From positions 2,622,501 to 2,686,500 of the forward strand of contig NZ_CP013659.2 in NCBI RefSeq assembly GCF_001465795.2: 64,000 bases of DNA, given 5' to 3'. The notes under the pieces were generated by a model, which worked only from the letters and a program-made list of their open reading frames with translations, ran no database searches and was not told where the DNA came from. The first letter of the stretch is position 1. Each line of letters begins with the position of its first letter. Below, piece after piece: positions 1 to 64,000 of the stretch. The position numbers were made by a program, and so were the translations under genes. The stretch is from Planococcus rifietoensis (lineage in GTDB: Bacteria > Bacillota > Bacilli > Bacillales_A > Planococcaceae).

Positions 1-744
1 AAAGAAAGCAGCGACGCCTTCTTTATGGTCTTCAGTCTGGAGAAGCAACGTCTGGATGAGATTTTCTTGCATTAATGCCGCTTCCTGCGGCAATTCATCC
101 AAATGGTTGACCAGGTATTTGACGTATTTATTGCTGACGGCTGGCCCTGCTGCGAGAAATTCAGCAAACTCCACAGCGGCTTGGCCGACATCCCCGCTCG
201 ATATACGATTGATCAAACCGTGATGTTGCGCTTCTTGCGCGCTGATCACTTTTGCGGAAGCGATCCATTCCTTGGCGAGCGGTGGGCTGATTCGTTTGCG
301 GAGCCCTTTGATGAGCCCAAGGTCGGGAATGAGGCCGATATTCGAGAAGCTCAAAGCGAATTTTGCGTCTTCGTCTGCCACGATGAAATCCGCGGCGAGC
401 GCCAAGCTGAAACCTGCTCCTGCGGCATAGCCGTGAACCGCAGCGATAATAGGTTTATCACTGTCCATCAAAGCTTTCGATAAACTGGAGACAAAATCGA
501 TCCATTCAGCAACTTCGTGCGCGCTACCCAATGACTTCATCGAGGCAATGTCGCCCCCTGCAGAAAATGCTTTTCCTTCCCCTGACAGGACGATGGCTTT
601 GACAGCCGGATTCCTTTCCAATTGCTCGAGCGCCGCGAGCATTTCTGCGACCATTTCCCGCGATAAGGCGTTGAGTTTATCCGGCCGGTTCATATGGAGC
701 CTTGCGATGGATCCGTTCACTTCAGTTTGGACAAGATTTCCCAT
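1..744 (-). CDS. enoyl-CoA hydratase/isomerase family protein (3' end cut by window edge)
   Basis: Crotonase-fold protein, expected to hydrate trans-2-enoyl-CoA in beta-oxidation. 248 codons are visible with no stop, so the C-terminus lies off the left edge; a full family member has about 255-265 residues. The translation shows the crotonase signature: an oxyanion-hole segment ending FSAGGDI near residue 65 and HGYAAGAGFSLALAAD near residue 105. The usual second catalytic Glu region is replaced by a segment reading NIGLIPDLG. The ATG at 744 follows a purine-rich GGGGGAAAG site. It is the last visible gene of a four-gene acyl-CoA operon and starts 13 bp after its upstream neighbour. Exact substrate is not determinable. 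Confidence 0.88.
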   Translation of the reverse strand, partial: MGNLVQTEVNGSIARLHMNRPDKLNALSREMVAEMLAALEQLERNPAVKAIVLSGEGKAFSAGGDIASMKSLGSAHEVAEWIDFVSSLSKALMDSDKPIIAAVHGYAAGAGFSLALAADFIVADEDAKFALSFSNIGLIPDLGLIKGLRKRISPPLAKEWIASAKVISAQEAQHHGLINRISSGDVGQAAVEFAEFLAAGPAVSNKYVKYLVNHLDELPQEAALMQENLIQTLLLQTEDHKEGVAAFF

Positions 745-757
745 AGGCTTTCCCCCT

Positions 758-1744
758 TTATGGTGTAACGACTAATTTCCCGTATGTTTTTCGGCTGCCG
801 AGCTGATCGAGTGCGTCGATGACTTCATCGAATGCGAATTCTTTATAGATGAGCGGCTTGATGGCTCCTTCTTTATACAGCGCCATCAACTCGTGATGGG
901 CTTTCATCACCTGGTCCGGCATCAAATTGCGGAACAAGCCGAAATGCACGCCGACAATCGAATAATTTTTGATCAAGGCATGGTTGGTCGGTGCATCGGC
1001 GATTCGCCCTCCGGCAAAACCGATGACCAATATACGCCCTTCAAAGGCGATGCATTTTCTTGAACGATCGAAGGTATCACCGCCGACAGGATCGAAAATA
1101 ACATCTGCCCCTTTGCCGCCGGTCGCTTCTTTCACTTTCGGGACGAAATCCTCTTCGCGATAATTGATGACGATATCCGCTCCAAGTTCTTTGCATACCG
1201 CAAGCTTATCCGCACTTCCGGCAGTCGCGATGACAGTCGCGCCTGCTGCTTTGCCGAGCTGAACCGCGGCCGAGCCGACACCGCCTGATGCGGCATGGAC
1301 CAGCAATACTTCGCCTTTTTTCAAATGGCCTGAGCGATGCAAGGCAAAGTAGGCTGTTTGGTACGTAATGAATAGCGCTGCCGCTTCTGCATAGGAAAGT
1401 TCATCCGGAATCGGGAAGATCCCTTCCTTCTTGACGATTGCCCATTCGGCAAGGCCGCCGCTTGGCAGCATGGGCGTCGCGAGAACGCGCTGTCCGATGT
1501 CGCCCTGTGTGCCTTCACCGAGTGCTTCGATCGTTCCGGCGATTTCTGCCCCGGGCGTAAACGGGAGCTCTGGTCGTTCCTGGTATTTTCCTTGGCATTG
1601 CAGAATATCAAAGAAATTGAGCGCTGCCGCTTCCACTTTGATGAGCGCTTCGCCCGCGCCTGGGCTTGGCTTCGGTAATTCTGCAACCGCCAAAGCCTGT
1701 TTTGGGTCGCCGAGCTCTGTCACTTGCCACGCTTTCACTGTCAT
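758..1744 (-). CDS. quinone oxidoreductase-like NADPH-dependent MDR family protein
   Basis: Medium-chain dehydrogenase/reductase of the quinone oxidoreductase branch, 328 residues. The N-terminal half is a GroES-like domain (KVEAAALNFFDILQCQGKY, then PGAEIAGTIEALGEG). The Rossmann half begins near residue 145 with the nucleotide-binding loop HAASGGVGSAAVQLGKAAGA. The cysteine cluster of zinc-dependent alcohol dehydrogenases is absent, which fits a zinc-free NADPH reductase. The ATG at 1744 is chosen over an in-frame GTG one codon upstream because the GAGGGG site is better spaced. It sits inside the fatty-acid operon; reduction of an enoyl or quinone substrate is inferred only from the family. 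Confidence 0.88.
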   Translation of the reverse strand: MTVKAWQVTELGDPKQALAVAELPKPSPGAGEALIKVEAAALNFFDILQCQGKYQERPELPFTPGAEIAGTIEALGEGTQGDIGQRVLATPMLPSGGLAEWAIVKKEGIFPIPDELSYAEAAALFITYQTAYFALHRSGHLKKGEVLLVHAASGGVGSAAVQLGKAAGATVIATAGSADKLAVCKELGADIVINYREEDFVPKVKEATGGKGADVIFDPVGGDTFDRSRKCIAFEGRILVIGFAGGRIADAPTNHALIKNYSIVGVHFGLFRNLMPDQVMKAHHELMALYKEGAIKPLIYKEFAFDEVIDALDQLGSRKTYGKLVVTP

Positions 1745-1762
1745 CACTCCCCTCTGCTTCTA

Positions 1763-2989
1763 TTATTGACGTGCTTCATTCGCTTTCAATTGTTCACGTA
1801 GTTCTAGGCGCCCGACATCGCGCAAATGGACTTGATCCGGCCCGTCGACAAGACGCAGCGTGCGTGCGTTTGCGTAATGTTCCGCGAGCGGGAAATCCTC
1901 TGTCAGTCCGGCGCCGCCGAATACTTGCATCGCCCGGTCGATAACATTGATCGATACTCGCGGGGTGGCAATCTTGATCATGGCGATTTCTTTGCGCGCA
2001 GCTTTCGCACCGTGTTCATCGATTTTGTGCGCAGCGTTCAAGGTCAACAGCCGAACCTGTTCGATTTCGAGGCGGCTTTCGGCGATGATTTCCTTGATGA
2101 CATCTTTTTCCGCTAGTGTCGAACCGAAGGCGACGCGGCTTTCTGCCCGTCTGCACAGAAGTTCAAGCGCGCGTTCGGCAGCGCCGATTGCACGCATGCA
2201 GTGATGGATGCGTCCTGGCCCGAGGCGTCCTTGCGCGATTTCGAATCCTCTTCCTTCACCGAGCAGCATATTGCTCACCGGTACGCGGACATTGTCGTAA
2301 TGCACTTCAGCATGTCCTTGCGGCGCATCGTCATAGCCGAATACGGTGAGTGGGCGGACGATTTTGACGCCCGGTGTATCGAACGGCACAAGGATCATCG
2401 ACTGCTGTTTGTGCTTTTCGGCATCCGGGTCGGTTTTCCCCATGACGATCGCGATGCTGCAGCGCGGGTCCATGGCACCTGTGGTCCACCATTTCCTCGC
2501 ATTGATGACGTATTCATCGCCGTCACGGACGATGCTGCTTTGGATATTGGTGGCATCGGATGAAGCGACATCTGGCTCGGTCATGGAAAAGCACGAGCGG
2601 ATTTCACCATTCAATAAAGGCTCGAGCCATTGCTTTTTCTGCTCGTCCGTACCGTATTTTACGAATACTTCCATATTGCCGGTATCCGGTGCGTTGCAGT
2701 TGAAGATTTCTGGCGCGATAAGCGACCGGCCCATTATTTCACATAAATGGGAATACTCGTAATTCGATAATCCTGCTCCGTATTCTGGATGGTCGAGGAA
2801 TAAATTCCACAAGCCCTGCGCTTTCGCTTTTTGCTTCAGTTCTTCGATGATCGGCGGGATGGTCCAGCGGTCGCTGGCTGTTTCCTTGTATTCTTTTACT
2901 GTCTGTTCAGCTGGATAGACAAAGTCATCCATGAATTTCAGCAGTTCCTGGCGTAATTGTTCCGCTTTTGGCGATAATTCCTTAAGCAT
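1763..2989 (-). CDS. acyl-CoA dehydrogenase family protein
   Basis: FAD-dependent acyl-CoA dehydrogenase, 408 residues, introducing the alpha-beta double bond in acyl-CoA chains. Recognisable family segments are [18 protein letters not shown] (FAD/substrate loop), the W-rich [12 protein letters not shown] stretch, and the C-terminal [22 protein letters not shown] region. The N-terminus resembles the ACAD10/11-like branch, which prefers long or branched chains; this is a memory-based comparison. The ATG at 2989 overlaps the end of the acyl-CoA synthetase gene by 8 bp, and its Shine-Dalgarno (AGGGGG) is inside that gene, indicating translational coupling. Confidence 0.9.
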
Positions 2990-4571
2990 TTGATCGACCC
3001 CCTGTTTCTTTTAATGTGTTTTTTAAGATCTTTCCTGACGCATTGCGCGGCAGGCTTTCCAATAGCACAAACTGTTCCGGCACCTTGAATTTCGCGAGCG
3101 TCTTTCTGCAATGCGCCTGCAACTCCGTGAAATCGTCTGGATCAAGTTTCGGTCCGACGACAAATGCTTTCACTTTCTCTCCGAACACCGGATCCGGTTC
3201 TCCGATGACAGCGGCCTCGACGACATCCGGATGGCTTTTCAGCGCATCTTCCACTTCGATGGAGAAAATTTTCTCGCCGCCGCGGTTGATCATGTCTTTT
3301 TTACGGTCGCGGATATAGACATAGCCGTCGTCATCCATAATGCCGAGGTCGCCTGAATGCCAGTAGCCGTCGGTGAAGCTCGACTGGTTGGCAGCGGGGT
3401 TATCCCAGTATTCCTTGATGATCATCGGCCCTTTGATATACAATTCGCCGGATTCCCCGTTCGGCACGGTGCGTCCTTCCGGGTCGACGATTTTGATATC
3501 TGCGACTTCGACCGGCAAGCCGACCGATGTCACTTTCGACTCGGGATAACTCACTGGCATCAACGTGGCGGGCGATGTCGTTTCCGTCGCTCCGTACGCA
3601 TTGTGGAGCTGTGCATTGGGGAACGCTTTTTTCAGCATTTGAAAAGTCTGCTGATAAATCGGGGAACCGCCGAACGCCACTTTCTTCACAAATCCGAACG
3701 AATGCTGCTGGAATTCTTCGCTCGTCGACATCATGATGAAAATGGTTGGCACATTGAACAAAAAATTGATTTCGTGTTTCAAGATCAGCTGGATATAGTG
3801 TTCATTTTGATAGCGCTTCATGCTGTAGGCAGTACCGCCAACATAAAACATGTGAAGCAGCTGCCCGACCAGCCCTGTCACATGGAACATCGGGACAGCG
3901 ACTAGCGTTTTCATCGAATCATCGGTCTCAAAACGGCGTTTGTAATTCATCACGCTGTGCACCGCATTGATATGCGCCAGCACCGCGCCTTTAGGCCGGC
4001 CGGTCGTCCCTGATGTATAGAGGATGAACGCACCGTCCTGTTCACCGATGTCCACTTGTTTAAATGCAGCCGACTCATCGAGCAGGTGGCTGTAAGAATT
4101 TTCGCCCCCGATGATAAAGATTTCAGGTTGTTCCGTCTCCTGCAGCCCGCTGTTTCGAGTGGCTTCTTTCACTTTCTCCGCATATTCCGCTTCTACAATC
4201 AAGAGCTTCGGCTTGGAATGCCCGACAATGTATTGCAGTTCTTCGACTTGCAGTTTGACATTGATCGGTACCATGATCGCCCCAGCCTTGGCACACGCGA
4301 AGACGACGACTGGAAATTCAGCGCAATTCCCGATGACCGCACCCACCCGGTCGCCCACTTGGATGCCGCGCTGTTGAAGGTTGGCGGCAAGCGTGGTCGA
4401 TTGCCCGTCAAGCTCCAGGTAGCTTAAAGTCTGTTGTTCCGTGACGACTGCTGGTTTTTCTGCGTAGCGCGCCACAGTATCTGTAAGCAATTGGCCGATT
4501 GTCGAAGGGCGCTGTGCAAACACCTTCACTTCCGCCCGCCCAAAAAGTTCCATCGTTTCAATAGCTGCCAA
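2982..4571 (-). CDS. long-chain fatty acid--CoA ligase (class I adenylate-forming)
   Basis: Acyl-CoA synthetase, 529 residues, activating fatty acids via an acyl-adenylate to give acyl-CoA. The P-loop [17 protein letters not shown] lies near residue 180, the A5 motif [11 protein letters not shown] near 325, the hinge region [26 protein letters not shown] near 410, and the catalytic lysine motif [10 protein letters not shown] near 515. The start is TTG at 4571, supported by a near-perfect AAAGGAGG seven bases upstream; the internal ATG seven codons later lacks one. First gene of the beta-oxidation operon. An inverted repeat (4595-4610) lies just upstream and may be an operator. Confidence 0.92.
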
Positions 4572-4594
4572 ACGAAAGCCTCCTTTTAAAGAAA

Positions 4595-4610
4595 ATGTAA
4601 ACCCTTACAT
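4595..4610. promoter_or_regulatory. inverted repeat upstream of the acyl-CoA operon, candidate operator
   Basis: The 16-bp sequence ATGTAAACCCTTACAT has perfect 6-bp arms around a 4-bp centre. It lies 24 bp upstream of the TTG start of the acyl-CoA synthetase, just before its Shine-Dalgarno. It could be a repressor operator in the untranslated leader. It does not match the FadR box I know from Bacillus subtilis. Protein identity is unknown. Confidence 0.45.
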
Positions 4611-4737
4611 CTTGTCTGAAAAAAATAAACTTTCCGGTCATTTATTAAACGTTGATTCAAAAAAAGTATACGTTTTAATATTTTGAATTACAAGTTAATT
4701 TTTAAATTATTTTAAATATTCTTTTTATTCATTATCG

Positions 4738-4771
4738 CAAAAAAACTTCTGCCCATTGTTGGACAGAAGTT
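4738..4771 (-). terminator. rho-independent terminator after the yebC-family gene
   Basis: On the minus strand an AACTTCTG stem pairs with CAGAAGTT across a short GC-containing loop and is followed by seven Ts. It starts 20 bp beyond the stop of the YebC-family gene and isolates it from the acyl-CoA operon downstream. Confidence 0.88.
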
Positions 4772-4790
4772 GACTGGTTTATGGAATTTT

Positions 4791-5507
4791 TTATACCAAG
4801 TCGACGTTGTGATAGACCTGCTGGACGTCTTCGAGGTCTTCGATGGCATCGACCATCTTTTCGAATTGCGCCTGGTCTTCTTCTGACAGCGGCAATTCAT
4901 TCTGCGGCAGCATCGTCAATTCAGCGACCGTGAAGTCGGTGACGCCGTCCGCTTTGAACGCTTCTTGCACGAGGTGGAACTGATCCGGTTCTGCATAGAC
5001 GATGACCGTGCCTTCTTCTTCGAGGATGTCGCGCACGTCAATATCCGCTTCCATCAACAACTCCAGCGCTTCGTCTGCCGACTTGCCTTCTACGCCGATA
5101 ACTGCCGTATGGTCGAACATATAGGCTACCGATCCGCTGACGCCCATATTGCCGCCGTTTTTGCCAAATGCTGCGCGCACGTCGGAAGCGGTGCGGTTGA
5201 CGTTATTGGTCAAGGTATCGACAATGACCATCGAGCCGTTCGGTCCGAATCCTTCGTAGCGCAGCTCGTCGTAGTTTTCTTCCGATCCGCCTTTTGCTTT
5301 TTCGACAGCGCGGTCGATGATGGCTCTTGGCACGTTATAGGTTTTGGCACGCTCGAGCACGACTTTCAATGCCTGATTCGACTCCGGGTCCGGTTCGCCT
5401 TGCTTGGCGGCTACATATATTTCACGGCCGAATTTTGCATAGATTCGGCTTGTGTTGGCATCTTTGGAAGCTTTTTTCTCTTTAATATTATTCCATTTGC
5501 GTCCCAT
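4791..5507 (-). CDS. YebC/PmpR family transcriptional or translational regulator
   Basis: YebC family protein, 238 residues. Family hallmarks are the N-terminal [20 protein letters not shown], the [19 protein letters not shown] segment near residue 95, and NKNVNRT-like [20 protein letters not shown] near 120. The MGRKW start is the variant seen in the YeeN branch rather than the MAGHSKW start of classical YebC. Members act as DNA-binding regulators, and some have been reported to relieve ribosome stalling; which applies here cannot be read from sequence. The ATG at 5507 has an AGAAGGA site. Single-gene unit with its own terminator. Confidence 0.93.
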
Positions 5508-5642
5508 TGTTATTCCTTCTTTCTCAAATTTCTTACGATGAAGAACATCATTTCATTCTATTATAATACAATACCTTCCACTCTATCGACCTTCAGCCTT
5601 AAAAAAACCGTCTTCCATCCGCTTATTTTCTTTACCCATACT

Positions 5643-5700
5643 AAAAATCGCTTTAGCTCTGCCAGCTGTGAATAGCTCCAGCGGGACAGTCAAAGCGATT
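5643..5700 (-). terminator. long hairpin after nos, likely terminator
   Basis: AATCGCTTT (5646-5654) pairs perfectly with AAAGCGATT (5692-5700), enclosing a GC-rich 37-nt loop with internal pairing. On the minus strand it is followed by TTTTTAG. It lies 7 bp after the nos stop codon and is the only candidate nos terminator. Confidence 0.6.
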
Positions 5701-5706
5701 GAATTT

Positions 5707-6804
5707 TCATTCCCCATAAGGCGTTTGCTGGTAAAAATAATTCGGTTTGACAACGTCGTTTTTATAAGGCTTATGGAAAATGTGCGTAGTTGCCGGCGAC
5801 ATCGGCGGGATCAGCCACGCCCAATTGCCCGTGACTTGGCGCCCTTCCCGTTCTTCGATTTTCTCGAAATTCTTGAACTGCTTGGCGGCGGTATGGTGAT
5901 CGACGATGGTCACGCCCGCCTCCGCAAATGATTCAAGCACTGCCACGTTCAATTCGACGAGCGCTTTGTCTTTCCATAGTGTCCGCTGTGAACTCGTGTT
6001 GAGTCCCATGATTTCCGCCATTGCAGGCAACAGGTCATAGCGATCTTCGTCCGCTAAATTGCGTGCGCCAACTTCCGTTCCCATATACCAGCCATTGAAA
6101 GGCGCCATGCAATATTCAATGCCCCCGATTTCAAGCTTCATATCGGAGATGAGCGGTACTGCATACCATTTCAGTCCGAGCTCCGCCATAGCTGGCCAGT
6201 CAGGATGCCCGATCGCCACTTCAGGTTTGGCGTCGGTCGGCAGTTCGAACCATTTGGGCTGCTTGCCGGCTTCGCCGATCACCACCGGCAATAGGTCGAA
6301 CCCGCTGCCCACACCTTTCCATCCCAGTGCCTCGCATTGTTTGGTAAATGCAAGAGACGAAGAGTCGCCGATGATCCGGCCGTCCCGTTCATACCCGGCA
6401 TAACGCAACAATTGATGGTTCCAGATGCGCATCCCGCTTTGGTCTGACTGCTTGAAAATCGTAATGGCCGGGCGGATTTGCCCTCCGTTGAATGCAAAGC
6501 GCAAATGGCGGACGATGGCCGAAAATACTTGTTCTTCCGTTTCCGCTTCGCGTTCATCAAAAATTTCCAAAGTCCGCCAAAACAAACGCCCGATGCAGCG
6601 ATTGTTATTACGCCACGCCATGCGCGCCCCATGCTGCAATTCTTCCATTGTATGTAAATAGCTGCCCGTAGACTCGATTTCCTGTTCAATCTCCGCTACA
6701 CGGCTACGGATTTCCTGTTCGCCTTTTCCCAGTTCCAAATAGCAAGTTTCAATGAAATGAGCTGCCTCTTCCAATAACAGAGGGCGTTGTGCAAGCTTTT
6801 CCAT
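5707..6804 (-). CDS. nos: nitric oxide synthase oxygenase (bacterial NOS)
   Basis: Bacterial NOS heme oxygenase, 365 residues, oxidising L-arginine to citrulline and nitric oxide; no reductase domain is fused, so electrons come from general flavoproteins as in Bacillus. The proximal heme ligand is Cys70 in ARMAWRNNNRCIGR. The substrate/pterin region FNGWYMGTEVGARNL contains the Glu that binds the arginine guanidinium, and ERKAL-type WKDKALVELNVAVL and the C-terminal WLIPPMSPATTHIFH segment are present. The ATG at 6804 is preceded by AAAGGAGTG; an upstream in-frame ATG 14 codons earlier has no ribosome site. It is divergent from the HAD gene. NO in this group is linked to oxidative stress and antibiotic tolerance. 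Confidence 0.95.
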   Translation of the reverse strand: MEKLAQRPLLLEEAAHFIETCYLELGKGEQEIRSRVAEIEQEIESTGSYLHTMEELQHGARMAWRNNNRCIGRLFWRTLEIFDEREAETEEQVFSAIVRHLRFAFNGGQIRPAITIFKQSDQSGMRIWNHQLLRYAGYERDGRIIGDSSSLAFTKQCEALGWKGVGSGFDLLPVVIGEAGKQPKWFELPTDAKPEVAIGHPDWPAMAELGLKWYAVPLISDMKLEIGGIEYCMAPFNGWYMGTEVGARNLADEDRYDLLPAMAEIMGLNTSSQRTLWKDKALVELNVAVLESFAEAGVTIVDHHTAAKQFKNFEKIEEREGRQVTGNWAWLIPPMSPATTHIFHKPYKNDVVKPNYFYQQTPYGE

Positions 6805-7028
6805 AGTTTCACTCCTTTCCGTACATCGTACCACCGGAAGTGGCACACGGTCGTCAGATTTGTGACAACTCTTTGATTTTCAACTGCGCTTTAGTACACT
6901 ATAAAAAGTGAATTAAGTATTTTGAAAATTAAAAGAGAGGGATGCAGTCGCTTCAGGCGGACGCTTTCCACTCTTTTATAAGATTCATCTAATTGATACA
7001 TAATAAAATAGCAAGGGAGTGGTTCGAT

Positions 7029-7829
7029 ATGGTGAAAGCGATTTTCTTTGATTTGGACGACACTTTATTATGGGATCAGCAAAGCGTGAAAGAAGCGTTC
7101 CGTGAAACATGCGAATGGGCAGCGAAACAAACAGGTGCCGATTGCAGTGGTTTGGAACAGGCGGTGCGGGAAGAAGCCCGCAAGCTGTACGCGGGCTATT
7201 CGACACATGCCTTTACGCAAATGATCGGCATCAACCCGTTTGAAGGGCTGTGGGGGCGCTTCGATGATTCGGGAGACGATTTCCAGAAACTTAAAGAAGT
7301 TGCGCCAGGCTATCAAGACGAGGCTTGGACACTTGGACTGAGACGTCTCGGCATTGACGATCCTGCCTTAGGAAAACAACTCGCCGCGTATTTTCCGGAA
7401 GCGAGAAAACGCAACCCGATACTTTACGAAGACAGTTTGGAAGTGCTCGATCAATTGAAAGCCCGTTTCGATTTATTGCTGTTGACCAATGGATCGCCAA
7501 GCCTGCAGCAGATCAAGCTCGACATCACACCGGAAATTACGCCGTATTTCGACCACATCGTCATCTCCGGCGCATTCGGGCGCGGCAAGCCCGACGCTTC
7601 CATCTTTGAACACGCTTTGTCAAAGTTCGGCTATGCCCCGGAAGACGTATTGATGGTCGGCGACAACCCGTTGACCGATATTCTCGGCGCTGAGCGTGCC
7701 GGCATTCCGTCAGTCTGGTTGAACCGTGAAAACAAGATGCCTCATGAAACGGTAGTTGCCACTCACGAAATTAAGAACCTTCGAGAGCTACTGCCTTTGC
7801 TCGAGCAATTGAAAACTGTATCTAAATAA
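7029..7829 (+). CDS. HAD superfamily hydrolase (YsaA-like)
   Basis: HAD-type phosphatase, 266 residues. Motif I is FFDLDDTLLW at the N-terminus (nucleophile and acid Asp), motif II LLLTNGSPS near residue 155, motif III Lys in GRGKPDASIF near 195, and motif IV MVGDNPLTDILGAERAG near 220. An alpha-helical cap lies between motifs I and II, as in subfamily IA. The ATG at 7029 follows AAGGGAGTGG; a more upstream in-frame ATG adds an unlikely 12 residues. Substrate unknown; it does not form an operon with serA, which is convergent. Confidence 0.88.
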   Translation: MVKAIFFDLDDTLLWDQQSVKEAFRETCEWAAKQTGADCSGLEQAVREEARKLYAGYSTHAFTQMIGINPFEGLWGRFDDSGDDFQKLKEVAPGYQDEAWTLGLRRLGIDDPALGKQLAAYFPEARKRNPILYEDSLEVLDQLKARFDLLLLTNGSPSLQQIKLDITPEITPYFDHIVISGAFGRGKPDASIFEHALSKFGYAPEDVLMVGDNPLTDILGAERAGIPSVWLNRENKMPHETVVATHEIKNLRELLPLLEQLKTVSK

Positions 7830-7831
7830 GA

Positions 7832-7883
7832 AAAGCGCCCGCCCCGATTGGTCTCTTGACAATCGGGGCGGGCGCTTTATTTT
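7832..7883. terminator. bidirectional terminator between HAD gene and serA
   Basis: An 18-bp perfect stem (7832-7849 with 7861-7878) of GC-rich sequence flanked by A/T runs on both sides. It ends the plus-strand HAD gene and the minus-strand serA operon. On the minus strand the tail overlaps the region next to the serA stop. Confidence 0.92.
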
Positions 7884-9469
7884 TACAGATCGATCGCCGT
7901 AACGCTTTCGATTTCTTCGAGTTTCTTCAATTCTTCCAAATCTTCCGGATCGGCATGCTTGTCGATCGACAACATCATGATGGCATCGCCGCCGGCATTC
8001 GATCGTCCTACCTGCATCGTCGCGATATTGATGTCTTCTGCCCCGAGCAATGTACCGACACGGCCGATGACGCCTGGACGGTCATTATGGCGGATGAACA
8101 ACAGGTGGCCGTTCGGCAGGAAGTCGACGATGTAATCGTCCACTTTGACGATGCGTGCACCTTGCCCGTTTAAAAGCGTACCGGATGCTTTCCTTGTGCC
8201 GCTCTGCGTTTTCACTTCGACAGTAATGAGATTGGTAAAGCCGCGGGATTCGGTCGACTTGTGTTCGTTGACATGAATGCCTTTTTGGTTGGCGATATAC
8301 ATCGCGTTGACGTCATTGACGTGCTTGCCGAGATGGCGTTTAAGCATCCCTTTGAGCATATTGCGCGTCAAGGGGCCGACTTCCAGGTTAGCGAGTTCGC
8401 CTGAATAATAGACATTCACTTCATCAGCCGTTTCACCTGTCAAATCAGTGAGGAACGTACCGATGCGTTCTGCCAAATCGAAATATGGCTCGATGCGTTT
8501 CATGATTTCTTTCGGCACAGACGGCAAGTTCACCGAATTGCGGACCGTTCCGTATTTGACGAAGCTGACAACATCTTGGCTGACATCGACTGCGACGCTT
8601 TCCTGCGCTTCGAATGTGCTCGCCCCGAGGTGAGGCGTCGCGATGATCTCCGGCAATTCCAGCAAGCGGAAATCGACCATCGGCTCTTGTTCGAAGACAT
8701 CAAGTGCAGCCCCTGCCACTTTGCCGGACTTCACCGCATCATACAAGGCACTTTCGTCGATGATGCCGCCGCGTGCGCAGTTGATGATCTGCACGCCGTC
8801 TTTCATCACTTTAAAAGCTTCCGCATTGATCAAATGCTTGGTTTCTTTGAGTAGCGGTGTGTGAACTGTGACAAAGTCAGCCGCTTTCAAGACATCTTCC
8901 ACCGAACCGAAATCGACGCCGAGTTTTTCCGCTTTTTCAGCAGTCAAAAATGGATCGTAGGCGATAATGTTCATCCGTTGGCCTTTAGCACGCGCCGCCA
9001 CTTCTTGGCCAATCCGCCCGAAGCCGACAACGCCGAGCGTTTTGTTTTTCAATTCGACGCCGACATAGGCTTTGCGGTCCCATTTGCCTTGCTTGAGGGA
9101 ATTATAGGCTTGTGGAATTTTGCGTGCCATTCCCATGAGCATCGCCATCGTATGTTCGGCGGCCGAGTTGGTATTGCCGTCCGGTGCATTGACGACAATG
9201 ATACCGTGCTCGGTTGCCGCTTCCAAATCGATATTATCGACCCCGACGCCTGCGCGGCCGATAATTTTCAAATTGGATGCTTTTTCGATAAGTTCTCGCG
9301 TCACTTGCGTCTGGCTGCGGACGAGCAATGCATCGAACCCGTCGATGCGTTCGGCAAGTTCAGCTTCAGACAAATTCGTCTCCATGACAATGTTGATTCC
9401 GTCGGCGTGGCGCAGTGGATATACGCCTTCTTCTGATAGAGGGTCACTGATCAACACATGAAATGTCAT
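7883..9469 (-). CDS. serA: D-3-phosphoglycerate dehydrogenase
   Basis: First enzyme of the phosphorylated serine pathway, 528 residues, oxidising 3-phosphoglycerate with NAD. It shows the NAD-binding [15 protein letters not shown] near residue 150, the catalytic region [17 protein letters not shown] near 235 and HLGAST (His) near 285, an intervening ASB domain (residues about 320-450) and a C-terminal ACT domain starting near [17 protein letters not shown], implying serine feedback control. Length equals the long Bacillus-type SerA. Its ATG overlaps the upstream aminotransferase stop (TAATG), so the two genes are translationally coupled and controlled by the same T-box. Confidence 0.97.
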
Positions 9470-10626
9470 TATTTATCCTTCCCTTCTAAAAAGACTTGCT
9501 GCGCGGCTGCGATGCCTGCGCCAAGCGTGATGTCTTGTCCAAGCTTTTTCAAGACGACTTCCGATGCGGCAAGCGCCTGCAGCACTTCCGCTGGAGAGCA
9601 ATAACCCATATGCCCTATGCGGAAGATGCTCTTCGCGAGATGCTGCTGGCCGCCCGCAAATTCAATGGCAAACTCTTCTTTCAGCACTTTACGGAACTTT
9701 TCTGCGTCAAAATTTTCCGGATACACAGCGGTAACGGTCGGCGATGCATCCTCATCGCTTGTCAGCAAACGGACGTTCAGCGCTTTGAATGCCGCGCGTG
9801 TCATATCGCGCATCAAGCGGTGCCGGCGGTAAACGTTCTCCAGCCCTTCTTCCTCCAATAAATTCAGCACTTGCTGCAAGCCGTAAAGAATGGAGATGGC
9901 CGGTGTAAACGGCGTCGTGTCTTTTTCGATATTGTCGCGGTGCTTTTTCAAATCCAAATAAAAGCGCGGCTGCGGATTGGCTTCGATTTTTTTCCATGCC
10001 CGTTTGCTCGCTGCGATGAATGCGAGACCCGCCGGCAGCATGAACGCTTTTTGGGAACCGGTGATGACAACATCGATGCCCCGTTTGTCCATTTCCGTCT
10101 CTGTACCCGCTACGCATGAAACACCGTCAACGACGATCAGCGCGTCCGATACTTGTTTTACCGTCTCGGCAAGTTCTTTGATCGGGTTCAGGACGCCAGT
10201 TGAGGTTTCACAGAACGTAGAGAAAATGACGCGAATGTCCGGATGCTCCCCAAGGAAGTTTTTCACGGCTTCCGGATCCACCGCTTGTCCCCATTCCACG
10301 TTGAACACATGTGTCGTGATTCCGTAGGCTTGGCAGATTTTAGCGAAACGCTCGCCGAAGGCACCGGTGACCAGTACCATTACTTCTTCGCCTGGCGCCA
10401 CCGTATTGACGACTGCACTTTCCAGCGCGGAAGTTCCGCTGCCTGTCAAAATCATCACTTCTTCTTTTGTGCCAAATACTTTTTTCAATTTCGGGCGGAT
10501 ATCTCTGATCAATGAATACGTGCTTTCCCCGCGATGCCCGATCATCGGTTGTGCCATGGCACGCCCTACACTTGGCGGAATCGGTGTCGGTCCTGGAATT
10601 CGCAAAATTTGTTGGTCTGTCAGCAT
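9469..10626 (-). CDS. class V aminotransferase, likely phosphoserine or alanine-glyoxylate aminotransferase
   Basis: PLP-dependent class V aminotransferase of the serine-pyruvate/alanine-glyoxylate family, 385 residues. PGPTPIPPSVGRAMAQPMIGHRG near the N-terminus and the PLP lysine in TGSQKAFMLPAGLAF near residue 190 are typical. Its position directly upstream of and overlapping serA, under one T-box, indicates that it supplies the transamination step of serine synthesis (3-phosphohydroxypyruvate to phosphoserine), replacing the usual SerC. That role is inferred from context; photorespiration-type or purine catabolic roles are known for relatives. The ATG at 10626 follows AAAGGGG; the longer frame reading into the leader lacks a ribosome site. 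Confidence 0.88.
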   Translation of the reverse strand: MLTDQQILRIPGPTPIPPSVGRAMAQPMIGHRGESTYSLIRDIRPKLKKVFGTKEEVMILTGSGTSALESAVVNTVAPGEEVMVLVTGAFGERFAKICQAYGITTHVFNVEWGQAVDPEAVKNFLGEHPDIRVIFSTFCETSTGVLNPIKELAETVKQVSDALIVVDGVSCVAGTETEMDKRGIDVVITGSQKAFMLPAGLAFIAASKRAWKKIEANPQPRFYLDLKKHRDNIEKDTTPFTPAISILYGLQQVLNLLEEEGLENVYRRHRLMRDMTRAAFKALNVRLLTSDEDASPTVTAVYPENFDAEKFRKVLKEEFAIEFAGGQQHLAKSIFRIGHMGYCSPAEVLQALAASEVVLKKLGQDITLGAGIAAAQQVFLEGKDK

Positions 10627-10676
10627 GATAATGTCCCCTTTCGATTTGAAAAAATTGATTCTGGAAATTTGTATAC

Positions 10677-10948
10677 AAAAAAAGACTCTACGCCCCACAT
10701 CCAAGATGCAAGGGGCGAAGAGTCTCTAGTCGCGGTACCACCCTAATTCACTGCCCAATTTGCAGGCAGCCTCATTAATATCATGCGTAACGGGCATGAA
10801 GCGGATGGGCCTACTATAGTTTCGGCACATCTATTCGGGAGTGCTGCCAAATGCCGGAACCGCTGATTCGCACCACCCATCAGCTCTCTTTGGATTCCTC
10901 TGCACATGGCCTATCTCCGTCGCAATAGTTAATCGATATAAGTGAATT
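10677..10948 (-). promoter_or_regulatory. T-box leader, likely serine specific
   Basis: Classic T-box riboswitch transcribed on the minus strand. The antiterminator core AGGGTGGTACCGCG is at 10744-10731. The intrinsic terminator (AGACTCTACGCCCC, 10683-10696, pairing with 10712-10725, with a T-run at its minus-strand 3' end) follows. Stem I shows the GGAGATAG-type GA motif near 10919 and the AGAGAG bulge with GGTGG loop near 10890-10870. The best specifier codon is AGC (Ser) at 10845-10843, followed by ACTCCC; I rely on position and the serA context, not on a computed structure. Uncharged tRNA-Ser would stabilise the antiterminator and raise aminotransferase-serA expression. Confidence 0.92.
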
Positions 10949-10954
10949 GAGTCC

Positions 10955-10983
10955 ATCATATATACGGAAAAAACTATTGTCAA
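10955..10983 (-). promoter_or_regulatory. sigma-A promoter of the serine operon
   Basis: TTGACA (10983-10978) and TATGAT (10960-10955) with 17-bp spacing on the minus strand, directly upstream of the T-box leader. Confidence 0.85.
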
Positions 10984-11007
10984 TATATAAAAAATATTAA
11001 GATTTCT

Positions 11008-11023
11008 TTGCAAGCGTTTCCAA
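11008..11023. promoter_or_regulatory. cre site (CcpA) upstream of the serine operon promoter
   Basis: TTGCAAGCGTTTCCAA matches the consensus WTGNAANCGNWNNCAW at every defined position. It is centred about 67 bp upstream of the expected serine-operon start, a location at which CcpA activates ackA-type promoters. The divergent glycosyltransferase start is 248 bp away. Binding is inferred. Confidence 0.6.
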
Positions 11024-11203
11024 TGCTGGTTCCACTATAGGCATCGGTGCCAAAAAAATAATTTCATTGCCTGCCCATCCTTTCAGAGAATTCCGCATTC
11101 TGAGATAATTCAGCTGTGATGGCCCGCACATGCCAGTGGGCTTTATTTTGCGTATAATGGATAGAGCTTCCCTTTTCACTTGTTGCATTTTCCAGGAGTA
11201 ATG

Positions 11204-11235
11204 CCCTGAAAAATGGGTAAATGGATTTTCAGGGA
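11204..11235 (+). promoter_or_regulatory. hairpin and weak sigma-B-like promoter before the csbB-like gene
   Basis: CCCTGAAAA (11204-11212) pairs with TTTTCAGGG. Overlapping it, GAGTAA (11196-11201) and GGGTAA (11215-11220) are spaced 13 bp, a weak sigma-B-like pair. The csbB gene of Bacillus subtilis is known to be sigma-B dependent, which makes this worth noting, but the -35 has two mismatches. A TATAAT at 11153-11158 lacks a clear -35. Confidence 0.3.
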
Positions 11236-11270
11236 AGATTTTGAATGCCCATTGAAAGGAGAACACCATT

Positions 11271-12209
11271 ATGAAGCTGATCTCTATTATTGTGCCAGCT
11301 TTCAACGAAGAAGCGAACATCGCTTCGATGTACAAGACTTTGGTGCAAGAACTTGAGCCGCTTCCTTATCTGTATGAAATCATGTTTATCAATGACGGCA
11401 GCAGTGACGGAACTTTAGATGAAATACTCAAACTCGCCAACGAACACGAAACCGTAAAATATATTTCTCTGTCCCGTAATTTCGGGAAGGAGTCCGCTAT
11501 GTTTGCAGGGATGAAACGAATCAAAGGAGACGCTGCCATCCTGATGGATAGCGATATGCAGCACCCGCCCACGCTCATCTGCGAAATGATCCAAGGCTAC
11601 GAAGAAGGCTTCCATCAAGTCGTCGCCAAACGTTCTCGCAAAGGAGATTCGAAACTGCGCAGCGCATTGTCTTCCCTATACTATAAAGTGGTCAATTCCG
11701 TAACCGATGTCAGCTTCGAAGATGGCGAAGGCGATTTCCGTTTGCTGAGCCGCAAAGCCATCAATTCCATCTTGTCGCTTAGCGAGAGCAACCGCTTTTC
11801 CAAAGGCATCTACTCTTGGATCGGCCTCAGCAAGAAAACCATCAGCTATGAAAACGTCGTGCGCGCAGAAGGCGATTCCAAATGGTCCTTCGCAAGCCTC
11901 GTCAATTATGGCATCGACGGCATCATTTCATTCAATATGAAACCCTTGCGCATCTGTTTTTACACGGGATTTCTCGTATTGTTCCTGTCCTTGCTCTATA
12001 TCGCTTTTACGTTTTATCAAATCATGGTACGGGGCGTCATCGCGCCTGGTTATTTCACGACCATCACGGCGATCTTGCTGCTTGGCGGCATTCAATTGAT
12101 AAGCCTTGGCGTCATCGGCGAATATGTCGGGCGCATCTATAACGAGACGAAGCAGCGGCCCCATTTCTTGGTCGACATGAGCAATGTGGATGAATACGAT
12201 GAATCTTAG
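11271..12209 (+). CDS. family 2 glycosyltransferase, CsbB/GtrB-like undecaprenyl-phosphate sugar transferase
   Basis: Polyisoprenyl-phosphate glycosyltransferase, 312 residues, cytoplasmic GT-A domain plus two C-terminal membrane helices (about residues 228-250 and 262-285). N-terminal IIVPAFNEEANI, metal-binding DSDMQHPP near residue 90, and RLLSRKAINSI then the QRPHFLV tail are typical of DPM1/GtrB/CsbB proteins. It would load a sugar (GlcNAc in Bacillus CsbB) from UDP-sugar onto C55-P at the inner membrane face. The next two genes encode the expected flippase and outer-face transferase. AAAGGAG lies upstream of the ATG. Confidence 0.92.
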   Translation: MKLISIIVPAFNEEANIASMYKTLVQELEPLPYLYEIMFINDGSSDGTLDEILKLANEHETVKYISLSRNFGKESAMFAGMKRIKGDAAILMDSDMQHPPTLICEMIQGYEEGFHQVVAKRSRKGDSKLRSALSSLYYKVVNSVTDVSFEDGEGDFRLLSRKAINSILSLSESNRFSKGIYSWIGLSKKTISYENVVRAEGDSKWSFASLVNYGIDGIISFNMKPLRICFYTGFLVLFLSLLYIAFTFYQIMVRGVIAPGYFTTITAILLLGGIQLISLGVIGEYVGRIYNETKQRPHFLVDMSNVDEYDES

Positions 12210-12594
12210 GCGCCTGAATACGGAGTTTACCCGCTTTGTTTTTGTTGGGGTCGTCAACACGCTCAGCTATTACTCCATCTACCTGTTTTTGCATAACATG
12301 CTCGATTGGGCCTATATGCTATCCCATATTATCGGATTCTTGATCAGCTTAAACATTTCGTTTTTCTTGAACACTTACGTAACGTATCGCGTAAAACCGA
12401 CATTGAAGAAGTATTTGTATTTTCCGCTGACACAAGTCGTGAACATGTCAGTTTCCACATTCCTGATCTTCATATTCGTGGAATTCCTTCATATCAACAG
12501 CAATATCGCGCCCTTTGCTGCAGTGATTTTCACCATTCCCGTGACCTTTGTCGTTTCGGGAAAAATCCTGAAAGCGCCGGCGCAATCCAAATAA
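12199..12594 (+). CDS. GtrA/GtcA-like membrane protein, putative C55-P-sugar flippase
   Basis: Small four-helix membrane protein of the GtrA family. FVFVGVVNTLSYYSIYLFL begins the first helix and ISLNISFFLNTYVTYR is the conserved loop after helix 2; helices 3 and 4 follow near residues 85 and 105. GtcA/GtrA proteins are thought to flip undecaprenyl-phosphate sugars to the outer membrane face. In-frame ATGs exist at 12184, 12190 and 12199; none has a strong ribosome site, and I place the start at 12199, giving an 11-bp overlap with the glycosyltransferase and probable coupling. The true start could be 12184. Confidence 0.85.
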   Translation: MNLRRLNTEFTRFVFVGVVNTLSYYSIYLFLHNMLDWAYMLSHIIGFLISLNISFFLNTYVTYRVKPTLKKYLYFPLTQVVNMSVSTFLIFIFVEFLHINSNIAPFAAVIFTIPVTFVVSGKILKAPAQSK

Positions 12595-12613
12595 TCACAA
12601 AGACGGTGGCATT

Positions 12614-15229
12614 ATGCGTTCTTTTCGTCCCTATCTTCTACTGACAGTTGCATTTTTAGCCATGGCCATCATCGGCCATGGCGTCTTTCTGTTTCAATGG
12701 ACCCAAAACCAGTTCATGGCCGGACCCAATGACGGCCTCGCCCAGATGATGCCGTTCAAGCAATTGCTTTATGACCACTATACGCAAGGCGAATTCTTCT
12801 ATTCCTTTGATTTTGGGCTTGGGGCTGGTATTTTCAGCGAGCTGTCGTATTATTTTTCCACGTCTTTCGTGTATATCTCGACACTCGTGATTGTCTATTT
12901 ACTCGACTCCCTCCAATTGATTGGTGATCCGGATGTCCTGTTTTGGGCCAATGCTTCCGTGTTCATCAGCATCGCCCGGTTGACGATCGTACTGATCGTC
13001 ACTTATACATTGTTCCGCTATATGCGCATTTCACGCTTATCGGCATTAGTCGGGGCAAGCATCTATGGCATCTCGGGAATGTACTTCCGCCACGCGGCTT
13101 TTTGGGAGTTTTTTGCGGATGCGTTCATCTGGCTGCCCTTGCTGATTTTCGGCACGGAAAAAATCTTCCGCGAACAAAAGCCGGGCTGGTTTATGTTTGC
13201 GATCGCGATTTCGATGATTGACAATTTCTATTTCGCTTATATTAACTTCCTCTTGGCAGGCATCTATATTTTATTCCGCTTGTTCATCCCGCTTGAAAAA
13301 ACGGAAACGAAATGGAAAAAGGCCATTGCATTGTTCTTGATTGCCGGGTTGATCGGCGCGGGCATGTCCATGGTGTCGTTTATCCCTTCTGTCTATGCGT
13401 TCTTGAACAACCATCGACCAGCGTTCCAGCAGGACATTCTGTGGTTCGAGGAAACGGAGAATCTCCTTTTCATGAGCCGTTATATCTTATTGCCGGCCAT
13501 GTTCATGCTATTCCTCTTCATTCCAGCGCTGTATAAGCTTCAGCGTTTCCGTCTTTTTGCATTGATCGGCATCCTGACGATCGTCTTGTATCACAGTCCG
13601 ATGGTTGGCAGTATTTTCAACGGGTTTTCTGCACCCCAGCACCGCTGGGAATACTTTATGTCATTTGTGGCTGCAGGCGCCATTGCCAGCGGCTTGGATC
13701 ATTTTCATAAGCTGCGCTTGAAAGATGTTGCCCCGGCTGCGATTTTGACTGCTCTTCTTTATGGATGGTTCGCTTGGCGGGATGAAGCACTTGAATTCAC
13801 CACGCTGTATCCCCGCTTGGCACTGGCCGGTCTCGTACTGACCTTGGCAGCCGCTTTGGCAGCTACGGCCATTCGGCAGCGATCGCAAAAACCGCTGCTG
13901 GCTGCTGTGCTGCTGGCTTTGGTGTTGGCAACCGCCAATGTCTACCAAATCGAAAAATTGCTGGATAACGCCGATATCGCGGATGTCGATGAGGCTTTAA
14001 TTACCGGAGAAGATTACGACAACGCGGAAGTTCGTGCGTTGATCGACGAAATCCAAGGACGCGAAACGAGCGAAATGTACCGCATCGACTGGATGGAAGG
14101 CGTCCGCAACAATACGCCGATCGTCCAAGGCTTCCAAGGGCTCAGCGCCTATTCCAGCATCTTGAACAAAAACTTGCTGTACTTCTATTTATACGATTTG
14201 GAGATCGACATGCAGCGGGAAAGCGTCAGCCGCTATGCGACACTCGGCAACCGCAGCAATCTCCACAGTCTCTTGCAAGGCAATTATGCGATACGGGAAC
14301 GGGACGATCCGAATGTGCCATACGGTTTCCGCAAATTTGCCGCTACCGATAATTTCATCGCTTATCAAAATCGCTACCCACTGCCTTTCGCACGGCCGGC
14401 TTTCCAGGTCTATCAAGAGTCCCAGCTAGCGGATGAGCCGCCGTTGCTGCGTGAACACGCCATGCTCAGTGGAATCGTTTTGGATGAAACGGCTGAAACC
14501 GAACCGCTTCCCGACCGCTTCCCGGGAGAAGCTGAGTACGAAATCGAAGAAATGGGCGCGAATTATGAAGACGGCGTGCTTGATATTTCCGAGGAAACCG
14601 GCGGAATTGATTTGCTGCTCGATGAAGCTCCGGAAGAAGGCGATTTGTATATCTCTTTCCATCTGGAAAATACAGCAGCAGACCAGGGCTTCCCGCTCGA
14701 AATCAATGAATATCAGACGACACGCAAGTCCAATCAGTCGATTTACAAGACCTTCGTCGACGATTTGACAATCCGTGTCGAGGCTGCTCAAAAAATCAAA
14801 ATCCGCATGCCTGAAGGAACATATAAACTGACGGATATTGAAATTGTGAAAGAACCTTATGCCCTTTTAAGAGAGCAAAATGCTTTGGCAGACCGCACGA
14901 CCAATTTGAAAATTGACGGCAGCCAAGTTGATGTCACTTACGATAATCAAGACGGTGCCCCTTACCTCAATTTATCGATTCCTTACGAAAGAGGTTGGCA
15001 GGCGACCATCAATGATGAACCGGTTGATGTACTAAAAGCCAATTATGCGTTTTTAGCCGTTCCGCTCGAGGACGGAATGAACAAAATTGAGCTCCGTTAT
15101 CGCCCGCCATTCTTTTTGCCTTCCCTGTTCATCAGTATATTATCGCTCGTCATCGGCCTGTTTTGGCTGCGCCGGCGAAAAAGCAGCGAAGCCCGTGAAT
15201 ATAAGCCAAAAGACACCATGACGAATTGA
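12614..15229 (+). CDS. YfhO family membrane glycosyltransferase (GT-C type)
   Basis: Large polytopic membrane protein of the YfhO family, 871 residues. About a dozen hydrophobic helices fill residues 8-450, followed by a long extracytoplasmic domain (about 450-840) and a final helix with an RRRK stop-transfer. In Bacillus subtilis YfhO transfers GlcNAc from the CsbB-made C55-P intermediate onto lipoteichoic acid; here csbB-, gtcA- and yfhO-like genes are consecutive, so the same outer-face role is inferred. NDGLAQMMPFKQLLYDHYTQG at the first extracellular loop resembles the family's acceptor/donor motif region. Gap of 19 bp after gtcA; start ATG 12614. Confidence 0.9.
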   Translation: MRSFRPYLLLTVAFLAMAIIGHGVFLFQWTQNQFMAGPNDGLAQMMPFKQLLYDHYTQGEFFYSFDFGLGAGIFSELSYYFSTSFVYISTLVIVYLLDSLQLIGDPDVLFWANASVFISIARLTIVLIVTYTLFRYMRISRLSALVGASIYGISGMYFRHAAFWEFFADAFIWLPLLIFGTEKIFREQKPGWFMFAIAISMIDNFYFAYINFLLAGIYILFRLFIPLEKTETKWKKAIALFLIAGLIGAGMSMVSFIPSVYAFLNNHRPAFQQDILWFEETENLLFMSRYILLPAMFMLFLFIPALYKLQRFRLFALIGILTIVLYHSPMVGSIFNGFSAPQHRWEYFMSFVAAGAIASGLDHFHKLRLKDVAPAAILTALLYGWFAWRDEALEFTTLYPRLALAGLVLTLAAALAATAIRQRSQKPLLAAVLLALVLATANVYQIEKLLDNADIADVDEALITGEDYDNAEVRALIDEIQGRETSEMYRIDWMEGVRNNTPIVQGFQGLSAYSSILNKNLLYFYLYDLEIDMQRESVSRYATLGNRSNLHSLLQGNYAIRERDDPNVPYGFRKFAATDNFIAYQNRYPLPFARPAFQVYQESQLADEPPLLREHAMLSGIVLDETAETEPLPDRFPGEAEYEIEEMGANYEDGVLDISEETGGIDLLLDEAPEEGDLYISFHLENTAADQGFPLEINEYQTTRKSNQSIYKTFVDDLTIRVEAAQKIKIRMPEGTYKLTDIEIVKEPYALLREQNALADRTTNLKIDGSQVDVTYDNQDGAPYLNLSIPYERGWQATINDEPVDVLKANYAFLAVPLEDGMNKIELRYRPPFFLPSLFISILSLVIGLFWLRRRKSSEAREYKPKDTMTN

Positions 15230-15299
15230 CGGGTTTAGCTCCCCTCCTACATGTGTAAGGTATGGTAATAACAATTTTTAGGAGGAGGGAGTAAATACG

Positions 15300-15938
15300 A
15301 TGAGATCATGGTTGATGCTTATGCTTTTAGGCCTTTTATTGCTGCTGGCGGCATGCGGTGACGACACAACAGAACCTCCAACGGAAACGGATGGAGCCGA
15401 ACCGCAAGAGGAGGAAGTGGAAGAACAAGAAGGTGAGCCACAGGATGGGTCAGGAGGCGAATCAGAAGGTGATGCTGATGTTCAATTGCTGACGGTTGAA
15501 TTCCTGAATGCAGACGGTGATGCTACCGGTACTGCTGAATTGACACAAGAGGATAACGGGGTCATGGTCACATTGAATGTGGAAGGATTGGAGCCTGGCA
15601 TGCACGGCATCCATTTCCATGAAGAAGGAATGTGCGAAGCGCCTGATTTTGAATCAGCAGGCGGGCATTTCAACCCGACCGGCGCAAGCCACGGAATTGA
15701 TAATCCCGAGGGTCCTCATGCCGGCGACCTTCCGAATATCGAAGTTGCCGATGATGGCACGTCAACGGACGAACTGACAGCCGAAGAGGTCACTTTGCAA
15801 ATCGGGGAAGATAATTCATTGTTGAAAGAAGGCGGCACAGCGCTCGTCATCCACGCTTCAGAAGATGACGGCCAAACCGATCCTTCCGGTGATTCCGGTG
15901 AACGCGTCGCTTGCGGCGTAGTAACAGCCGAAAACTAA
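15300..15938 (+). CDS. Cu/Zn superoxide dismutase-like lipoprotein
   Basis: Secreted lipoprotein, 212 residues, with lipobox LLAAC (Cys19), an acidic Glu/Pro/Gly-rich linker (about 20-58) and a SodC domain. Relative to human SOD1 all metal ligands seem present: two His in HGIHFHEEG, His in GGHFNP, His in ASHGID, His and Asp in GPHAGDLPN, and His in VIHASEDD, plus Cys in EGMCEAP and ACGVV for the disulfide and Arg in GERVACG. The Bacillus subtilis homologue is known to lack a copper ligand, so this protein may be catalytically competent. GGAGGAGGG precedes the ATG. Monocistronic with its own terminator. Confidence 0.93.
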   Translation: MRSWLMLMLLGLLLLLAACGDDTTEPPTETDGAEPQEEEVEEQEGEPQDGSGGESEGDADVQLLTVEFLNADGDATGTAELTQEDNGVMVTLNVEGLEPGMHGIHFHEEGMCEAPDFESAGGHFNPTGASHGIDNPEGPHAGDLPNIEVADDGTSTDELTAEEVTLQIGEDNSLLKEGGTALVIHASEDDGQTDPSGDSGERVACGVVTAEN

Positions 15939-15944
15939 ACACTA

Positions 15945-15979
15945 AACCAGCCAGGGAATCTTCTCGGGCTGGTTTTTTA
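15945..15979 (+). terminator. terminator after sodC-like gene
   Basis: AACCAGCC (15945-15952) pairs with GGCTGGTT (15967-15974), followed by a T-run. Confidence 0.88.
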
Positions 15980-16021
15980 TTGTCCAACAAAAACCCGTGT
16001 AAGGATAAAGGTTTTCTTCGC

Positions 16022-16046
16022 GTTTAGCCGGAATCGGAACGGGAAT
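16022..16046 (+). promoter_or_regulatory. sigma-B-type promoter of the SDR gene
   Basis: GTTTAG (16022-16027) and GGGAAT (16041-16046) are separated by 13 bp, matching the general-stress sigma-B consensus (GTTTAA, 12-15 bp, GGGWAT) with one mismatch. Thirty-five bp later the SDR gene begins. Confidence 0.72.
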
Positions 16047-16081
16047 AACTACCATATATTCAGATCGAGGAGGACGCTTAC

Positions 16082-16957
16082 ATGTCAAAAGATAAATACG
16101 AAAAAATCCATGATCAAATCGACCCGCAGGAACAAGACCACCAGCCAGGGGTAGAAAGCGAAATGTCCCCACAACCGATATACGATGACGAGAATTATAA
16201 GGGAGCAGGCAAGCTGGAAGGAAAAGTCGCATTGATCACAGGAGGCGACAGCGGAATCGGCCGCGCCGTTGCGATCGCTTATGCCAAGGAAGGCGCGCAC
16301 ATTGCGATTGCTTACTTGGATGAACACGAAGATGCGGATAAAACCATTGAAGCCGTAAAAGCTTACGGTGCAGAAGCGCAGAAATTTGCCACGGACGTGA
16401 GTCAAGTGGAAAACTGCCACCAATTAGTTGTCGATGTCATTGCCGAATTCGGGCAATTGAACGTTCTCGTCAATAATGCGGGCAAGCAATTCCCGACAGA
16501 GGATTTCCTCGACATCAGCCCGGAACAATTACATGAAACCTTTGAGACGAATATTTACAGCATGTTTTATCTATCCCAAGCCGCCTTGCCCCATCTCTCT
16601 AAAGGAGACAGCATCATCAATACATCATCCGTGACGGCTTATCGCGGCTCGCCGGCACTCATTGATTATTCATCCACTAAAGGAGCCATCACCAGTTTCA
16701 CGCGTTCATTGGCTGCGAATGTCAGCGAACAGGGCATCCGTGTCAATTCAGTCGCACCAGGCCCGATTTGGACGCCGTTGATCCCTGCCACATTCGACGC
16801 TGAAAAATCCGGCAAGCAAGGCGAAGACACGCCGTTAGAACGGCGCGGACAGCCGGCTGAACTCGCCCCGGCATACGTTTATCTCGCCTCCACCGATTCC
16901 ACATATGTGACAGGCCAGGCAATCCATGTAAACGGCGGAGACTTCATCACTTCATAA
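16082..16957 (+). CDS. SDR family oxidoreductase, general-stress type
   Basis: Short-chain dehydrogenase, 291 residues, with the N-terminal extension typical of the Bacillus general-stress SDRs (YdaD/YhxC/YhdF group). Nucleotide-binding TGGDSGIGRAVAIAYA is near residue 54, NNAGKQ near 137, the catalytic Ser in NTSSVTAYRG near 180 and Tyr/Lys in YSSTK near 197. The PGPIWTPL segment and C-terminal VNGGDF complete the fold. Physiological substrate unknown. A sigma-B-like promoter directly upstream supports a stress role. Start ATG 16082 follows GAGGAGG. Confidence 0.92.
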   Translation: MSKDKYEKIHDQIDPQEQDHQPGVESEMSPQPIYDDENYKGAGKLEGKVALITGGDSGIGRAVAIAYAKEGAHIAIAYLDEHEDADKTIEAVKAYGAEAQKFATDVSQVENCHQLVVDVIAEFGQLNVLVNNAGKQFPTEDFLDISPEQLHETFETNIYSMFYLSQAALPHLSKGDSIINTSSVTAYRGSPALIDYSSTKGAITSFTRSLAANVSEQGIRVNSVAPGPIWTPLIPATFDAEKSGKQGEDTPLERRGQPAELAPAYVYLASTDSTYVTGQAIHVNGGDFITS

Positions 16958-16974
16958 TATTCCAGTTAAACAAC

Positions 16975-17003
16975 AAGCCGGCCACTCCATGTGGCCGGCT
17001 TTT
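16975..17003 (+). terminator. terminator between SDR and yqjF-like genes
   Basis: AAGCCGGCCAC (16975-16985) pairs perfectly with GTGGCCGGCTT (16991-17001). The T tail is short, but the 11-bp GC-rich stem abuts the stops of both convergent genes. Confidence 0.8.
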
Positions 17004-17695
17004 CAAATCGTTTCCTTCACAGGTGGATAAAACCGTGTTTTTTGCAGCGCTGAGAAATGGGCTAGCGGCTCTTGCCTATTCCATCCAGCAGGAAGAAATC
17101 CAGCAAGCGAATTCTCGGCTATTTCTATATGAATTTTTTGCAATTGCCACGGGACGTGATCAATATCCACACGGTACAGGACCGTTTTCGGCTTTGTCCA
17201 TAAACAATAACGTTCCGTCAGCCATCGCTCGAGCTCTGATGCCTCCAGCATTCCGGCGCTTGGCGTGAAGCCCATCCGGAAACTCTCGCCAATAACTGGT
17301 TTAGCGAGGCGGCTCGTAAATGCATAACGCCTGTCTTTTTTCACAACTTTCATGCGGGCATATCGGTATGGAAGAAATCTCCCTGCACTCGCCGCTTTTA
17401 CCGCTGGCAGGCTATCGGCATCCAGGCTAAAAAAATAGACTCCAGACCGGCCGTTACACGTTACATAGGTCCTTACATTCAATTCGCGGTAGGTTCCCAC
17501 AATGGGAAATGGCAAAGAAAAGCGCAGACGCGTGTGATCGGCAATAAACGGAACGACGCCGACCCACGCTCGGCCTTCGAATAAATCAATTTCTAGTTCT
17601 TCCGGCACAAATGGACGCAGTGCATCGGGCGAAATCGGCCAATGCAAAAACACCAGATCCCGCCAGGTCTGCGCCATGATCCATGGCTTTTTCAT
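17003..17695 (-). CDS. DUF2071 / YqjF family protein
   Basis: 230-residue protein of the YqjF family (DUF2071, acetoacetate-decarboxylase-like fold). Characteristic features are MAQTWRDLVFLHWPISPDALRPFVP at the N-terminus, GRAWVGVVPF near residue 60, RELNVRTYV near 90 and GVYFFSLDADS near 105. No biochemical activity is known to me for this family. The ATG at 17695 has AAAGGGAG upstream. It is convergent with the SDR gene. Confidence 0.88.
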   Translation of the reverse strand: MKKPWIMAQTWRDLVFLHWPISPDALRPFVPEELEIDLFEGRAWVGVVPFIADHTRLRFSLPFPIVGTYRELNVRTYVTCNGRSGVYFFSLDADSLPAVKAASAGRFLPYRYARMKVVKKDRRYAFTSRLAKPVIGESFRMGFTPSAGMLEASELERWLTERYCLWTKPKTVLYRVDIDHVPWQLQKIHIEIAENSLAGFLPAGWNRQEPLAHFSALQKTRFYPPVKETI

Positions 17696-17803
17696 CTATC
17701 CATCTCCCTTTTAAAAATATTCATAATGAAACAGGACAAAGAAAAATTCTCCGTCCCGTTTCATACGTTTATCCTTTCAACTTGTCTTCACCTTATTTTT
17801 CGA

Positions 17804-18088
17804 TTATTTGTCTCCACCTATCCGTCCTTCGCTATTTTCCTTGGCGTCTTTCGGATGCCCGCCGTCATAATCGGAATCGTTGCCCCCTGCATTAAACTCT
17901 TTCTTTTGTAGTTCTTTCTGTGCGCTTTCTTTTGTCTCGCCGACTCTGCCTTCACTGCCGGGAATGCTGTCCTGGGGCTGCCCGCCATCGTAATCCGAGC
18001 TATTGCCCCCTGCATTGAATTTCTTATCTTCTTTATCCGGGATCTCATGATTTTCAGGTTCTTCACGCTGGTTATGGTCTGTTCCCAT
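17804..18088 (-). CDS. small hydrophilic protein with two internal repeats, stress-type promoter
   Basis: 94-residue, strongly hydrophilic, probably disordered protein. It contains two copies of a unit of about 30 residues: KKFNAGGNSSDYDGGQPQDS...SEGRVG and KKEFNAGGNDSDYDGGHPKDA...SEGRIG, each with an invariant FNAGGN-SDYDGG core. No signal peptide, membrane segment or Cys. I do not recognise a function. GGAGGCG lies before the ATG. A sigma-B-like promoter (18134-18158) suggests general-stress expression, like other small hydrophilic stress proteins of Bacillales. The coding call is supported by the conserved duplicated repeat. Confidence 0.8.
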   Translation of the reverse strand: MGTDHNQREEPENHEIPDKEDKKFNAGGNSSDYDGGQPQDSIPGSEGRVGETKESAQKELQKKEFNAGGNDSDYDGGHPKDAKENSEGRIGGDK

Positions 18089-18133
18089 CGTTACGCCTCC
18101 TTGGAAAATCTGGAATTTCTGTTCCCTAATAAT

Positions 18134-18158
18134 CTACCCAGCCTTAAAAGACTAAAAC
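18134..18158 (-). promoter_or_regulatory. sigma-B-type promoter of the 94-residue repeat protein gene
   Basis: On the minus strand GTTTTA (18158-18153) and GGGTAG (18139-18134) are separated by 13 bp. Each has one mismatch to the sigma-B consensus. Confidence 0.55.
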
Positions 18159-18200
18159 CGAATAAACTATTTTTTCAGTTTATTAACCAAATAGTAATAG

Positions 18201-18216
18201 TATTGTTTAGACAATA
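18201..18216. promoter_or_regulatory. inverted repeat TATTGT-N4-ACAATA
   Basis: TATTGTTTAGACAATA has perfect 6-bp arms around TTAG. It lies in the AT-rich 220-bp gap between the ytvA terminator and the repeat-protein promoter. A second inverted repeat (AATAAACT/AGTTTATT, 18161-18184) is adjacent. Could be an operator; no regulator is assigned. Confidence 0.35.
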
Positions 18217-18264
18217 GATCAAAAAGCAATATTAAAATTCCTTTTATTGTAAAAATAAACACAT

Positions 18265-18293
18265 AAAAAAACCTCATTCTACCTGAATGAGGC
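18265..18293 (-). terminator. terminator after ytvA
   Basis: Minus-strand CCTCATTC stem (18285-18292 pairing 18272-18279) followed by seven Ts. Confidence 0.9.
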
Positions 18294-18308
18294 TTATCAA
18301 TTATTCGT

Positions 18309-19082
18309 CTATTCATTAATATCAGCTAATGCCTTCTCGATGCTCGAGTAGGTTTTCAGCATATTGTCCCGGTCCAAGTCACGCACCAATTCGGTTGCCG
18401 CTTGGGGAGTGACACCGGTAATGTACAGATGGCTTCCCATAATGCGGAGCGCTTCGCAAATCTGTGTGAACCAATGGAGTGGAGATTCCTCGTTCCATGT
18501 CAATCCGGTAATATCGAGAAGCGCATGCTCAATCCGATGCTCGCTGACGTATTCGCATAATTTCACTTTCAATGCTTCAAAACGCTGCAAGCTCATCGTC
18601 CCCACGAGTGCTACCGTAGCAACGTTCGGCTGTATCGATAAAATCGGCAACATCAGTTTCTCGATTTCGCTTTCATTTTCACTGAGCGCTTCTTGCTGCA
18701 TTTTTTCAACGGTAATATCTGTCTGGGTACCGATAAAATAGAGCTTTTCTTCGACAGTTACCGGGGCAATCGCCAGGCGGTTCCAAAACGGTGTTCCGTC
18801 TTTTCGGTAATTGCGTAAAATCACGGTCGTTTTTTCCTGGTTTTTGATGCCTTGCCGAATTTGGTCAATGGCATCAGGAGCCGTTTTCGGGCCTTGCAGG
18901 AAACGGCAGTTCTGGCCGAGGAGTTCTTCTTTGGCATAGCCAGTCATTTCCGTAAATGTATGGTTTGCATAAATGATTGGATTGTCTTCTTTTGCGGGAT
19001 CTGTGACGATGGTGCCGACTTTGCTGCCGTCCAGCATGGCTTCAAGCAGCTGAATCTGTGTACCCACTTCCATTTTCTCCAT
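18309..19082 (-). CDS. ytvA: blue-light photoreceptor, LOV-STAS protein (YtvA-like)
   Basis: 257-residue flavin photoreceptor. The LOV (PAS) domain covers about residues 15-125 with the photoactive cysteine Cys59 in GQNCRFLQGP, flanked by GTIVTDPAKEDNPIIYAN and NYRKDGTPFWN. A linker helix (about 126-150) leads to a STAS domain (about 150-255) containing LLDITGLTWNEE. In Bacillus subtilis YtvA sits in the stressosome and activates sigma-B under blue light; here its neighbours carry sigma-B-like promoters, which supports that role. STAS phosphorylation Ser/Thr cannot be confirmed by eye. Start ATG has GAGGTG 11 bp upstream. Confidence 0.95.
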   Translation of the reverse strand: MEKMEVGTQIQLLEAMLDGSKVGTIVTDPAKEDNPIIYANHTFTEMTGYAKEELLGQNCRFLQGPKTAPDAIDQIRQGIKNQEKTTVILRNYRKDGTPFWNRLAIAPVTVEEKLYFIGTQTDITVEKMQQEALSENESEIEKLMLPILSIQPNVATVALVGTMSLQRFEALKVKLCEYVSEHRIEHALLDITGLTWNEESPLHWFTQICEALRIMGSHLYITGVTPQAATELVRDLDRDNMLKTYSSIEKALADINE

Positions 19083-19151
19083 ATAAATTAGTTCACCTCA
19101 AATTTTTACTCATATTATTTTAACACAGCATGGCGCACAGCCAAAACCGGG

Positions 19152-19187
19152 AACTTCCGGAAGTTTCAGGAATCCGTCAAAGGGTAA
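19152..19187 (+). promoter_or_regulatory. sigma-B-type promoter with overlapping 14-bp palindrome
   Basis: GTTTCA (19163-19168) and GGGTAA (19182-19187) with a 13-bp spacer form a sigma-B-like promoter for the DJ-1/PfpI gene. The perfect palindrome AACTTCCGGAAGTT (19152-19165) overlaps the -35 and lies between the divergent ytvA and PfpI genes, so a regulator bound there could affect both. Confidence 0.6.
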
Positions 19188-19230
19188 ATGTACAACAAGA
19201 GCTTTCTAAAGAAATGGAGAGGATACGCAA

Positions 19231-19935
19231 ATGGCAAAAGTATTGGCAGTATTATCAAGCGGCTATTCAAACGAAGAGCATAATTACGTAACCGGCTGGT
19301 GGGCAGAAGAATTATTCGAGCCTTTATCCGAACTTGAAAAAGCAGGCCATTCAGTAGGTCTCGCTTCCATCGACGGCGGTAAACCGGTCGTCGATCCTTT
19401 GAGCCTTGATAAGGCTTATGACCCCGAAGGCAAATATAAAAAATTATACGATTCCGGCATCGCAGATAAGACAACACCAGTCGTCGATGTACGGGCAAGT
19501 GATTACGATGCCATTATGATCGTCGGCGGCCATGGCGCGATGTTCGATTTGGCGCATGATGAAAATCTGCACGCCGTCATCAACGTCGTCCACGAAACAG
19601 ACGGCATCGTTTCTGCTGTTTGCCACGGGCCGGCCCCGCTTGTTTTCACGAAAACGAAAGACGGCAAGCCCTTATTGCAAGGCTTGAAAGTGACAGGATA
19701 TCCGAACGATATGGAGCCTGAAGAAGTCGACGGGCTTTTGCCATTCAGCCTTGAAGATGAAATGGCCAAAATTGCGCAATACGACAAGGGCGATGGCCAA
19801 GACGAATACTTTGTTTGGGGCAGCGACCGCCTCCTGACTGGCCGCGATCCTGGTTCCTCACGAGCATTCGGCCGTGAATTGGCGAAGAAATTGACCGAAC
19901 TGGAAGAGCATCAACTCGACAAACACCTGGACTGA
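19231..19935 (+). CDS. DJ-1/PfpI family protein (Hsp31-like class I glutamine amidotransferase fold)
   Basis: 234-residue DJ-1/PfpI protein. The nucleophilic elbow Cys is in IVSAVCHGPAPL near residue 130, preceded by IMIVGGHGAMFDL, the oxyanion loop with Glu candidates, near 95. HNYVTGWWAEEL near residue 20 is the Hsp31/Hsp33-type N-terminal segment carrying the catalytic-site Glu. Related proteins act as glyoxalase III/deglycase or chaperones; the exact activity is unassigned. A sigma-B-like promoter precedes it. The 75-residue membrane protein gene follows 58 bp later, probably co-transcribed. Confidence 0.9.
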   Translation: MAKVLAVLSSGYSNEEHNYVTGWWAEELFEPLSELEKAGHSVGLASIDGGKPVVDPLSLDKAYDPEGKYKKLYDSGIADKTTPVVDVRASDYDAIMIVGGHGAMFDLAHDENLHAVINVVHETDGIVSAVCHGPAPLVFTKTKDGKPLLQGLKVTGYPNDMEPEEVDGLLPFSLEDEMAKIAQYDKGDGQDEYFVWGSDRLLTGRDPGSSRAFGRELAKKLTELEEHQLDKHLD

Positions 19936-19993
19936 GCACTCGCTTGAAGCAATAAGCTGCACAATAATACCGACTATTGGAGGAGGAAATGGA

Positions 19994-20221
19994 ATGGATA
20001 ATAAAAATAACCATAATGAAAAAGACAGGGAACAGGAGTACATGAAAACGAGTAAGCAAGAAGTTGACCACAAGACGTCAGCACATAAAGAAGGGCTTGA
20101 AGAACCGAAGAAAACAGGCTATCCGCCGTTACAGCTTGGATTGATCATTTTTGCGATCGCCGTTTTGGTGATTGTCGGATTTGCCATCGGTTTTGACTGG
20201 TTCGGCCTATTCGGAAATTAA
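19994..20221 (+). CDS. small tail-anchored membrane protein, unknown function
   Basis: 75 residues: a charged, lysine/glutamate-rich N-terminal 45 residues and one C-terminal transmembrane helix (about residues 49-68, LIIFAIAVLVIVGFAIGF) followed by DWFGLFGN. A strong GGAGGAGG site precedes the ATG. I do not recognise the family. It sits between the DJ-1/PfpI gene and a strong terminator and is probably expressed with it under stress. Confidence 0.75.
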   Translation: MDNKNNHNEKDREQEYMKTSKQEVDHKTSAHKEGLEEPKKTGYPPLQLGLIIFAIAVLVIVGFAIGFDWFGLFGN

Positions 20222-20234
20222 TGGCGTTCGGTGC

Positions 20235-20274
20235 AAAAAGCGGCAGACAGTATTTCCTGTCTGCCGCTTTTTTG
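20235..20274. terminator. bidirectional terminator between tail-anchored protein and htrA
   Basis: AAAGCGGCAGACAG (20237-20250) pairs with CTGTCTGCCGCTTT (20257-20270), flanked by A and T runs. Confidence 0.92.
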
Positions 20275-20281
20275 TATGTCC

Positions 20282-21457
20282 TTAAATTTGTTCACTCAAT
20301 TGGACGTCGAAAGTTTTCAATTCGCCATTCCGGTAAGCTTTAATCGTCACAGTCCCTTGTTCTTCCACTTCCGTATAGAGATATTGGCGAAGTTCCAAAA
20401 CAGAAGAAACAGCTTGGCCATTCAATTCAACGATGGTATCTTTCGCTTCGATTCCTGCTTCAGCTGCGCCCGATCCTTCCTGTACCGATTGGACGACAAT
20501 GCCATCTTCCACTTCACTCGGAAGGTTCAATTCTGCATTTCTAATTTCTGCAGGTATCTGTTCCAGTTCAAGCAATGCGACGCCTAGAGACGGACGGGAC
20601 ACTTCCCCTTCTCCTTCAAGTTCCGAGATGATTGGGATCGCGGAATTGATCGGAATCGCAAGTCCGATGCCTTCCACTGCATCCTGTGCAATTTTCATCG
20701 AGTTGATGCCAATGACTTGGCCTTGTGCATTCAATAATGCGCCGCCGCTGTTGCCGGGATTAATCGCGGCATCGGTTTGAAGCACTTCTGACTGCCAATC
20801 TTCCTGGCCGTCTTTATTGATATCAATCGGGACAGCGCGTTCTGTCCCAGAAATGACGCCTGTTGTCACCGACCCAGAAAATTGAAGGCCAAGCGGGTTG
20901 CCGATTGCAATGACTGGCTCGCCTGATTTCAGCACGGAAGAATCGCCAAACTCTGCAACTGTGTCAATTTGCGCTCCCGCGACTTTCAGAACAGCAAGGT
21001 CGGTCCATACATCCGAACCGAGCACTTCCGCTTCGAGTTCTTCGCCGTTCGCCAAAGTCACAACAACTTTTTCAGCGCCTTCCACTACGTGATGGTTGGT
21101 GACGACGAATGCATCGTCCCCTTGTTTTTTATAGATGACGCCTGATCCTGCTCCTGCTTCTTGTGTAGAGGTTTGGGCAAATGGATTATTGCCTGCTTGC
21201 AGATTGGATACGCCGACCACAGCCTCTGCCGTCGCGTCAACGGTTTCTGTCACGTCTGTCGTGACAATCGCCGAGTCGCTTTGCAGTTCACTCGTTTGGA
21301 CGCCGGCAGTGGCGGATTCCGTTTCACCCAAATCGGTTCCAGTGACTAGCGTGCCTACCAGCAACGCACCTGCCAATACGCCTCCGAAACTGGAAGCCAT
21401 ATAGCGTTTCCACGGATTTTTCTGATTGTCTTGCCGTGTTGTATTGTAGTAGCCCAT
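20282..21457 (-). CDS. HtrA-type membrane-anchored serine protease
   Basis: DegP/HtrA family protease, 391 residues: cytoplasmic N-terminus, one transmembrane helix (about 23-42), Ser/Thr/Glu-rich linker, trypsin-like domain and one PDZ domain (about 290-385). Catalytic residues are His in VVTNHHVVEG (about 123), Asp152 in TDLAVLKV and Ser236 in NPGNSGGAL. It degrades or refolds misfolded exported proteins. Immediately upstream is a two-component operon transcribed the same way, reminiscent of CssRS control of htrA in Bacillus subtilis. Its own promoter region has a good -10 (TATGAT) but poor -35, which fits an activated promoter. Confidence 0.93.
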   Translation of the reverse strand: MGYYNTTRQDNQKNPWKRYMASSFGGVLAGALLVGTLVTGTDLGETESATAGVQTSELQSDSAIVTTDVTETVDATAEAVVGVSNLQAGNNPFAQTSTQEAGAGSGVIYKKQGDDAFVVTNHHVVEGAEKVVVTLANGEELEAEVLGSDVWTDLAVLKVAGAQIDTVAEFGDSSVLKSGEPVIAIGNPLGLQFSGSVTTGVISGTERAVPIDINKDGQEDWQSEVLQTDAAINPGNSGGALLNAQGQVIGINSMKIAQDAVEGIGLAIPINSAIPIISELEGEGEVSRPSLGVALLELEQIPAEIRNAELNLPSEVEDGIVVQSVQEGSGAAEAGIEAKDTIVELNGQAVSSVLELRQYLYTEVEEQGTVTIKAYRNGELKTFDVQLSEQI

Positions 21458-21593
21458 TATTTTTCCATCCCCTTTAATGATTGGTTGTCGTTTGCCTTAT
21501 GGCTTTCGATATTCTTATCATACAAAGCAGATATGAAAAAATTATGACCAAACATGCAACAGAAATGTAAAGTTTTCGCGTAGGCCAGATGCC

Positions 21594-21624
21594 AAAAAGC
21601 CTGCCGCAACAACCGGCAGGCTTT
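21594..21624 (-). terminator. terminator after the sensor kinase gene
   Basis: Minus-strand AAAGCCTGCCG/CGGCAGGCTTT stem with TTTTT tail separates the two-component operon from htrA. Confidence 0.9.
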
Positions 21625-21635
21625 CAATGTTTCAA

Positions 21636-23048
21636 TTACTTATTTGATTGTTTATGCGGCAGGCGGATCGTGAATTTGGTTCCGCTGCCTTTTTCGCTTT
21701 CCACTGAGATTTCTCCGTCGTGCAAATTAACCAACTGGCGGACGATGGAGAGGCCCAGCCCGAACTGGCCGCTTCCGCGCGACATATCCGCTTTATAGAA
21801 GCGGCGCCAAATCATTTCCAATTCGTCGACCTCGATGCCGTCTCCGGTATCTTCCACTTCCAGCACAGATGCGCCGTCTTCCGAGCGGGCGCGCAGGAAA
21901 ATATCGCCGTTTTCGGTAAATTGGATGCTGTTTTTGACGATGTTCACCAGGATTTGAATCAACCGATCCATATCCCCATAAATCATCTCACCTGGCTCGG
22001 CTTCGATTAACAAGCGGTCGCCTTTTTCGGCTGCCTGTAATTGCAGCTGTTCTTGGATGATTTCCAACAGCTCGGCTGCTTCGATCTCTTCTTTCATCAA
22101 CGTCACTTGATTCGACCGGATTTTCTCGTAATCCAAGTTTTCATTGACGAGGCGCATGAGCCGCTTCGTCTCATCACTTACAAGACGGATGCCTTTTTCG
22201 CGCTGCTGTTCTTCGATCATACCGCTCTTCAAGCCTTCGATGATGCCGGCAATGGTCGTAAGCGGCGTCCTCATCTCATGAGAGACATCCGCCATAAAGC
22301 GCCGCCTGCGGTTTTCGAGCTGTTCGATTTCTTCATTGGAGCGCTGCAATTTGTCCGCCATGACGTTGAAGTCATGCGCCAAATCTCCGAATTCGTCAAA
22401 ATTCGATTCCGGCAAATTGACTTGGTAATGTCCTTCGCTGATCATCGAAGTCGCTTTTCGCATGCGCTGCAGCCGTGTCACGTGAATTTTGGCAAGCAAG
22501 AGGCTGAGCAGCAAGGCGAATGGCAAGGAAATGGCAATCACCGCGACAAGCGTCCGATTCAATTCCGTCACCATTTCCCGGATTCCGCTCACAGGCGAAG
22601 CCAATAACACGCCGCCAGCGAGCGTGCTGCCTTCGACATACGGCAGCGCCACAAACGTCATCGACCGCTCAAAGCGTTCGACATCCCGGTAGACGACCAA
22701 GGTTTCGCCGCGTTCGATGACATTCCATTCTTCAGGAGTCAGCTCGACCGACGGAAAATTGCCGTTGATTGGATAAAGAATCCGGCTTTGCTGGTCGAAG
22801 ACGATGAAATTGATGTTCTGCGCTTCAAGCACCGTTACATAGGATTGCAGATCTGTACCTGGGCGTGCCTGTTCCAGTTCCTGGAGGATCTGCTCGCCGT
22901 AGCGCTCCAACTCCTCCGCCTTGTCCGAATACGCCACCCGCTCGCCGTAGAAAATGAACAGCGTGCTTAAAATGGCCACCGCAAACACGAGGACGCCCAT
23001 ATGGCTCGCAATCAATTGATAGAAATACTTAACCCGCAAGTTCTTCAA
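21636..23048 (-). CDS. HAMP-domain sensor histidine kinase
   Basis: 470-residue membrane sensor. Two transmembrane helices (about 14-34 and 168-188) bracket an extracytoplasmic sensor region of about 130 residues. A HAMP domain follows, then the HisKA H-box FMADVSHEMRTPLTTIAGIIEG near residue 252 (phospho-acceptor His in SHEMRTP), N-box NIVKNSIQFTENG, and G boxes VEDTGDGIE and GQFGLGLSIVRQL. Translation likely starts at TTG 23048, within the response regulator gene (20-bp overlap), using a GGGGAG site. Ligand unknown; proximity to htrA suggests cell-envelope or secretion stress sensing. Confidence 0.9.
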   Translation of the reverse strand: MKNLRVKYFYQLIASHMGVLVFAVAILSTLFIFYGERVAYSDKAEELERYGEQILQELEQARPGTDLQSYVTVLEAQNINFIVFDQQSRILYPINGNFPSVELTPEEWNVIERGETLVVYRDVERFERSMTFVALPYVEGSTLAGGVLLASPVSGIREMVTELNRTLVAVIAISLPFALLLSLLLAKIHVTRLQRMRKATSMISEGHYQVNLPESNFDEFGDLAHDFNVMADKLQRSNEEIEQLENRRRRFMADVSHEMRTPLTTIAGIIEGLKSGMIEEQQREKGIRLVSDETKRLMRLVNENLDYEKIRSNQVTLMKEEIEAAELLEIIQEQLQLQAAEKGDRLLIEAEPGEMIYGDMDRLIQILVNIVKNSIQFTENGDIFLRARSEDGASVLEVEDTGDGIEVDELEMIWRRFYKADMSRGSGQFGLGLSIVRQLVNLHDGEISVESEKGSGTKFTIRLPHKQSNK

Positions 23049-23709
23049 ATTTATAACCCACTCCCCACACCGTATGGAAGAGCTGGTCCCCTTCCGGAAT
23101 TTTTTTGCGCAGCCGTTTAATATGGACGTCTACCGTTCGTTCATCGCCGTAGAACTGATAGCCCCATACCTGTTCGAGCAATTGCTCCCGGCTGAACACT
23201 TGCTTCGGATGTTGCAGGAAAAAGACCAGCAGATCAAATTCCTTCGGTGTTAGATTGTCGATCGCTTCGCCGTCTTTGACGACTTCGCGTGTTTCTTTCC
23301 TGACATGGAAATGGGATGTGCGGATGCCGTCCTCAGCCGCTTCGCCTTTTCGCGCCCTTCTGGTTACTGCTTTGATGCGCGCCATCAAGGTCAACGGGCT
23401 GAACGGCTTGGTCACATAATCATCTGCTCCCATTTCAAAGCCGATCACTTGGTCGGATTCACTGTCTTTCGCTGTCAGCATGATGATCGGCACTTCGCTT
23501 CCCGTTTCGCGGATTTTCCGGCACAGCGCGATGCCGTCCATTCCTGGAAGCATCCAATCCAGGATCAGCAGGTCAAAATCCCCTTCCTGGAATTTATGGT
23601 AGCCTTCCAGCCCATCTCCAGCGAATTCACCTTCTAGGCCTTCTTTTGAAAAAAACAATTCCAGCATTGAACTGACACTCGGGTTGTCTTCCACCACCAA
23701 AATTTTCAT
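23029..23709 (-). CDS. OmpR-family response regulator
   Basis: 226-residue regulator: receiver domain with phospho-accepting Asp in LLILDWMLPGMDG near residue 51, Thr in MLTAKDS and Lys in YVTKPFSP; C-terminal winged helix (about 125-222) with LTPKEFDLLVFFLQHP, ERTVDVHIKRLRKK and TVWGVGYKFE. The ATG at 23709 is preceded by GGAGGTGGG, and the upstream ATG reading through that site is rejected. It pairs with the overlapping kinase; htrA is the likely target from context. Confidence 0.93.
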   Translation of the reverse strand: MKILVVEDNPSVSSMLELFFSKEGLEGEFAGDGLEGYHKFQEGDFDLLILDWMLPGMDGIALCRKIRETGSEVPIIMLTAKDSESDQVIGFEMGADDYVTKPFSPLTLMARIKAVTRRARKGEAAEDGIRTSHFHVRKETREVVKDGEAIDNLTPKEFDLLVFFLQHPKQVFSREQLLEQVWGYQFYGDERTVDVHIKRLRKKIPEGDQLFHTVWGVGYKFEELAG

Positions 23710-23751
23710 GATTCCCACCTCCAAGTTCCGCTTTCATGTGCACATAAAGTC

Positions 23752-23779
23752 TAAAAAGCCGCCCTGAAACGGGGCGGCC
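23752..23779 (-). terminator. terminator after the GTPase gene
   Basis: Minus-strand GCCGCCC/GGGCGGC stem with TTTTT tail. Confidence 0.88.
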
Positions 23780-23786
23780 ACATGGT

Positions 23787-24800
23787 TTAAGCATTCTTTT
23801 CTCGCTTTTTCAGCTTATCATAGAGGCTGCCGATCATCTCGTAATCGATGGCGATATTGTTTTCGTACGCATATTTTACGCCGTAGCCAAGCGCCAGTGT
23901 CATGGAGCTCGCCACTGTTCCCCCGATGACCGAACCTGCCCCCGGAATAAATTTCAACGCCTGGCGGTAGAGGGTATGGCCAATGGTCTGCGTAGCAGTA
24001 ATGACGATCATGTCTTTTGCCGCTTTTTTTGTTAAAGGCTTATCGTACAGATTCGACAATTTGACGATGAGTCCGACCTGCAGCGTCGTCAATGGCAATA
24101 CGTCCGATCCTGGAATCGGTGACGCGCCGATGATTCCAGCTGAGACCCCGGCCCCCACGATCCAGCGCGTGGCAGCCGACGATTTCTCTTTCATGCTTTT
24201 GGCGAAGAGCAGGTCTTTCCCCTTCTTTTCCAGCAACAGCAAAATTTCTTTCTTCAGCAGATCCAAGTTCTCCCCTGTTTTTGAAGACACTGGGATCACT
24301 TTGTATTTATTGTTTGTGTGCCCTTTGATGAATCTGATGATCGAGGGGATATCTTCTGCTGCATCGATTTTATTTAAAACGATGAGGATGTCTTTATTGT
24401 GTTTTTCGATCTCGGCGAATTTTTGTTTTTCGCTATCTGAAAAGACTGTCCCGGCAGCGTTCAGGAAAAATAGCACGACATCCGATTGCTGGACGAACTC
24501 CAATGTCTTTTTAGGGTTTTCATCATTCGGGTCGTTAAGCCCGGGCGTATCCATGAACTTGATGTTTTCGAGGCCGCGGATGTTGTAAGGATCTACGCTG
24601 ACCGTCTCGCCAGGCATCGGATTGGTGCTGGCAATGTCTTCACCGATGATTTTATTCACCGTTGTCGATTTCCCGGCATTGACTTCGCCGATCAATGAGA
24701 TCAGCAAATCCTGCTCGAGCGTATCGCTCACTTTCTTCATCTCATCTTCAAACACTTTATCCATCGCACGCATGACTTCATCTTCGAATTCCTTAACCAT
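23787..24800 (-). CDS. dynamin-like small GTPase with DUF697/YcjF-type C-terminus
   Basis: 337 residues. G1 is GEVNAGKSTTVNKI near residue 40, G3 DTPGLND near 88, G4 NKID near 144 and G5 SSKTG near 175. The C-terminal half (about 208-330) is a hydrophobic, glycine-rich region (TRWIVGAGVSAGIIGASPIPGSD) like DUF697 proteins, suggesting membrane association. Role is unknown; relatives are proposed to act in membrane remodelling or stress. The ATG at 24800 has GGAGGAG; an upstream in-frame start adds 21 residues without a ribosome site. Confidence 0.88.
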   Translation of the reverse strand: MVKEFEDEVMRAMDKVFEDEMKKVSDTLEQDLLISLIGEVNAGKSTTVNKIIGEDIASTNPMPGETVSVDPYNIRGLENIKFMDTPGLNDPNDENPKKTLEFVQQSDVVLFFLNAAGTVFSDSEKQKFAEIEKHNKDILIVLNKIDAAEDIPSIIRFIKGHTNNKYKVIPVSSKTGENLDLLKKEILLLLEKKGKDLLFAKSMKEKSSAATRWIVGAGVSAGIIGASPIPGSDVLPLTTLQVGLIVKLSNLYDKPLTKKAAKDMIVITATQTIGHTLYRQALKFIPGAGSVIGGTVASSMTLALGYGVKYAYENNIAIDYEMIGSLYDKLKKREKNA

Positions 24801-24946
24801 TGGCCCGTCTCCTCCTTCAAGGTACTTAACCTTATTATAAAGGCTGGGGGCGTTCGCGACCATTTTCAGCCATCCCCTGCACTCGCCACCGGCTCCAATT
24901 CATAGTAGCATGAAAAAATAGACGATTTTAAAAGGAGTGTCTGTCC

Positions 24947-25273
24947 ATGTGTGAACGCCCTCCCGTCATTGGGCTCGATGTCGATTCTGAAACCCGTTGC
25001 CGCCATTATCATTCGGAAAACGATCGAATTGCCATTCGCTTCCATTGCTGCGGAAAATATTTTCCTTGCTTTGCTTGCCATGAGGCCGCGGGCTGCGGCG
25101 ATACGTCTGTCTGGCCGAAAGAGCAGTTCCACGAAAAAGCCATTCTTTGCGGAGCATGCGGCAACGAGCTGTCCATCCGTGACTATCTCGATTGCGCTTC
25201 TTCCTGCCCGCGTTGCGCCGCTGCTTTTAACCCCGGCTGTAATTTACATAAGCACTTATATTTCGAAGTTTAA
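24947..25273 (+). CDS. CHY zinc-finger domain protein
   Basis: 108-residue CHY-type zinc finger protein. Zinc ligands are arranged as in the family: TRCRHYHSENDRIAIRFHCC, CFACHEAAGC, LCGACGNELS and CPRCAAAFNPGCNLHKHLYF, giving about a dozen Cys/His. In eukaryotes CHY domains accompany RING ubiquitin ligases; bacterial stand-alone copies have no assigned role known to me. AAAGGAGTG precedes the ATG. Single gene with a terminator downstream. Confidence 0.92.
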   Translation: MCERPPVIGLDVDSETRCRHYHSENDRIAIRFHCCGKYFPCFACHEAAGCGDTSVWPKEQFHEKAILCGACGNELSIRDYLDCASSCPRCAAAFNPGCNLHKHLYFEV

Positions 25274-25303
25274 GATTATTGGGATTAACTTCCACTTAAT
25301 AAA

Positions 25304-25348
25304 AAAATCGCCCAAGAAGCCGTTTTTCACAGCGTTTCGGGCGATTTT
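25304..25348. terminator. terminator between CHY and GNAT genes
   Basis: AAAATCGCCC (25304-25313) pairs with GGGCGATTTT (25339-25348); A/T runs flank both sides, so it can serve both convergent genes. Confidence 0.8.
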
Positions 25349-25356
25349 GGGATAAG

Positions 25357-25836
25357 TTATTTCACTTTCAGGCACATTGCGAATTGCTCGCCTTTTTTGC
25401 CCATGACTCTTCGGCCGGTGTCTTCAAAACCGGCTTTTTTGTAGAGGTTCTGCGCAGCGGTATTGCGTGCATTGACGCCGAGTACGATCTCGTCAAAAGC
25501 TTCGAATTCTTTTTGCAGAAAAGCAGGCAGCGCTTCAAGTGAGCCGGTTGCGATGCCGCGCCCTTGAAATTTAGGATTGACGGAGTAGCCGCGCAATAGC
25601 AAAGCTTTTGGGTTATCGGAATAGCGTTTCCGGTCCTCCGATTCATCCAGCTCGAAAAATCCGGCCACTTCGCCGCGCGCGCGGATGACGATGAAATGCT
25701 TTTCCGGATTCCCCGCATCCCGCTTGATGAGTTCTTGCGGCATAATGGTGAATTCCTGCTGGTCCGCTGGGAGATCATAAGAGACATCTGTTCTTTTGGT
25801 ATAGCAATGCAGCGTCACTTCACTTTTTCTAATCAC
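25357..25836 (-). CDS. GNAT family N-acetyltransferase
   Basis: 159-residue GNAT protein. Acetyl-CoA-binding loop is SVNPKFQGRGIATGSLEAL (Q-x-x-G-x-A form) near residue 90, with the C-terminal NARNTAAQNLYKKAGFEDTG motif B. Substrate unknown. Start is GTG at 25836 with an AGGGGGAC site. Lies between the CHY gene and a phosphoesterase gene in the same orientation (23 bp gap), possibly co-transcribed with the latter. Confidence 0.88.
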   Translation of the reverse strand: MIRKSEVTLHCYTKRTDVSYDLPADQQEFTIMPQELIKRDAGNPEKHFIVIRARGEVAGFFELDESEDRKRYSDNPKALLLRGYSVNPKFQGRGIATGSLEALPAFLQKEFEAFDEIVLGVNARNTAAQNLYKKAGFEDTGRRVMGKKGEQFAMCLKVK

Positions 25837-25859
25837 AAAAATCGGTCCCCCTACACTAG

Positions 25860-26687
25860 TTATTCATTCTCCAACGTCACAACCACGATTTCGGGCAAAT
25901 TGAAAACACGCAGTGGAAATCCACTGTTCCCAAGTCCCCGGCTCAACACAAGCTGCGTGTCCCCTGATTCGAAGACGCCTTCTGTCATGCTTGGAAACCA
26001 GCCTTGCCCTGGGGCGATCAAGCCGCCAAGCCCTGGGATACGAATCTGGCCGCCGTGTGCGTGCCCGGCGAAAACGACATCGATGCCTTCGCTTGCATAA
26101 GTCTCCAATTGTTCAGGCCGATGGGCAAGCAGCAAAGTAAACGCGTCGTTGAGCCCAGCTTCTGCGATGCTGTTGCGCGTAAACTCCTCTTCATGCAGAT
26201 AGATATCCATTAACGGATCGTCGATACCCGCAATTTGTATCGCTTCCCCATCCTGTTCCCACATGACCGAGCGATTGCGCAACACTTGGACACCGCGTTC
26301 TTCCAAGGCAGGGACAATTTCATCATCCAGCCGATTCGACGATACTTCGTGGTTGCCGATGACATAATACACTTCACTCATCTCAACCAGCCCATCAACA
26401 GCCGCCAAACTTCTCTCCAGGTCGTAGCGGTCGCTATCAATCAAATCCCCGGTAATGAAAATGGCATCCGGATTCGCCGCTTCGACTTTATCCAACAAGG
26501 ATTGCTGTTGATTCCCAAATTCAGCGTTGTGAAGGTCCGATACTTGGACGATGCGCTTGCCGGCAAATGCAGCCGGCACGTTTTCCGATTGGACCGAATA
26601 TTCGGTCGTGACAATCCAGTTATTATTGACCCAGGCAAATCCCAGCAGGAGCAATGCGACAAAAATCAATGCAATCAGTTTCTTCAT
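25860..26687 (-). CDS. membrane-anchored calcineurin-like phosphoesterase (YkuE/YaeI-like)
   Basis: 275 residues with an N-terminal membrane anchor (about 4-22). Metal-binding motifs: VSDLHNAEFG near residue 50, ITGDLID near 79, VIGNHEV near 110, LLAHRP near 185 and FAGHAHGGQIRIPG near 205. The family hydrolyses phosphoesters; some members act on lipid A precursors or membrane substrates. Here the exported catalytic domain would face outside. Substrate not assignable. Confidence 0.88.
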   Translation of the reverse strand: MKKLIALIFVALLLLGFAWVNNNWIVTTEYSVQSENVPAAFAGKRIVQVSDLHNAEFGNQQQSLLDKVEAANPDAIFITGDLIDSDRYDLERSLAAVDGLVEMSEVYYVIGNHEVSSNRLDDEIVPALEERGVQVLRNRSVMWEQDGEAIQIAGIDDPLMDIYLHEEEFTRNSIAEAGLNDAFTLLLAHRPEQLETYASEGIDVVFAGHAHGGQIRIPGLGGLIAPGQGWFPSMTEGVFESGDTQLVLSRGLGNSGFPLRVFNLPEIVVVTLENE

Positions 26688-26855
26688 ATTTTATTCCTCA
26701 ATTCGTTAGTGTGGCCCGTGCGTCCATTTTATCGGCCATTGTGCACGAGTCCTGGCTTGGCATCATAGCAGTTCTGCTTGAGTGCCAATCCGCTGCAGCA
26801 TAAAAACTCTCCAGCGCTGTGCCAAATCCTGTTCTTATTCTACCAGCATTCGCCC

Positions 26856-26889
26856 AAAAGAAAAGCAATCAGCTAATCGCTGATTGCTT
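26856..26889 (-). terminator. terminator after the ABC permease gene
   Basis: Minus-strand AAGCAATCAGC/GCTGATTGCTT stem directly after the stop, followed by TTTTCTTTT. Confidence 0.85.
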
Positions 26890-27675
26890 CTATACTTTCG
26901 TTTTCGCGCGGTTCCTTTTCGAGAACCAAATGCCCAGTGCCGCCAATCCAATCAAGCACACCAGCGAGAGCGCAAGCGTCCAGATCAGTGCTGTCACATC
27001 CGGCCCGATATCCAGGAAAGACGCTGCATAATTTGGAAGCTTCAGCGGCGACCATTCCCAGCGGCTGCCGAACAGGCTGTCGATAAGCTGCAAAATAAGC
27101 AACGTGGCAAGCGTCAACGCAGCAGCCAAACCCGCATTCGGCATCGACGCACTCGCAAATAGCACCAAAGTGACCACCAATACCAGCCATAAACTATACG
27201 TCGTCGCAAACGCCAGGAACTCACCGAACGGAACTGCCGCAAACAGCACAGCCGTGTAATAATAACCAGCCAAAAAACCTGCCCATACGCTGATCAACGC
27301 TACAATGGAAGCCATCAGCCATTTGCTGAGGAAATAGGATACATACGATAATGGCCGTACATATAAAAGAGTCGCCGTTCCGTTTCTGCGCTCGCCCGCA
27401 ATGCTCCCCATATAAGCGAGAACGAGGACAAGCATGCCGATCAACTGGAATTGACCCATGACCGCGACCATCAATTGTTCAGGTTCCGGATCCGGCAGTT
27501 CGATAACAGCACCATCCGGCAACCCTCCTGTGGCATCGAGAATCTGAGGAAGGTAATAATTCGATAAAGGTTCTGTGATGCCCAACAGAATAAAGACGAC
27601 GGGAATCCAGAAAATCTTAAAATTGCGCAAGTTCTCACGCCATTCCTTCAACAGCAGTGTCGAAAATTGCTTCAT
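26890..27675 (-). CDS. ABC-2 type transporter permease (YxlG-like)
   Basis: 261-residue permease with about six transmembrane helices (around 22-42, 72-92, 112-135, 148-170, 178-200, 235-255). The ABC-2 type GERRNGTATLLYVRPLS segment after helix 2 is diagnostic. The ATG at 27675 overlaps the ATPase stop by 4 bp (ATGA); a longer frame reading backward is a shadow of the ATPase. Order yxlE-yxlF-yxlG matches the Bacillus subtilis sigY operon tail. Substrate unknown. Confidence 0.9.
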   Translation of the reverse strand: MKQFSTLLLKEWRENLRNFKIFWIPVVFILLGITEPLSNYYLPQILDATGGLPDGAVIELPDPEPEQLMVAVMGQFQLIGMLVLVLAYMGSIAGERRNGTATLLYVRPLSYVSYFLSKWLMASIVALISVWAGFLAGYYYTAVLFAAVPFGEFLAFATTYSLWLVLVVTLVLFASASMPNAGLAAALTLATLLILQLIDSLFGSRWEWSPLKLPNYAASFLDIGPDVTALIWTLALSLVCLIGLAALGIWFSKRNRAKTKV

Positions 27676-28553
27676 TTTCCAGCCACCACCTTCAGGAAAA
27701 TATCTTCCAGGCTGGCGGTCTGTTGTTCGACTCCAACCACAGGCAGGCTTTTCACTGACAGGAAACGGAACACATCCTGCATGATCGGCCCCTCCGCTTT
27801 TACAGGCACAATAACTGCTGTGCCTTGAACAGCAGATGGCCACGGCGATTCACGCACAAACCTTTCCGCAGCGTTAGTGTTTTCAAAGCGAATCCGAATT
27901 TGCGGGTCCGCATAGCGGCTGCGCACCTGGCTGAGGGAACCGTGTTCCACGAGGCGGCCATTCTGCAGAAACAATAGCTGGTCTGTCATTTCTTCAGCAT
28001 CGTTCAAAATATGGGTAGAGTAAAGAATCGTCGTTTGGCCAAGCAGTGATTTCAATAATTCCATCACTTCCCTTCGCCCGGTCGGGTCCAAGGAAGAAAT
28101 CGGTTCGTCTAATAACAGCAAGCTTGGCTGGTGCACCATCGCTTGCGCCAATCCGAGCCGCTGCTTCATGCCTCCTGAAAAGCCGCCGATTTTCTTATTG
28201 GCTACTTGACCTAGCCCGACAAACCCCAATGTCCGTTCTGCCTGCTGGCGGGCTTTTTTCGAATCGACGCCGCTCAGCTTAGCGGCCATTTCCGTAAATT
28301 CCAAAGCCGTCAGCCAGGGAAAGAATCGCGGGTATTGCGGCAAAAAGCCGATCGATAAGTTTTTCTTGCGCTGGATTTCTCCTGCTGTCGCTTCCAGCAA
28401 CCCAGCGAGCATCGACAGCGTCGTGGTCTTTCCAGCACCGTTTGGGCCAATCAATGCCGTTGCACTGCCTTCTGCAAGCTCGAAGCCCAACCCGTCAACT
28501 GCTTGTTCGGTGCCAAAGCGCTTCGTTAATGACCTGACTTCCAATACGTTCAA
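27672..28553 (-). CDS. ABC transporter ATP-binding protein (YxlF-like)
   Basis: 293-residue ABC ATPase. Walker A GPNGAGKTTTLSML near residue 36, Q-loop LPQYPRFFPWLTA, signature FSGGMKQRLGLAQAM near 128 and Walker B LLLLDEPISSLDP. The C-terminal region is a regulatory extension. Translation starts at TTG 28553 with GGGAGGCGG eight bases upstream and overlaps the yxlE stop (TTGA). Partner of the ABC-2 permease. Confidence 0.92.
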   Translation of the reverse strand: MNVLEVRSLTKRFGTEQAVDGLGFELAEGSATALIGPNGAGKTTTLSMLAGLLEATAGEIQRKKNLSIGFLPQYPRFFPWLTALEFTEMAAKLSGVDSKKARQQAERTLGFVGLGQVANKKIGGFSGGMKQRLGLAQAMVHQPSLLLLDEPISSLDPTGRREVMELLKSLLGQTTILYSTHILNDAEEMTDQLLFLQNGRLVEHGSLSQVRSRYADPQIRIRFENTNAAERFVRESPWPSAVQGTAVIVPVKAEGPIMQDVFRFLSVKSLPVVGVEQQTASLEDIFLKVVAGK

Positions 28554-28744
28554 TAATTCCGCCTCCCTATGACAAAGTACAGAATCGGCCCGATAATATT
28601 CAACAAGACAATGATCGCCGCCCACATCCACTTCGGACCGTTCGGATTTGGGTTTTTGATCAAATCCACTAATGCGAATATCATCAATGCGATCTGCAAA
28701 ACCAAAATGGGCAGCACCAATAGAATTGTACGTTCATCCAACAT
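28550..28744 (-). CDS. PLDc_N-type two-helix membrane protein (YxlE-like)
   Basis: 64 residues with two transmembrane helices and the PLDc_N signature: LVLPILVLQIALMIFALVDL, NPNPNGPKWMWAAIIVLLNIIGPILYFVIGRR. In Bacillus subtilis the homologue YxlE is a negative regulator of sigma-Y in the sigY operon. No sigma-Y or anti-sigma genes (yxlC/D) are adjacent here. The ATG at 28744 is preceded by GGGGGGAACGTGG; an ATG seven codons upstream is possible. Overlaps yxlF by 4 bp. Confidence 0.82.
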   Translation of the reverse strand: MLDERTILLVLPILVLQIALMIFALVDLIKNPNPNGPKWMWAAIIVLLNIIGPILYFVIGRRNY

Positions 28745-28818
28745 GTCCACGTTCCCCCCCTGCATCTTTTTTCTCTATTGTTATTTCGGTATGGCTGTCG
28801 GCTCTCCCTGCAACAGCA

Positions 28819-28847
28819 TAAAAAAAGACCGCAATCAGCGGTCTTTC
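28819..28847 (-). terminator. terminator after msrA
   Basis: AAAGACCGC (28824-28832) pairs with GCGGTCTTT (28838-28846), followed on the minus strand by seven Ts. Confidence 0.92.
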
Positions 28848-28861
28848 CAGCACTCATCACA

Positions 28862-29533
28862 TTACCATTTCAGTTTGAGCAGCACTTGCCGAAGAGCATC
28901 CCTGTGCTCTTTGTTAATCGGCCATCCGTTGATTTCTTCGATCAATTGCTGACGGCTGCCGAAGCCTTTGACAAACCCGTTCAGCCGGGCTGCGAAAGTC
29001 GACGGTGTCAGAAGCCCCAGCTCGGGATAAAGTTCTGCCAATTGTTCAAGCGCTTTCGGATAGCGTTTTAAATAATATTTCTGATGGCGCTCCTCCGCTT
29101 CCGTAAATCCGTCGAACGGCCGGATTTCCGTTTCGACCGGCTCGTTCAATTGCTGCTCTTTTTCTGCCTTCAGTTTCTCGATGATGTGCTTTTGCTCTTC
29201 GGACTGCCAAAATAGCAAGGAAATGTATTGGCGACCTTTGTATGCATCACGGTTCGGATAATGGCTGCGCCAAAATTCCTTGACGATTTCTTCAAAGCAA
29301 ATCTGTCCGGGATCAAATTCTACTTGGATGGTTTCAGTATGGTCTCCCATCTTCCTGTATGTAGGATTGTCCGAAGTGCCGCCTGCATAGCCGGTCCGTG
29401 TCCGGATCACGCCGGGCAATGAACCGAACTGTGCATCCGGGCTCCAAAAGCAGCCCATCCCAAAGGTTGCGGTTTCAAGATTCGCTGTATCTGGCAAGTC
29501 CTGTTCAAGTACTGAAATTATTGTGCTTTCCAT
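28862..29533 (-). CDS. msrA: peptide-methionine (S)-S-oxide reductase MsrA
   Basis: 223-residue MsrA, repairing S-methionine sulfoxide in proteins with thioredoxin. The catalytic Cys is in TFGMGCFWSPDAQFG near residue 28; GYAGGTSDNPTYRKMGDHTE and VEFDPGQICFEEIV follow. The C-terminal 60 residues exceed the core domain and resemble the longer Firmicute subfamily. It is divergent from pcm, another protein-repair gene, with the two starts 107 bp apart. No msrB nearby. Confidence 0.94.
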   Translation of the reverse strand: MESTIISVLEQDLPDTANLETATFGMGCFWSPDAQFGSLPGVIRTRTGYAGGTSDNPTYRKMGDHTETIQVEFDPGQICFEEIVKEFWRSHYPNRDAYKGRQYISLLFWQSEEQKHIIEKLKAEKEQQLNEPVETEIRPFDGFTEAEERHQKYYLKRYPKALEQLAELYPELGLLTPSTFAARLNGFVKGFGSRQQLIEEINGWPINKEHRDALRQVLLKLKW

Positions 29534-29562
29534 ATGCGTTTCCTCTCCTTAAGAGCCACCCT

Positions 29563-29591
29563 TTGTGCTTCGGGCCATTTTTCCTTATGAT
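29563..29591 (+). promoter_or_regulatory. promoter of the pcm-like gene
   Basis: TTGTGC (29563-29568), 17-bp spacer, TATGAT (29586-29591), 50 bp before the start codon. Confidence 0.6.
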
Positions 29592-29640
29592 AGTAGCAAG
29601 GAGTCCATCAAACAAATCGAACGAAAGCAGGTGTATCTGC

Positions 29641-30225
29641 ATGACTGTACGTAAACAGGACATCACCGCTTATTTCCGCTCACTTGACCGGGGCTCGTTC
29701 ATGGATCGCCACCAGCAAGATGCAGGGCGAGACGAAGCTTTGCCAATTGGATATGGACAGACGATTTCACAACCTTCACTCGTGTTGGAAATGACCGTTG
29801 CACTCGCTCTCGACGACCATCACAAAGTGCTGGAGATTGGCACAGGGTCGGGTTTTCAGACAGCGCTACTGGCAGCTTTTTCACGTGAGGTCTACACAGT
29901 CGAGAAGATTCCACAGCTAGCTGAGAGCGCCAAAAAGCGGCTCGAAGCGAAAGAATTTAAAAACATCTCGTTCCTGCTGGGCGATGGCAGCCTCGGCTGG
30001 CCTGAACACGCACCGTACGACCGGATCATCGTCACTGCCGCTGCTTCGGATATTCCAAAAGAATTGGTGGACCAATTAGCTGACGGCGGACGCATGATTA
30101 TCCCTGTCGGCAGTCGGTACAGTCAGGACCTTCTCGCCATCGATAAAACCATCGATGGAAAACTGGAAAAGACAGCGCTCGAAGCTGTCCGCTTTGTCCC
30201 ATTGAAAGGGAAGTATGAAAATTAG
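29641..30225 (+). CDS. pcm: protein-L-isoaspartate O-methyltransferase
   Basis: 194-residue SAM-dependent methyltransferase initiating repair of isoaspartyl residues. Family motifs: PIGYGQTISQPSLVLEMT near residue 37, motif I VLEIGTGSGFQTALLA near 63, post-I VYTVEKIPQL, motif II YDRIIVTAAASDIPKEL near 128 and motif III GGRMIIPVGS. Slightly shorter than the usual 205-220 residues. ATG at 29641 has AGCAGGTG; the longer frame is in the msrA promoter region. Pcm is not present in Bacillus subtilis as far as I recall, so it is an accessory for the order. Confidence 0.92.
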   Translation: MTVRKQDITAYFRSLDRGSFMDRHQQDAGRDEALPIGYGQTISQPSLVLEMTVALALDDHHKVLEIGTGSGFQTALLAAFSREVYTVEKIPQLAESAKKRLEAKEFKNISFLLGDGSLGWPEHAPYDRIIVTAAASDIPKELVDQLADGGRMIIPVGSRYSQDLLAIDKTIDGKLEKTALEAVRFVPLKGKYEN

Positions 30226-30246
30226 GGTATAGTAGAATAAAGGGGA

Positions 30247-30732
30247 TTAATCGCCATCCCTCGAGGCGTTGCGCAAGACCGACCAGCCGAGCAAAAACAG
30301 GAAAGCGGCTGTTCCGAGCCATAGCGATTCATAGAAAACGGGGTCGCCAGTGTCCCTGACTGTATGCAAATTCAATAGCAGGCGGAACACCAAGCTGTCG
30401 AATATCAGCAGCACGCCGCCTCCAATCAAGGCACTCCCTGAAAAACGCGCTGGCCAAAAGGCTTTGCGCCTAGCCAAATCGGCAGCAATCCATAGAGACA
30501 AAACCGTCAACGCCCAGCCGATGACCTGGTAAATTCCTTCCCCCGTCAAAATCGCTTGGGGACCATTGCCTTCGTAGAAATGATGCCATTGCAAGAAAAA
30601 ATGGAAAATGCTTTGCTCGAGCACTGAAAACATCCCGGCACCGAACAATAAGCCTGCCCAAAAGTTCCGGGAAGTGTGGACGCGCCGGTTTCTTGCTGTC
30701 GTAAGATCTGTCTTGCGTTCTGCCGAAACCAT
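30247..30732 (-). CDS. DUF2243 membrane protein
   Basis: 161 residues with four transmembrane helices (about 25-45, 63-82, 96-115, 137-155). The DUF2243 signature is HHFYEG following FGAGMFSVLEQSIFHFFLQW, with two His in the first loop, and NLHTVRDTGDP. Function unknown. The ATG at 30732 has AAAGGGGTGG. Convergent with pcm, with no obvious terminator in the 21-bp gap. Confidence 0.88.
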   Translation of the reverse strand: MVSAERKTDLTTARNRRVHTSRNFWAGLLFGAGMFSVLEQSIFHFFLQWHHFYEGNGPQAILTGEGIYQVIGWALTVLSLWIAADLARRKAFWPARFSGSALIGGGVLLIFDSLVFRLLLNLHTVRDTGDPVFYESLWLGTAAFLFLLGWSVLRNASRDGD

Positions 30733-30892
30733 TCGATCCACCCCTTTTGAATTCCGTCCGTATCCGTTTTCCATTTATACCCGCTCTGCCGGTCCCTTAA
30801 TCGCGCTGGGCTGTTCAGTGCATTGCACGTCCAACATAATAGACAATGCCATATCCCGCACACCAATTACATTATTCAAGGAGGCGACCCAT

Positions 30893-31597
30893 TTGCAGAA
30901 TTCCAAAACCATGCAAAGTGAAATCGGCGGCTATATTTCAACCGTCATCCGTGAACACTTCGGGAAAGGCCCGACATCTGTATTCGTGATTGTGAAACCA
31001 CCTTTTGTCATCGTCCACCTCAGAGGTTTCCTAAGCCCGACAGAAAAGATTTTGCTCCAGAAAAACGAGTTTAGGCGCGTGATGGAAATCCGCCATTTGC
31101 TGATCGAGGAACTGAAGCCAGATATTTGCGCTGCCTTCTCCCGTGCTTCTGGCGAAAAAGTCGAATCGATTTATTCCGATTGGCATCTGGAAAACCAGAC
31201 CGGCATGCTTATCGGGGTCATGGCTAGCCGGGAAGCTGCCGCTGAATTTGACTGGCAGTCCGATGCAACGCAAGAAGCCCTTCACGATTCAGTCGTGGAA
31301 GCCAGCCGAAAAGCCGAAAAAAAACCTGAAAGCACCGAGTTGTTCTGGTTGAATGACCGGACCTTATTGATTGAACGGACGGGCTTCTTAGTGGAAATTG
31401 AACGTGAATTGATTCGCAATGGGTTGGCCGAAGAACTGAAACAAGTGAAACGGCCTCTCGAAAAGCGCTTGCTTTTGAAGGAAACCCCGTTCCCTGATCT
31501 GCTCAAACGGGATATCCGTGAGATTTTCCTCGATTGGGAATTCTCGACGGACATCAGTTATATTCTTGTCTTGCTTGAGCCGAATAAACATTCTTAA
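30893..31597 (+). CDS. DUF2294 / MpsC-like protein with two tandem repeats
   Basis: 234-residue cytoplasmic protein made of two copies of a domain of about 110 residues (DUF2294, named MpsC in databases for a sodium-translocating system). The repeats share a pattern: copy 1 FVIVHLRGFLSPTEKILLQ...EIRHLLIEELKP and copy 2 LLIERTGFLVEIERELIR...LLLKETPFPDLLKRDIREI, each ending in an SDWHL/LDWEF segment. No membrane segment. No mpsA/mpsB neighbours, so the role is unclear. Start is TTG at 30893 with AAGGAGG eight bases upstream; an ATG at 30911 is possible. Confidence 0.85.
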   Translation: MQNSKTMQSEIGGYISTVIREHFGKGPTSVFVIVKPPFVIVHLRGFLSPTEKILLQKNEFRRVMEIRHLLIEELKPDICAAFSRASGEKVESIYSDWHLENQTGMLIGVMASREAAAEFDWQSDATQEALHDSVVEASRKAEKKPESTELFWLNDRTLLIERTGFLVEIERELIRNGLAEELKQVKRPLEKRLLLKETPFPDLLKRDIREIFLDWEFSTDISYILVLLEPNKHS

Positions 31598-31603
31598 CAT
31601 GAA

Positions 31604-31632
31604 AAAGCCGCCCAATTGGCGGCTTTTTTTCT
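31604..31632. terminator. terminator between MpsC-like gene and 63-residue gene
   Basis: AAAGCCGCC (31604-31612) pairs with GGCGGCTTT (31618-31626), followed by TTTTT on the plus strand; A-run upstream makes it usable on the minus strand too. Confidence 0.9.
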
Positions 31633-31641
31633 CTATCCAAT

Positions 31642-31833
31642 TTAACCGACAGTCGACTGTGCAGTTTGGCAATGCGGGCAATGTTCGTATTCCTTTTCTG
31701 CCAAGTTCTCCACATACTCCAGTTTATCGGTAAACTCTCTTTGATCTATAGGCGTTTGCAAAAAGCCGCAGCTATCTCCTGCAAACTGGCTATGATGGAT
31801 TTTTTTCGTTCGATGATCTACAAAATAACCCAT
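31642..31833 (-). CDS. small Cys-containing protein, unknown function, controlled by a structured leader
   Basis: 63 residues, no signal or membrane segment. Three Cys: GDSCGF near residue 22 and a CPHC pair near residue 52, a plausible zinc or metal site with nearby His (KKIHHSQF). The body reads QTPIDQREFTDKLEYVENLA. AGGGGGGAAG precedes the ATG. I do not recognise the family. The gene lies behind a roughly 130-nt leader with promoter, multi-hairpin fold and terminator (31834-31995), so its expression is probably conditional. Confidence 0.8.
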   Translation of the reverse strand: MGYFVDHRTKKIHHSQFAGDSCGFLQTPIDQREFTDKLEYVENLAEKEYEHCPHCQTAQSTVG

Positions 31834-31849
31834 GACTGCTTCCCCCCTA

Positions 31850-31966
31850 TAAAAAAAGCCGAAAAGAGCCTCTCAAAATGAAAGGAATCTTTTCGGCTTT
31901 GCCTCCGGCGCTATGGTCCGCGGCATTTGACCTGTTATATACAGTTATTGCTTTTCAATGATTCCT
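31850..31966 (-). ncRNA. structured 5' leader with terminator, candidate riboswitch-like element
   Basis: Minus-strand leader between promoter and the 63-residue gene. Closing helix P1: AGGAATC (31966-31960) with GATTCCT (31889-31883). Inside are three hairpins: ATTG/CAAT (31959-31947), CTGT/ACAG (31944-31932), and TGCC/GGCA (31925-31900, inner GCG/CGC, 3' bulge). After P1 comes a 13-bp terminator stem (31900-31888 with 31867-31855) and a seven-T run. P1 3' strand and terminator 5' arm share bases 31888-31889, and the terminator arm also takes sequence from the last hairpin, so folds are mutually exclusive. It does not match any riboswitch class I can recall, including c-di-GMP, glycine, SAM, TPP or T-box. 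Confidence 0.6.
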
Positions 31967-31995
31967 ATTGTACAGGAACACCCACTGTGTGGCAA
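31967..31995 (-). promoter_or_regulatory. promoter of the structured leader
   Basis: TTGCCA (31995-31990), 17-bp spacer, TACAAT (31972-31967). Predicted start coincides with the first base of helix P1. Confidence 0.7.
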
Positions 31996-32000
31996 AGAAA

Positions 32001-32207
32001 TCACTCCACGTGAAATCCCGCTTCTTTAATGAGACGGATAATCTGGCTTTCCTTGATCTCCGTTTCGTCCAGCTCCAGTTTGACTTCGCCATCTGCTACG
32101 TTCACCAAAGCCCGTTCAACGCCTGGCTCTTTCAGCAGTAAATCCTCCAGTTCGCGAATGGGGCGTTGTGATTTCGCTTCCGTTACAAATATCGTCATTT
32201 TTCTCAT
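32001..32207 (-). CDS. HMA-fold-like small protein lacking the CXXC metal site
   Basis: 68 residues with the beta-alpha-beta-beta-alpha-beta pattern of heavy-metal-associated domains (LEDLLLKEPGVERALVNVADGEVKLEL, then IIRLIKEAGFHVE). The loop that would carry MxCxxC reads TEAKSQRPIRE and has no Cys, so copper binding of the CopZ type is unlikely. Function unknown. AAGGAGA upstream of the ATG. It follows topB with a 36-bp gap and is probably co-transcribed. Confidence 0.75.
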   Translation of the reverse strand: MRKMTIFVTEAKSQRPIRELEDLLLKEPGVERALVNVADGEVKLELDETEIKESQIIRLIKEAGFHVE

Positions 32208-32243
32208 CAGTGATTCTCCTTCCTGTGCATTTCCTGGGAAATA

Positions 32244-34352
32244 TCAAAACTTCATTTTCAATTTGCCTTCTTCCAATTCCAGGCTGGCATTGAACTTTTT
32301 GCCGTTCTTCGAAACGAATCCTTTAATGACAGGGGTTTTCCCTCTGGTGCATAAGTATTCGATATGTTTGGCGGTCAACCTTTTTTTCAAAAATACCGAT
32401 GGAAACGACTGCTTGCATCCATTGGCGTGTTCCGTACAGCCATATGAGCCCCTGCGCGAAACAATCGAGCCTTTTCGGCAGCGCGGGCATATCGCAATTT
32501 CCGTTCCTTGCAAGGCTGGCATTTGATCTGGCATGCCATTATTGCGCAACTGCTCCGGGACATCTTGCAGCAGCTTCTCGATGAATTTTCCAATAGTGGC
32601 AAGAAACACTTCCGACGAGCCTTCGCCTTTGCCGATTTTCTTCAAATAGCTTTCCCATTTTGCGGTCATCGATGGGCTCGACAGCAAATTGCCTTCAATC
32701 GCTTGGCATAGCATGCGCCCTTTTTCTGTGACTGATACGATATTTCTCTTAACCTCAATATAATTATGCCGCTTAATCGTTTCAATGATGCCGCTGCGCG
32801 TCGCTTCTGTCCCGAGCCCTTCGACTTCCTTGAGAATTTCGCTGTCGGCTACGTCTTCCGCGAACTTCCCGCAGGTTTTCATCATGGCGATCAGCTGCCC
32901 TTCCGTATAGGGCTTCGGCGCAGTGGTCGTGCCTTCAATAATGGCAACCGCTGCCGCCACTTGCTCGTGTGCCGCCAATTCAGGTAGCGGCGGATCCTGC
33001 TTCGTTTCTTTGGCTGTTGGAAATAAGGATTTCCAGCCTTTGTCGAGTTCTATCCGGCCCGTTGTATGGAACTCAAGCCCTTTGACATCAGTTACGACTT
33101 TCGTTTCGGCATATCGGTAATCCCGGTGGAACATGCCGAGCGTCGTACGCATCACTTCTTCGTATAAATGCCGTTCGTCCTGCGGCAACCCTTCGATTTT
33201 ACGGGCTGTCGGCAAGCTCTTCGTCGGGATGATGGCATAATGCTCCTGCACTTTTGTGTTATCGACGAAACGCTTTTTCGGTGTTTTTGAAGCAATCGGA
33301 AACGGTGCATCGATAAGCTTTTGGTAACTCTCCACTTGGGCTGACAAATAGCCGAACTCTGCCGATGTGATATGGCGCGAATCGGTCCGCGGATAGCTCA
33401 CCAGCTTCTTCTCATAGAGCTTCTGCATTGCTGACAGCACTTTTTGCGGGCTGTATTTCCATTTCCGGTTCGCGGCTGCCTGCAAGCTGGATAAGGAGTG
33501 CAGCGGCTGCGGCGGGATCTGCTTCTCCGCCGTCTTCAATTCTTTGATGTGGCCTTGCGCTTTACCGTCCGTCAACTCATGGGCAGCCAGGAGCTCTTCC
33601 GCTTTTTTACGCTCTTTCGCTTTCAGTTTCGCTTTTCCTTTATAGCTGCCTTTCGCGGCTTTGAATTTCCCTTCGATTTCGTAGAACGGCTCCGGCTTGA
33701 ACGCCTCGATTTCCTTTTGGCGCTGATAGATCAAAAATACCGTCGGCGTCTGGACGCGTCCGATCGCAAATACTTCGTGGATGCCGCGCTCTTGAAGCAG
33801 CAGTGAGTAAAGCCTTGAGCCGTTCATGCCGACCAGCCAGTCGCTGATTTGACGCGCCCGCGCTTCTTCGTACAGGCGCAGGTCTTCCTTGTTGTCGCGC
33901 AAATTGCGGAACCCTTCGCGCACTTCATCCACTTCGAGTGAATTGATCCACAGCCGTTTAATTTTTTTGCCGCGCACGCCGGTCTGCCGGTAGATGCTGT
34001 AAAAAATATTCGAGCCTTCGCGGTCTACGTCGCAGGCATTGATGACAGTATCGGTTTCTTTCATGAGTTTTTTGATGATATTGAATTGCTTCGATTTGCC
34101 GCGCGCTACTTGGAATTGGTATTCGACCGGCAGAATCGGCAAAGAAGCGAGCGACCATTTGCCCCATTTCGGGTCGTAGGCTTTCGGCTCTTTCAGTTCG
34201 ACGAGATGGCCGATGCCCCAGGTAATGAACGCACCTTCTGGGAAAATCGGATTCGGCGCCACTTCCATATAGCCTTCCCGCTTCACCGTCTTGAACGCAT
34301 CGCCATACGCTTTCGCCTGGCTCGGCTTTTCGGCTACAATTACTGGTTTCAT
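32244..34352 (-). CDS. topB: DNA topoisomerase III
   Basis: 702-residue type IA topoisomerase relaxing and decatenating DNA through a single-strand break. TOPRIM motifs: AEKPSQAKAYG at the N-terminus and ACDVDREGSN near residue 105. The active-site tyrosine is in KLVSYPRTDSRHI near residue 310; GRVQTPTVF lies near 188. The C-terminus has a four-Cys zinc ribbon-like CPRCRKGSIVSRRGSYGCTEHANGC and a topo C-repeat to the end. The ATG at 34352 has AAAGGAAG; an upstream ATG adds 11 residues. Chromosome segregation and recombination intermediates are the usual substrates. Confidence 0.94.
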   Translation of the reverse strand: MKPVIVAEKPSQAKAYGDAFKTVKREGYMEVAPNPIFPEGAFITWGIGHLVELKEPKAYDPKWGKWSLASLPILPVEYQFQVARGKSKQFNIIKKLMKETDTVINACDVDREGSNIFYSIYRQTGVRGKKIKRLWINSLEVDEVREGFRNLRDNKEDLRLYEEARARQISDWLVGMNGSRLYSLLLQERGIHEVFAIGRVQTPTVFLIYQRQKEIEAFKPEPFYEIEGKFKAAKGSYKGKAKLKAKERKKAEELLAAHELTDGKAQGHIKELKTAEKQIPPQPLHSLSSLQAAANRKWKYSPQKVLSAMQKLYEKKLVSYPRTDSRHITSAEFGYLSAQVESYQKLIDAPFPIASKTPKKRFVDNTKVQEHYAIIPTKSLPTARKIEGLPQDERHLYEEVMRTTLGMFHRDYRYAETKVVTDVKGLEFHTTGRIELDKGWKSLFPTAKETKQDPPLPELAAHEQVAAAVAIIEGTTTAPKPYTEGQLIAMMKTCGKFAEDVADSEILKEVEGLGTEATRSGIIETIKRHNYIEVKRNIVSVTEKGRMLCQAIEGNLLSSPSMTAKWESYLKKIGKGEGSSEVFLATIGKFIEKLLQDVPEQLRNNGMPDQMPALQGTEIAICPRCRKGSIVSRRGSYGCTEHANGCKQSFPSVFLKKRLTAKHIEYLCTRGKTPVIKGFVSKNGKKFNASLELEEGKLKMKF

Positions 34353-34480
34353 GCTGTTCTTCCTTTCCCATGCTCTTTGTTTCATTGTACTCTTTCCACT
34401 GAAAAATCCAAATGAAAGCTAATTGGCATTTCAGTAGTTAACTGCTTTGTTGGACGGGTTTTAAATGAAGATAGGGGGGG

Positions 34481-34936
34481 CTTGTGGCAATATTTCTGAA
34501 GTTGAGTCGAGCTTCGCCTTGGTATTCGCCGCCCTGCTTTGGGTTGGCCTCTTGCCATAAGCCAAGAAGAGCACTTGTCTTATGGCGTCGGCTCACCCTT
34601 GGTGCTTGGCGGCTTGAAGATTTCATTGTACGAAGATTGATTAGATAGATCTGCTTCTATATTCAGTTGCCGGCTAGTGGGGAAATCGCGTCCCTAGTCT
34701 AGCGTAGAAATAGAGAATGAGGGTTTTCCTGTGGACATGTTGCTGAAGTGGATTCGAGCTTCACCTTGGTATTCGCCGCCCTGCTTTGGGTTGGCCTCTT
34801 GCCATAAGCCAAGAAGAGCACTTGCCTTATGGCGTCGGCTCACCCTTGGCGCTTGGCGGCTTGAAGATTTCATTGTACGAAGATTGATTAGATAGATCTG
34901 CTTCTATATTCAGTTGCCGGCTAGTGGGGAAATCGC
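34481..34936. repeat. tandem duplication of a 247-bp unit with long palindromic core
   Basis: Two direct copies with exact 247-bp period. The core, 34508-34689 and 34755-34936, is 182 bp long in both, with three substitutions and no indel; about 65 bp before each core is a diverged continuation. Each core holds an imperfect hairpin of about 86 bp (34528-34613; 34775-34860): GCCGCC/GGCGGC outer arms, GGGT/ACCC, then GCCATAAG-C-CAAG paired with CTTG-n-CTTATGGC at the tip. Two of the three substitutions lie in or beside the stem, one at an unpaired position. No credible ORF: the short reading frames lack ribosome sites. It fills the 665-bp topB-tauE gap. Confidence 0.85.
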
Positions 34937-34980
34937 TTCCTGCAAAGCCTGAAACAAAATCGCATGTACTTAAGAACACA

Positions 34981-35013
34981 AAAAAAGCTTCCGGCAGCTG
35001 CCGAAAGCTTTTC
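34981..35013 (-). terminator. terminator after the tauE-like gene
   Basis: Palindromic AAAGCTT-CCGGCAG-CTGCCG-AAAGCTTT hairpin with a seven-T tail on the minus strand. Confidence 0.88.
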
Positions 35014-35017
35014 GTTC

Positions 35018-35794
35018 TTATAGAATATCGAGCCAAATTTTGATCGCTGTACCTAAAATCAACAGCGACAAGATCCACTGCAATAATTTGGTGTTCGCTT
35101 TTTGGCCCACTTTTGCACCCAATGGAGCTGCCAGGATACTGGCCACGATCATCACGGCAGCCGGACCATACAGGATCTGGTCGGTGACGATTTTACCGAC
35201 CGTTGAACCGATGGATGAGATAAATGTAATCGCCAACGAAGTCGCAATGGTCATGCGAGTTGGAATACGCAAGACGACCAGCATGATCGGCACCAGAATG
35301 AAGGCGCCTGCTGCACCAACGATTCCTGCCGCAATTCCGACGATGAACGCCAGGCTTGCAGCAATCCACTTATTGAATGTCACTTGATCTGCCGGAATGT
35401 CATCCAAGCCTTTTTTCGGGATGAACATCATGACGACTGCGATGGTTGCCAGGATGGCATAGACGATGTTGATAGCCGACTCAGACAAAAGAGTCGAGCC
35501 GTACCCGCCGATAAAGCTCCCGACTAAAATGGCGCCGCCCATATAGGCGATGAGGGACTTATTCAAATAGCCACTGCCCCGGTATGCCCATACCCCCGCG
35601 ATTGTCGCGAAGAATACTTGAATGGCACTGATGCCTGATACTTCATGTGCTGAAAATGCCGTGTATCCCAGCATGACCGGGATATATAACAGCATCGGAT
35701 ACTTGATGATGGAACCGCCGATTCCGACCATCCCCGAAATAAAGGAACCGACAAAACCGATCAAGAAAATAACAATCATAAAATCAATACTCAT
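35018..35794 (-). CDS. TauE/SafE family sulfite or sulfur-compound exporter
   Basis: 258-residue membrane protein with eight predicted helices. The family repeat [24 protein letters not shown] at the N-terminus recurs as [24 protein letters not shown] near residue 150. In sulfane-sulfur operons of Firmicutes such TauE proteins export sulfite or thiosulfate made by persulfide oxidation; that is the inferred role. It is the distal gene of the minus-strand sulfur operon, 59 bp after tusA. Confidence 0.9.
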
Positions 35795-35853
35795 GGAAAC
35801 TCACCTTCCCAAAAAGCATTTCTGCTCTTCTTTGCAATCTAGATGGCTGATGC

Positions 35854-36081
35854 TCAGCCCTTTTTGATCCAGAACTTCAGCACGTCGCCATCGACTTGCT
35901 CTTCCAAGAGCTCGTGGCCGCCTGATTTCGCCCAAGCAGTCAAATCTGCTGAAGCGCCTTTATCTGTTGCTTGGATTTCCAAGACTTGCCCGGAATCCAT
36001 GTCTTTCATTTCTTTTCTTGTTTTTACGATCGGCATTGGGCAAGCCAAGCCTTTTGCGTCTAGTACTTTATCTGCGTTCAT
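35854..36081 (-). CDS. TusA family sulfurtransferase
   Basis: 75-residue TusA-type sulfur carrier. The persulfide-bearing Cys is in LDAKGLACPMPIVKTRKEM near residue 14 (CPMP motif). The first half is nearly identical to the TusA domain of the TusA-rhodanese fusion at 37359-37916, indicating duplication. ATG at 36081 is preceded by AAAGGAGAG; a TTG one codon upstream is less likely. Passes sulfane sulfur between rhodanese, DsrE and MBL partners. Confidence 0.93.
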   Translation of the reverse strand: MNADKVLDAKGLACPMPIVKTRKEMKDMDSGQVLEIQATDKGASADLTAWAKSGGHELLEEQVDGDVLKFWIKKG

Positions 36082-36133
36082 CAAAATCTCTCCTTTAGAA
36101 TGTTTAATTATAGTTACTTGCTATTAATTCAAC

Positions 36134-37255
36134 TTAACGTACGGCGCAGCGGTTCGGGCCGATTTCCATTTCACGTTGCATTTCGTCTTCTGGCGTAATC
36201 TTGCCCATATTGGTCTTGCGGATATCCTGGTAAGCATTCGGCTGTGGTGGCAGATTCTTTGTCACCATATCGCGGAACTCCTGCTCATCTTCGATATTCA
36301 ATCCGTGATTTTCTTTGAACAAGTCGCCCAATTTTTTCGCCACGCTGCCGTCTTCGTTCAATTCATCCATGATCATGAAGTGAGCCGGCAAAACGACCAA
36401 TTCGTTTGCAAGCGCTTGGTAGCGGCTGTATAGAGATTCGCGCAAATCGCCAACCCAGTCTTCCGCTAGCCCTGCAAGGTCCGGGCGTCCGATAGAATCG
36501 ATGAACAGGATATCACCTGTCATCAAGTACTGATCATCAACGATGAATGAAGTCGAACCGATTGTGTGTCCTGGCGAGTAGAGCGCTTCAACTTTCGAGT
36601 TGCCGAATGCCGCGTCAAAGCCGCCTTCAAGCGGTGTATAATCGAACACCACTTCTTCAGCGTCAGCTGGCGGCAAGTAATACGTTGCGCCTGTCGCTTG
36701 TGCAATTTGGCGGCCGCCTGAGATATGGTCCGCGTGAAGGTGGGAATCGAATACGTGCTTGATCGCTGCGCCTTTTTCCTGCGCGAAGTTCAAGAAGACA
36801 TCCGTCATGCGAGTCGCGTCAATGACTGCCGCTTCCCCGCCTGAAATAGCCATGTAAGACAAGCAGCCTTTGCCGATGCGGACAAATTGGTAAAGTTCTC
36901 CGCCATCTTTCAAATCGCCGACTTTCACCGGCTCCAAGTGCTCGCTCCATGCTTTCATGCCGCCTGATAGATAAGCCGTTTCCACGCCTTCATCCGCAAG
37001 CATATCTGCCACCATGATGGAAGATCCTTCTTTGGCGCAGACGACCAAAATATCGCGGTCTTTCGGCAATTGATCGATGACTTCTTCAACGCCGTCCAAT
37101 AAATCAAAATATGGAATGTTCAAGTACTGGATGTTGCCTCCTTCGATTTTCCAATCAGCGAATGCGTCGCCGTTGCGGACATCAAGGATGAACAATGGTT
37201 CGTTATCAATTACTTTGCGGGCTACTTGCGCCGCTGTCATTGCTTTTACTGACAT
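36134..37255 (-). CDS. rhodanese-MBL fusion, putative persulfide dioxygenase/sulfurtransferase (copy 1)
   Basis: 373 residues. N-terminal rhodanese domain (1-105) with candidate catalytic Cys73 in VVCAKEGSS, then a metallo-beta-lactamase domain (about 120-330) with HxHxDH at [11 protein letters not shown] (172-177), His in [11 protein letters not shown], Asp in [16 protein letters not shown] and His in LPAHFM, the iron-binding set of persulfide dioxygenases. The domain order is the reverse of Staphylococcus CstB. The C-terminus ends in GPNRCAVR, shared with its paralogue. The ATG at 37255 follows GGGAGG, overlapped by a CstR-like operator. Confidence 0.92.
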
Positions 37256-37263
37256 ACACAAAT

Positions 37264-37278
37264 TACCTCCCGGGGTAT
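37264..37278. promoter_or_regulatory. degenerate CstR-type operator before rhodanese-MBL copy 1
   Basis: TTACCTCCCGGGGTA: TACC and GGTA half sites around a G/C-rich centre, overlapping the gene's Shine-Dalgarno. It is weaker than the three operators near cstR. A TAGACA, 16 bp, TAAAAT pair lies upstream on the minus strand. Confidence 0.45.
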
Positions 37279-37358
37279 ATTTTATATCAAAAAAAATTAC
37301 TGTCTATATTTCTCAAGCTTGGATAGCACATTCCGGCTTGGCGCCAGGACTGGCCCGA

Positions 37359-37916
37359 TTACTCGGTTTTGCCAGTCCAATCACGCATGCCAGGCACTAC
37401 GTTATACAAAGTCTTGAACCCTTTTTTCGCCATCATGTCGCCAGCAACTCCGCTTCTGCGGCCTGAATAGCAGATGATGTAAATTTCTTGGTTTTGATCC
37501 AATTCGTTCATGCGATTTTCCACTTCACCGAGCGGAATATGCTTGACGCCAGGGATATGCGCTTCATCGTATTCTTCTTGCTCGCGAACATCCAAAATGT
37601 TCAACGAATCACCGTTTTCAACGCGTGCTTGAAAATCAGCGAGCGATACTTCAGGGATTTCAATCGTCTCTTCTACTTCATTTGCGCCGTCTTTGCGCAA
37701 GTAATGAAGCAACACGTCCCCTTCTGTTTCCGTACCGATGTATTCATGGCCCGAGCTTTTCGCCCATGCCTGCAAATCGGCTGTGGACCCTTTATCAGTT
37801 GCTTGGACTTCCAATACTTCACCAGAACCCATGTCTTTCATTACCTTTTTCGTCTTGACGATCGGCATTGGGCATGCGAGCCCTTTAGCGTCCAATACTT
37901 TATCTGTTTGAACCAT
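37359..37916 (-). CDS. TusA-rhodanese fusion sulfurtransferase
   Basis: 185 residues: TusA domain (1-75) with Cys in LDAKGLACPMPIVKTKKVM and a rhodanese domain (about 88-185) with active-site loop ICYSGRRSGV (Cys near residue 149). Fusing carrier and sulfurtransferase should channel persulfide sulfur. AAGGAGG precedes the ATG. Sits between a rhodanese gene and rhodanese-MBL copy 1 in the CstR-controlled operon. Confidence 0.93.
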   Translation of the reverse strand: MVQTDKVLDAKGLACPMPIVKTKKVMKDMGSGEVLEVQATDKGSTADLQAWAKSSGHEYIGTETEGDVLLHYLRKDGANEVEETIEIPEVSLADFQARVENGDSLNILDVREQEEYDEAHIPGVKHIPLGEVENRMNELDQNQEIYIICYSGRRSGVAGDMMAKKGFKTLYNVVPGMRDWTGKTE

Positions 37917-37961
37917 TAATCATTCTCCTCCTTTTTATGAATCCGAGCCTGTTGCTGAAGA

Positions 37962-38258
37962 TTACTCGGTGTCGCCTTCCCAGTTCATCATGCCGCCGTC
38001 CATATTGATAACGTTATAGCCGCGGTCTTCCAATAACCGGCTGGCCATGCCACTGCGGTTGCCAGAACGGCAAATCATGATATGTTCTTTCGATTTATCG
38101 ATATCCGGCAAGCGGAACTCCAACAGGCCAAGTGGAATATTGACGGCTCCTGGAATTTTTCCTGCAGCGACTTCTTCTGTTTCGCGCACATCGATCAGCG
38201 ACGCCTCAGGGTTGTTTTTGATGTATTCCTGAACTTCTTGTGTAGTCATGCTTTTCAT
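37962..38258 (-). CDS. single-domain rhodanese
   Basis: 98-residue rhodanese with active-site loop MICRSGNRSGMA (Cys near residue 63) and conserved LIDVRETEEVAAGKIPGAVNIPLG. Cytoplasmic. Transfers sulfane sulfur to acceptors. GAGGAGG before the ATG; 18 bp separate it from the membrane rhodanese upstream. Confidence 0.93.
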   Translation of the reverse strand: MKSMTTQEVQEYIKNNPEASLIDVRETEEVAAGKIPGAVNIPLGLLEFRLPDIDKSKEHIMICRSGNRSGMASRLLEDRGYNVINMDGGMMNWEGDTE

Positions 38259-38276
38259 GTTAAATTCCTCCTCAAA

Positions 38277-38642
38277 TTATCCGCGGTAACTGCTCATTCC
38301 GCCTCTGATATTCACTATATTGGTAAATCCGTTTTTCTTCAATAATTGGCTCGCTCTGCTGCTGCGCATGCCGCTTTGGCAGATGACCAGTGTTTCTTTG
38401 TCCTTCGACAATTCATTTACACGCTTCGGCAAATCATTCAATGGAATGTTCTTGAAGCCTTTAATATGGTTCGCTTTGAACTCTGCAGGCGTCCGGACAT
38501 CGATATACTGCTTATCTTTCTTGCCGAGTGCAGGTTTCAGTTCGTCAGTGGACATTGTCTTGATTCCTTTAGTTGGTGCAGTAAAGCGGGAGATCGCGAA
38601 ATAGGCAATAACCCCGACTGCAATCCAGAGCAACCATTCCAT
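38277..38642 (-). CDS. membrane-anchored rhodanese
   Basis: 121 residues: one N-terminal transmembrane helix (about 3-19, WLLWIAVGVIAYFAI) then a rhodanese domain with VICQSGMRSSRA loop (Cys near residue 88) and YIDVRTPAEFKANHI. The domain likely faces the cytoplasm, because the helix is followed by basic SRFTAPTKGIK; topology is inferred. Part of the sulfur operon. Confidence 0.9.
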   Translation of the reverse strand: MEWLLWIAVGVIAYFAISRFTAPTKGIKTMSTDELKPALGKKDKQYIDVRTPAEFKANHIKGFKNIPLNDLPKRVNELSKDKETLVICQSGMRSSRASQLLKKNGFTNIVNIRGGMSSYRG

Positions 38643-38671
38643 CTATACTTCATCCTTTCCACTTTTGGGAG

Positions 38672-39151
38672 TTAGATAAACAAGTTGACGTTGCCGTCTT
38701 CTGCGTCGCCAAGGTAAGCAGCAACTCCTGCATAGACGATATCGTCAAGCAACTCTTCCTTCTGTAAACCTAAAAGATCCATTGTCATCGTGCAGGCAAC
38801 CAATTTAATGTCTTGCTCCTGAGCCATCTCGATCAGATCCGGCAAAGGCATTGCGTTATGCTTTTTCATCACTTGCTTGATCAGTTTCGGGCCCATGCCC
38901 CCGAATTGCATATTGGAAAGGCCAAGTTTATCAGCGCCGCGCGGCATCATTTTTGAGAACATCGTTTCGAGACGGCCTTTTTTGATTGCTGGCGGATTTT
39001 CTTTGCGGAGTGCATTCAATCCCCAGAATGTATGGAAAATGGTAACTTCGTGATCGTAAGCTGCTGCCCCGTTTGCGATAATGTAAGCGGCCATTGCTTT
39101 GTCATAATCTCCGCTGAAAAGTACGATTGTTGTCTTCTTCTGTTCTGCCAT
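38672..39151 (-). CDS. DsrE/DsrF/DrsH-like sulfur carrier protein
   Basis: 159-residue DsrE-like protein of the DrsE2/YrkE-type group. Conserved Cys in KLVACTMTMDLLGL near residue 122 is the likely persulfide carrier, and HTFWGLNALRKENPP and FGGMGPKLIKQVM are family segments. It is the first gene of the operon running down to tauE, directly behind a CstR-regulated promoter. Role in sulfane-sulfur relay is inferred from context. Confidence 0.9.
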   Translation of the reverse strand: MAEQKKTTIVLFSGDYDKAMAAYIIANGAAAYDHEVTIFHTFWGLNALRKENPPAIKKGRLETMFSKMMPRGADKLGLSNMQFGGMGPKLIKQVMKKHNAMPLPDLIEMAQEQDIKLVACTMTMDLLGLQKEELLDDIVYAGVAAYLGDAEDGNVNLFI

Positions 39152-39172
39152 TCTGTAAATTCCTCCAATAAT

Positions 39173-39186
39173 TACCCCTATGGGTA
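39173..39186. promoter_or_regulatory. CstR-type operator in the DsrE gene leader
   Basis: TACCCCTATGGGTA, inverted TACCC/GGGTA arms, 22 bp upstream of the DsrE-like start codon. Confidence 0.7.
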
Positions 39187-39238
39187 TATTTTATTCCAAA
39201 AAAAAGAACGTTTTATAGTGGCGCCGCACTTCTTTTCA

Positions 39239-39281
39239 ATACCCTATAGGGTATATTAAAGCATATATTCTACTATGTCAA
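39239..39281 (-). promoter_or_regulatory. promoter of the sulfur operon with overlapping CstR-type operator
   Basis: On the minus strand TTGACA (39281-39276), 17-bp spacer, TAATAT (39258-39253). The perfect 16-bp palindrome ATACCCTATAGGGTAT (39254-39239) begins in the -10 and covers the start site, so bound CstR should block initiation until persulfide oxidises it. Confidence 0.82.
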
Positions 39282-39311
39282 CAGGAAACTTCTTTTTTAT
39301 TTTATCCCGTT

Positions 39312-39572
39312 TTAACGGCTTTTTACGAGAAGCTCGACCGCTTCTTTTACGACGTCTTCCGTACTTTCGCCTTTTTCCAAGCTATCGCGTACACAAGACT
39401 GCAAGTTTTCACTGACAATGACTCCGATCGTCCGGTCCACTGCGCTTCTTACTGCTGACAGCTGGGTCACTACATCACGGCATTCACCGTCTGCTTCGAC
39501 CATTTTGATGACTCCGCGCAATTGGCCTTCAATCCGCTTGAGGCGGTTTTCAATCTTTTTATCGTATTCCAT
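39312..39572 (-). CDS. cstR: persulfide-sensing repressor CstR (CsoR family)
   Basis: 86-residue all-helical CsoR/RcnR family repressor. The two sensor cysteines are Cys31 (GECRDVVTQL) and Cys60 (NLQSCVRD), the same positions as in Staphylococcus aureus CstR; the copper-binding His of CsoR four residues before the second Cys is Asn here, so it senses persulfides rather than Cu(I). Matching operators lie in its own promoter, in the DsrE operon promoter and before rhodanese-MBL copy 1, giving autoregulation and operon control. Confidence 0.94.
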   Translation of the reverse strand: MEYDKKIENRLKRIEGQLRGVIKMVEADGECRDVVTQLSAVRSAVDRTIGVIVSENLQSCVRDSLEKGESTEDVVKEAVELLVKSR

Positions 39573-39617
39573 CAGACAAGCCTCCTGTTCAAAATATAAA
39601 GTGAAGTTGTTATGCCT

Positions 39618-39646
39618 ATAATATACCCCTTAGGGTATAATGTCAA
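39618..39646 (-). promoter_or_regulatory. cstR promoter with operator inside the spacer
   Basis: TTGACA (39646-39641), 17-bp spacer, TATTAT (39623-39618). The near-palindrome ATACCCCTTAGGGTAT (39623-39638) occupies almost exactly the spacer. Confidence 0.82.
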
Positions 39647-39699
39647 ACGAAAAAATCGTAAGTTCTTTTCACTTTGTCTGATGTTATTTTAACATGTAA

Positions 39700-39726
39700 A
39701 GTCCCCGCCAATACAGCAGGGACCCT
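39700..39726 (-). terminator. weak terminator-like hairpin after rhodanese-MBL copy 2
   Basis: Minus-strand GTCCC-n-GC pairs with GC-n-GGGAC, followed by TTTACAT. The T tail is poor, so partial read-through toward cstR is possible. Confidence 0.45.
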
Positions 39727-39743
39727 TGTATAGCCGGCACTGC

Positions 39744-40862
39744 TTAGACCGCGCAGTTGTTCGGGCCGGTTTCCATTTCTTTTTGTTCGTCTTCGGATGG
39801 GATGATTTTCCCCATATTCGTTTTGCGGATATCTTCATAAGCGTTCGGTTGCTCTTTCAAGTTTTCCGTCACACGTTTGATGAAACGTTCTTCATCATCG
39901 ATATTGAGCCCTTCATTTTGATTGTACAGCTCGCTGAGTTTTTTGTGGACGCTGCCGTCTTCGTTCATTTCTTTGACGTCTGCATAATGTGCAGGCAAGA
40001 CAATTAAGTCTTTCGACAGGTCATCGTAGCGTTCATAAAGCGTTTCATGCAGGTCTTCTGCCCAATCCGTCGCTTTCCCTGCAAGGTCCGGACGGCCGAT
40101 CGATTCAATGAACAGGATATCGCCTGTCAGCAAATATTCATCGTCGACGATAAATGAGGTACTGCCGATCGTGTGGCCAGGCGAATAGAATGCCTTGACC
40201 TTGGCTTTCCCTACTTCCACGATTGTTCCATCTTCAACTGGTTCATAACCGAATACCACTTCATCTGCGTCTTCCGGCGGCAAGTGATACTGTGCGCCGA
40301 ACTGTTCGGCCAATCTTCGGCCGCCTGAAATGTGGTCGGCATGGAGATGGGTATCCAACACATGAGTGATTTTCGCCGAATGCTCTTTTGCGAAGTTTTC
40401 ATACGGTTCGGTCATTCGTGCCGCATCGACCACTGCCGCTTCGCCATCCGATTCAATCAAATAAGACAGGCAGCCCTTGCCGACCCGGACAAATTGATAG
40501 ATCGCGCCGCCAGTCTTCAAGTCCCCAATTTTCACCGGTTCCAATTGTTCACTCCAGGAAGCCATCCCGCCTTCAATGGAAATGATGTTTTCAAATCCTT
40601 GGTCCTGCAGGTACTCCGCCGCTTTCTTCGATGTATTGCCTTTTGCACACATTGTATAGAGCGGCTTTTCCTTCGGCAGCTTGTTGATTTCTTCGCTGCT
40701 TTCTTCTATTTTATTGAACGGAATATTATGCAATTCCACTTGGCTGCCTTCTACATGCCAATTTTCCACATCTTCTTTGCTGCGGACATCGAGAATGGCA
40801 ACAGGTTCATTGTTCATTACTTTTTCTGCAATTTCTTCAGCAGATGCAAACTTAACTGTCAT
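39744..40862 (-). CDS. rhodanese-MBL fusion, putative persulfide dioxygenase/sulfurtransferase (copy 2)
   Basis: 372-residue paralogue of the protein at 36134-37255 with the same order: rhodanese domain with Cys72 in YTMCAKGNTSKK, then MBL with [38 protein letters not shown] and LPAHYADV. The C-terminal KTNMGKI...GPNNCAV tail is shared, including the near-terminal Cys. Lies 28 bp downstream of the DUF302 gene and is probably co-transcribed with it. Two paralogues may differ in substrate (GSH- or bacillithiol/CoA-persulfide); that is a guess. Confidence 0.92.
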   Translation of the reverse strand: MTVKFASAEEIAEKVMNNEPVAILDVRSKEDVENWHVEGSQVELHNIPFNKIEESSEEINKLPKEKPLYTMCAKGNTSKKAAEYLQDQGFENIISIEGGMASWSEQLEPVKIGDLKTGGAIYQFVRVGKGCLSYLIESDGEAAVVDAARMTEPYENFAKEHSAKITHVLDTHLHADHISGGRRLAEQFGAQYHLPPEDADEVVFGYEPVEDGTIVEVGKAKVKAFYSPGHTIGSTSFIVDDEYLLTGDILFIESIGRPDLAGKATDWAEDLHETLYERYDDLSKDLIVLPAHYADVKEMNEDGSVHKKLSELYNQNEGLNIDDEERFIKRVTENLKEQPNAYEDIRKTNMGKIIPSEDEQKEMETGPNNCAV

Positions 40863-40890
40863 GTGAAAATCCCTCCATATAGTTTTACAT

Positions 40891-41277
40891 TTATGCGGTT
40901 CGGTCGATGCAGCTGATCAAGCGGTTTTCGATATCTGCAGCCACTTCAGTCAATTTGCCGCCATCTTCAGCCATGCCAATCAGTGAGGTCGGCTTTGGCA
41001 TGCCAATCTTCGTTTCTTCCCCATCTTTATAAACAACGATTTTGCATGGCAGGAAATAGCCGACCATCAAGTTTTCAGAGAGTACCGTATTCGCTTCTTT
41101 CGGATTGCACACTTCCAAGATTTTATAAGATGTATCGAAGTCCTGCCCCTTTTCCTGAAGTTTTGCCGTCAAATCGAAGTTCCATAAGACGCCGAACTGC
41201 TCTTCTTTCAAGTTTTCCTCGAGCGATGCCACTGCTTCATCTACAGATTTGCTAGTCGTAACGGTGTAATCAAACAT
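40891..41277 (-). CDS. DUF302 domain protein
   Basis: 128-residue DUF302 protein: FDYTVTTSKSVDEAVASLEENLKEEQFGVLW at the N-terminus and YKILEVCNPKEANTVL with the conserved Cys near residue 56, then FLPCKIVVY and a C-terminal CIDRTA. DUF302 proteins often accompany sulfur-handling genes; activity unknown to me. Its leader has a TTGAAA -35-like box and a G-tract stretch (AGGGGGTAGGGTAA on the minus strand) that resembles CstR half sites. Confidence 0.88.
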   Translation of the reverse strand: MFDYTVTTSKSVDEAVASLEENLKEEQFGVLWNFDLTAKLQEKGQDFDTSYKILEVCNPKEANTVLSENLMVGYFLPCKIVVYKDGEETKIGMPKPTSLIGMAEDGGKLTEVAADIENRLISCIDRTA

Positions 41278-41361
41278 TTTTTCTGCCTCCTCTTATTTAA
41301 AACGCTTCTAGAATTACCCTACCCCCTATTTTTTCAACTAAACATATCACCCATACTCAAA

Positions 41362-41393
41362 CAAAAAGGCCAGCCTTCTAGAAAGGCTGGCCA
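41362..41393 (-). terminator. terminator after the tct/DASS operon
   Basis: Minus-strand GGCCAGCCTT/AAGGCTGGCC stem with TTTTT tail. Confidence 0.92.
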
Positions 41394-41406
41394 AGATAAT
41401 TGTTCA

Positions 41407-42786
41407 TCACCAGATGAAAACCGCAAAAAGGATGGCGATTGCCGTGATGACAGCACTTGAAAAACTGCCGATGAGCAATTGTTCACGCTGGGAAAATGCC
41501 CCTTTTTGAAAAGCTAAAAAAGTTGTGGGGGAATGAATCGGCAAGATGGTGACGCCGCCGATGATCATGATCAATAAAAACGCCATTGGCAAAATCGGCA
41601 AGCCCAACATTTCTGCAAAACTGACGATGATTGGAAAAATGACAATCATCGATGTGGAAGGCACGACAAACAAAAAGCGCAATAGGAAAATGAGACAAGC
41701 GATAAAAATAATATTTACCCCCTGGCCCATTCCTGCTGGCAGCAGTTGAATCAATTGGCTCGCCAGGACACCGGCCGTTCCGTTTTCTTCTATTAAATAG
41801 CCAAGTGAAAATGAGGCGCCGAGCAATAGGAAAGTTTCCCAGTCGTAATCCCGGACGAGCCGGTCATCAACAAGCCCATTCACCGGCAATGCATAATAAG
41901 CGAGCAACAGGAAAGGCCCCACGATAAGCGGAATCTGTTCCTGATCGATGACGATCCAGCTGATGATCATGGCGAAAAACGGAATGATCACCCACCAAAA
42001 ACGTTCCGGCAAGCGGGCGGCAGGTGCAAATTCCATCTGCTCCATCTGAGGCACGGCACCACTGCGGCGTTTAAAGAAGAACCAGACACCGAAACTGACC
42101 AATAGCAGTGACAGCCAAAGCGCAGGTGCGATGCGCACAAACCAGCCGAGCCATGAAATTTGGATGCCTCCGAAATCACTCAGCAATTGAGCCGCTAAAA
42201 TCGGGAATCCGCCGCCGGTGAAGACGATCATCGTCGAGTTCTGGTTCATCATGCCGATGACATAAAAGCTGAATTGGCGGAACACGCTTCTCTTGCCGAG
42301 TGCAAAACGGTCGTTCACTTGCTCGATGATCGGCTCAAGAATGCGGAACCTGGCGACAGCGGAAGGCAGCAGGATCGGCAAAAAGACGATCAATAGCGGC
42401 AAGCCGACCAATAGCCGCTGGACTTTCCCTTTGCTCATTTTCAATAACACGCCGACAAAGACTTGATCGGCTCTCGCTTTCACCAGCACTTTGGAAATCA
42501 AAGTCAGTGCCAGGATAAAATAAAGCGCATCCGACAGAAAACCGGCAAAAGCCTGCTCCGGCTCTTCCGTTAAACGGAAAAGCAGCAGCAGGCCGAGCAC
42601 CAGAAGACTCGAAGCGCCGAGCGGCATGGCGCTTACCGTCCACAAACCAATGGCGATGCCAAGCAATAGCAGCGTCAGTTTCTGGTCATCCGTATAAGCA
42701 TCCAATAAACCGAACGCCCATAAAAGAGCAAAACCGGCGGCCAGCAGAAAAGCAAGAATACGCGGCACTAGCTTAGAGTTTCTCAC
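41407..42786 (-). CDS. SLC13/DASS-type anion permease
   Basis: 459-residue polytopic membrane protein (about 12 helices) of the DASS/ArsB-NhaD-like superfamily. Two pseudo-repeats are visible: helix-loop MMNQNSTMIVFTGGGFPIL near residue 180 and FLFVVPSTSMIVIFPII near 385, the latter with the Ser-Thr-Ser of dicarboxylate carriers. It likely carries di- or tricarboxylates with sodium. It starts 11 bp after tctA, so it is the last gene of the tct operon: a single-protein carrier added to a tripartite system. Confidence 0.85.
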   Translation of the reverse strand: MRNSKLVPRILAFLLAAGFALLWAFGLLDAYTDDQKLTLLLLGIAIGLWTVSAMPLGASSLLVLGLLLLFRLTEEPEQAFAGFLSDALYFILALTLISKVLVKARADQVFVGVLLKMSKGKVQRLLVGLPLLIVFLPILLPSAVARFRILEPIIEQVNDRFALGKRSVFRQFSFYVIGMMNQNSTMIVFTGGGFPILAAQLLSDFGGIQISWLGWFVRIAPALWLSLLLVSFGVWFFFKRRSGAVPQMEQMEFAPAARLPERFWWVIIPFFAMIISWIVIDQEQIPLIVGPFLLLAYYALPVNGLVDDRLVRDYDWETFLLLGASFSLGYLIEENGTAGVLASQLIQLLPAGMGQGVNIIFIACLIFLLRFLFVVPSTSMIVIFPIIVSFAEMLGLPILPMAFLLIMIIGGVTILPIHSPTTFLAFQKGAFSQREQLLIGSFSSAVITAIAILFAVFIW

Positions 42787-42797
42787 TTTTCCACCCC

Positions 42798-44300
42798 TTA
42801 ACGTTGTTTATATGCCAGCCTATTGCTTCTCCATTTCAGGAATGCCGGAACCAATAGTGAAACGAGTGCAACCAAGAGCAAGGATAGCGGAAGCGGAGTA
42901 TCGACAAAAATGCTCAAGCTGCCGTTGGAGATGGTCATGGATTGGCGGAAAGCCTGCTCCATCATGCCTCCAAGGATAAATGCCAAGATGAATGGCGGTG
43001 CTGGGAATGAAAAGATCCGCATCGCAAATCCTAATGCGCCGAATACCAGCAGCATGTATAGGTCAAAGACGTTGAAGCTGATCGAATAGACGCCGATTAA
43101 ACTAAACATGATGACGAGGGAGATCAGTAAAGGACGTGGAATGCTCAAGATTTTTGCCAAATATGGAATCAATGGCAAGTTCAAGATCAACAGGAACACG
43201 TTCCCGAGATACATGGAAGCGATGATGCCCCAGAAGATTTCCGGGCGGTCGGTCATCAAGAGCGGTCCTGGCTGTACGCCAAGCACAAGGAACGCGCCCA
43301 ACATGACAGCCGTCGTACCCGAACCTGGAATCCCTAAGCTCAAAAGCGGGACGAACGCACCGCTTGTCGCGGCGTTATTGGAACTTTCAGGTGCTGCGAG
43401 CCCTTTGATGGACCCTTTCCCGAACTCTTCAGGATTTTTAGCGATTCGTTTTTCAAAAATATAACTGATGAAAGAAGCGATGGTCGCTCCTGCACCTGGC
43501 AAGACGCCGAGCAAAAATCCGACAAACGACTGGCGGCTGACTGGCCCGCTCATTTCTTTCAAGTCTGCCTTGGACAACTTCAAGCTGCCCAGTTTCTGGT
43601 CGTCGCTCAAGCTGCGGTTTTTGCGGTTCAGGATCAGCATGCAAACTTCAGCGACCGCAAAGAGGCCGAGTGCGATGATCAAAAAGTCGAATCCGTCGAA
43701 CAAGTTAACGTTCCCGAATGTAAAACGCTGCGTCCCTGTCTGCGGGTCGATGCCGATCGTGACGACCATGAAGCCTGCGACGGCTGCGATCATCGCTTTG
43801 ATCGTCGAGCCTTCAGAAAGACTGGAAATCGCGGTCAAGCCCATGAACATCAAGGCGAAATACGCTGGCGGCCCGAAAGAAATCGCTACGCTCGAGAGCG
43901 CCGGCGCGAGCAGCATCAAGAGGACGACCGAGACGGTCCCTCCGATGAATGAAGAAATCGCCGCAATGGCCAGCGCTTTCCCGGCCTTCCCTTGCTGGGC
44001 CATCGGATAGCCGTCGAATGCTGTAGCGACCGTTCCGGAAATTCCCGGGGCGTTCAACAGGATCGAAGAAGTCGACCCGCCGAATACAGCCCCGTAATAG
44101 ACGCCCGCCATCATGACGAGTGCCGGTGCCGGGTCCATCCCGTATGTAATCGGAATCATGATCGCAATGGCGCTGATCGGGCCTAGCCCTGGCATCATCC
44201 CGATCAAAGTACCGACGACAACGCCGATCAGTACGAACATGATCCCTTCTAGACTTAAGGCAACTTGAAAACCGGTCAATAGACCTTGAAATGCATCCAT
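42798..44300 (-). CDS. tctA: tripartite tricarboxylate transporter, large permease subunit
   Basis: 500 residues, about 11-12 helices, TctA family. Signature stretches are GMMPGLGPISAIAIMIP and YYGAVFGGSTSSILLNAPG near the N-terminus, repeated as GVLPGAGATIASFISY and GIPGSGTTAVMLGAF in the second half. It forms the channel with TctB and receives citrate-like acids from TctC. GGAGGGAG before ATG. Confidence 0.95.
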   Translation of the reverse strand: MDAFQGLLTGFQVALSLEGIMFVLIGVVVGTLIGMMPGLGPISAIAIMIPITYGMDPAPALVMMAGVYYGAVFGGSTSSILLNAPGISGTVATAFDGYPMAQQGKAGKALAIAAISSFIGGTVSVVLLMLLAPALSSVAISFGPPAYFALMFMGLTAISSLSEGSTIKAMIAAVAGFMVVTIGIDPQTGTQRFTFGNVNLFDGFDFLIIALGLFAVAEVCMLILNRKNRSLSDDQKLGSLKLSKADLKEMSGPVSRQSFVGFLLGVLPGAGATIASFISYIFEKRIAKNPEEFGKGSIKGLAAPESSNNAATSGAFVPLLSLGIPGSGTTAVMLGAFLVLGVQPGPLLMTDRPEIFWGIIASMYLGNVFLLILNLPLIPYLAKILSIPRPLLISLVIMFSLIGVYSISFNVFDLYMLLVFGALGFAMRIFSFPAPPFILAFILGGMMEQAFRQSMTISNGSLSIFVDTPLPLSLLLVALVSLLVPAFLKWRSNRLAYKQR

Positions 44301-44315
44301 ATGGAAACTCCCTCC

Positions 44316-44774
44316 TTAAAATGGCAAGATGCCGCGCGGCAAGACAATTCCCAGCGCGAAAACGAAAATAGCATACATAACAATCGGGAACAGAAGAGAG
44401 ACCAATATATTTGTCTTCCATGCTCTATAACCTAAAAACCACGAACAGAAGAAAATGAATAAGGCCGTCGTGATGATAAAGCCGATCGCTTCAAACAATA
44501 GAATGTAGACAAAAATCATGGCAAATACCGCGGCAATGACCCCCAGTTCTTTTTTGGGGATATTGCGCTTTTCCTTTTCGGCATCCGTTTCCACTACACG
44601 GGAAAAGAACAGGAAGACGGACAGCACCAATAACAAGATGCCCAAGCCCTTCGGAATGACATCCGCATCGATCGGGGCATATTCGTAATTGGGCAATTGA
44701 AAACTTAAATATAAATAGACGGCCGCAATAATGAAAATCAGCAGCCCCAACTTCCGGTTTATGCTTGCAAGCAA
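44316..44774 (-). CDS. tctB: tripartite tricarboxylate transporter, small permease subunit
   Basis: 152 residues, four helices, TctB family, with YSFQLP-like YLYLSFQLPNYEYAPIDADVIPKGLGILLLVLS and the C-terminal FLGYRAWKTNILVSLLFPIVMYAIFVFALGIVLPRG. Start is TTG at 44774 with AAAGGAGG eight bases upstream. It lies 15 bp before tctA. Confidence 0.92.
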   Translation of the reverse strand: MLASINRKLGLLIFIIAAVYLYLSFQLPNYEYAPIDADVIPKGLGILLLVLSVFLFFSRVVETDAEKEKRNIPKKELGVIAAVFAMIFVYILLFEAIGFIITTALFIFFCSWFLGYRAWKTNILVSLLFPIVMYAIFVFALGIVLPRGILPF

Positions 44775-44804
44775 ACGAAACGCCTCCTTTTGACTGAAAA
44801 GAGA

Positions 44805-44831
44805 GAAACCGAATGCTAAAGATCCGGTTTC
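44805..44831 (-). terminator. intra-operon hairpin between tctC and tctB
   Basis: GAAACCG/CGGTTTC stem with a 13-nt loop, followed on the minus strand by TCTCTTTT. A weak attenuator here would raise binding protein relative to permease, as is common in such operons. Confidence 0.5.
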
Positions 44832-44886
44832 ACTTTTTTACTTTTGAGCTGCTTAGGCAGCTATATGTTCTGTGGCAAAGAAAATT

Positions 44887-45894
44887 TTATTGGCCTAATC
44901 CAATTTCCTCGAGCAATGCGGCAATTTCCTCTTTTTCGCCTTCGAGGAATTCGCTGTATTCTTCACTGCCCATATACATTTCGTTCCAGCCGTATTTCTC
45001 GCGGACTTCCGCAAATTCTTCGGATTCACTCAATTCCTGGAATTTGGCTTCGTAATAATCGACCGCTGCCTCGTCCATGCCTGGAGGCCCGAAGAATCCG
45101 CGCCAGTTGACGAAGCTCTCATCGATGCCTTGCTCGATCGCTGTCGGGAATTCGGAAAGCACTTCCCCTTCCATGCGTTCTTCTGCCGTCACACCCAGAA
45201 CTTTGATATTGCCGGCACGCACTTGCTCGATTGTTTCACCGACACCTGTCGAGAACACATCTACCGAACCGTTCAGAACCGCTGTCAAAGCACCGCCTTC
45301 TTGGTCAGAAACGTATTTGATCTTTGTCGGGTCCACGCCTGCCGCTTTGGCGATGCGGACAAATTGCATATGGTCCATGCTCCCTGGAGCGGAAGTACCG
45401 ATAACGGTGATGCTTTCCGGATCGTCTTTCATTTGGTCGAATAGATCGTTCAAATCTTCAAATTCGCTATCTTCACGAACCGCGAACGCGCCGTAGTCAG
45501 CAATCATATTGGCAAGCGGCGTAAAGTCTTCATGCCCATGTTCCGATTGGCCGTTGAGCGGCACGAACATCAGTGGCGGTGAAGCGACGAACATGCTGTG
45601 GGCGTCGCCTTCTTTTGCGTGGACATAAGCCCATCCGATTGCCCCGCCTCCGCCTTCACGGTTGATGACGGTCATGTTTTCATCGATGATTCCCGTTTCG
45701 CCGAAGACCCGGGCAACTTCACGAGCTGTCGTATCCCAGCCGCCGCCTGACCCGGCCGGCGCCACCATTTCAATCCCTTTCGACGGTTCGAAGGTTCCGT
45801 CTTCTCCTGCTGTGTTGGCCGTATCTTCGGATCCGCACCCGGCGAATGCTAAAGCGCTTACAGTCAAGACACTGGCAAAAATCGTTTTCTTCAT
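44887..45894 (-). CDS. tctC: tripartite tricarboxylate transporter substrate-binding lipoprotein
   Basis: 335-residue TctC-type solute receptor (Bug family). Lipobox ALAFAGC (Cys20), then Bug-fold landmarks VAPAGSGGGWDTTARE near residue 50, NREGGGGAIGWAYV near 82 and GTSAPGSMDHMQFV near 165. Binds citrate-like acids outside the membrane and feeds TctAB. First gene of the operon; promoter region carries cre and an inverted repeat. Confidence 0.94.
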   Translation of the reverse strand: MKKTIFASVLTVSALAFAGCGSEDTANTAGEDGTFEPSKGIEMVAPAGSGGGWDTTAREVARVFGETGIIDENMTVINREGGGGAIGWAYVHAKEGDAHSMFVASPPLMFVPLNGQSEHGHEDFTPLANMIADYGAFAVREDSEFEDLNDLFDQMKDDPESITVIGTSAPGSMDHMQFVRIAKAAGVDPTKIKYVSDQEGGALTAVLNGSVDVFSTGVGETIEQVRAGNIKVLGVTAEERMEGEVLSEFPTAIEQGIDESFVNWRGFFGPPGMDEAAVDYYEAKFQELSESEEFAEVREKYGWNEMYMGSEEYSEFLEGEKEEIAALLEEIGLGQ

Positions 45895-45957
45895 TTTATT
45901 TCCCCCTCAGTTCAAGTAGTTTTCTTATGAGTTGAAGTATAACTGTGAATTTTCAGA

Positions 45958-46011
45958 ATGTAACCGTTTGCAAAATAAGCTGTATAAAGGATTTTGTGAA
46001 CATTTTGTTCA
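45958..46011 (-). promoter_or_regulatory. tctC promoter with cre site and inverted repeat
   Basis: Minus-strand TTCACA (46000-45995), 17-bp spacer, TATTTT (45977-45972). The cre ATGTAACCGTTTGCAA (45958-45973) matches WTGNAANCGNWNNCAW fully and sits at the start site, so CcpA should repress. The inverted repeat TGAACA-TTT-TGTTCA (45997-46011) overlaps the -35 from upstream, a plausible binding site for the neighbouring CitB-type regulator. Confidence 0.7.
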
Positions 46012-46112
46012 TAAAGTTCATGCTAAATGACTTGGTTTACTGATATTTCATTAATAGGAAACTACAGGGAGTTATGCTAGAGTTTAAAGAGTAAACTTTA
46101 AGGAGGCCCACT

Positions 46113-46325
46113 ATGAAACGCCTACCAGATGCAACTCCCGGCATGGCGGCCATTGCGCTCAGCATCATACTAGCTCTCAGCATAGGAAGCGCCATCATGG
46201 CACAAAGCTATTTTCGTTATGTAGAAGTGACCGAAGCAGCCGACCGCTGTTACGAGTTGGGCGGATTTCCTGAAATCGAGAAAAACGGTTGGCAAATGAC
46301 TCATTTCGAATGCCACACCGACTGA
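46113..46325 (+). CDS. small single-pass membrane or secreted protein, unknown function
   Basis: 70 residues: N-terminal hydrophobic helix (about 10-30, GMAAIALSIILALSIGSAIMA) followed by a soluble part with two Cys (DRCYELG and FECHTD) that could form a disulfide outside. AAGGAGG before ATG. AGTTTA-N5-TAAACT inverted repeat (46081-46097) lies just upstream. Family not recognised. Divergent from tctC. Confidence 0.75.
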   Translation: MKRLPDATPGMAAIALSIILALSIGSAIMAQSYFRYVEVTEAADRCYELGGFPEIEKNGWQMTHFECHTD

Positions 46326-46348
46326 TTGCCGACAACGAAACGATAACG

Positions 46349-46388
46349 CAAAAAAGCAACTCCCCTAATTCAGGGAGTTGCTTTTTTG
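46349..46388. terminator. terminator after the 70-residue gene
   Basis: AAAAGCAACTCCC/GGGAGTTGCTTTT stem with T-run; A-run on the other side makes it bidirectional. Confidence 0.9.
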
Positions 46389-46437
46389 GGGAACTCTAGA
46401 GAAGTGTGTCTGCCAGAGCTTGTCACTCGCCTTCACT

Positions 46438-47106
46438 TCATTTAACAAAGTATTTCCGTTCCGGCCTGCCGACAATCCCGTATCCAAGCTCAGCGTAGCA
46501 ATCATCCGTCGACACCAAATATTCCAGATAGCGCCTGGCGGTCGTACGGGAAGCGCCCATCTCTTCGCCCATCTTCTCAGCCGTTACGCCTTCCTCGTAT
46601 TGCTCCAACAATTTCTGCACTTTCTGCATCGTCAGCGGATCGATGCCTTTGACTGCTGGCGCTTCTTTTTTGACTGCCTTGACGCCAAACAGTTCATCCA
46701 AATACTCCTGGTCGATGGTTTCTTGGTTCGACAGCTTTTCCCTGTCTTTCCGGTATTTCTCGATGGTTGCAGTGAACTGGCTAAGTTCGGCTGGCTTTAA
46801 GATGATGCCTTTTACGCCTTTGCGCAGCGCCGTTTCGATATACTCCCTCTCGTTTGCTGCCGAGACGAGAATGACGTCGGTCTCCGGGCTTTCTTTCCTT
46901 AACTCATCGATCAACTCGATGCCGAGCCCGTCCGGCATGTAATTATCCAATAGCACCAAATCCGGCCGCTCTTGTTTGACCGCCGCCAGTGTCTCAGCGC
47001 AGTCTTTTGCTTTCGCCGCCAGTTCCACTTGTTTGATCTTTGCTAAAAATTTCTCGTGCACTTGCGCGACACGAAAATCATCTTCTGCAATCACTACCCG
47101 CAGCAT
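46438..47106 (-). CDS. CitB/DcuR-type response regulator
   Basis: 222 residues. Receiver domain with phospho-Asp in LVLLDNYMPDGLGIELI near residue 54, VSAANEREYIETALRKGVKGIILKP, and a C-terminal HTH of the CitT/DctR type (EGVTAEKMGEEMGASRTTARRYLEYL). Overlaps the kinase stop by TAATG. Adjacent to the tct operon, so it likely activates tctCBA in response to external citrate-like acids. Confidence 0.93.
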   Translation of the reverse strand: MLRVVIAEDDFRVAQVHEKFLAKIKQVELAAKAKDCAETLAAVKQERPDLVLLDNYMPDGLGIELIDELRKESPETDVILVSAANEREYIETALRKGVKGIILKPAELSQFTATIEKYRKDREKLSNQETIDQEYLDELFGVKAVKKEAPAVKGIDPLTMQKVQKLLEQYEEGVTAEKMGEEMGASRTTARRYLEYLVSTDDCYAELGYGIVGRPERKYFVK

Positions 47107-48698
47107 TATGCCACCTCCATCGTTTTTTTCGGGATAAAGACGCTGAATACCGTCCCGCGCTGCGGCGTTGAATCCACCTCAATCCAGCCATTCAAGTCTT
47201 CGACCGCTTGTTTGACGATCGCCAAGCCGTAGCCTCTGTCCGCTTTTTCCAGTTTCGTGGAGAATCCTTGCATGAAAAATTGATCGAGGTTTTCGGTTTC
47301 AATTCCCCGCCCGCTGTCCTGCACTTCAATGACCAAGTCGTTGCCGATATCGGTAATGAAGAAAGACACTTCTTTTCTGTCGCTCGACTCGACTTCTTCA
47401 ATGGCATTGTCGATCAAATTCCCGACAATGTGAATGACTTTGGAGATATCAACATGAGCAGGCAATTTGGCGAGCGAACTGTTTTCATCCACCGACAGCT
47501 CGACTTTTGCTTCGGAAGCTTTCCCCATTTTGCCGAGCAGAATCGCCTGGACTTTTTTATCTTCGATATGATTCAGCGTATGCTTCGTCTGCTTTTCATG
47601 ATGATGGGTCTCTTGCTGGATCAGCCGGACCGCTTCCTCGGTCTCTTCCAATTGCAGAAGCCCGGATATGGCATACAGCTTATTGGCGTATTCATGCGTT
47701 TGCGCCCTCAGGCTTTCCGAGTATTGGCGGATTTCCGAAAGGGTTTCCAGCACTTCCTGCACTTCCGTTTTTTCACGGAATGTCGAAACGGCACCGACCA
47801 TTTCCCCTTCTGCCCAAATCGGCTTTTGATTGACAATAAAAACGGTACCGCCAATGAGGATTTCTTTGTTCTTCCATGAATTCCCTGTCGTCAAAGTTTC
47901 GCCCATCCTGAGTTCCGGCAATATGTCATCGGACGGTGTATGGAGAAAACTTTGGTCCATGGCGAGCATTTTTTCTGCGGAGCTGTTCAACTCTGTGATG
48001 CGGCCGTCTTTATCGATGGCGATGACCCCTTCGATAATCGATGACAGCAAAGCTTCCCGGTCCTGGTACAAACGGGCGATTTCACGGGGTTCAAGCCCGA
48101 GCGTATCTTTCCGGATATTCTTCGCCAGCAGGATGCTGCCCAGGACGCCGATGACGAGTGTCAATAGAGCCAGCGCCATCACGTCCATAATATTGCCGAA
48201 AATGATTGCTTCGATATCGTCAATCATATATCCCACCGACACCACACCGATGACGCGCCCGTCACCGTCATAGATCGGCGCTTTGCCGCGCAGGCTTCTG
48301 CCGAGCGAGCCGAATGCTTCGGACACATAGACTTTGCCTTCTTGAAGGGCGCGCTCGTTATCGCCGCCGACCATTCGTTTTCCGATTTTGTCGGGATCGG
48401 GATGCGAATAGCGGATGCTCTCCCTATTGCCGATGACGATGAACTCTGCGCCCACTTGCTTGCGCAAATACTCAGCGATCGGCTGGATTTGCAGCGCCGG
48501 TTCCTCGTCGTCCATCGCTTCGACGATCGTCGGCATGGCTGAAATGCCGATCGCCGTTTCCTGCGCTCGCTGGCCGATGTTCTCTTTGATTTCCGCAATT
48601 TCCTGATAGCTCAAAATCCCGCCGAACACCACTGTTGTCAACAGCACGAGCGAAGTCGTCAGCAGGATGATTTTGGTTTGCAGCGATAATTTTTTCAT
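47106..48698 (-). CDS. CitA/DcuS-type sensor histidine kinase
   Basis: 530 residues. Two transmembrane helices (about 8-30 and 172-195) flank a periplasmic-type PAS (CACHE) domain with YSHPDPDKIGKRMVGGD and SLGRSLRGKAPIYD, the carboxylate-binding fold. A cytoplasmic PAS (about 215-310), dimerisation helix with LRAQTHEYANKLYAISGLLQL (phospho-His in THEYANK) and HATPase motifs NLIDNAIEEV, VQDSGRGI, GYGLAIVKQ follow. Senses citrate or other dicarboxylates. Confidence 0.94.
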   Translation of the reverse strand: MKKLSLQTKIILLTTSLVLLTTVVFGGILSYQEIAEIKENIGQRAQETAIGISAMPTIVEAMDDEEPALQIQPIAEYLRKQVGAEFIVIGNRESIRYSHPDPDKIGKRMVGGDNERALQEGKVYVSEAFGSLGRSLRGKAPIYDGDGRVIGVVSVGYMIDDIEAIIFGNIMDVMALALLTLVIGVLGSILLAKNIRKDTLGLEPREIARLYQDREALLSSIIEGVIAIDKDGRITELNSSAEKMLAMDQSFLHTPSDDILPELRMGETLTTGNSWKNKEILIGGTVFIVNQKPIWAEGEMVGAVSTFREKTEVQEVLETLSEIRQYSESLRAQTHEYANKLYAISGLLQLEETEEAVRLIQQETHHHEKQTKHTLNHIEDKKVQAILLGKMGKASEAKVELSVDENSSLAKLPAHVDISKVIHIVGNLIDNAIEEVESSDRKEVSFFITDIGNDLVIEVQDSGRGIETENLDQFFMQGFSTKLEKADRGYGLAIVKQAVEDLNGWIEVDSTPQRGTVFSVFIPKKTMEVA

Positions 48699-48805
48699 GG
48701 CACCCGTCCCCTGTATAGACCGTTTTTCATTAAATGTAGTCTACCATATCCCGAAACGGCCGAAAGAAAAAATATTAGAATTCTCTAAAAACATTATTTT
48801 ACCAC

Positions 48806-48843
48806 TAAAAAGCCCTGTTCTCCAAAATGGAAAATCAGGGCTT
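48806..48843 (-). terminator. terminator after osmC-like gene
   Basis: AAGCCCTG/CAGGGCTT stem with an 18-nt loop and TTTTT tail on the minus strand. Confidence 0.82.
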
Positions 48844-48847
48844 CGCT

Positions 48848-49294
48848 TTATGCTCTTGTAATATCGGCTTCCAGTTCGACTGCGACATTTCCTTGAATGG
48901 CGCGCGTAATCATGCAGGAAGATTCTGCTTTTTCCGCGAGTTTGTGCGCCAGCTTGAATTCCTTTTCCCCTGCATCCGCCGACAATACGACTTTCGGGCG
49001 GTGGATAATCTTTTTATAGGTGATGACGCCATTTTCGACTTCAACGATTCCTTCCGACTCCATTGTCAGCGACTCTTTTGCAAGTTTGCTGCGCTCCATC
49101 ATCGCGGCGAGCGTGATGATATAGCAGGTCGCTGCCGCACCGAGCAGCATTTCGTCCGGATTGGTGCCGACCCCTGGGCCGTCCATTTCCGGGGGAATCG
49201 AGATTTGCGTCTTCAAATTCCCCGATTCGATTGTCCCGACATCGTTTCGATTGCCGGGCCAGTCTGCTGTTAAATGAAAACTATGCAAAGCCAT
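48848..49294 (-). CDS. OsmC/Ohr family peroxidase-like protein
   Basis: 148 residues, OsmC family, reducing organic hydroperoxides through two cysteines: LGAAATCYIITLAAMMERS near residue 58 and AEKAESSCMITRAI near 125. GTNPDEMLLGAAATC is typical. ATG at 49294 has GAGGAGG; the longer frame extends into the kinase gene. Follows the PfkB kinase gene by 17 bp, probably one operon, though the functional link is unclear. Confidence 0.9.
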   Translation of the reverse strand: MALHSFHLTADWPGNRNDVGTIESGNLKTQISIPPEMDGPGVGTNPDEMLLGAAATCYIITLAAMMERSKLAKESLTMESEGIVEVENGVITYKKIIHRPKVVLSADAGEKEFKLAHKLAEKAESSCMITRAIQGNVAVELEADITRA

Positions 49295-49311
49295 TGCTGT
49301 TTCCTCCTCTT

Positions 49312-50250
49312 CTATTTCCAATCTTCCATATCTTCGCTTCGCGGCATCGCTGTGATGGCTCCCGCCCGTGTTGCACAAAGAGCCCCCAGCTTATTGCCAA
49401 AGCCTGCGCAAGCAATCAATTGTTCCTGGTTTTTTGGCATGCCGTTTAAATGGACATGGCGGATGATGCCTGCCATGAACGCATCTCCGGCCCCCGTCGT
49501 ATCGACAGGCTTGACCGGCACGACCGGCACATGGATCGTCTCGTCTTTATATACCGCATGCGTGCCATGTTCCCCGTCCGTGACAAAAACGACAGGCAGC
49601 CCGTAAGCCTTCAGGCGCTCGATGCCCGCTTCCATTGAATCAGCTTCCATGAGGAACAATAATTCTTCGACCGTCAATTTCAAAATATCCGCCTGCGGCA
49701 AAAAGCGCAGGACGGTTTGACGGCACAACTCCTCGCTTTCCCAGCGCAGCGGCCGGATATTAACATCGTATGAACAAATCACGCCGTGAGACTTCGCCAA
49801 TTCCAAAGCCTGCGCCGTCGTTTCACGCGCTTCCGGATGAAACAGCGTCCCTGAGCAAAAATGGAACAGACTAGCCGATTCGAACGCTTCTCCCGCCAGC
49901 TCGTCTGCCTTTACTTGCAAATCAGGCGTTTCATTATCATAGGAAGCGAAAACCCGGTCGTTCGTTTCCGTTAAATGAATATATACGCCGCTGATGCGCT
50001 TTTCCGGACGTTTAATTGAATGCGTCAAATCGACACCTTCCGCCCGCAGTGCCTGGCAGAAAAAGTCCGAAATCTCATCATCCCCGGTAATCGTGATGAA
50101 TGCCGACGGGACTCCGAGACGGCTGACGCCTGCCGAGACGTTGACGGTGGCGCCTCCGAGATACAAATCGAATAAATCGTTGTTTTTAGTCGTTGCGATA
50201 TAGTCGACAAACGCGTCGCCGTAAATCAGGACGTGCCTGTTAGCTTCCAT
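49312..50250 (-). CDS. PfkB family carbohydrate kinase, fructokinase-like
   Basis: 312-residue ribokinase-fold sugar kinase. N-terminal IYGDAFVDYIATTKNN and GGATVNVSAGVSRLG substrate region, and the catalytic signature PVDTTGAGDAFMAGIIRH near residue 250 with the base Asp. Closest in feel to fructokinases, but sugar specificity is not readable. No sugar transporter nearby. Confidence 0.9.
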   Translation of the reverse strand: MEANRHVLIYGDAFVDYIATTKNNDLFDLYLGGATVNVSAGVSRLGVPSAFITITGDDEISDFFCQALRAEGVDLTHSIKRPEKRISGVYIHLTETNDRVFASYDNETPDLQVKADELAGEAFESASLFHFCSGTLFHPEARETTAQALELAKSHGVICSYDVNIRPLRWESEELCRQTVLRFLPQADILKLTVEELLFLMEADSMEAGIERLKAYGLPVVFVTDGEHGTHAVYKDETIHVPVVPVKPVDTTGAGDAFMAGIIRHVHLNGMPKNQEQLIACAGFGNKLGALCATRAGAITAMPRSEDMEDWK

Positions 50251-50396
50251 ACTTTTCTCCCCTTCTCCAAAGAACCCTTGTCCGTTACAGATACTGCCTG
50301 CAGCGGCCTGTTAAAATTCACTTTCCCTATTATTTCAGCAGAAAACAGGCAGGGCAAGGAAAAAAGCCTGAAAAGCGCGGCGCTACAGTATTTTGC

Positions 50397-50431
50397 ATAA
50401 AAAACAGCCGAAGAAAATAGCTCTCCGGCTG
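50397..50431 (-). terminator. terminator after metQ
   Basis: Minus-strand CAGCCG/CGGCTG stem with TTTTTT tail. Confidence 0.88.
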
Positions 50432-50441
50432 GGTTCTCCTA

Positions 50442-51272
50442 TTATTCAGCCATCCACTCCGGTTTTCCGAAGCCTTCGAATTGCTCGTCGATGACCGTTT
50501 CAAATTCTTCCGACTCGACGATCTCGACCAAATCCGCCGCCAGTTCACTGTCTTCATTTTCGGCTGCAACGGCTACGACATTGCGGTACTGGTCAGGCAT
50601 GTTTTCGAGCGCCAAAGCGTCAAGCAGATCCATGTCCGCTGCGAGTGCGAAGTTTCCTGGAACGGCGGCAAGGTCCGTGCCTTCAACCGCACGCGGCAAT
50701 TGCCCCGCTTCAATCGGCTGGAACACCAGGTTCTTCGGATTTTCCGTTACATCTCGTTCAGACGCTTGAAGCACTTCCGCTTCCGGATCGAGTTCGACCA
50801 ATCCTTCGTCCTGCAGCATCAACAATGCACGGGCACCGTTGACAGGATCGTTTGGAATCGCGATGGTCGCCCCGTCGGATACCGCATCCAGCGAATCGAA
50901 TTCATTGGAGTAGATGCCCATCGGCGCAGTCGGAACCGTGATCAATGCGCTCAAATCCATATCGTTTTCTGTTTCGAAGTTCTCTAGGTAAACCGTATGC
51001 TGGAACAAGTTGGCATCGATTTCCCCGTTGTTCAACGCATTATTGGGCTGGATATAATCGCTGAATTCAATCGTTTCGACGGTATAGCCTTTTTCTTCAA
51101 GCGCAGGCACGATCGCTTCGTTCAGCATGTCGCTATAAGGGCCGGCTGTTGCACCGAGCTTGATGTCTTTCGACGCTTCGCCGCCTTCTGTCGTTCCTGT
51201 ATCCGCTTCTTCTCCGCCGCATGCGGCCAGTGCAAGCGCGCTCGCTGCCAATATCCATGTGAGTTTCTTCAT
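50442..51272 (-). CDS. metQ: methionine ABC transporter substrate-binding lipoprotein
   Basis: 276 residues, NlpA/MetQ family. Lipobox ALALAAC (Cys19), LGATAGPYSDMLNEAIVPALEEKGY near residue 42, NALNNGEIDANLFQH near 88 and IAIPNDPVNGARALLML near 145 are family marks. Binds D/L-methionine outside and delivers it to MetNP. Last gene of the S-box controlled operon. Confidence 0.94.
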   Translation of the reverse strand: MKKLTWILAASALALAACGGEEADTGTTEGGEASKDIKLGATAGPYSDMLNEAIVPALEEKGYTVETIEFSDYIQPNNALNNGEIDANLFQHTVYLENFETENDMDLSALITVPTAPMGIYSNEFDSLDAVSDGATIAIPNDPVNGARALLMLQDEGLVELDPEAEVLQASERDVTENPKNLVFQPIEAGQLPRAVEGTDLAAVPGNFALAADMDLLDALALENMPDQYRNVVAVAAENEDSELAADLVEIVESEEFETVIDEQFEGFGKPEWMAE

Positions 51273-51284
51273 GTCATTCTCCCC

Positions 51285-51956
51285 TTATCGTTTATCGAGT
51301 TTTTTGGCTGTAAAGTCGCCTGCCTGTTGAATCAATTGGACGAGCACGATCAAAATGACGACCGTGACAATCATGATCGTATTATCATAGCGGTAATAGC
51401 CGAAGCGGATCGCCAAATCGCCGATGCCGCCGCCACCGACCACACCCGCCATCGCGGAGTAGGCAATGAGGCTGATGACCGTCAACGTAATGCCTTGGAT
51501 CAAGCTCGCTTTCGCTTCCGGCAAGAGCACGTCTTTAATGATCATCCAAGGCGTCGCACCGACCGCAATCGCTGCTTCGATGACGCCTTTATCGATGTCA
51601 CGCAGCGCCGTTTCCACAATGCGTGCGAAAAACGGAATCGCCGCTACCGACAAGGAAACACTCGCTGCGACCGGGCCGATTGTCGTACCGGTAATCAATT
51701 GCGTCAGCGGGATGAGCGCGACCAGCAATATGATGAACGGAATCGACCGGACGATGTTGACGACAAATCCGATGACGGAATTGACCGGGCGGTTTTCCCA
51801 GAACAAGCCGCTGTCTGTGATGAACAATAAAATGCCGAGCGGCAAACCGATGACAAGCGCCACGCCAAGCGAGATACCGATCATGATTAGGGTCTGGTAA
51901 AACGCCACTTGGATTTCCGGCCATAATTCGATGATTCGTCCCCATTCAATTCCCAT
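51285..51956 (-). CDS. metP: methionine ABC transporter permease
   Basis: 223 residues, five helices, MetI/MetP family. EAA loop IEAAIAVGATPWMIIKDVLLPEAKASLIQG near residue 135 contacts MetN. N-terminal FYQTLIMIGISLGVALVIGLPLGILLF. ATG overlaps metN by 11 bp with GAGGTGATGG. Confidence 0.94.
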   Translation of the reverse strand: MGIEWGRIIELWPEIQVAFYQTLIMIGISLGVALVIGLPLGILLFITDSGLFWENRPVNSVIGFVVNIVRSIPFIILLVALIPLTQLITGTTIGPVAASVSLSVAAIPFFARIVETALRDIDKGVIEAAIAVGATPWMIIKDVLLPEAKASLIQGITLTVISLIAYSAMAGVVGGGGIGDLAIRFGYYRYDNTIMIVTVVILIVLVQLIQQAGDFTAKKLDKR

Positions 51957-52959
51957 GCTCCATCACCTCCACAATCGCTTCGCGCTGTTCAAGATAGTGA
52001 ATCGCCTGACTCACGTCTGCTTGGCCGCCTTTTAGTTCCATGACAAAAATGCCGAGGGGCAATTCCTGAATGTATTCGATCGCCCCGTGCAGGAAATTCC
52101 CTTTGACCGGATAGCTTTGCAGCATATCGGAAATGACGCCATCTCCAGCGACTTCGCCTTTGAACAAGACTTTGACAATCGTGCCGTCGCATTTCTTCAG
52201 GATTTCTTCCGGCACATTGAACGACACGACGCTCGAGATGAATTCCTTCGTCAAAGCGGTCTTTGGATCGGCGAAGATATCGTAGACACGCCCTTCTTCG
52301 ATGACACGCCCGCCTTGCATAACCGCCATGCGGTCGCAAATCTCCTTGACGACGTTCATTTCGTGCGTAATCAATACAATCGTAATATTGAGCTTGCGGT
52401 TAATGTCTTTCAATAAACGCAAGATCGATAAAGTCGTATTCGGGTCGAGAGCGGAGGTTGCTTCGTCGCATAACAGCACGGCCGGTTCATTGGCGAGTGC
52501 ACGGGCGATGCCGACGCGCTGCTTCTGCCCGCCGCTCAGCTGCGCCGGATAGATATTGCGCTTGTCCGACAAGCCGACCATTTCGAGCAGTTCATCGACG
52601 CGTGGGCCGATTTTCTTGCTCGGCGTTCCAGCTGCGCGAAGGGCGAATGAAATATTCTCCGCGACCGTCTTTTGGCTGATCAAATAGAAATGCTGGAAGA
52701 TCATGCCGATTTTGAGGCGCGCTTTCCGCAAGCCGTCGCCACGCAGCTTCGTTAAGTCCTGGCCGCCGACTTTGACGGTGCCTGACGTTGGCCGTTCAAG
52801 CAAATTGATGCAGCGGATGAGGGAACTTTTTCCGGCACCCGAATAACCGACGATGCCGAAAATCTCACCGGTTTTCACTTCCAACGTCACATCATCGACG
52901 CCTTTCACCGTGCCGTGTTTGGTTTGATAGGTTTTGCTCAGTTGTTCGATTTGAATCAT
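51946..52959 (-). CDS. metN: methionine ABC transporter ATP-binding protein
   Basis: 337 residues. Walker A GYSGAGKSSLIRCI near residue 40, signature LSGGQKQRVGIARAL, Walker B VLLCDEATSALDP, and a C-terminal NIL domain (about 260-337) that binds methionine and inhibits transport. ATG at 52959 with GGGGGAGTGG; the longer frame into the leader is rejected. Powers methionine import. Confidence 0.95.
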   Translation of the reverse strand: MIQIEQLSKTYQTKHGTVKGVDDVTLEVKTGEIFGIVGYSGAGKSSLIRCINLLERPTSGTVKVGGQDLTKLRGDGLRKARLKIGMIFQHFYLISQKTVAENISFALRAAGTPSKKIGPRVDELLEMVGLSDKRNIYPAQLSGGQKQRVGIARALANEPAVLLCDEATSALDPNTTLSILRLLKDINRKLNITIVLITHEMNVVKEICDRMAVMQGGRVIEEGRVYDIFADPKTALTKEFISSVVSFNVPEEILKKCDGTIVKVLFKGEVAGDGVISDMLQSYPVKGNFLHGAIEYIQELPLGIFVMELKGGQADVSQAIHYLEQREAIVEVMEHGN

Positions 52960-52981
52960 GCTGTCCACTCCCCCAGGCAAA

Positions 52982-53136
52982 TAAAAAATGCCTCTTTTAT
53001 CAAAAAAGAGACATCGAAAATTAGAATTCCGACTTATCTTTCAGAATGAATTTCATTCTGCAGGACTTGGCACCTTCCCATATAAATGGGGGTTGCCGGA
53101 CGTCATAGGGCCTTACCCTCGGTCTCTCTTGATAAG
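52982..53136 (-). promoter_or_regulatory. SAM-I riboswitch (S-box) of the metNPQ operon
   Basis: Minus-strand aptamer from CTTATCAAGAGAG (53136) to GATAAG (53033), with the conserved GAGGGT-AAGGCCCTATGA-GTCCGGCAACC core and the GGTGCCAAGTCCTGC segment. The expression platform is a terminator (ATGTCTCTTTT pairing with AAAAGAGGCAT, followed by TTTTTT) at 53013-52982. High SAM should terminate transcription; methionine starvation opens metNPQ. Confidence 0.96.
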
Positions 53137-53158
53137 CATGCGTATTTGGTTGTTTTCA

Positions 53159-53188
53159 ATATTACCTGCACGGGCGATAGCTTGTCAA
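53159..53188 (-). promoter_or_regulatory. promoter of the metNPQ S-box leader
   Basis: TTGACA (53188-53183), 18-bp spacer, TAATAT (53164-53159). It overlaps the last codon of the omega-amidase-like gene. Confidence 0.8.
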
Positions 53189-53979
53189 TGCGATTTTTCA
53201 AACTTTTTGTACAATGGGACGCGTCGGTCATCGAATACCGGAATGCGGCCCCGCACTTCGTCTACTTCCGAAAGATCGATATCGATGTAGCCGCTGCCTT
53301 CCTCCTGGCCCATATCCATCCGTACTTCTCCCCACGGGGCGATGACCATCGAATGGCCGCCGAACTCGTTTTTCGGGTCGCTGCCGATGCGGTTTGCCGC
53401 GATGATGAAGCATTGATTCTCGATTGCGCGCGCCTGCAACAGGATGCGCCAGTGGTCGATGCGCGCTGCCGGCCATTCCGCAGGCACGAAGATCGCCTTC
53501 GCGCCGTTCAGCGCTTGCGCCCGAAGCCATTCCGGAAAGCGGATGTCGTAACAGATGACGCCGCCGTATGTTTCTCCGTCCAGTTCGAACGTGCCGAGCG
53601 ACTGTCCTTCCTCGAGGTGAATATGCTCGTCCATCAAACCGAAGCGATGCGCTTTATCATATTCAGAAACGACCGCACCTGTACGGTCAACGACATACAT
53701 CGTATTATAGAAACCATCTTCTTTCTTCGTGGAGACCGAGCCTCCGACGATATGGACGCTGTGCTCTTTGGCGAATTGTTTCAAAAAATCTGCCGTTCGG
53801 CCGTTGCTGTCAGCGAGTTCGTCCAGCTGCGTTAACGCATACCCGGTGTTCCACATTTCTGGCAAGACGATGAGCTCCGCTCCATTTTCTGCCGCTTCTT
53901 CCAAATAGTTTTTTACACGCTGAAAATTCGTTTCCGGCTCTCCGAAAGCGATATCCATCTGCACACAAGCGATTTTCAT
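53185..53979 (-). CDS. carbon-nitrogen hydrolase, omega-amidase-like (MtnU-type)
   Basis: 264-residue nitrilase superfamily enzyme. Catalytic triad: Glu in LIVLPEMWNTGYA near residue 41, Lys in YDKAHRFGLMDEH near 109, Cys in GGVICYDIRFPEW near 143. Divergent from mtnE; in Bacillus the YkrU/MtnU omega-amidase next to mtnE removes the 2-oxoglutaramate made by glutamine-dependent MtnE. That role is inferred from the pairing. Confidence 0.88.
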   Translation of the reverse strand: MKIACVQMDIAFGEPETNFQRVKNYLEEAAENGAELIVLPEMWNTGYALTQLDELADSNGRTADFLKQFAKEHSVHIVGGSVSTKKEDGFYNTMYVVDRTGAVVSEYDKAHRFGLMDEHIHLEEGQSLGTFELDGETYGGVICYDIRFPEWLRAQALNGAKAIFVPAEWPAARIDHWRILLQARAIENQCFIIAANRIGSDPKNEFGGHSMVIAPWGEVRMDMGQEEGSGYIDIDLSEVDEVRGRIPVFDDRRVPLYKKFEKSH

Positions 53980-53998
53980 ATTCTCTCCTCCTGTAGAC

Positions 53999-54013
53999 AG
54001 TTTAGCTTAAACT
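53999..54013. promoter_or_regulatory. inverted repeat in the omega-amidase/mtnE divergent promoter region
   Basis: AGTTTA-GCT-TAAACT, perfect 6-bp arms, in the 85-bp gap. The same arms (AGTTTA/TAAACT) occur before the 70-residue gene at 46081-46097. No regulator assigned; no S-box in this gap. Confidence 0.35.
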
Positions 54014-54064
54014 CTATAAGATTTAAGATAGATGTGCAATTATTTAGAAAATGAGGAGGATTTC

Positions 54065-55234
54065 ATGGACTTTTCAAATCGCTTACAAAATCTTCCGGAT
54101 CAATTTTTCGCCCTGCTTGTTGCAAAAACGGCAAAAGCAGTCGACGAAGGACGAGACGTCATCAATTTCGGCCAAGGCAACCCGGATCAGCCAACGCCCC
54201 CGCATATAGTCAAGGCCATGCAACAAGCGGTAGCCGATCCTCAAACACATCGCTACTCGCCGTTTCGCGGCCTCAGTTCGTTAAGGAAAGCCGCTGCGGA
54301 TTTCTACAAAAAAGAATACGATGTCGATATCGATCCTGATTTGGAAGTCGCTATTTTGTCCGGAACGAAAATCGGTTTTATCGAGTTGCCGCTTGCGTTG
54401 CTGAACCCGGGCGATTCGCTGCTGTTGCCGGATCCGGGCTATCCTGATTACCTGTCAGCCGCACCGCTTGCGGATATCGAATTTGATTTGATGAAACTGA
54501 AACAGGAAACCGGCTATCTTCCCGACTACAACGAGGTGACAGCCGCCGCGAAAGCACGCGCCAAACTGATGTACTTGAACTACCCAAACAACCCGACCGG
54601 CGCGACAGCAGACATTGCGTTTTTCGATGAAACGATTCAATTTGCCAAAGAAAACGGCATCGGGGTTGTACATGACTTTGCTTATGGCCGCATTGGCTTT
54701 GATGGCAAGAAGCCGGTCAGCTTCCTACAATCAAAAGGTGCCAAAGATATCGGCATTGAAATGTATACCTTGTCCAAAACGTATAATATGGCCGGATGGC
54801 GCATCGGCTTTGCGGTGGGCAATGCCAAAATGATCGAAGCACTCAACCTCGTCCAAGATCATTTGTTCGCCGGCATCTTTCCGGCTGTCCAACTGGCCGC
54901 TGTAGAAGCATTAAACAGCAGCCAGCAATGCGTCGAGGAATTGAATGAATTATACGAGAAGAGACGCCAGACGCTGGTGGATGAATGCCGCCGGATCGGC
55001 TGGGAATTCGAAGCGCCGAAGGGATCATTTTTTGCCTGGCTGCCTGTCCCCGAAGGCTATACGAGCATCGAGTTCTCTGACCTGCTGCTCGACAAAGTCG
55101 ACATTGCCGTGGCGCCGGGCAGTGGATTTGGTCCTGGCGGAGAAGGTTTTGTACGCGTCGGGCTATTGGTCGATGAACAGCGCATCATCGAAGCAATCCA
55201 ACGAATCGAGAAATTGGGGATTTTCACTAAATAG
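54065..55234 (+). CDS. mtnE: methionine salvage aminotransferase
   Basis: 389-residue class I aminotransferase closely resembling Bacillus subtilis MtnE/MtnV: QFFALLVAKTAKAVDEGRDVINFGQGNPDQPTP is cut short here but recognisable at the N-terminus, LMYLNYPNNPTGA and VVHDFAYGRIGFDGKKP in the core, PLP Lys in YTLSKTYNMAGWRIG near residue 240. It transaminates 2-keto-4-methylthiobutyrate to methionine, last step of salvage. ATG at 54065 follows GAGGAGG; an upstream frame start is rejected. Confidence 0.93.
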   Translation: MDFSNRLQNLPDQFFALLVAKTAKAVDEGRDVINFGQGNPDQPTPPHIVKAMQQAVADPQTHRYSPFRGLSSLRKAAADFYKKEYDVDIDPDLEVAILSGTKIGFIELPLALLNPGDSLLLPDPGYPDYLSAAPLADIEFDLMKLKQETGYLPDYNEVTAAAKARAKLMYLNYPNNPTGATADIAFFDETIQFAKENGIGVVHDFAYGRIGFDGKKPVSFLQSKGAKDIGIEMYTLSKTYNMAGWRIGFAVGNAKMIEALNLVQDHLFAGIFPAVQLAAVEALNSSQQCVEELNELYEKRRQTLVDECRRIGWEFEAPKGSFFAWLPVPEGYTSIEFSDLLLDKVDIAVAPGSGFGPGGEGFVRVGLLVDEQRIIEAIQRIEKLGIFTK

Positions 55235-55236
55235 GC

Positions 55237-55270
55237 AAAAAAAAAGAAGGCATTGCGCCTTCTTTTTTTT
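55237..55270. terminator. bidirectional terminator between mtnE and the phosphoesterase gene
   Basis: AAAGAAGGC/GCCTTCTTT stem flanked by long A and T runs. Confidence 0.92.
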
Positions 55271-57548
55271 ATTTTTTATTAACCACCATTTCCATATCCC
55301 AATACAGGTCGGAACTGAAACGGTCATCCTGATGCACTTGGGCAGCCAGCACATTCTCGCCGTCTTTCAGATGGGTCAGGGCCTCTTCATCCAAGTAGAT
55401 GCGCTCGATTCGGTCTTCGCTGCCAACGTCTTCATCGCTCACCGCTTCCTGGTAGTCCTCAAAGCCGAACTCGCCAGTCTCCGGCATATTGAAGCGCATG
55501 ATTTCTTCTCCATTTAAATACAGGATGACGGCATCATCAACACCAAACTCGACATAGCCGAGGCCGCCGATTTCTTCCGCATCTTCCACTTCAAATGCGG
55601 CTCTGAAATACGTCAATGCGATTTTCTCGGTCTCATCCCCGCCATAGCCGACAAGCTTTTCCACAGCACCAAATTCCGGCCGTTCTTCATCTTCCGGAAA
55701 ACCTAGCGGGCCAGCGCCTTGCGCCCAATCACTATCATCGAAATCGTCTTCAATCCAGTCTGTTTTCTGGTCGCTGCCATCGTCCAGATAACGCCACTCG
55801 CTGCCTGCTTCGAGCAACTTGATTTCTTCGTGTGCCACCAATTCGAATTCAATCGCATTGCTTTCCCACACTTTATCGCCATCTTTTACTTCCGCAAATA
55901 CTTCTACTTTTCCAGGATTTGCACCTTCTGCTGCCAGGACTTTCCCGTCTTTTATTTGGATATCATCACTGCTCGTGCGGTACGTGACCGAGTCAGGGGA
56001 AATATCGTATCGCCCGCCTTCGACGTTTTCGCCTTTAAGCTTCAATTCCACTTCCGGATAGAAAGAATTCTCTTCCGTAGCCAGCACGGTGCTGTTCGCT
56101 TCGAGTTCCACTTTTTCAAGCGCCGGCACGACCGTTTCGATAGACGGATCTTTGATGATCTCGTATTCGTCGACCAACTCATCGGTATCCGTCCGGTAAG
56201 TTTCTAGGCGTAAACGCGTCGGTTCCACTTGGATGTTCATATAAGTTGGCACGCCCCATTGTTCACGAATAGCTGAATACGGCTCCCGTTCATCCTGCAT
56301 GTAATAGTATTTGCTGCCGCTCGCTGTACTGCCGGTAATATACAAAGTGCCTTCGGGATTGACCGGTGCGTCCCCTTGCATCATGTGATTTTTCAAAGGC
56401 TGGAAGTTTTCCATCTGATAAGTTCTCACATAGGAATGGTCATGTCCCATCAACACTGCATCAAAGCCGATTTTGTCGATCGTCGGCACGAGCTGCTCGC
56501 GCAAGTTCAGCACCACTTCACTTTGCGAATGTGCAGCGGCGCTATAGATTGAATGATGGAAAACAAGGATCTTCCATTTCCATTCCCTTCCGGCAGTCGC
56601 TTCAGCCGTTTCTTCCATGAACTGAATATGCTCTTCCGGATTCTGGCTATTGGAATTCAAATTCATGAACAAGGTATCCCCGTACGAGAAATAATAATCG
56701 CCTCCGGAATTATCGTAATTGCCGAGTTCCCAGTTTTCGTTCGGGACATTGAAATGATAGGCGTAATGATAGGTATCGTCATGGTTGCCAATGGTGGTGG
56801 CCGCAGGATAATTGCGCAGCGGTTCAGGCGCGAAATAAGCCGCATATTCTTTTTCGGAATAGCGCGCATCGACCTGATCGCCTGCCGACAGGATGAAGCT
56901 TGAGTCTGGGCTGCGGTCGATCGCTTGACGCAATGTTCTTTCCCAACCTCTTCGATCTTCCGCAATATCTCCCGATGCCCCGATTTGAGGATCAGCGACC
57001 ATCACAAATTCATAGGATGATGGATCTTGCGTCTTGAAATGGAAAGCTTGTGTCCAATTGCCACGGCCGTCTCCCAAACGGTACATATAATCCGTTTCAT
57101 TTTCGAGCTTGGTGATCACCGCTTCATGGGCAGAATAGCCGTAAGTAGCGTTTTTCAACGATGCATCGACCGTTACCGCAGCGTTTTCCGGAAAATCCTC
57201 GGTCCTAGAAGAAACTTTTGCGTATTGCACCTGGCCAGCACGCGTTGTACTTGGTGAATACCACGAAAAGTTCATCTCCGACTCATCGCTCCCAGGGGCG
57301 AAGGCGATATGAGACGCAGGGTATGAATCATTCGATTCGCTATCCAAAAAGTCCCTGTCCATAAATAACAGCGAACTGGAAAGATGTGACTGAAAAGCTT
57401 GGCGCTGTCCCTCCATTAATTGTGCTGCATCGATTTGAAGTGCGCCTTCTGCCGCTTCTGCTCGCCCTTCGTCCAACTGAAAAGCCGCACCGCATGCAAT
57501 TATCGCCGTAAGAATCCATCGTCCTGCACCCCGCCACATCGTCATCAT
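55269..57548 (-). CDS. secreted purple-acid-phosphatase-like metallophosphoesterase
   Basis: 759 residues. Signal peptide (about 1-32, WILTAIIACGAAFQ...AEAAEG), then a fibronectin-like purple acid phosphatase N-domain (about 75-170), a calcineurin-like domain with VMVADPQIGASG, LSAGDQVDARY, TIGNHDDTYHY, FHHSIYSAA and LMGHDHSYVRTYQ (about 175-390), a Big-like domain (about 460-560) and a C-terminal beta-sandwich (about 570-750) rich in Asp/Glu. Likely hydrolyses extracellular phosphoesters. ATG at 57548 (or the next codon) after AAGGGGTGGG. Confidence 0.9.
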   Translation of the reverse strand: MMTMWRGAGRWILTAIIACGAAFQLDEGRAEAAEGALQIDAAQLMEGQRQAFQSHLSSSLLFMDRDFLDSESNDSYPASHIAFAPGSDESEMNFSWYSPSTTRAGQVQYAKVSSRTEDFPENAAVTVDASLKNATYGYSAHEAVITKLENETDYMYRLGDGRGNWTQAFHFKTQDPSSYEFVMVADPQIGASGDIAEDRRGWERTLRQAIDRSPDSSFILSAGDQVDARYSEKEYAAYFAPEPLRNYPAATTIGNHDDTYHYAYHFNVPNENWELGNYDNSGGDYYFSYGDTLFMNLNSNSQNPEEHIQFMEETAEATAGREWKWKILVFHHSIYSAAAHSQSEVVLNLREQLVPTIDKIGFDAVLMGHDHSYVRTYQMENFQPLKNHMMQGDAPVNPEGTLYITGSTASGSKYYYMQDEREPYSAIREQWGVPTYMNIQVEPTRLRLETYRTDTDELVDEYEIIKDPSIETVVPALEKVELEANSTVLATEENSFYPEVELKLKGENVEGGRYDISPDSVTYRTSSDDIQIKDGKVLAAEGANPGKVEVFAEVKDGDKVWESNAIEFELVAHEEIKLLEAGSEWRYLDDGSDQKTDWIEDDFDDSDWAQGAGPLGFPEDEERPEFGAVEKLVGYGGDETEKIALTYFRAAFEVEDAEEIGGLGYVEFGVDDAVILYLNGEEIMRFNMPETGEFGFEDYQEAVSDEDVGSEDRIERIYLDEEALTHLKDGENVLAAQVHQDDRFSSDLYWDMEMVVNKK

Positions 57549-57743
57549 TACCCACCCCTTCGTAAACAATCCGATCTATTATTTTTCAAATATTCAGTAA
57601 TTAAATTTTAGCATAATTCAATTGAACTAAAAAGAAATAAAATGTGAATATTTAGAACTATTTAAAAGGAATAGAAATTCTTTTTGCACTGCTTTCCAAT
57701 TCTTTTAGTTATACTGCGTCACTCTATAGAAAAAATCGCAGCC

Positions 57744-57793
57744 AACAAAAAAAGCTTTTCCCCGAAGAGCACATGCCCAACGGAAAAAGCTTT
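57744..57793 (-). terminator. terminator after signal peptidase gene
   Basis: AAAGCTTTTTCC pairs with GGAAAAGCTTT, 20-nt loop, T-run on the minus strand. Confidence 0.8.
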
Positions 57794-57810
57794 AACTAAA
57801 AATCTATCTT

Positions 57811-58332
57811 TCAATCCACGAACCCGAACTCCCTTAAAGGCGCGAAGCGGAATTTCACTTCACCGATCACGTCTTGTTTCTGGATAAATCCCAACACGCG
57901 GGAATCTGTGCTATTGCCACGATTGTCGCCGAGGACATAATAGCAATCCGGGGGAACTGAAAATTCACTGGCTAATTGGGGCTGTGCCAGGAATTCATCA
58001 TTCCTGCCTTTATCCAAATAAGGTTCGTCCAGCGGCTGTCCATTCAGGATAATCTCCCCGCCCGACATTTCAATATGGTCGCCCGGAACGCCAATGACCC
58101 GTTTAATAAAGCGGCTGCCGTCCGGTGCAAAAAATACAATCGTATCAAAATTAGCGATTGATGTGGCTTTGCTCAGAACTAATTTATCGTTTTCATAATA
58201 ACTCGGCTGCATCGATCCGCCTTCGACGATGACCGGCTCGAACAGGAAGTGGCGGACCCCAAAGATAATGAATGCCGTTAGCAACAGCACTTTCATCCAT
58301 ACAAGCATTTCTTTGACCGGATCTTCGTACAC
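57811..58332 (-). CDS. lepB: type I signal peptidase
   Basis: 173 residues, Gram-positive SipS-type. One N-terminal transmembrane helix (about 10-28), catalytic Ser40 in VEGGSMQPS and Lys77 in SRFIKRVIGVPGD, box E VLGDNRGNSTDSR near residue 135. Cleaves signal peptides outside the membrane. Start is GTG 58332 with GGTGGAGG. Other signal peptidases are usually present in such genomes. Confidence 0.94.
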   Translation of the reverse strand: MYEDPVKEMLVWMKVLLLTAFIIFGVRHFLFEPVIVEGGSMQPSYYENDKLVLSKATSIANFDTIVFFAPDGSRFIKRVIGVPGDHIEMSGGEIILNGQPLDEPYLDKGRNDEFLAQPQLASEFSVPPDCYYVLGDNRGNSTDSRVLGFIQKQDVIGEVKFRFAPLREFGFVD

Positions 58333-58384
58333 TGGCTCTCCTCCACCCCGCTTTTTTCTCTAGTTTACTATAGCGCCCCATGCC

Positions 58385-58413
58385 TTGCACTCCGAGATTT
58401 CTTCCACGATAAT
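58385..58413 (+). promoter_or_regulatory. promoter of the acetamidase/formamidase gene
   Basis: TTGCAC (58385-58390), 17-bp spacer, GATAAT (58408-58413). Confidence 0.65.
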
Positions 58414-58485
58414 GAGAACATGTGAGTTGAAAGAATTATCAGACACGCAGTTGATTTCTATCTTAATTTTAAAGGAGTGGGATTG

Positions 58486-59388
58486 ATGAAAACATTACCT
58501 GCACAAGATGTCATTTACGCTTTTTCCAATACACTTAAACCGAGCCTGCGGGTAGCGGCCGGCGATACCGTAAAGATCGATACTTTCGATTGCTTTAAAA
58601 ACCAGCTCCAGTCGAGCGACCAGGAAGTCGCAGCCATCGACTGGGATCAAGTGAACCCTGCGACAGGGCCGATTTTTATTGAAGGAGCCGAGATTGGCGA
58701 TGTGTTGAAAGTGGAGATCAAAGATCTTGAAATCGGTGAGCAAGGCGTCATGGTCACTGGCCCAAATCTCGGCGTGATGGGCCACCGGATGGAAAAGATG
58801 GAATCGAAAATCATTCCCATCCGAAATGGCAAGGCGGTATTTAACGAACAACTGCAGCTTCCATTGAACCCGATGATTGGCGTCATCGGCGTTGCACCGG
58901 AAGGCGAACCCATTTCGTGCGGCACACCAGGTGCACACGGGGGGAATATGGATACGAAACTGATCACAAAAGGCGCCACGCTTTATTTTCCTGTGGCAGT
59001 CGAAGGCGCGCTGTTTGCACTCGGAGATTTCCATGCCGCGATGGGTGACGGCGAAATCAGTGTTTCCGGCATTGAAGTGCCGGGCAGCGCCACTGTCCAA
59101 TTCGATGTTATCAAAGGCAATCATTTAAAACATCCTTTGCTCGAAAATGAAGAGGGCTTGGCTTTTGTTGTCTCGGCGATGACCTTGGACGAAGCCGTTT
59201 CCACTGCCGTCGAGGAAATGATTGATCTGTTGCTGCCTCAATCCGATCTGTCCGTCAGCGACATGACCATGCTTATGAGCGCAGCCGGTGAAACGCAGAT
59301 TAGCCAAGTGGTCGACCCTCTCGTGACGGCTAGGTTCTTTGTTCCACGTCATGTGCTTGAAGGATTAGGTTTCCGTTTATTTTCTTAA
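58486..59388 (+). CDS. acetamidase/formamidase family protein
   Basis: 300-residue FmdA/AmdA family amidase. Conserved stretches: NPATGPIFIEGAEIGDVLKVEI near residue 55, GHRMEKMESKIIPI near 100, MIGVIGVAPEGEPISCGTPGAHGGNMDTKLI near 125 and LYFPVAVEGALFALGDFHAAMGDGE near 165; metal-binding His and Asp lie in the last. Releases ammonia from short amides. ATG at 58486 with AAAGGAG; a GTG three codons upstream is less likely. No urea or amide transporter adjacent. Confidence 0.9.
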   Translation: MKTLPAQDVIYAFSNTLKPSLRVAAGDTVKIDTFDCFKNQLQSSDQEVAAIDWDQVNPATGPIFIEGAEIGDVLKVEIKDLEIGEQGVMVTGPNLGVMGHRMEKMESKIIPIRNGKAVFNEQLQLPLNPMIGVIGVAPEGEPISCGTPGAHGGNMDTKLITKGATLYFPVAVEGALFALGDFHAAMGDGEISVSGIEVPGSATVQFDVIKGNHLKHPLLENEEGLAFVVSAMTLDEAVSTAVEEMIDLLLPQSDLSVSDMTMLMSAAGETQISQVVDPLVTARFFVPRHVLEGLGFRLFS

Positions 59389-59422
59389 AATGGAAATTAC
59401 AAGGAGATATGGGGCTATTTAG

Positions 59423-59446
59423 ACGTCTGAATCGTCAGACTTTTGA
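59423..59446 (+). terminator. terminator-like hairpin after the acetamidase gene
   Basis: GTCTGA-ATCG-TCAGAC perfect stem followed by TTTTGAG. Short tail; it also sits directly before the next promoter. Confidence 0.55.
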
Positions 59447-59471
59447 GCGACGAAAGATTTTATGTTACACT
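59443..59471 (+). promoter_or_regulatory. promoter of the SEC-C gene
   Basis: TTGAGC (59443-59448), 17-bp spacer, TACACT (59466-59471), 24 bp before the start codon. Confidence 0.6.
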
Positions 59472-59495
59472 CAAGAAAAAATGTAGGTGATTAGA

Positions 59496-60515
59496 ATGGT
59501 AGGAAGAAATGATCCGTGTCCATGTGGCAGCGGAAAGAAATATAAAAAATGTCACGGGAAACAACAGACAGTTTCCATCAATGATCTGGTGAACGAAGAG
59601 CTGTTCCAAGTCAGACAGCAATTCTTCTCGGAAAACCCGAACCGTGATCAGCTAACGGATTTCCGTGCGCTCCAGCAGGAATGGCAGCCGCGTTTAATGA
59701 AATCGATGGCGGAAAACGATGCACAAGCTTTTGTCATCGAAAATTTCCTGTTCATGCAGAAACCGGAACTATGGCAAAACTTCCTGTCTAAGCAGATTGA
59801 ACAGACGCAGCGCCCAACAACGCAAGAAGTGTTGGAACAATGGTCAAACTTCCGTGTATTCCTCGGCCAATTGGTCTCAGGCGATACAGAAAAAGCGGAA
59901 TTGAAAGACGCCTTTACCGGCGAAACTTACGTCATGGCAGACCAGCCGCCGACGGATATGGAAGAAGACCAAGGACTTCTTGCAATTCTTCTGCCGGATG
60001 CGCGCGCAGGCGAACAAGGCATCTTGTTCTTGAACGGCTATTTGACGATTGTCGGCAAATTTGCCCCATTCTTTGAACAGCTGCAAAAACGCATTGAAGA
60101 AAAAGGCGCATCGGCGAACGAAGACTATCTTCGCGAGCATTATCTTGAAGTGGTCGAGCATATCGTCCAATACTCGACAGGCGCTGTCGAAGAAAGCATC
60201 GAGCTTTCCGCGGAGCACCAATCCGTCATGGACGAATTGAAAAAACACATCGACGCAGCGGACTTCGACGAAGAAACGGTGACGAATGTGACAAGCATCC
60301 TCAACAGCTACCTGGTCAGCCAACAGCCGACCGTACAGAAACCGGAAGCACTCGTTGCCGGCTACTGGCGTTTCCTGCAGGATCACGAGCTGATTCAAGG
60401 ACCGATGCTTTCTGCAAAAGACTTGAGTGAAAAATTCGGTGTTTCATCCAGCACGATCTTAAAACGCTCTAAAGAGTTCGGTTCTTATTTCGAAGAACTG
60501 CTTGCTAAAAAATAA
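59496..60515 (+). CDS. SEC-C zinc-motif protein with predicted C-terminal helix-turn-helix
   Basis: 339 residues. The N-terminus is a SEC-C zinc motif, [19 protein letters not shown] (Cys-x-Cys...Cys-His), as at the end of SecA. The central region (about 40-290) is predicted mainly helical, acidic and without recognised motifs. The C-terminal 45 residues, [24 protein letters not shown], look like a DNA-binding helix-turn-helix. Function unknown; a regulator or a protein-interaction adaptor are both possible. ATG at 59496 with AGGTGA. Confidence 0.85.
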
Positions 60516-60520
60516 TGGAG

Positions 60521-60551
60521 AAAAGCACCGGAATGCCTCCGGTGCTTTTTT
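60521..60551. terminator. terminator between SEC-C gene and two-helix protein gene
   Basis: AAAAGCACCGGA/TCCGGTGCTTTT perfect stem with T-run; serves both convergent genes. Confidence 0.92.
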
Positions 60552-60762
60552 ATTCGTCTTTTTTTCGCCTGAACGTGATCAGGATATACAATAAAATACC
60601 GGAAACCGCGAAGAATACGTATACGCGCCAAAACGGGCCGTTCAGCCAAGTGGCCGATGCAAACCCAAGCCAATTGTTCAACACTGTCAAAAGAAACAGG
60701 GCAATGCTCAGGAAAAATATACCCATACCCAAAAAGCGGAAAATATTACGGACAGTTCTCAT
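60550..60762 (-). CDS. two-helix membrane protein, unknown function
   Basis: 70 residues with two transmembrane helices (about 8-28 and 44-64), a conserved-looking WLGFASATWLNGPFWRVYVF loop and a basic RRKKDE tail. GGAGAGG lies upstream of the ATG. Family not recognised. Single gene. Confidence 0.72.
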   Translation of the reverse strand: MRTVRNIFRFLGMGIFFLSIALFLLTVLNNWLGFASATWLNGPFWRVYVFFAVSGILLYILITFRRKKDE

Positions 60763-60892
60763 TTTTTCACCTCTCCTCCCAGCTCTTTACCTCCTCCTAT
60801 TCCCCAAATAAGAGGGCTTGAACAGAAAAGACGCAGCGCTTTGAGACAGTGCTGATTTCGTGGCTGTTAATTTTTTCTTTTCCACACTATAG

Positions 60893-61060
60893 CTATCCAC
60901 AAAATGCCGTTTCACTGTCCTATTTCTAGGGAAGCCCCTTAATATATGCGAAAAACAGCAGTTATGCACATTAATTAACAAAATTCCGTGGGTTATGTGG
61001 GTAAATGTCGAAATTTACAGTCGATTTTTAATAATTATAGACTTATCCACATGTTGATAA
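60893..61060. promoter_or_regulatory. cluster of DnaA-box-like sites
   Basis: Five 9-mers within 170 bp of AT-rich DNA: CTATCCACA (60893-60901), TTATGCACA (60962-60970), reverse TTACCCACA (60996-61004), perfect TTATCCACA (61043-61051) and reverse TTATCAACA (61052-61060). The last two abut as an inverted pair. All but the perfect box have one mismatch to TTATCCACA. They fill the 341-bp gap before the DUF421 gene and cover its expected transcription start. No dnaA or dnaN nearby, so this is not the usual oriC; Bacillus subtilis has DnaA-box clusters elsewhere that titrate DnaA or control genes. Confidence 0.6.
61014..61041 (+). promoter_or_regulatory. promoter of the DUF421 gene
   Basis: TTTACA (61014-61019), 16-bp spacer, TATAGA (61036-61041). 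The paired DnaA-box-like sites begin two bases after the -10. Confidence 0.6.
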
Positions 61061-61103
61061 GTCCAACTTATCTTTTCCCACCTCAAAAAGGAGGAAGAGC
61101 CGC

Positions 61104-61622
61104 ATGTTTGAAATTACGTGGGACAGTTTCATCCGGATCGTCACAGTAGGGGTTCTGGCGTATATCGGGTTATTGGTGTTCTTAAGAACTTCCGGAAAAC
61201 GAACCTTGACGAAGCTTAATGCCTTCGACCTCGTCGTAACTGTCGCTTTGGGTTCAACTTTGGCGACCATCCTGCTCGACAGCAAACTGAGCTTATGGGA
61301 AGGCCTTACCGCATTTGCCGTCCTGATCGTCCTGCAGTATCTGATTACGTTTACGGCAGTGCGTTCGAAAAGCTTCAATAAACTCATCAAATCCGAACCG
61401 CGGCTATTGTTTTCAGAAGGGAAATTCTTGGAACAAGCCATGCGCGACGAACGCGTCAAAGATATAGAAATCATGCAGGCGGTGCGCAATTCAGGCGAAG
61501 GCGACTTGCAGAATGTTAAAGCTGTCATTCTCGAGACGGACGGCAGCATGTCGGTCATCACCACTCAAGCAGGCAATGCCCTTGCCAATGTAAAAGCGCA
61601 ATCAAAAAAGGATCCCTTGTAG
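61104..61622 (+). CDS. DUF421 / YetF family membrane protein
   Basis: 172 residues: three N-terminal helices (about 9-28, 39-58, 64-82) with LRTSGKRTLTKLNAFDLVVTVALGS, the family hallmark, then a soluble DUF421 domain (about 90-165). Homologues YetF/YrbG/YdfS relate to spore or cell envelope function; activity unknown. AAGGAGG before the ATG. Shares a terminator with the convergent thioesterase gene. Confidence 0.92.
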   Translation: MFEITWDSFIRIVTVGVLAYIGLLVFLRTSGKRTLTKLNAFDLVVTVALGSTLATILLDSKLSLWEGLTAFAVLIVLQYLITFTAVRSKSFNKLIKSEPRLLFSEGKFLEQAMRDERVKDIEIMQAVRNSGEGDLQNVKAVILETDGSMSVITTQAGNALANVKAQSKKDPL

Positions 61623-61633
61623 GATCCTTTTTT
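61604..61633. terminator. bidirectional terminator between DUF421 and thioesterase genes
   Basis: AAAAAAGGATCC pairs with GGATCCTTTTTT across six bases; perfect 12-bp stem. Confidence 0.9.
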
Positions 61634-62108
61634 ATCTTGGCGTTTTTGCTCGTTGTTTCCGGTGTTCCCTGCGTGCAGGCGCTGAATCAAAAAATAGCTT
61701 CTCGCCTTCTGTTTCAGGAAAGACTGGCGGTACCGGTGTCGGTTTTCCGTTCTCACCAATCGCGACCAGCGTCAAAAATGATTCGGTCGTCAAGCGTTCT
61801 TCCCCGGTTTCCAGATTCTTCGATTTAACGCGTACATACACTTCCATCGACGTTCTGCCGGTTGATGTGACGTTCGCTTCCAATTCCAGGACGTCGCCGA
61901 CTTTTGCAGACGACAGGAAATCCACCGAGTCGATCGAGGCCGTCACGACGATATGGCGGCTTGCATGTTTCATGGCCGAAATCCCGGCAATTTCATCGAT
62001 ATAGGCAAGCACTTTTCCGCCGAAAATCGATTCCATGTGATTGGTGTCTGGCGGAAGCACCAGCTTTGTCTGTATGGTCCGTGATTCGCGCATAGGTTTC
62101 GCTTCCAT
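61632..62108 (-). CDS. hotdog-fold acyl-CoA thioesterase (YkhA-like)
   Basis: 158 residues, single hotdog domain of the cytosolic acyl-CoA hydrolase family: LPPDTNHMESIFGGKVLAYIDEIAG with the catalytic Asn/Asp region, HIVVTASIDSVDFLSSAKVGD and NVTSTGRTSMEVYVRV. Hydrolyses acyl-CoA to free acid and CoA. ATG at 62108 with GGAGGAG; upstream frame residues are rejected. Confidence 0.92.
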   Translation of the reverse strand: MEAKPMRESRTIQTKLVLPPDTNHMESIFGGKVLAYIDEIAGISAMKHASRHIVVTASIDSVDFLSSAKVGDVLELEANVTSTGRTSMEVYVRVKSKNLETGEERLTTESFLTLVAIGENGKPTPVPPVFPETEGEKLFFDSAPARREHRKQRAKTPR

Positions 62109-62244
62109 GTATTCTCCTCCTCTTTCTTCCTTAAGGCTATTCCCGCTGCCGGAATTTTTCAATCCCGATGCATTTATTCTTACGTAAAAATAAAAACCGA
62201 CATTCCGCCTTATGGTAAAGTGGAAAAAAGGGGGAATTTAGTAC

Positions 62245-63072
62245 ATGTCTGATCTTTTTCAAATTCTGAACACACCCGATTTCCAATCCAAGGATTCGCT
62301 GAAGCGGCAATTGCAGCAACTCGGGATTGTTGCGGGCGATCACCTAATGGTCCATTCCTCACTGAAGTCGATGGGCTGGATTGCTGGAGGCGCGCAAGCA
62401 GTTGTCGAAGCTTTGATGGAAGTCATCACTCCTGAAGGCACTCTCGTCATGCCTTCCCAGTCTGCGGATAATTCCGATCCTGTCTATTGGATGGCTCCGC
62501 CAATCCCTGAGAATTGGCATCAGCCCACACGCGAACAGATGCCGGCTTATGATCCCGATCTGACGAATATGCGCGGAATGGGAAAAATACCGGAATGCCT
62601 GCATCGCCACCCGGCGACAATCCGAAGCCCCCATCCGACTCATTCATTTATCGCCTGGGGGCGTCTTGCCGCTGAGTGGATGGCTGAACAGCCGCTGGAA
62701 GATTCGTTCGGTCCCGCCTCGCCTCTCGGGAAAATGATGGCGCATCAAGTGAAGATCCTGCTCATCGGCACCGGTTTCGATTCATGCACTGCACTCCATT
62801 ATGCAGAATTCCTGCAGCCGGAACGTACGACTTCCCCGCAAGGCGCAGCGATGTACGTTAACGGAGAACGTCAATGGGCCACCTACGATTGCGTCGATAT
62901 GGATTCAGACCGCTTCCCGGAAATCGCCAAAGACTTTCCTGGAACTATCACTGAAGGCGTTCTCGGACAGGCCGAAACCCAGCTCACTGAGATGCGCCCG
63001 CTTGTGGAGTTTGCTATCGACTGGCTCCAGCGAAATCCAGCGCCGCAAGAACAGCAGGAACAAAAAAATTAA
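62245..63072 (+). CDS. AAC(3) family N-acetyltransferase
   Basis: 275 residues, aminoglycoside 3-N-acetyltransferase family. HSSLKSMGWIAGGAQAVVEALMEVITPEGTLVMPSQS near residue 36 is the family acetyl-CoA region, followed by RGMGKIPECLHRHPATIRSPHPTHSFIAWG near 112 with the conserved His pair, and LLIGTGFDSCTALHYAEF near 173. Family members include resistance enzymes, but chromosomal Bacillales copies such as YokD often have no proven antibiotic target; no resistance claim is made. Terminator at 63080-63114. Confidence 0.9.
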   Translation: MSDLFQILNTPDFQSKDSLKRQLQQLGIVAGDHLMVHSSLKSMGWIAGGAQAVVEALMEVITPEGTLVMPSQSADNSDPVYWMAPPIPENWHQPTREQMPAYDPDLTNMRGMGKIPECLHRHPATIRSPHPTHSFIAWGRLAAEWMAEQPLEDSFGPASPLGKMMAHQVKILLIGTGFDSCTALHYAEFLQPERTTSPQGAAMYVNGERQWATYDCVDMDSDRFPEIAKDFPGTITEGVLGQAETQLTEMRPLVEFAIDWLQRNPAPQEQQEQKN

Positions 63073-63079
63073 ACAATAT

Positions 63080-63118
63080 AGGCTGAAGCGGCAGGTTGCC
63101 TGCCGCTTCAGCCTACTT
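63080..63118 (+). terminator. terminator after the AAC(3) family gene
   Basis: A 16-bp perfect stem (63080-63095 with 63099-63114) around a 3-nt loop, followed by ACTTTT. It also lies 34 bp beyond the fic stop on the other strand. Confidence 0.85.
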
Positions 63119-63147
63119 TTCTGTCGAGATGCACCCAGTTGGTACAT

Positions 63148-63735
63148 TCAATTGATGATTTCACCCAATAAAACTTCCAAACGTTCATTGTCTTTATTAA
63201 AAGAGTCCACAAATGCGTTAATGATATGGGCAGGTTCTTCAATCTTCGCCCAATCCAACAGGTAGCCGGCATTCAATGCGAGTTGGCGGGCGAATTCGCG
63301 GACCGCCCTGCCATTGCCTTCACGGAAAGGATGGAGCGCATTCAATTCCGCCAAATAATGGGCGAGGCGCTGAATAAAAACGTCTTTGCCCATCCTCTTC
63401 AAATAAGACTCTTCAGCCAATTCATCGAAAAGCTGCTTCAGCTGGCTGGCCAAGTGTTTGGGATGGGCGAATGTCGAACTTCCTTTAGACGTCATTTCCT
63501 CTCGCAGCTTTCCGGCAAACGGATAGACGTCCTGCAACAGGCAGCGGTGGATATCGAGAAACACGTTGAGATCCGTTGGGTCTTTCGGCTTTTTTAATTG
63601 CAGTTCCGACAAGCGGTAAAGCGCGTAGACCGTTTCCAATTCCTTCAGCTTGTCTTCGTCCCGGATATCGAATGCATTCACCAACACATCGGTTCCAGGG
63701 TAGCAATACATGGACGTGTGCTGGTATTTAGACAT
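63148..63735 (-). CDS. Fic family adenylyltransferase toxin
   Basis: 195 residues, Fic fold. The catalytic motif is HPFREGNGRAVREF with His135, matching HPFxxGNGR; the FAHP segment near residue 89 matches the flap. It would transfer AMP to a target Tyr/Thr, in VbhT/FicT relatives the topoisomerase subunits GyrB/ParE. No inhibitory helix in the protein itself; the upstream 62-residue gene supplies it. ATG overlaps the antitoxin by 8 bp. Confidence 0.92.
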   Translation of the reverse strand: MSKYQHTSMYCYPGTDVLVNAFDIRDEDKLKELETVYALYRLSELQLKKPKDPTDLNVFLDIHRCLLQDVYPFAGKLREEMTSKGSSTFAHPKHLASQLKQLFDELAEESYLKRMGKDVFIQRLAHYLAELNALHPFREGNGRAVREFARQLALNAGYLLDWAKIEEPAHIINAFVDSFNKDNERLEVLLGEIIN

Positions 63736-63916
63736 CGAAGCGTGCTTTGATGGCCTGGTGGAATTGAGCTTCCGTCCGTTCTCCGGTCAGGACAGAGCGG
63801 ACAAAATTCCGGTCTTCATGGGTCACATCAAACCCTTCCGTTACGAGAGAGTGTGCGGCGCAGGAAATCGCGTGATTTGCTTGTTCATGGGATACCCGGT
63901 TAGCTAAATTCGTCAC
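63728..63916 (-). CDS. VbhA-like antitoxin
   Basis: 62 residues. It contains the Fic-inhibitory motif (S/T)xxxE(G/N) as SLVTEG, with Ser23, Glu27 and Gly28; the Glu is expected to displace the ATP gamma-phosphate in the Fic active site. The C-terminal half, FVRSVLTGERTEAQFHQAI, matches the typical VbhA/antitoxin tail. GTG at 63916 is preferred because AAAGGTGG is eight bases upstream; an earlier GTG at 63928 overlaps that site. Confidence 0.85.
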   Translation of the reverse strand: MTNLANRVSHEQANHAISCAAHSLVTEGFDVTHEDRNFVRSVLTGERTEAQFHQAIKARFDV

Positions 63917-63941
63917 ATGGATGACCACCTTTCATTCTATC

Positions 63942-63950
63942 ATTATAGCA
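63942..63950 (-). promoter_or_regulatory. extended -10 promoter of the fic module
   Basis: TGCTATAAT (TGnTATAAT) on the minus strand with a weak TGGAAA -35 17 bp upstream, 26 bp before the antitoxin start. Confidence 0.6.
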
Positions 63951-64000
63951 TTTTGACGCCTTTTTTTCCACGATTCCCTCTCTTCAAAAATGGTGAAAAT

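Follow-up and report, generated by a model that had tools for sequence, protein, structure and literature searches.

A covarying RNA core that probably acts as a transcription attenuator before several gene families in Planococcus and related bacteria

Guanidine-II (mini-ykkC) RNAs consist of two hairpins that carry the same loop and are joined by a variable linker. In the target RNAs of ANTAR proteins (EutV, NasR, AmiR), two small hairpins with like loops lie upstream of an alternative terminator, and the RAT sequence of the BglG/SacY family is a single protein-held hairpin of 29–30 nt that partly overlaps the terminator (both as given in the relevant parts of PMC3369931). The HMP-PP and guanidine-IV ON riboswitches have conserved bases at their hairpin tips, and their folding precludes the terminator (passages of PMC8632094 and PMC6478431).

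Here, we describe an element in the leader of a gene for a 63-residue protein (C63), located in a 64,000-nt stretch of the Planococcus rifietoensis genome that we call the window. Like ANTAR targets, the element pairs like-looped hairpins before a terminator, and the repetition of a loop on two hairpins argues for a protein that recognises loops two at a time, following the ANTAR logic (PMC3369931). However, the second hairpin accompanies only 48 of the 156 copies in the bulk set defined below, some 40–90 nt away, and no ANTAR protein was found in the 10 carrier genomes examined. ANTAR targets carry two hexaloops of the form A1..G4, whereas the loop of the element is N-A-U-A-G-N, closed by C-G and with a bulged A, so that the pair of A1/G4 hexaloop hairpins typical of ANTAR targets is not found. 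As in the RAT, the hairpin overlaps the terminator in part, but its sequence differs from that of the RAT, its genes are not sugar operons and the CAT_RBD domain is missing from 6 of 14 carriers. Unlike the HMP-PP and guanidine-IV riboswitches, the element has its core before the terminator with only the outer arm in common, and it matches neither in Rfam. Some copies resemble guanidine-II RNAs in that a second hairpin repeats the loop of the first across a linker of variable length; the loop is nevertheless not the ACGR of that class, and Rfam gave no match at threshold.

Rfam 15 returned no family at gathering threshold for the leader or for the loci of 20 relatives, lax scans yielding sub-threshold matches only, which bears out the impression of an earlier note on this DNA that no known class fits. 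The same note had seen a likeness to the cyclic di-GMP-I riboswitch, which we discarded: there is no Rfam match, and the GCAAAGCC stretch is not conserved, reading ACAAAGCC, AUAACGCC or AUAAGCC in relatives. A literature search for the element, including term look-ups in the portions of PMC11109978, PMC8632094, PMC6429828 and PMC2965389 that were available, produced no description, although this does not prove absence. The element appears to be a new class of attenuator whose mechanics are of a known type, and the alignment of its core and the model built from it could seed a new Rfam family.

The leader lies on the minus strand of the window. A promoter-like site, TTGCCA-N17-TACAAT (31995–31967; 10 of 12 matches), is present as previously reported, though a match to this motif is by itself at chance level (one found against a shuffle mean of 0.8). 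Downstream, a 48-nt core occupies 31936–31889 (model match G000:C1:2654389-2654436, E 3.9e-9). It is closed by a short GGU/GCC stem and further contains an A-rich internal loop, stems that covary and an apical loop. The closing stem joins GGU (31932–31930) to GCC (31897–31895) and has moderate support, from one-sided variation only. The lower stem joins UGCC (31925–31922) to GGCA (31903–31900) and shows two-sided covariation, and the upper stem joins CGG (31920–31918) to CCG (31908–31906), where two of the three pairs covary; the 3′ strands of both stems, CCG and GGCA, lie at 31908–31900. The loop between them, ACCAUAGCG at 31917–31909, has the consensus ACNAUAGNG and is kept across 147 cores of 48 nt.

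A 13-bp intrinsic terminator (31900–31851) begins within the core, with arms at 31900–31888 and 31867–31855 and a T run to 31851. It confirms the terminator that the earlier note had placed just before the ribosome-binding site, which is read in the sequence as AGGGGGGAAGC (31848–31838). The GCC at 31897–31895 is common to the closing stem and the 5′ arm of the terminator, and the idea of a structured leader overlapping its terminator is thereby borne out. The gene that would be regulated, C63, starts with the ATG at 31833 and runs for 63 codons to 31642. Convergent with it, on the plus strand, is an MpsC/DUF2294 open reading frame, listed as 30608–31597 but probably starting later; its domain covers residues 100–206 (PF10057, E 4.5e-26). 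Elsewhere in the window, a SAM riboswitch (53138–53031, minus strand) and a T-box leader (10932–10708, minus strand) reached the Rfam threshold.

The fold of the 123-nt leader was better than that of 200 out of 200 shuffles (z −3.8); its 89-nt pre-terminator part was less striking (z −1.9), with 7 of 200 shuffles equally good. The functional architecture had been proposed to be a 7-bp helix, P1, closing three hairpins. The complementarity itself stands, AGGAATC at 31966–31960 matching GATTCCT at 31889–31883, and prefixes of the window leader of 84–100 nt favour the P1 fold at about −20 kcal/mol. As a conserved switch helix, however, P1 was rejected: of nine orthologous leaders, only L001, L002 and L007 have it perfect, L005 and L008 depart from it by a single mismatch, L009 could form 6 bp of it in a shifted register, and L003, L004 and L006 lose more of it. 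P1 may thus be a local addition in the window leader and, because the prefixes favour it, may act there locally. The conserved part of the leader is the 48-nt core at 31936–31889, not P1 with three hairpins. Compensatory changes among orthologous leaders, which the earlier note had named as possible support for P1 and the three hairpins, were seen in the core helices; its observation is partly confirmed and its interpretation, a sensing switch for one small gene, partly supported.

The stretch common to orthologous C63 leaders is approximately GGUNAAAUNNNNCAGACNAUAGNGCUGNNNNCAAAGCCGAAAAG, with stems that vary by compensation. A first alignment of 24 sequences had 93.6% of its cells paired and contained 24 two-sided changes; its covariation score reached 0.319, compared with 0.175 (sd 0.017) for shuffles and at most 0.129 for slid partners. 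A second alignment of 30 sequences drew 22 of them from the window's family (f1) and eight from a further family (f41); in it 95.2% of cells were paired, with 51 two-sided changes and a score of 0.512 against 0.205 (sd 0.019) for shuffles and at most 0.168 for slid controls. Two pairs that showed no variation in the first alignment changed here: the U-A pair is A-U in seven of the 30 sequences, and the C-G pair is U-A in eight. The closing stem, of three to four pairs, changed on one side only. The fixed loop sites were at least 95% identical in the 147 48-nt cores, with the exception of the first A of AUAG (84%); counted within the C-G-closed loop, 81 of them have A at position 1, 142 have A at position 4 and 146 have G at position 5. 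The core thus bears the structural mark of the transcriptional riboswitch kind, namely a conserved fold that has bases in common with a terminator and lies before a gene.

The distribution of the element was examined with a covariance model built from the core (R1). At a cut-off of E 0.01 or better, it matched 42 of 46 genomes of the window's genus, with up to seven copies each, and across the order it matched 46 of 261 genomes, within 3 of 19 genera. The window's own genome holds four copies: the one in the window (C1:2654389), one before a DUF1259 protein gene (G000:C1:3032162-3032209, L107), one before the gene of a 118-aa protein (G000:C1:580039-580086, L105) and one before a GNAT and DUF1259-like pair (G000:C1:2278583-2278630, L106). 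Among 398 genomes of the class, three loci beyond the window's family were matched, L129, L130 and L131; on inspection, L130 alone held up. L131 was set aside for want of the apical hairpin, and L129, L210, L255 and L132, the last a weak match within the window's family, because they lie in or against coding sequence. In f41, the family of L130's genome, 14 of 159 genomes had matches at E 0.1; on reading, 12 were genuine (L130 and L199–L209), L210 was a chance match, and L211, a core-like stretch with no fitting terminator, was ambiguous. A second model (R2) added nothing new in the class genome set and, in 398 genomes of the phylum, gave a single weak match beyond the window's genome, L255, apparently within coding sequence. 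The wide searches covered genome samples under strict filters and may have overlooked weak copies, so the lack of a match elsewhere does not amount to absence.

A scan for a single fixed pattern, with genus names attached, found 38 stretches: 31 in Planococcus and Planomicrobium, four in Alkalicoccus, two in Oceanobacillus and one in Virgibacillus. Matching loci (L199/L212 and L204/L229) place Oceanobacillus and Virgibacillus in f41. The genera that carry the element are halotolerant, and regulation in them has been little studied. For counting, a bulk set was assembled from 179 loci with 184 model matches, which were reduced to 156 by removing copies identical over the core and 60 nt on either side; L130 is the sole f41 copy among them. 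Because close orthologues stay in this set, its counts are not independent events. One C63 gene (L015, genome G069) has a leader without a model match, the element seemingly lost, and a tandem layout occurs in L027–L029, L138, L161 and L222, where a second core lies directly 3′ of the C63 gene or of another core.

Within 700 nt, the first recognised gene was C63 after 64 of the 156 copies, DUF1259 after 43, MpsC/DUF2294 after 17, a RibT-like GNAT acetyltransferase after 15, a family of 111–130 aa after nine and YetF after one; seven copies had no assignment (broken copies are included in these counts, and Pfam was run on examples). Some copies head two-gene sets, C63 with DUF1259 or GNAT with DUF1259. 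The device had been thought to serve a single gene, but 149 of the 156 copies precede one of six gene families, and since these families are unrelated, the element looks like a regulon-wide attenuator, not a single-gene riboswitch. A single RNA element ties C63, DUF1259, MpsC/DUF2294 and the others into one apparent regulon, and one trigger would therefore explain them all together.

The f41 copies have a setting of their own. In all 12, the mpsC stop codon falls between 7 nt before the core and 26 nt inside it: in L199, L201 and L208 the frame enters by 26 nt and stops at the UAG of the conserved loop, and the remaining nine frames end close to the start of the core, at most 7 nt before it or 4 nt inside it. 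The next gene encodes an anti-sigma-type HATPase_c_2 protein in six copies (L199, L201, L203, L205, L206 and L208; Pfam was run on L199 only) and is an open reading frame of 55–73 aa in the other six, of which the L204 one had no match in Pfam or NCBIfam. All four Alkalicoccus loci have the element ahead of C63, and in three of them an mpsC-like gene lies convergent just past C63; the fourth, L214, has none within its ~600 nt of downstream sequence. The window shares this convergent pairing of C63 and MpsC, a family that is thus a neighbour here and stands downstream of the element in other genomes. Upstream of the element in L214, L221 and L224, all from Alkalicoccus, is a gene resembling a RelA/SpoT-domain small alarmone synthetase (PF04607 in L214, by look in the other two).

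A terminator follows 155 of the 156 copies, compared with 69 of 468 controls in which the downstream 75 nt were shuffled. The core GCC lies within the terminator arm in 153 of these 155, a figure that is partly built in, as the search window favours that position. Promoter-like sites at 9 of 12 matches occur upstream of 74 of the 156 copies against 34 in one shuffle each. The median distance from the core end to the first recognised gene is about 67 nt, and copies in the Planococcus group are mostly no more than about 200 nt away from the start codon they precede. In the window leader, the terminator fold reaches −36.6 kcal/mol, compared with −30.0 kcal/mol for the best fold in which the closing stem is enforced. 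Because the terminator fold is the more stable, termination would be the default, and a bound factor could therefore tip the fold. Covariation is no proof that the two folds exclude each other, since the GCC strand of the closing stem is also fixed by the terminator.

These features suggest the following mechanism. By default, the nascent leader would fold into the terminator and transcription would stop before the gene. A trans-acting factor would bind the core hairpin at the ACNAUAGNG loop and the A-rich internal loop and hold the GGU/GCC closing stem, for which a binding energy of more than about 7 kcal/mol would suffice. The held stem would strip the outer base pairs from the terminator arm, and polymerase would read through the weakened terminator into the gene, making the element an ON switch. 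The factor would most likely be an RNA-binding protein acting as a dimer.

The steps of this mechanism differ in strength. That the element is an attenuator of some kind is highly probable. The covarying structure, the bases in common with the terminator and the several downstream gene families are observed directly. Action as an on/off switch is probable, and for an attenuator the ON direction, which we infer, is likely. The trigger is somewhat more probably a protein than a ligand. Taken together, the sequence evidence tilts slightly towards a cis-acting transcription attenuator of a small regulon that is switched ON by a dimeric RNA-binding protein. We put forward more tentatively that the element represents a new protein-responsive antiterminator system, in which a dimeric RNA-binding protein unrelated to the ANTAR and BglG families recognises the ACNAUAGNG loop of a single hairpin or of a pair and switches on a scattered regulon. 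If so, the C63, DUF1259, MpsC, GNAT and YetF genes would answer to a common signal in Planococcus, Planomicrobium, Oceanobacillus, Virgibacillus and Alkalicoccus.

The preference for a dimer comes from the second hairpin. An upstream hairpin with the same loop was found in 48 of the 156 copies, against 0.7% of mononucleotide shuffles, typically in the form GGAAA-ACAAUAGUG-UUUCC and without the A-rich internal loop. Its stem stays paired when the sequence changes (GG/CC to AG/CT; GGAAA/TTTCC to CGAAAA/TTTTCG), and part of the copies, two Alkalicoccus loci among them, show compensatory changes. Of the 48, L009 at least seems to be a chance occurrence. The hairpin was not found in the remaining 108 copies, which include the window leader and all 15 GNAT copies. 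A like loop on two hairpins suggests a dimeric protein, and we prefer one because a third of the copies have it; a bound protein would explain the repeated loop no less well than a metal or nucleotide signal.

A new class of small-ligand riboswitch, in which a metabolite or ion bound by the core itself stabilises the closing stem and turns the gene ON, is a possible but rather unlikely alternative. The apical loop is fixed beyond what its stems demand, core and terminator have bases in common, many copies stand before different genes, and other very small aptamers also compete with a terminator; moreover, with 108 copies lacking the second hairpin, the core alone may suffice. Against this, the gene set points to no common ligand, and a second hairpin bears the same apical loop without the A-rich internal loop, which suggests recognition of the apical loop as such. 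It is improbable that the element is a fixed terminator with a stabilising hairpin, serving as a 3′-end or mRNA-stability element for genes that use their own promoters or leaky read-through. In f41, where all 12 copies fall right at the 3′ end of mpsC, it could simply be the mpsC terminator, and L130 has, by eye, a promoter-like sequence past the terminator. Yet Planococcus-group copies usually lie close to a gene start, upstream promoter-like sites exceed those in shuffles, and a plain terminator needs no separate covarying hairpin with a fixed loop. Ribosome-mediated attenuation through a leader peptide can be given almost no weight: an ATG lies inside the core in 98 copies, but the other 58 have none and no conserved frame was found by eye.

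For the dimeric-protein reading, several candidate factors can be judged by their occurrence in carrier genomes. C63 itself might bind the hairpins and regulate its own family of leaders, being the commonest downstream gene (64 of 156), small, with invariant His and Cys residues and a model weakly like a nucleic-acid-binding domain. This is very doubtful, and C63 was rejected as a general factor, as no convincing copy was found in 12 f41 carriers or in carrier G194; one f41 carrier, G752, has a C63 fragment (E 0.005) with an internal stop. Control by a known antitermination protein is scarcely credible, whether of the ANTAR (EutV/NasR) or the BglG/SacY type. Two like-looped hairpins, the second beside the terminator, do reproduce the ANTAR layout, but PF03861 was found in none of 10 carriers examined (excluding Alkalicoccus) and in 3 of 10 non-carriers, and position 4 of the C-G-closed loop is A where ANTAR targets have G. 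CAT_RBD (PF03123) is present in 8 of 14 carriers examined, including the window's genome, but missing from G031, G012, G259, G194, G213 and G763, the first of which has seven copies of the element. Both families were rejected as the single common factor. ANTAR proteins, BglG-type proteins and C63 all fail in that role because many carriers have none, though these exclusions would weaken if different carriers used different factors. The element thus appears to be a compact attenuator whose common effector belongs to neither of the two antiterminator families examined.

The C63 protein has invariant H7, H13, C22, C52 and C55. It occurs in 28 of 200 genomes of the window's family, this one included, and often in several copies. 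Searches of PHROGs, PADLOC, PDB sequences and plasmids gave nothing significant, and a structure model (pLDDT 88.7) showed weak similarity to the N-terminal (Zn) domain of Ada. In L073 and L086, C63 has an in-frame stop, and by eye the core and terminator are retained. In L007 (genome G172), a stretch between the end of C63 and the convergent neighbour resembles, by look, the terminal part of a transposase gene.
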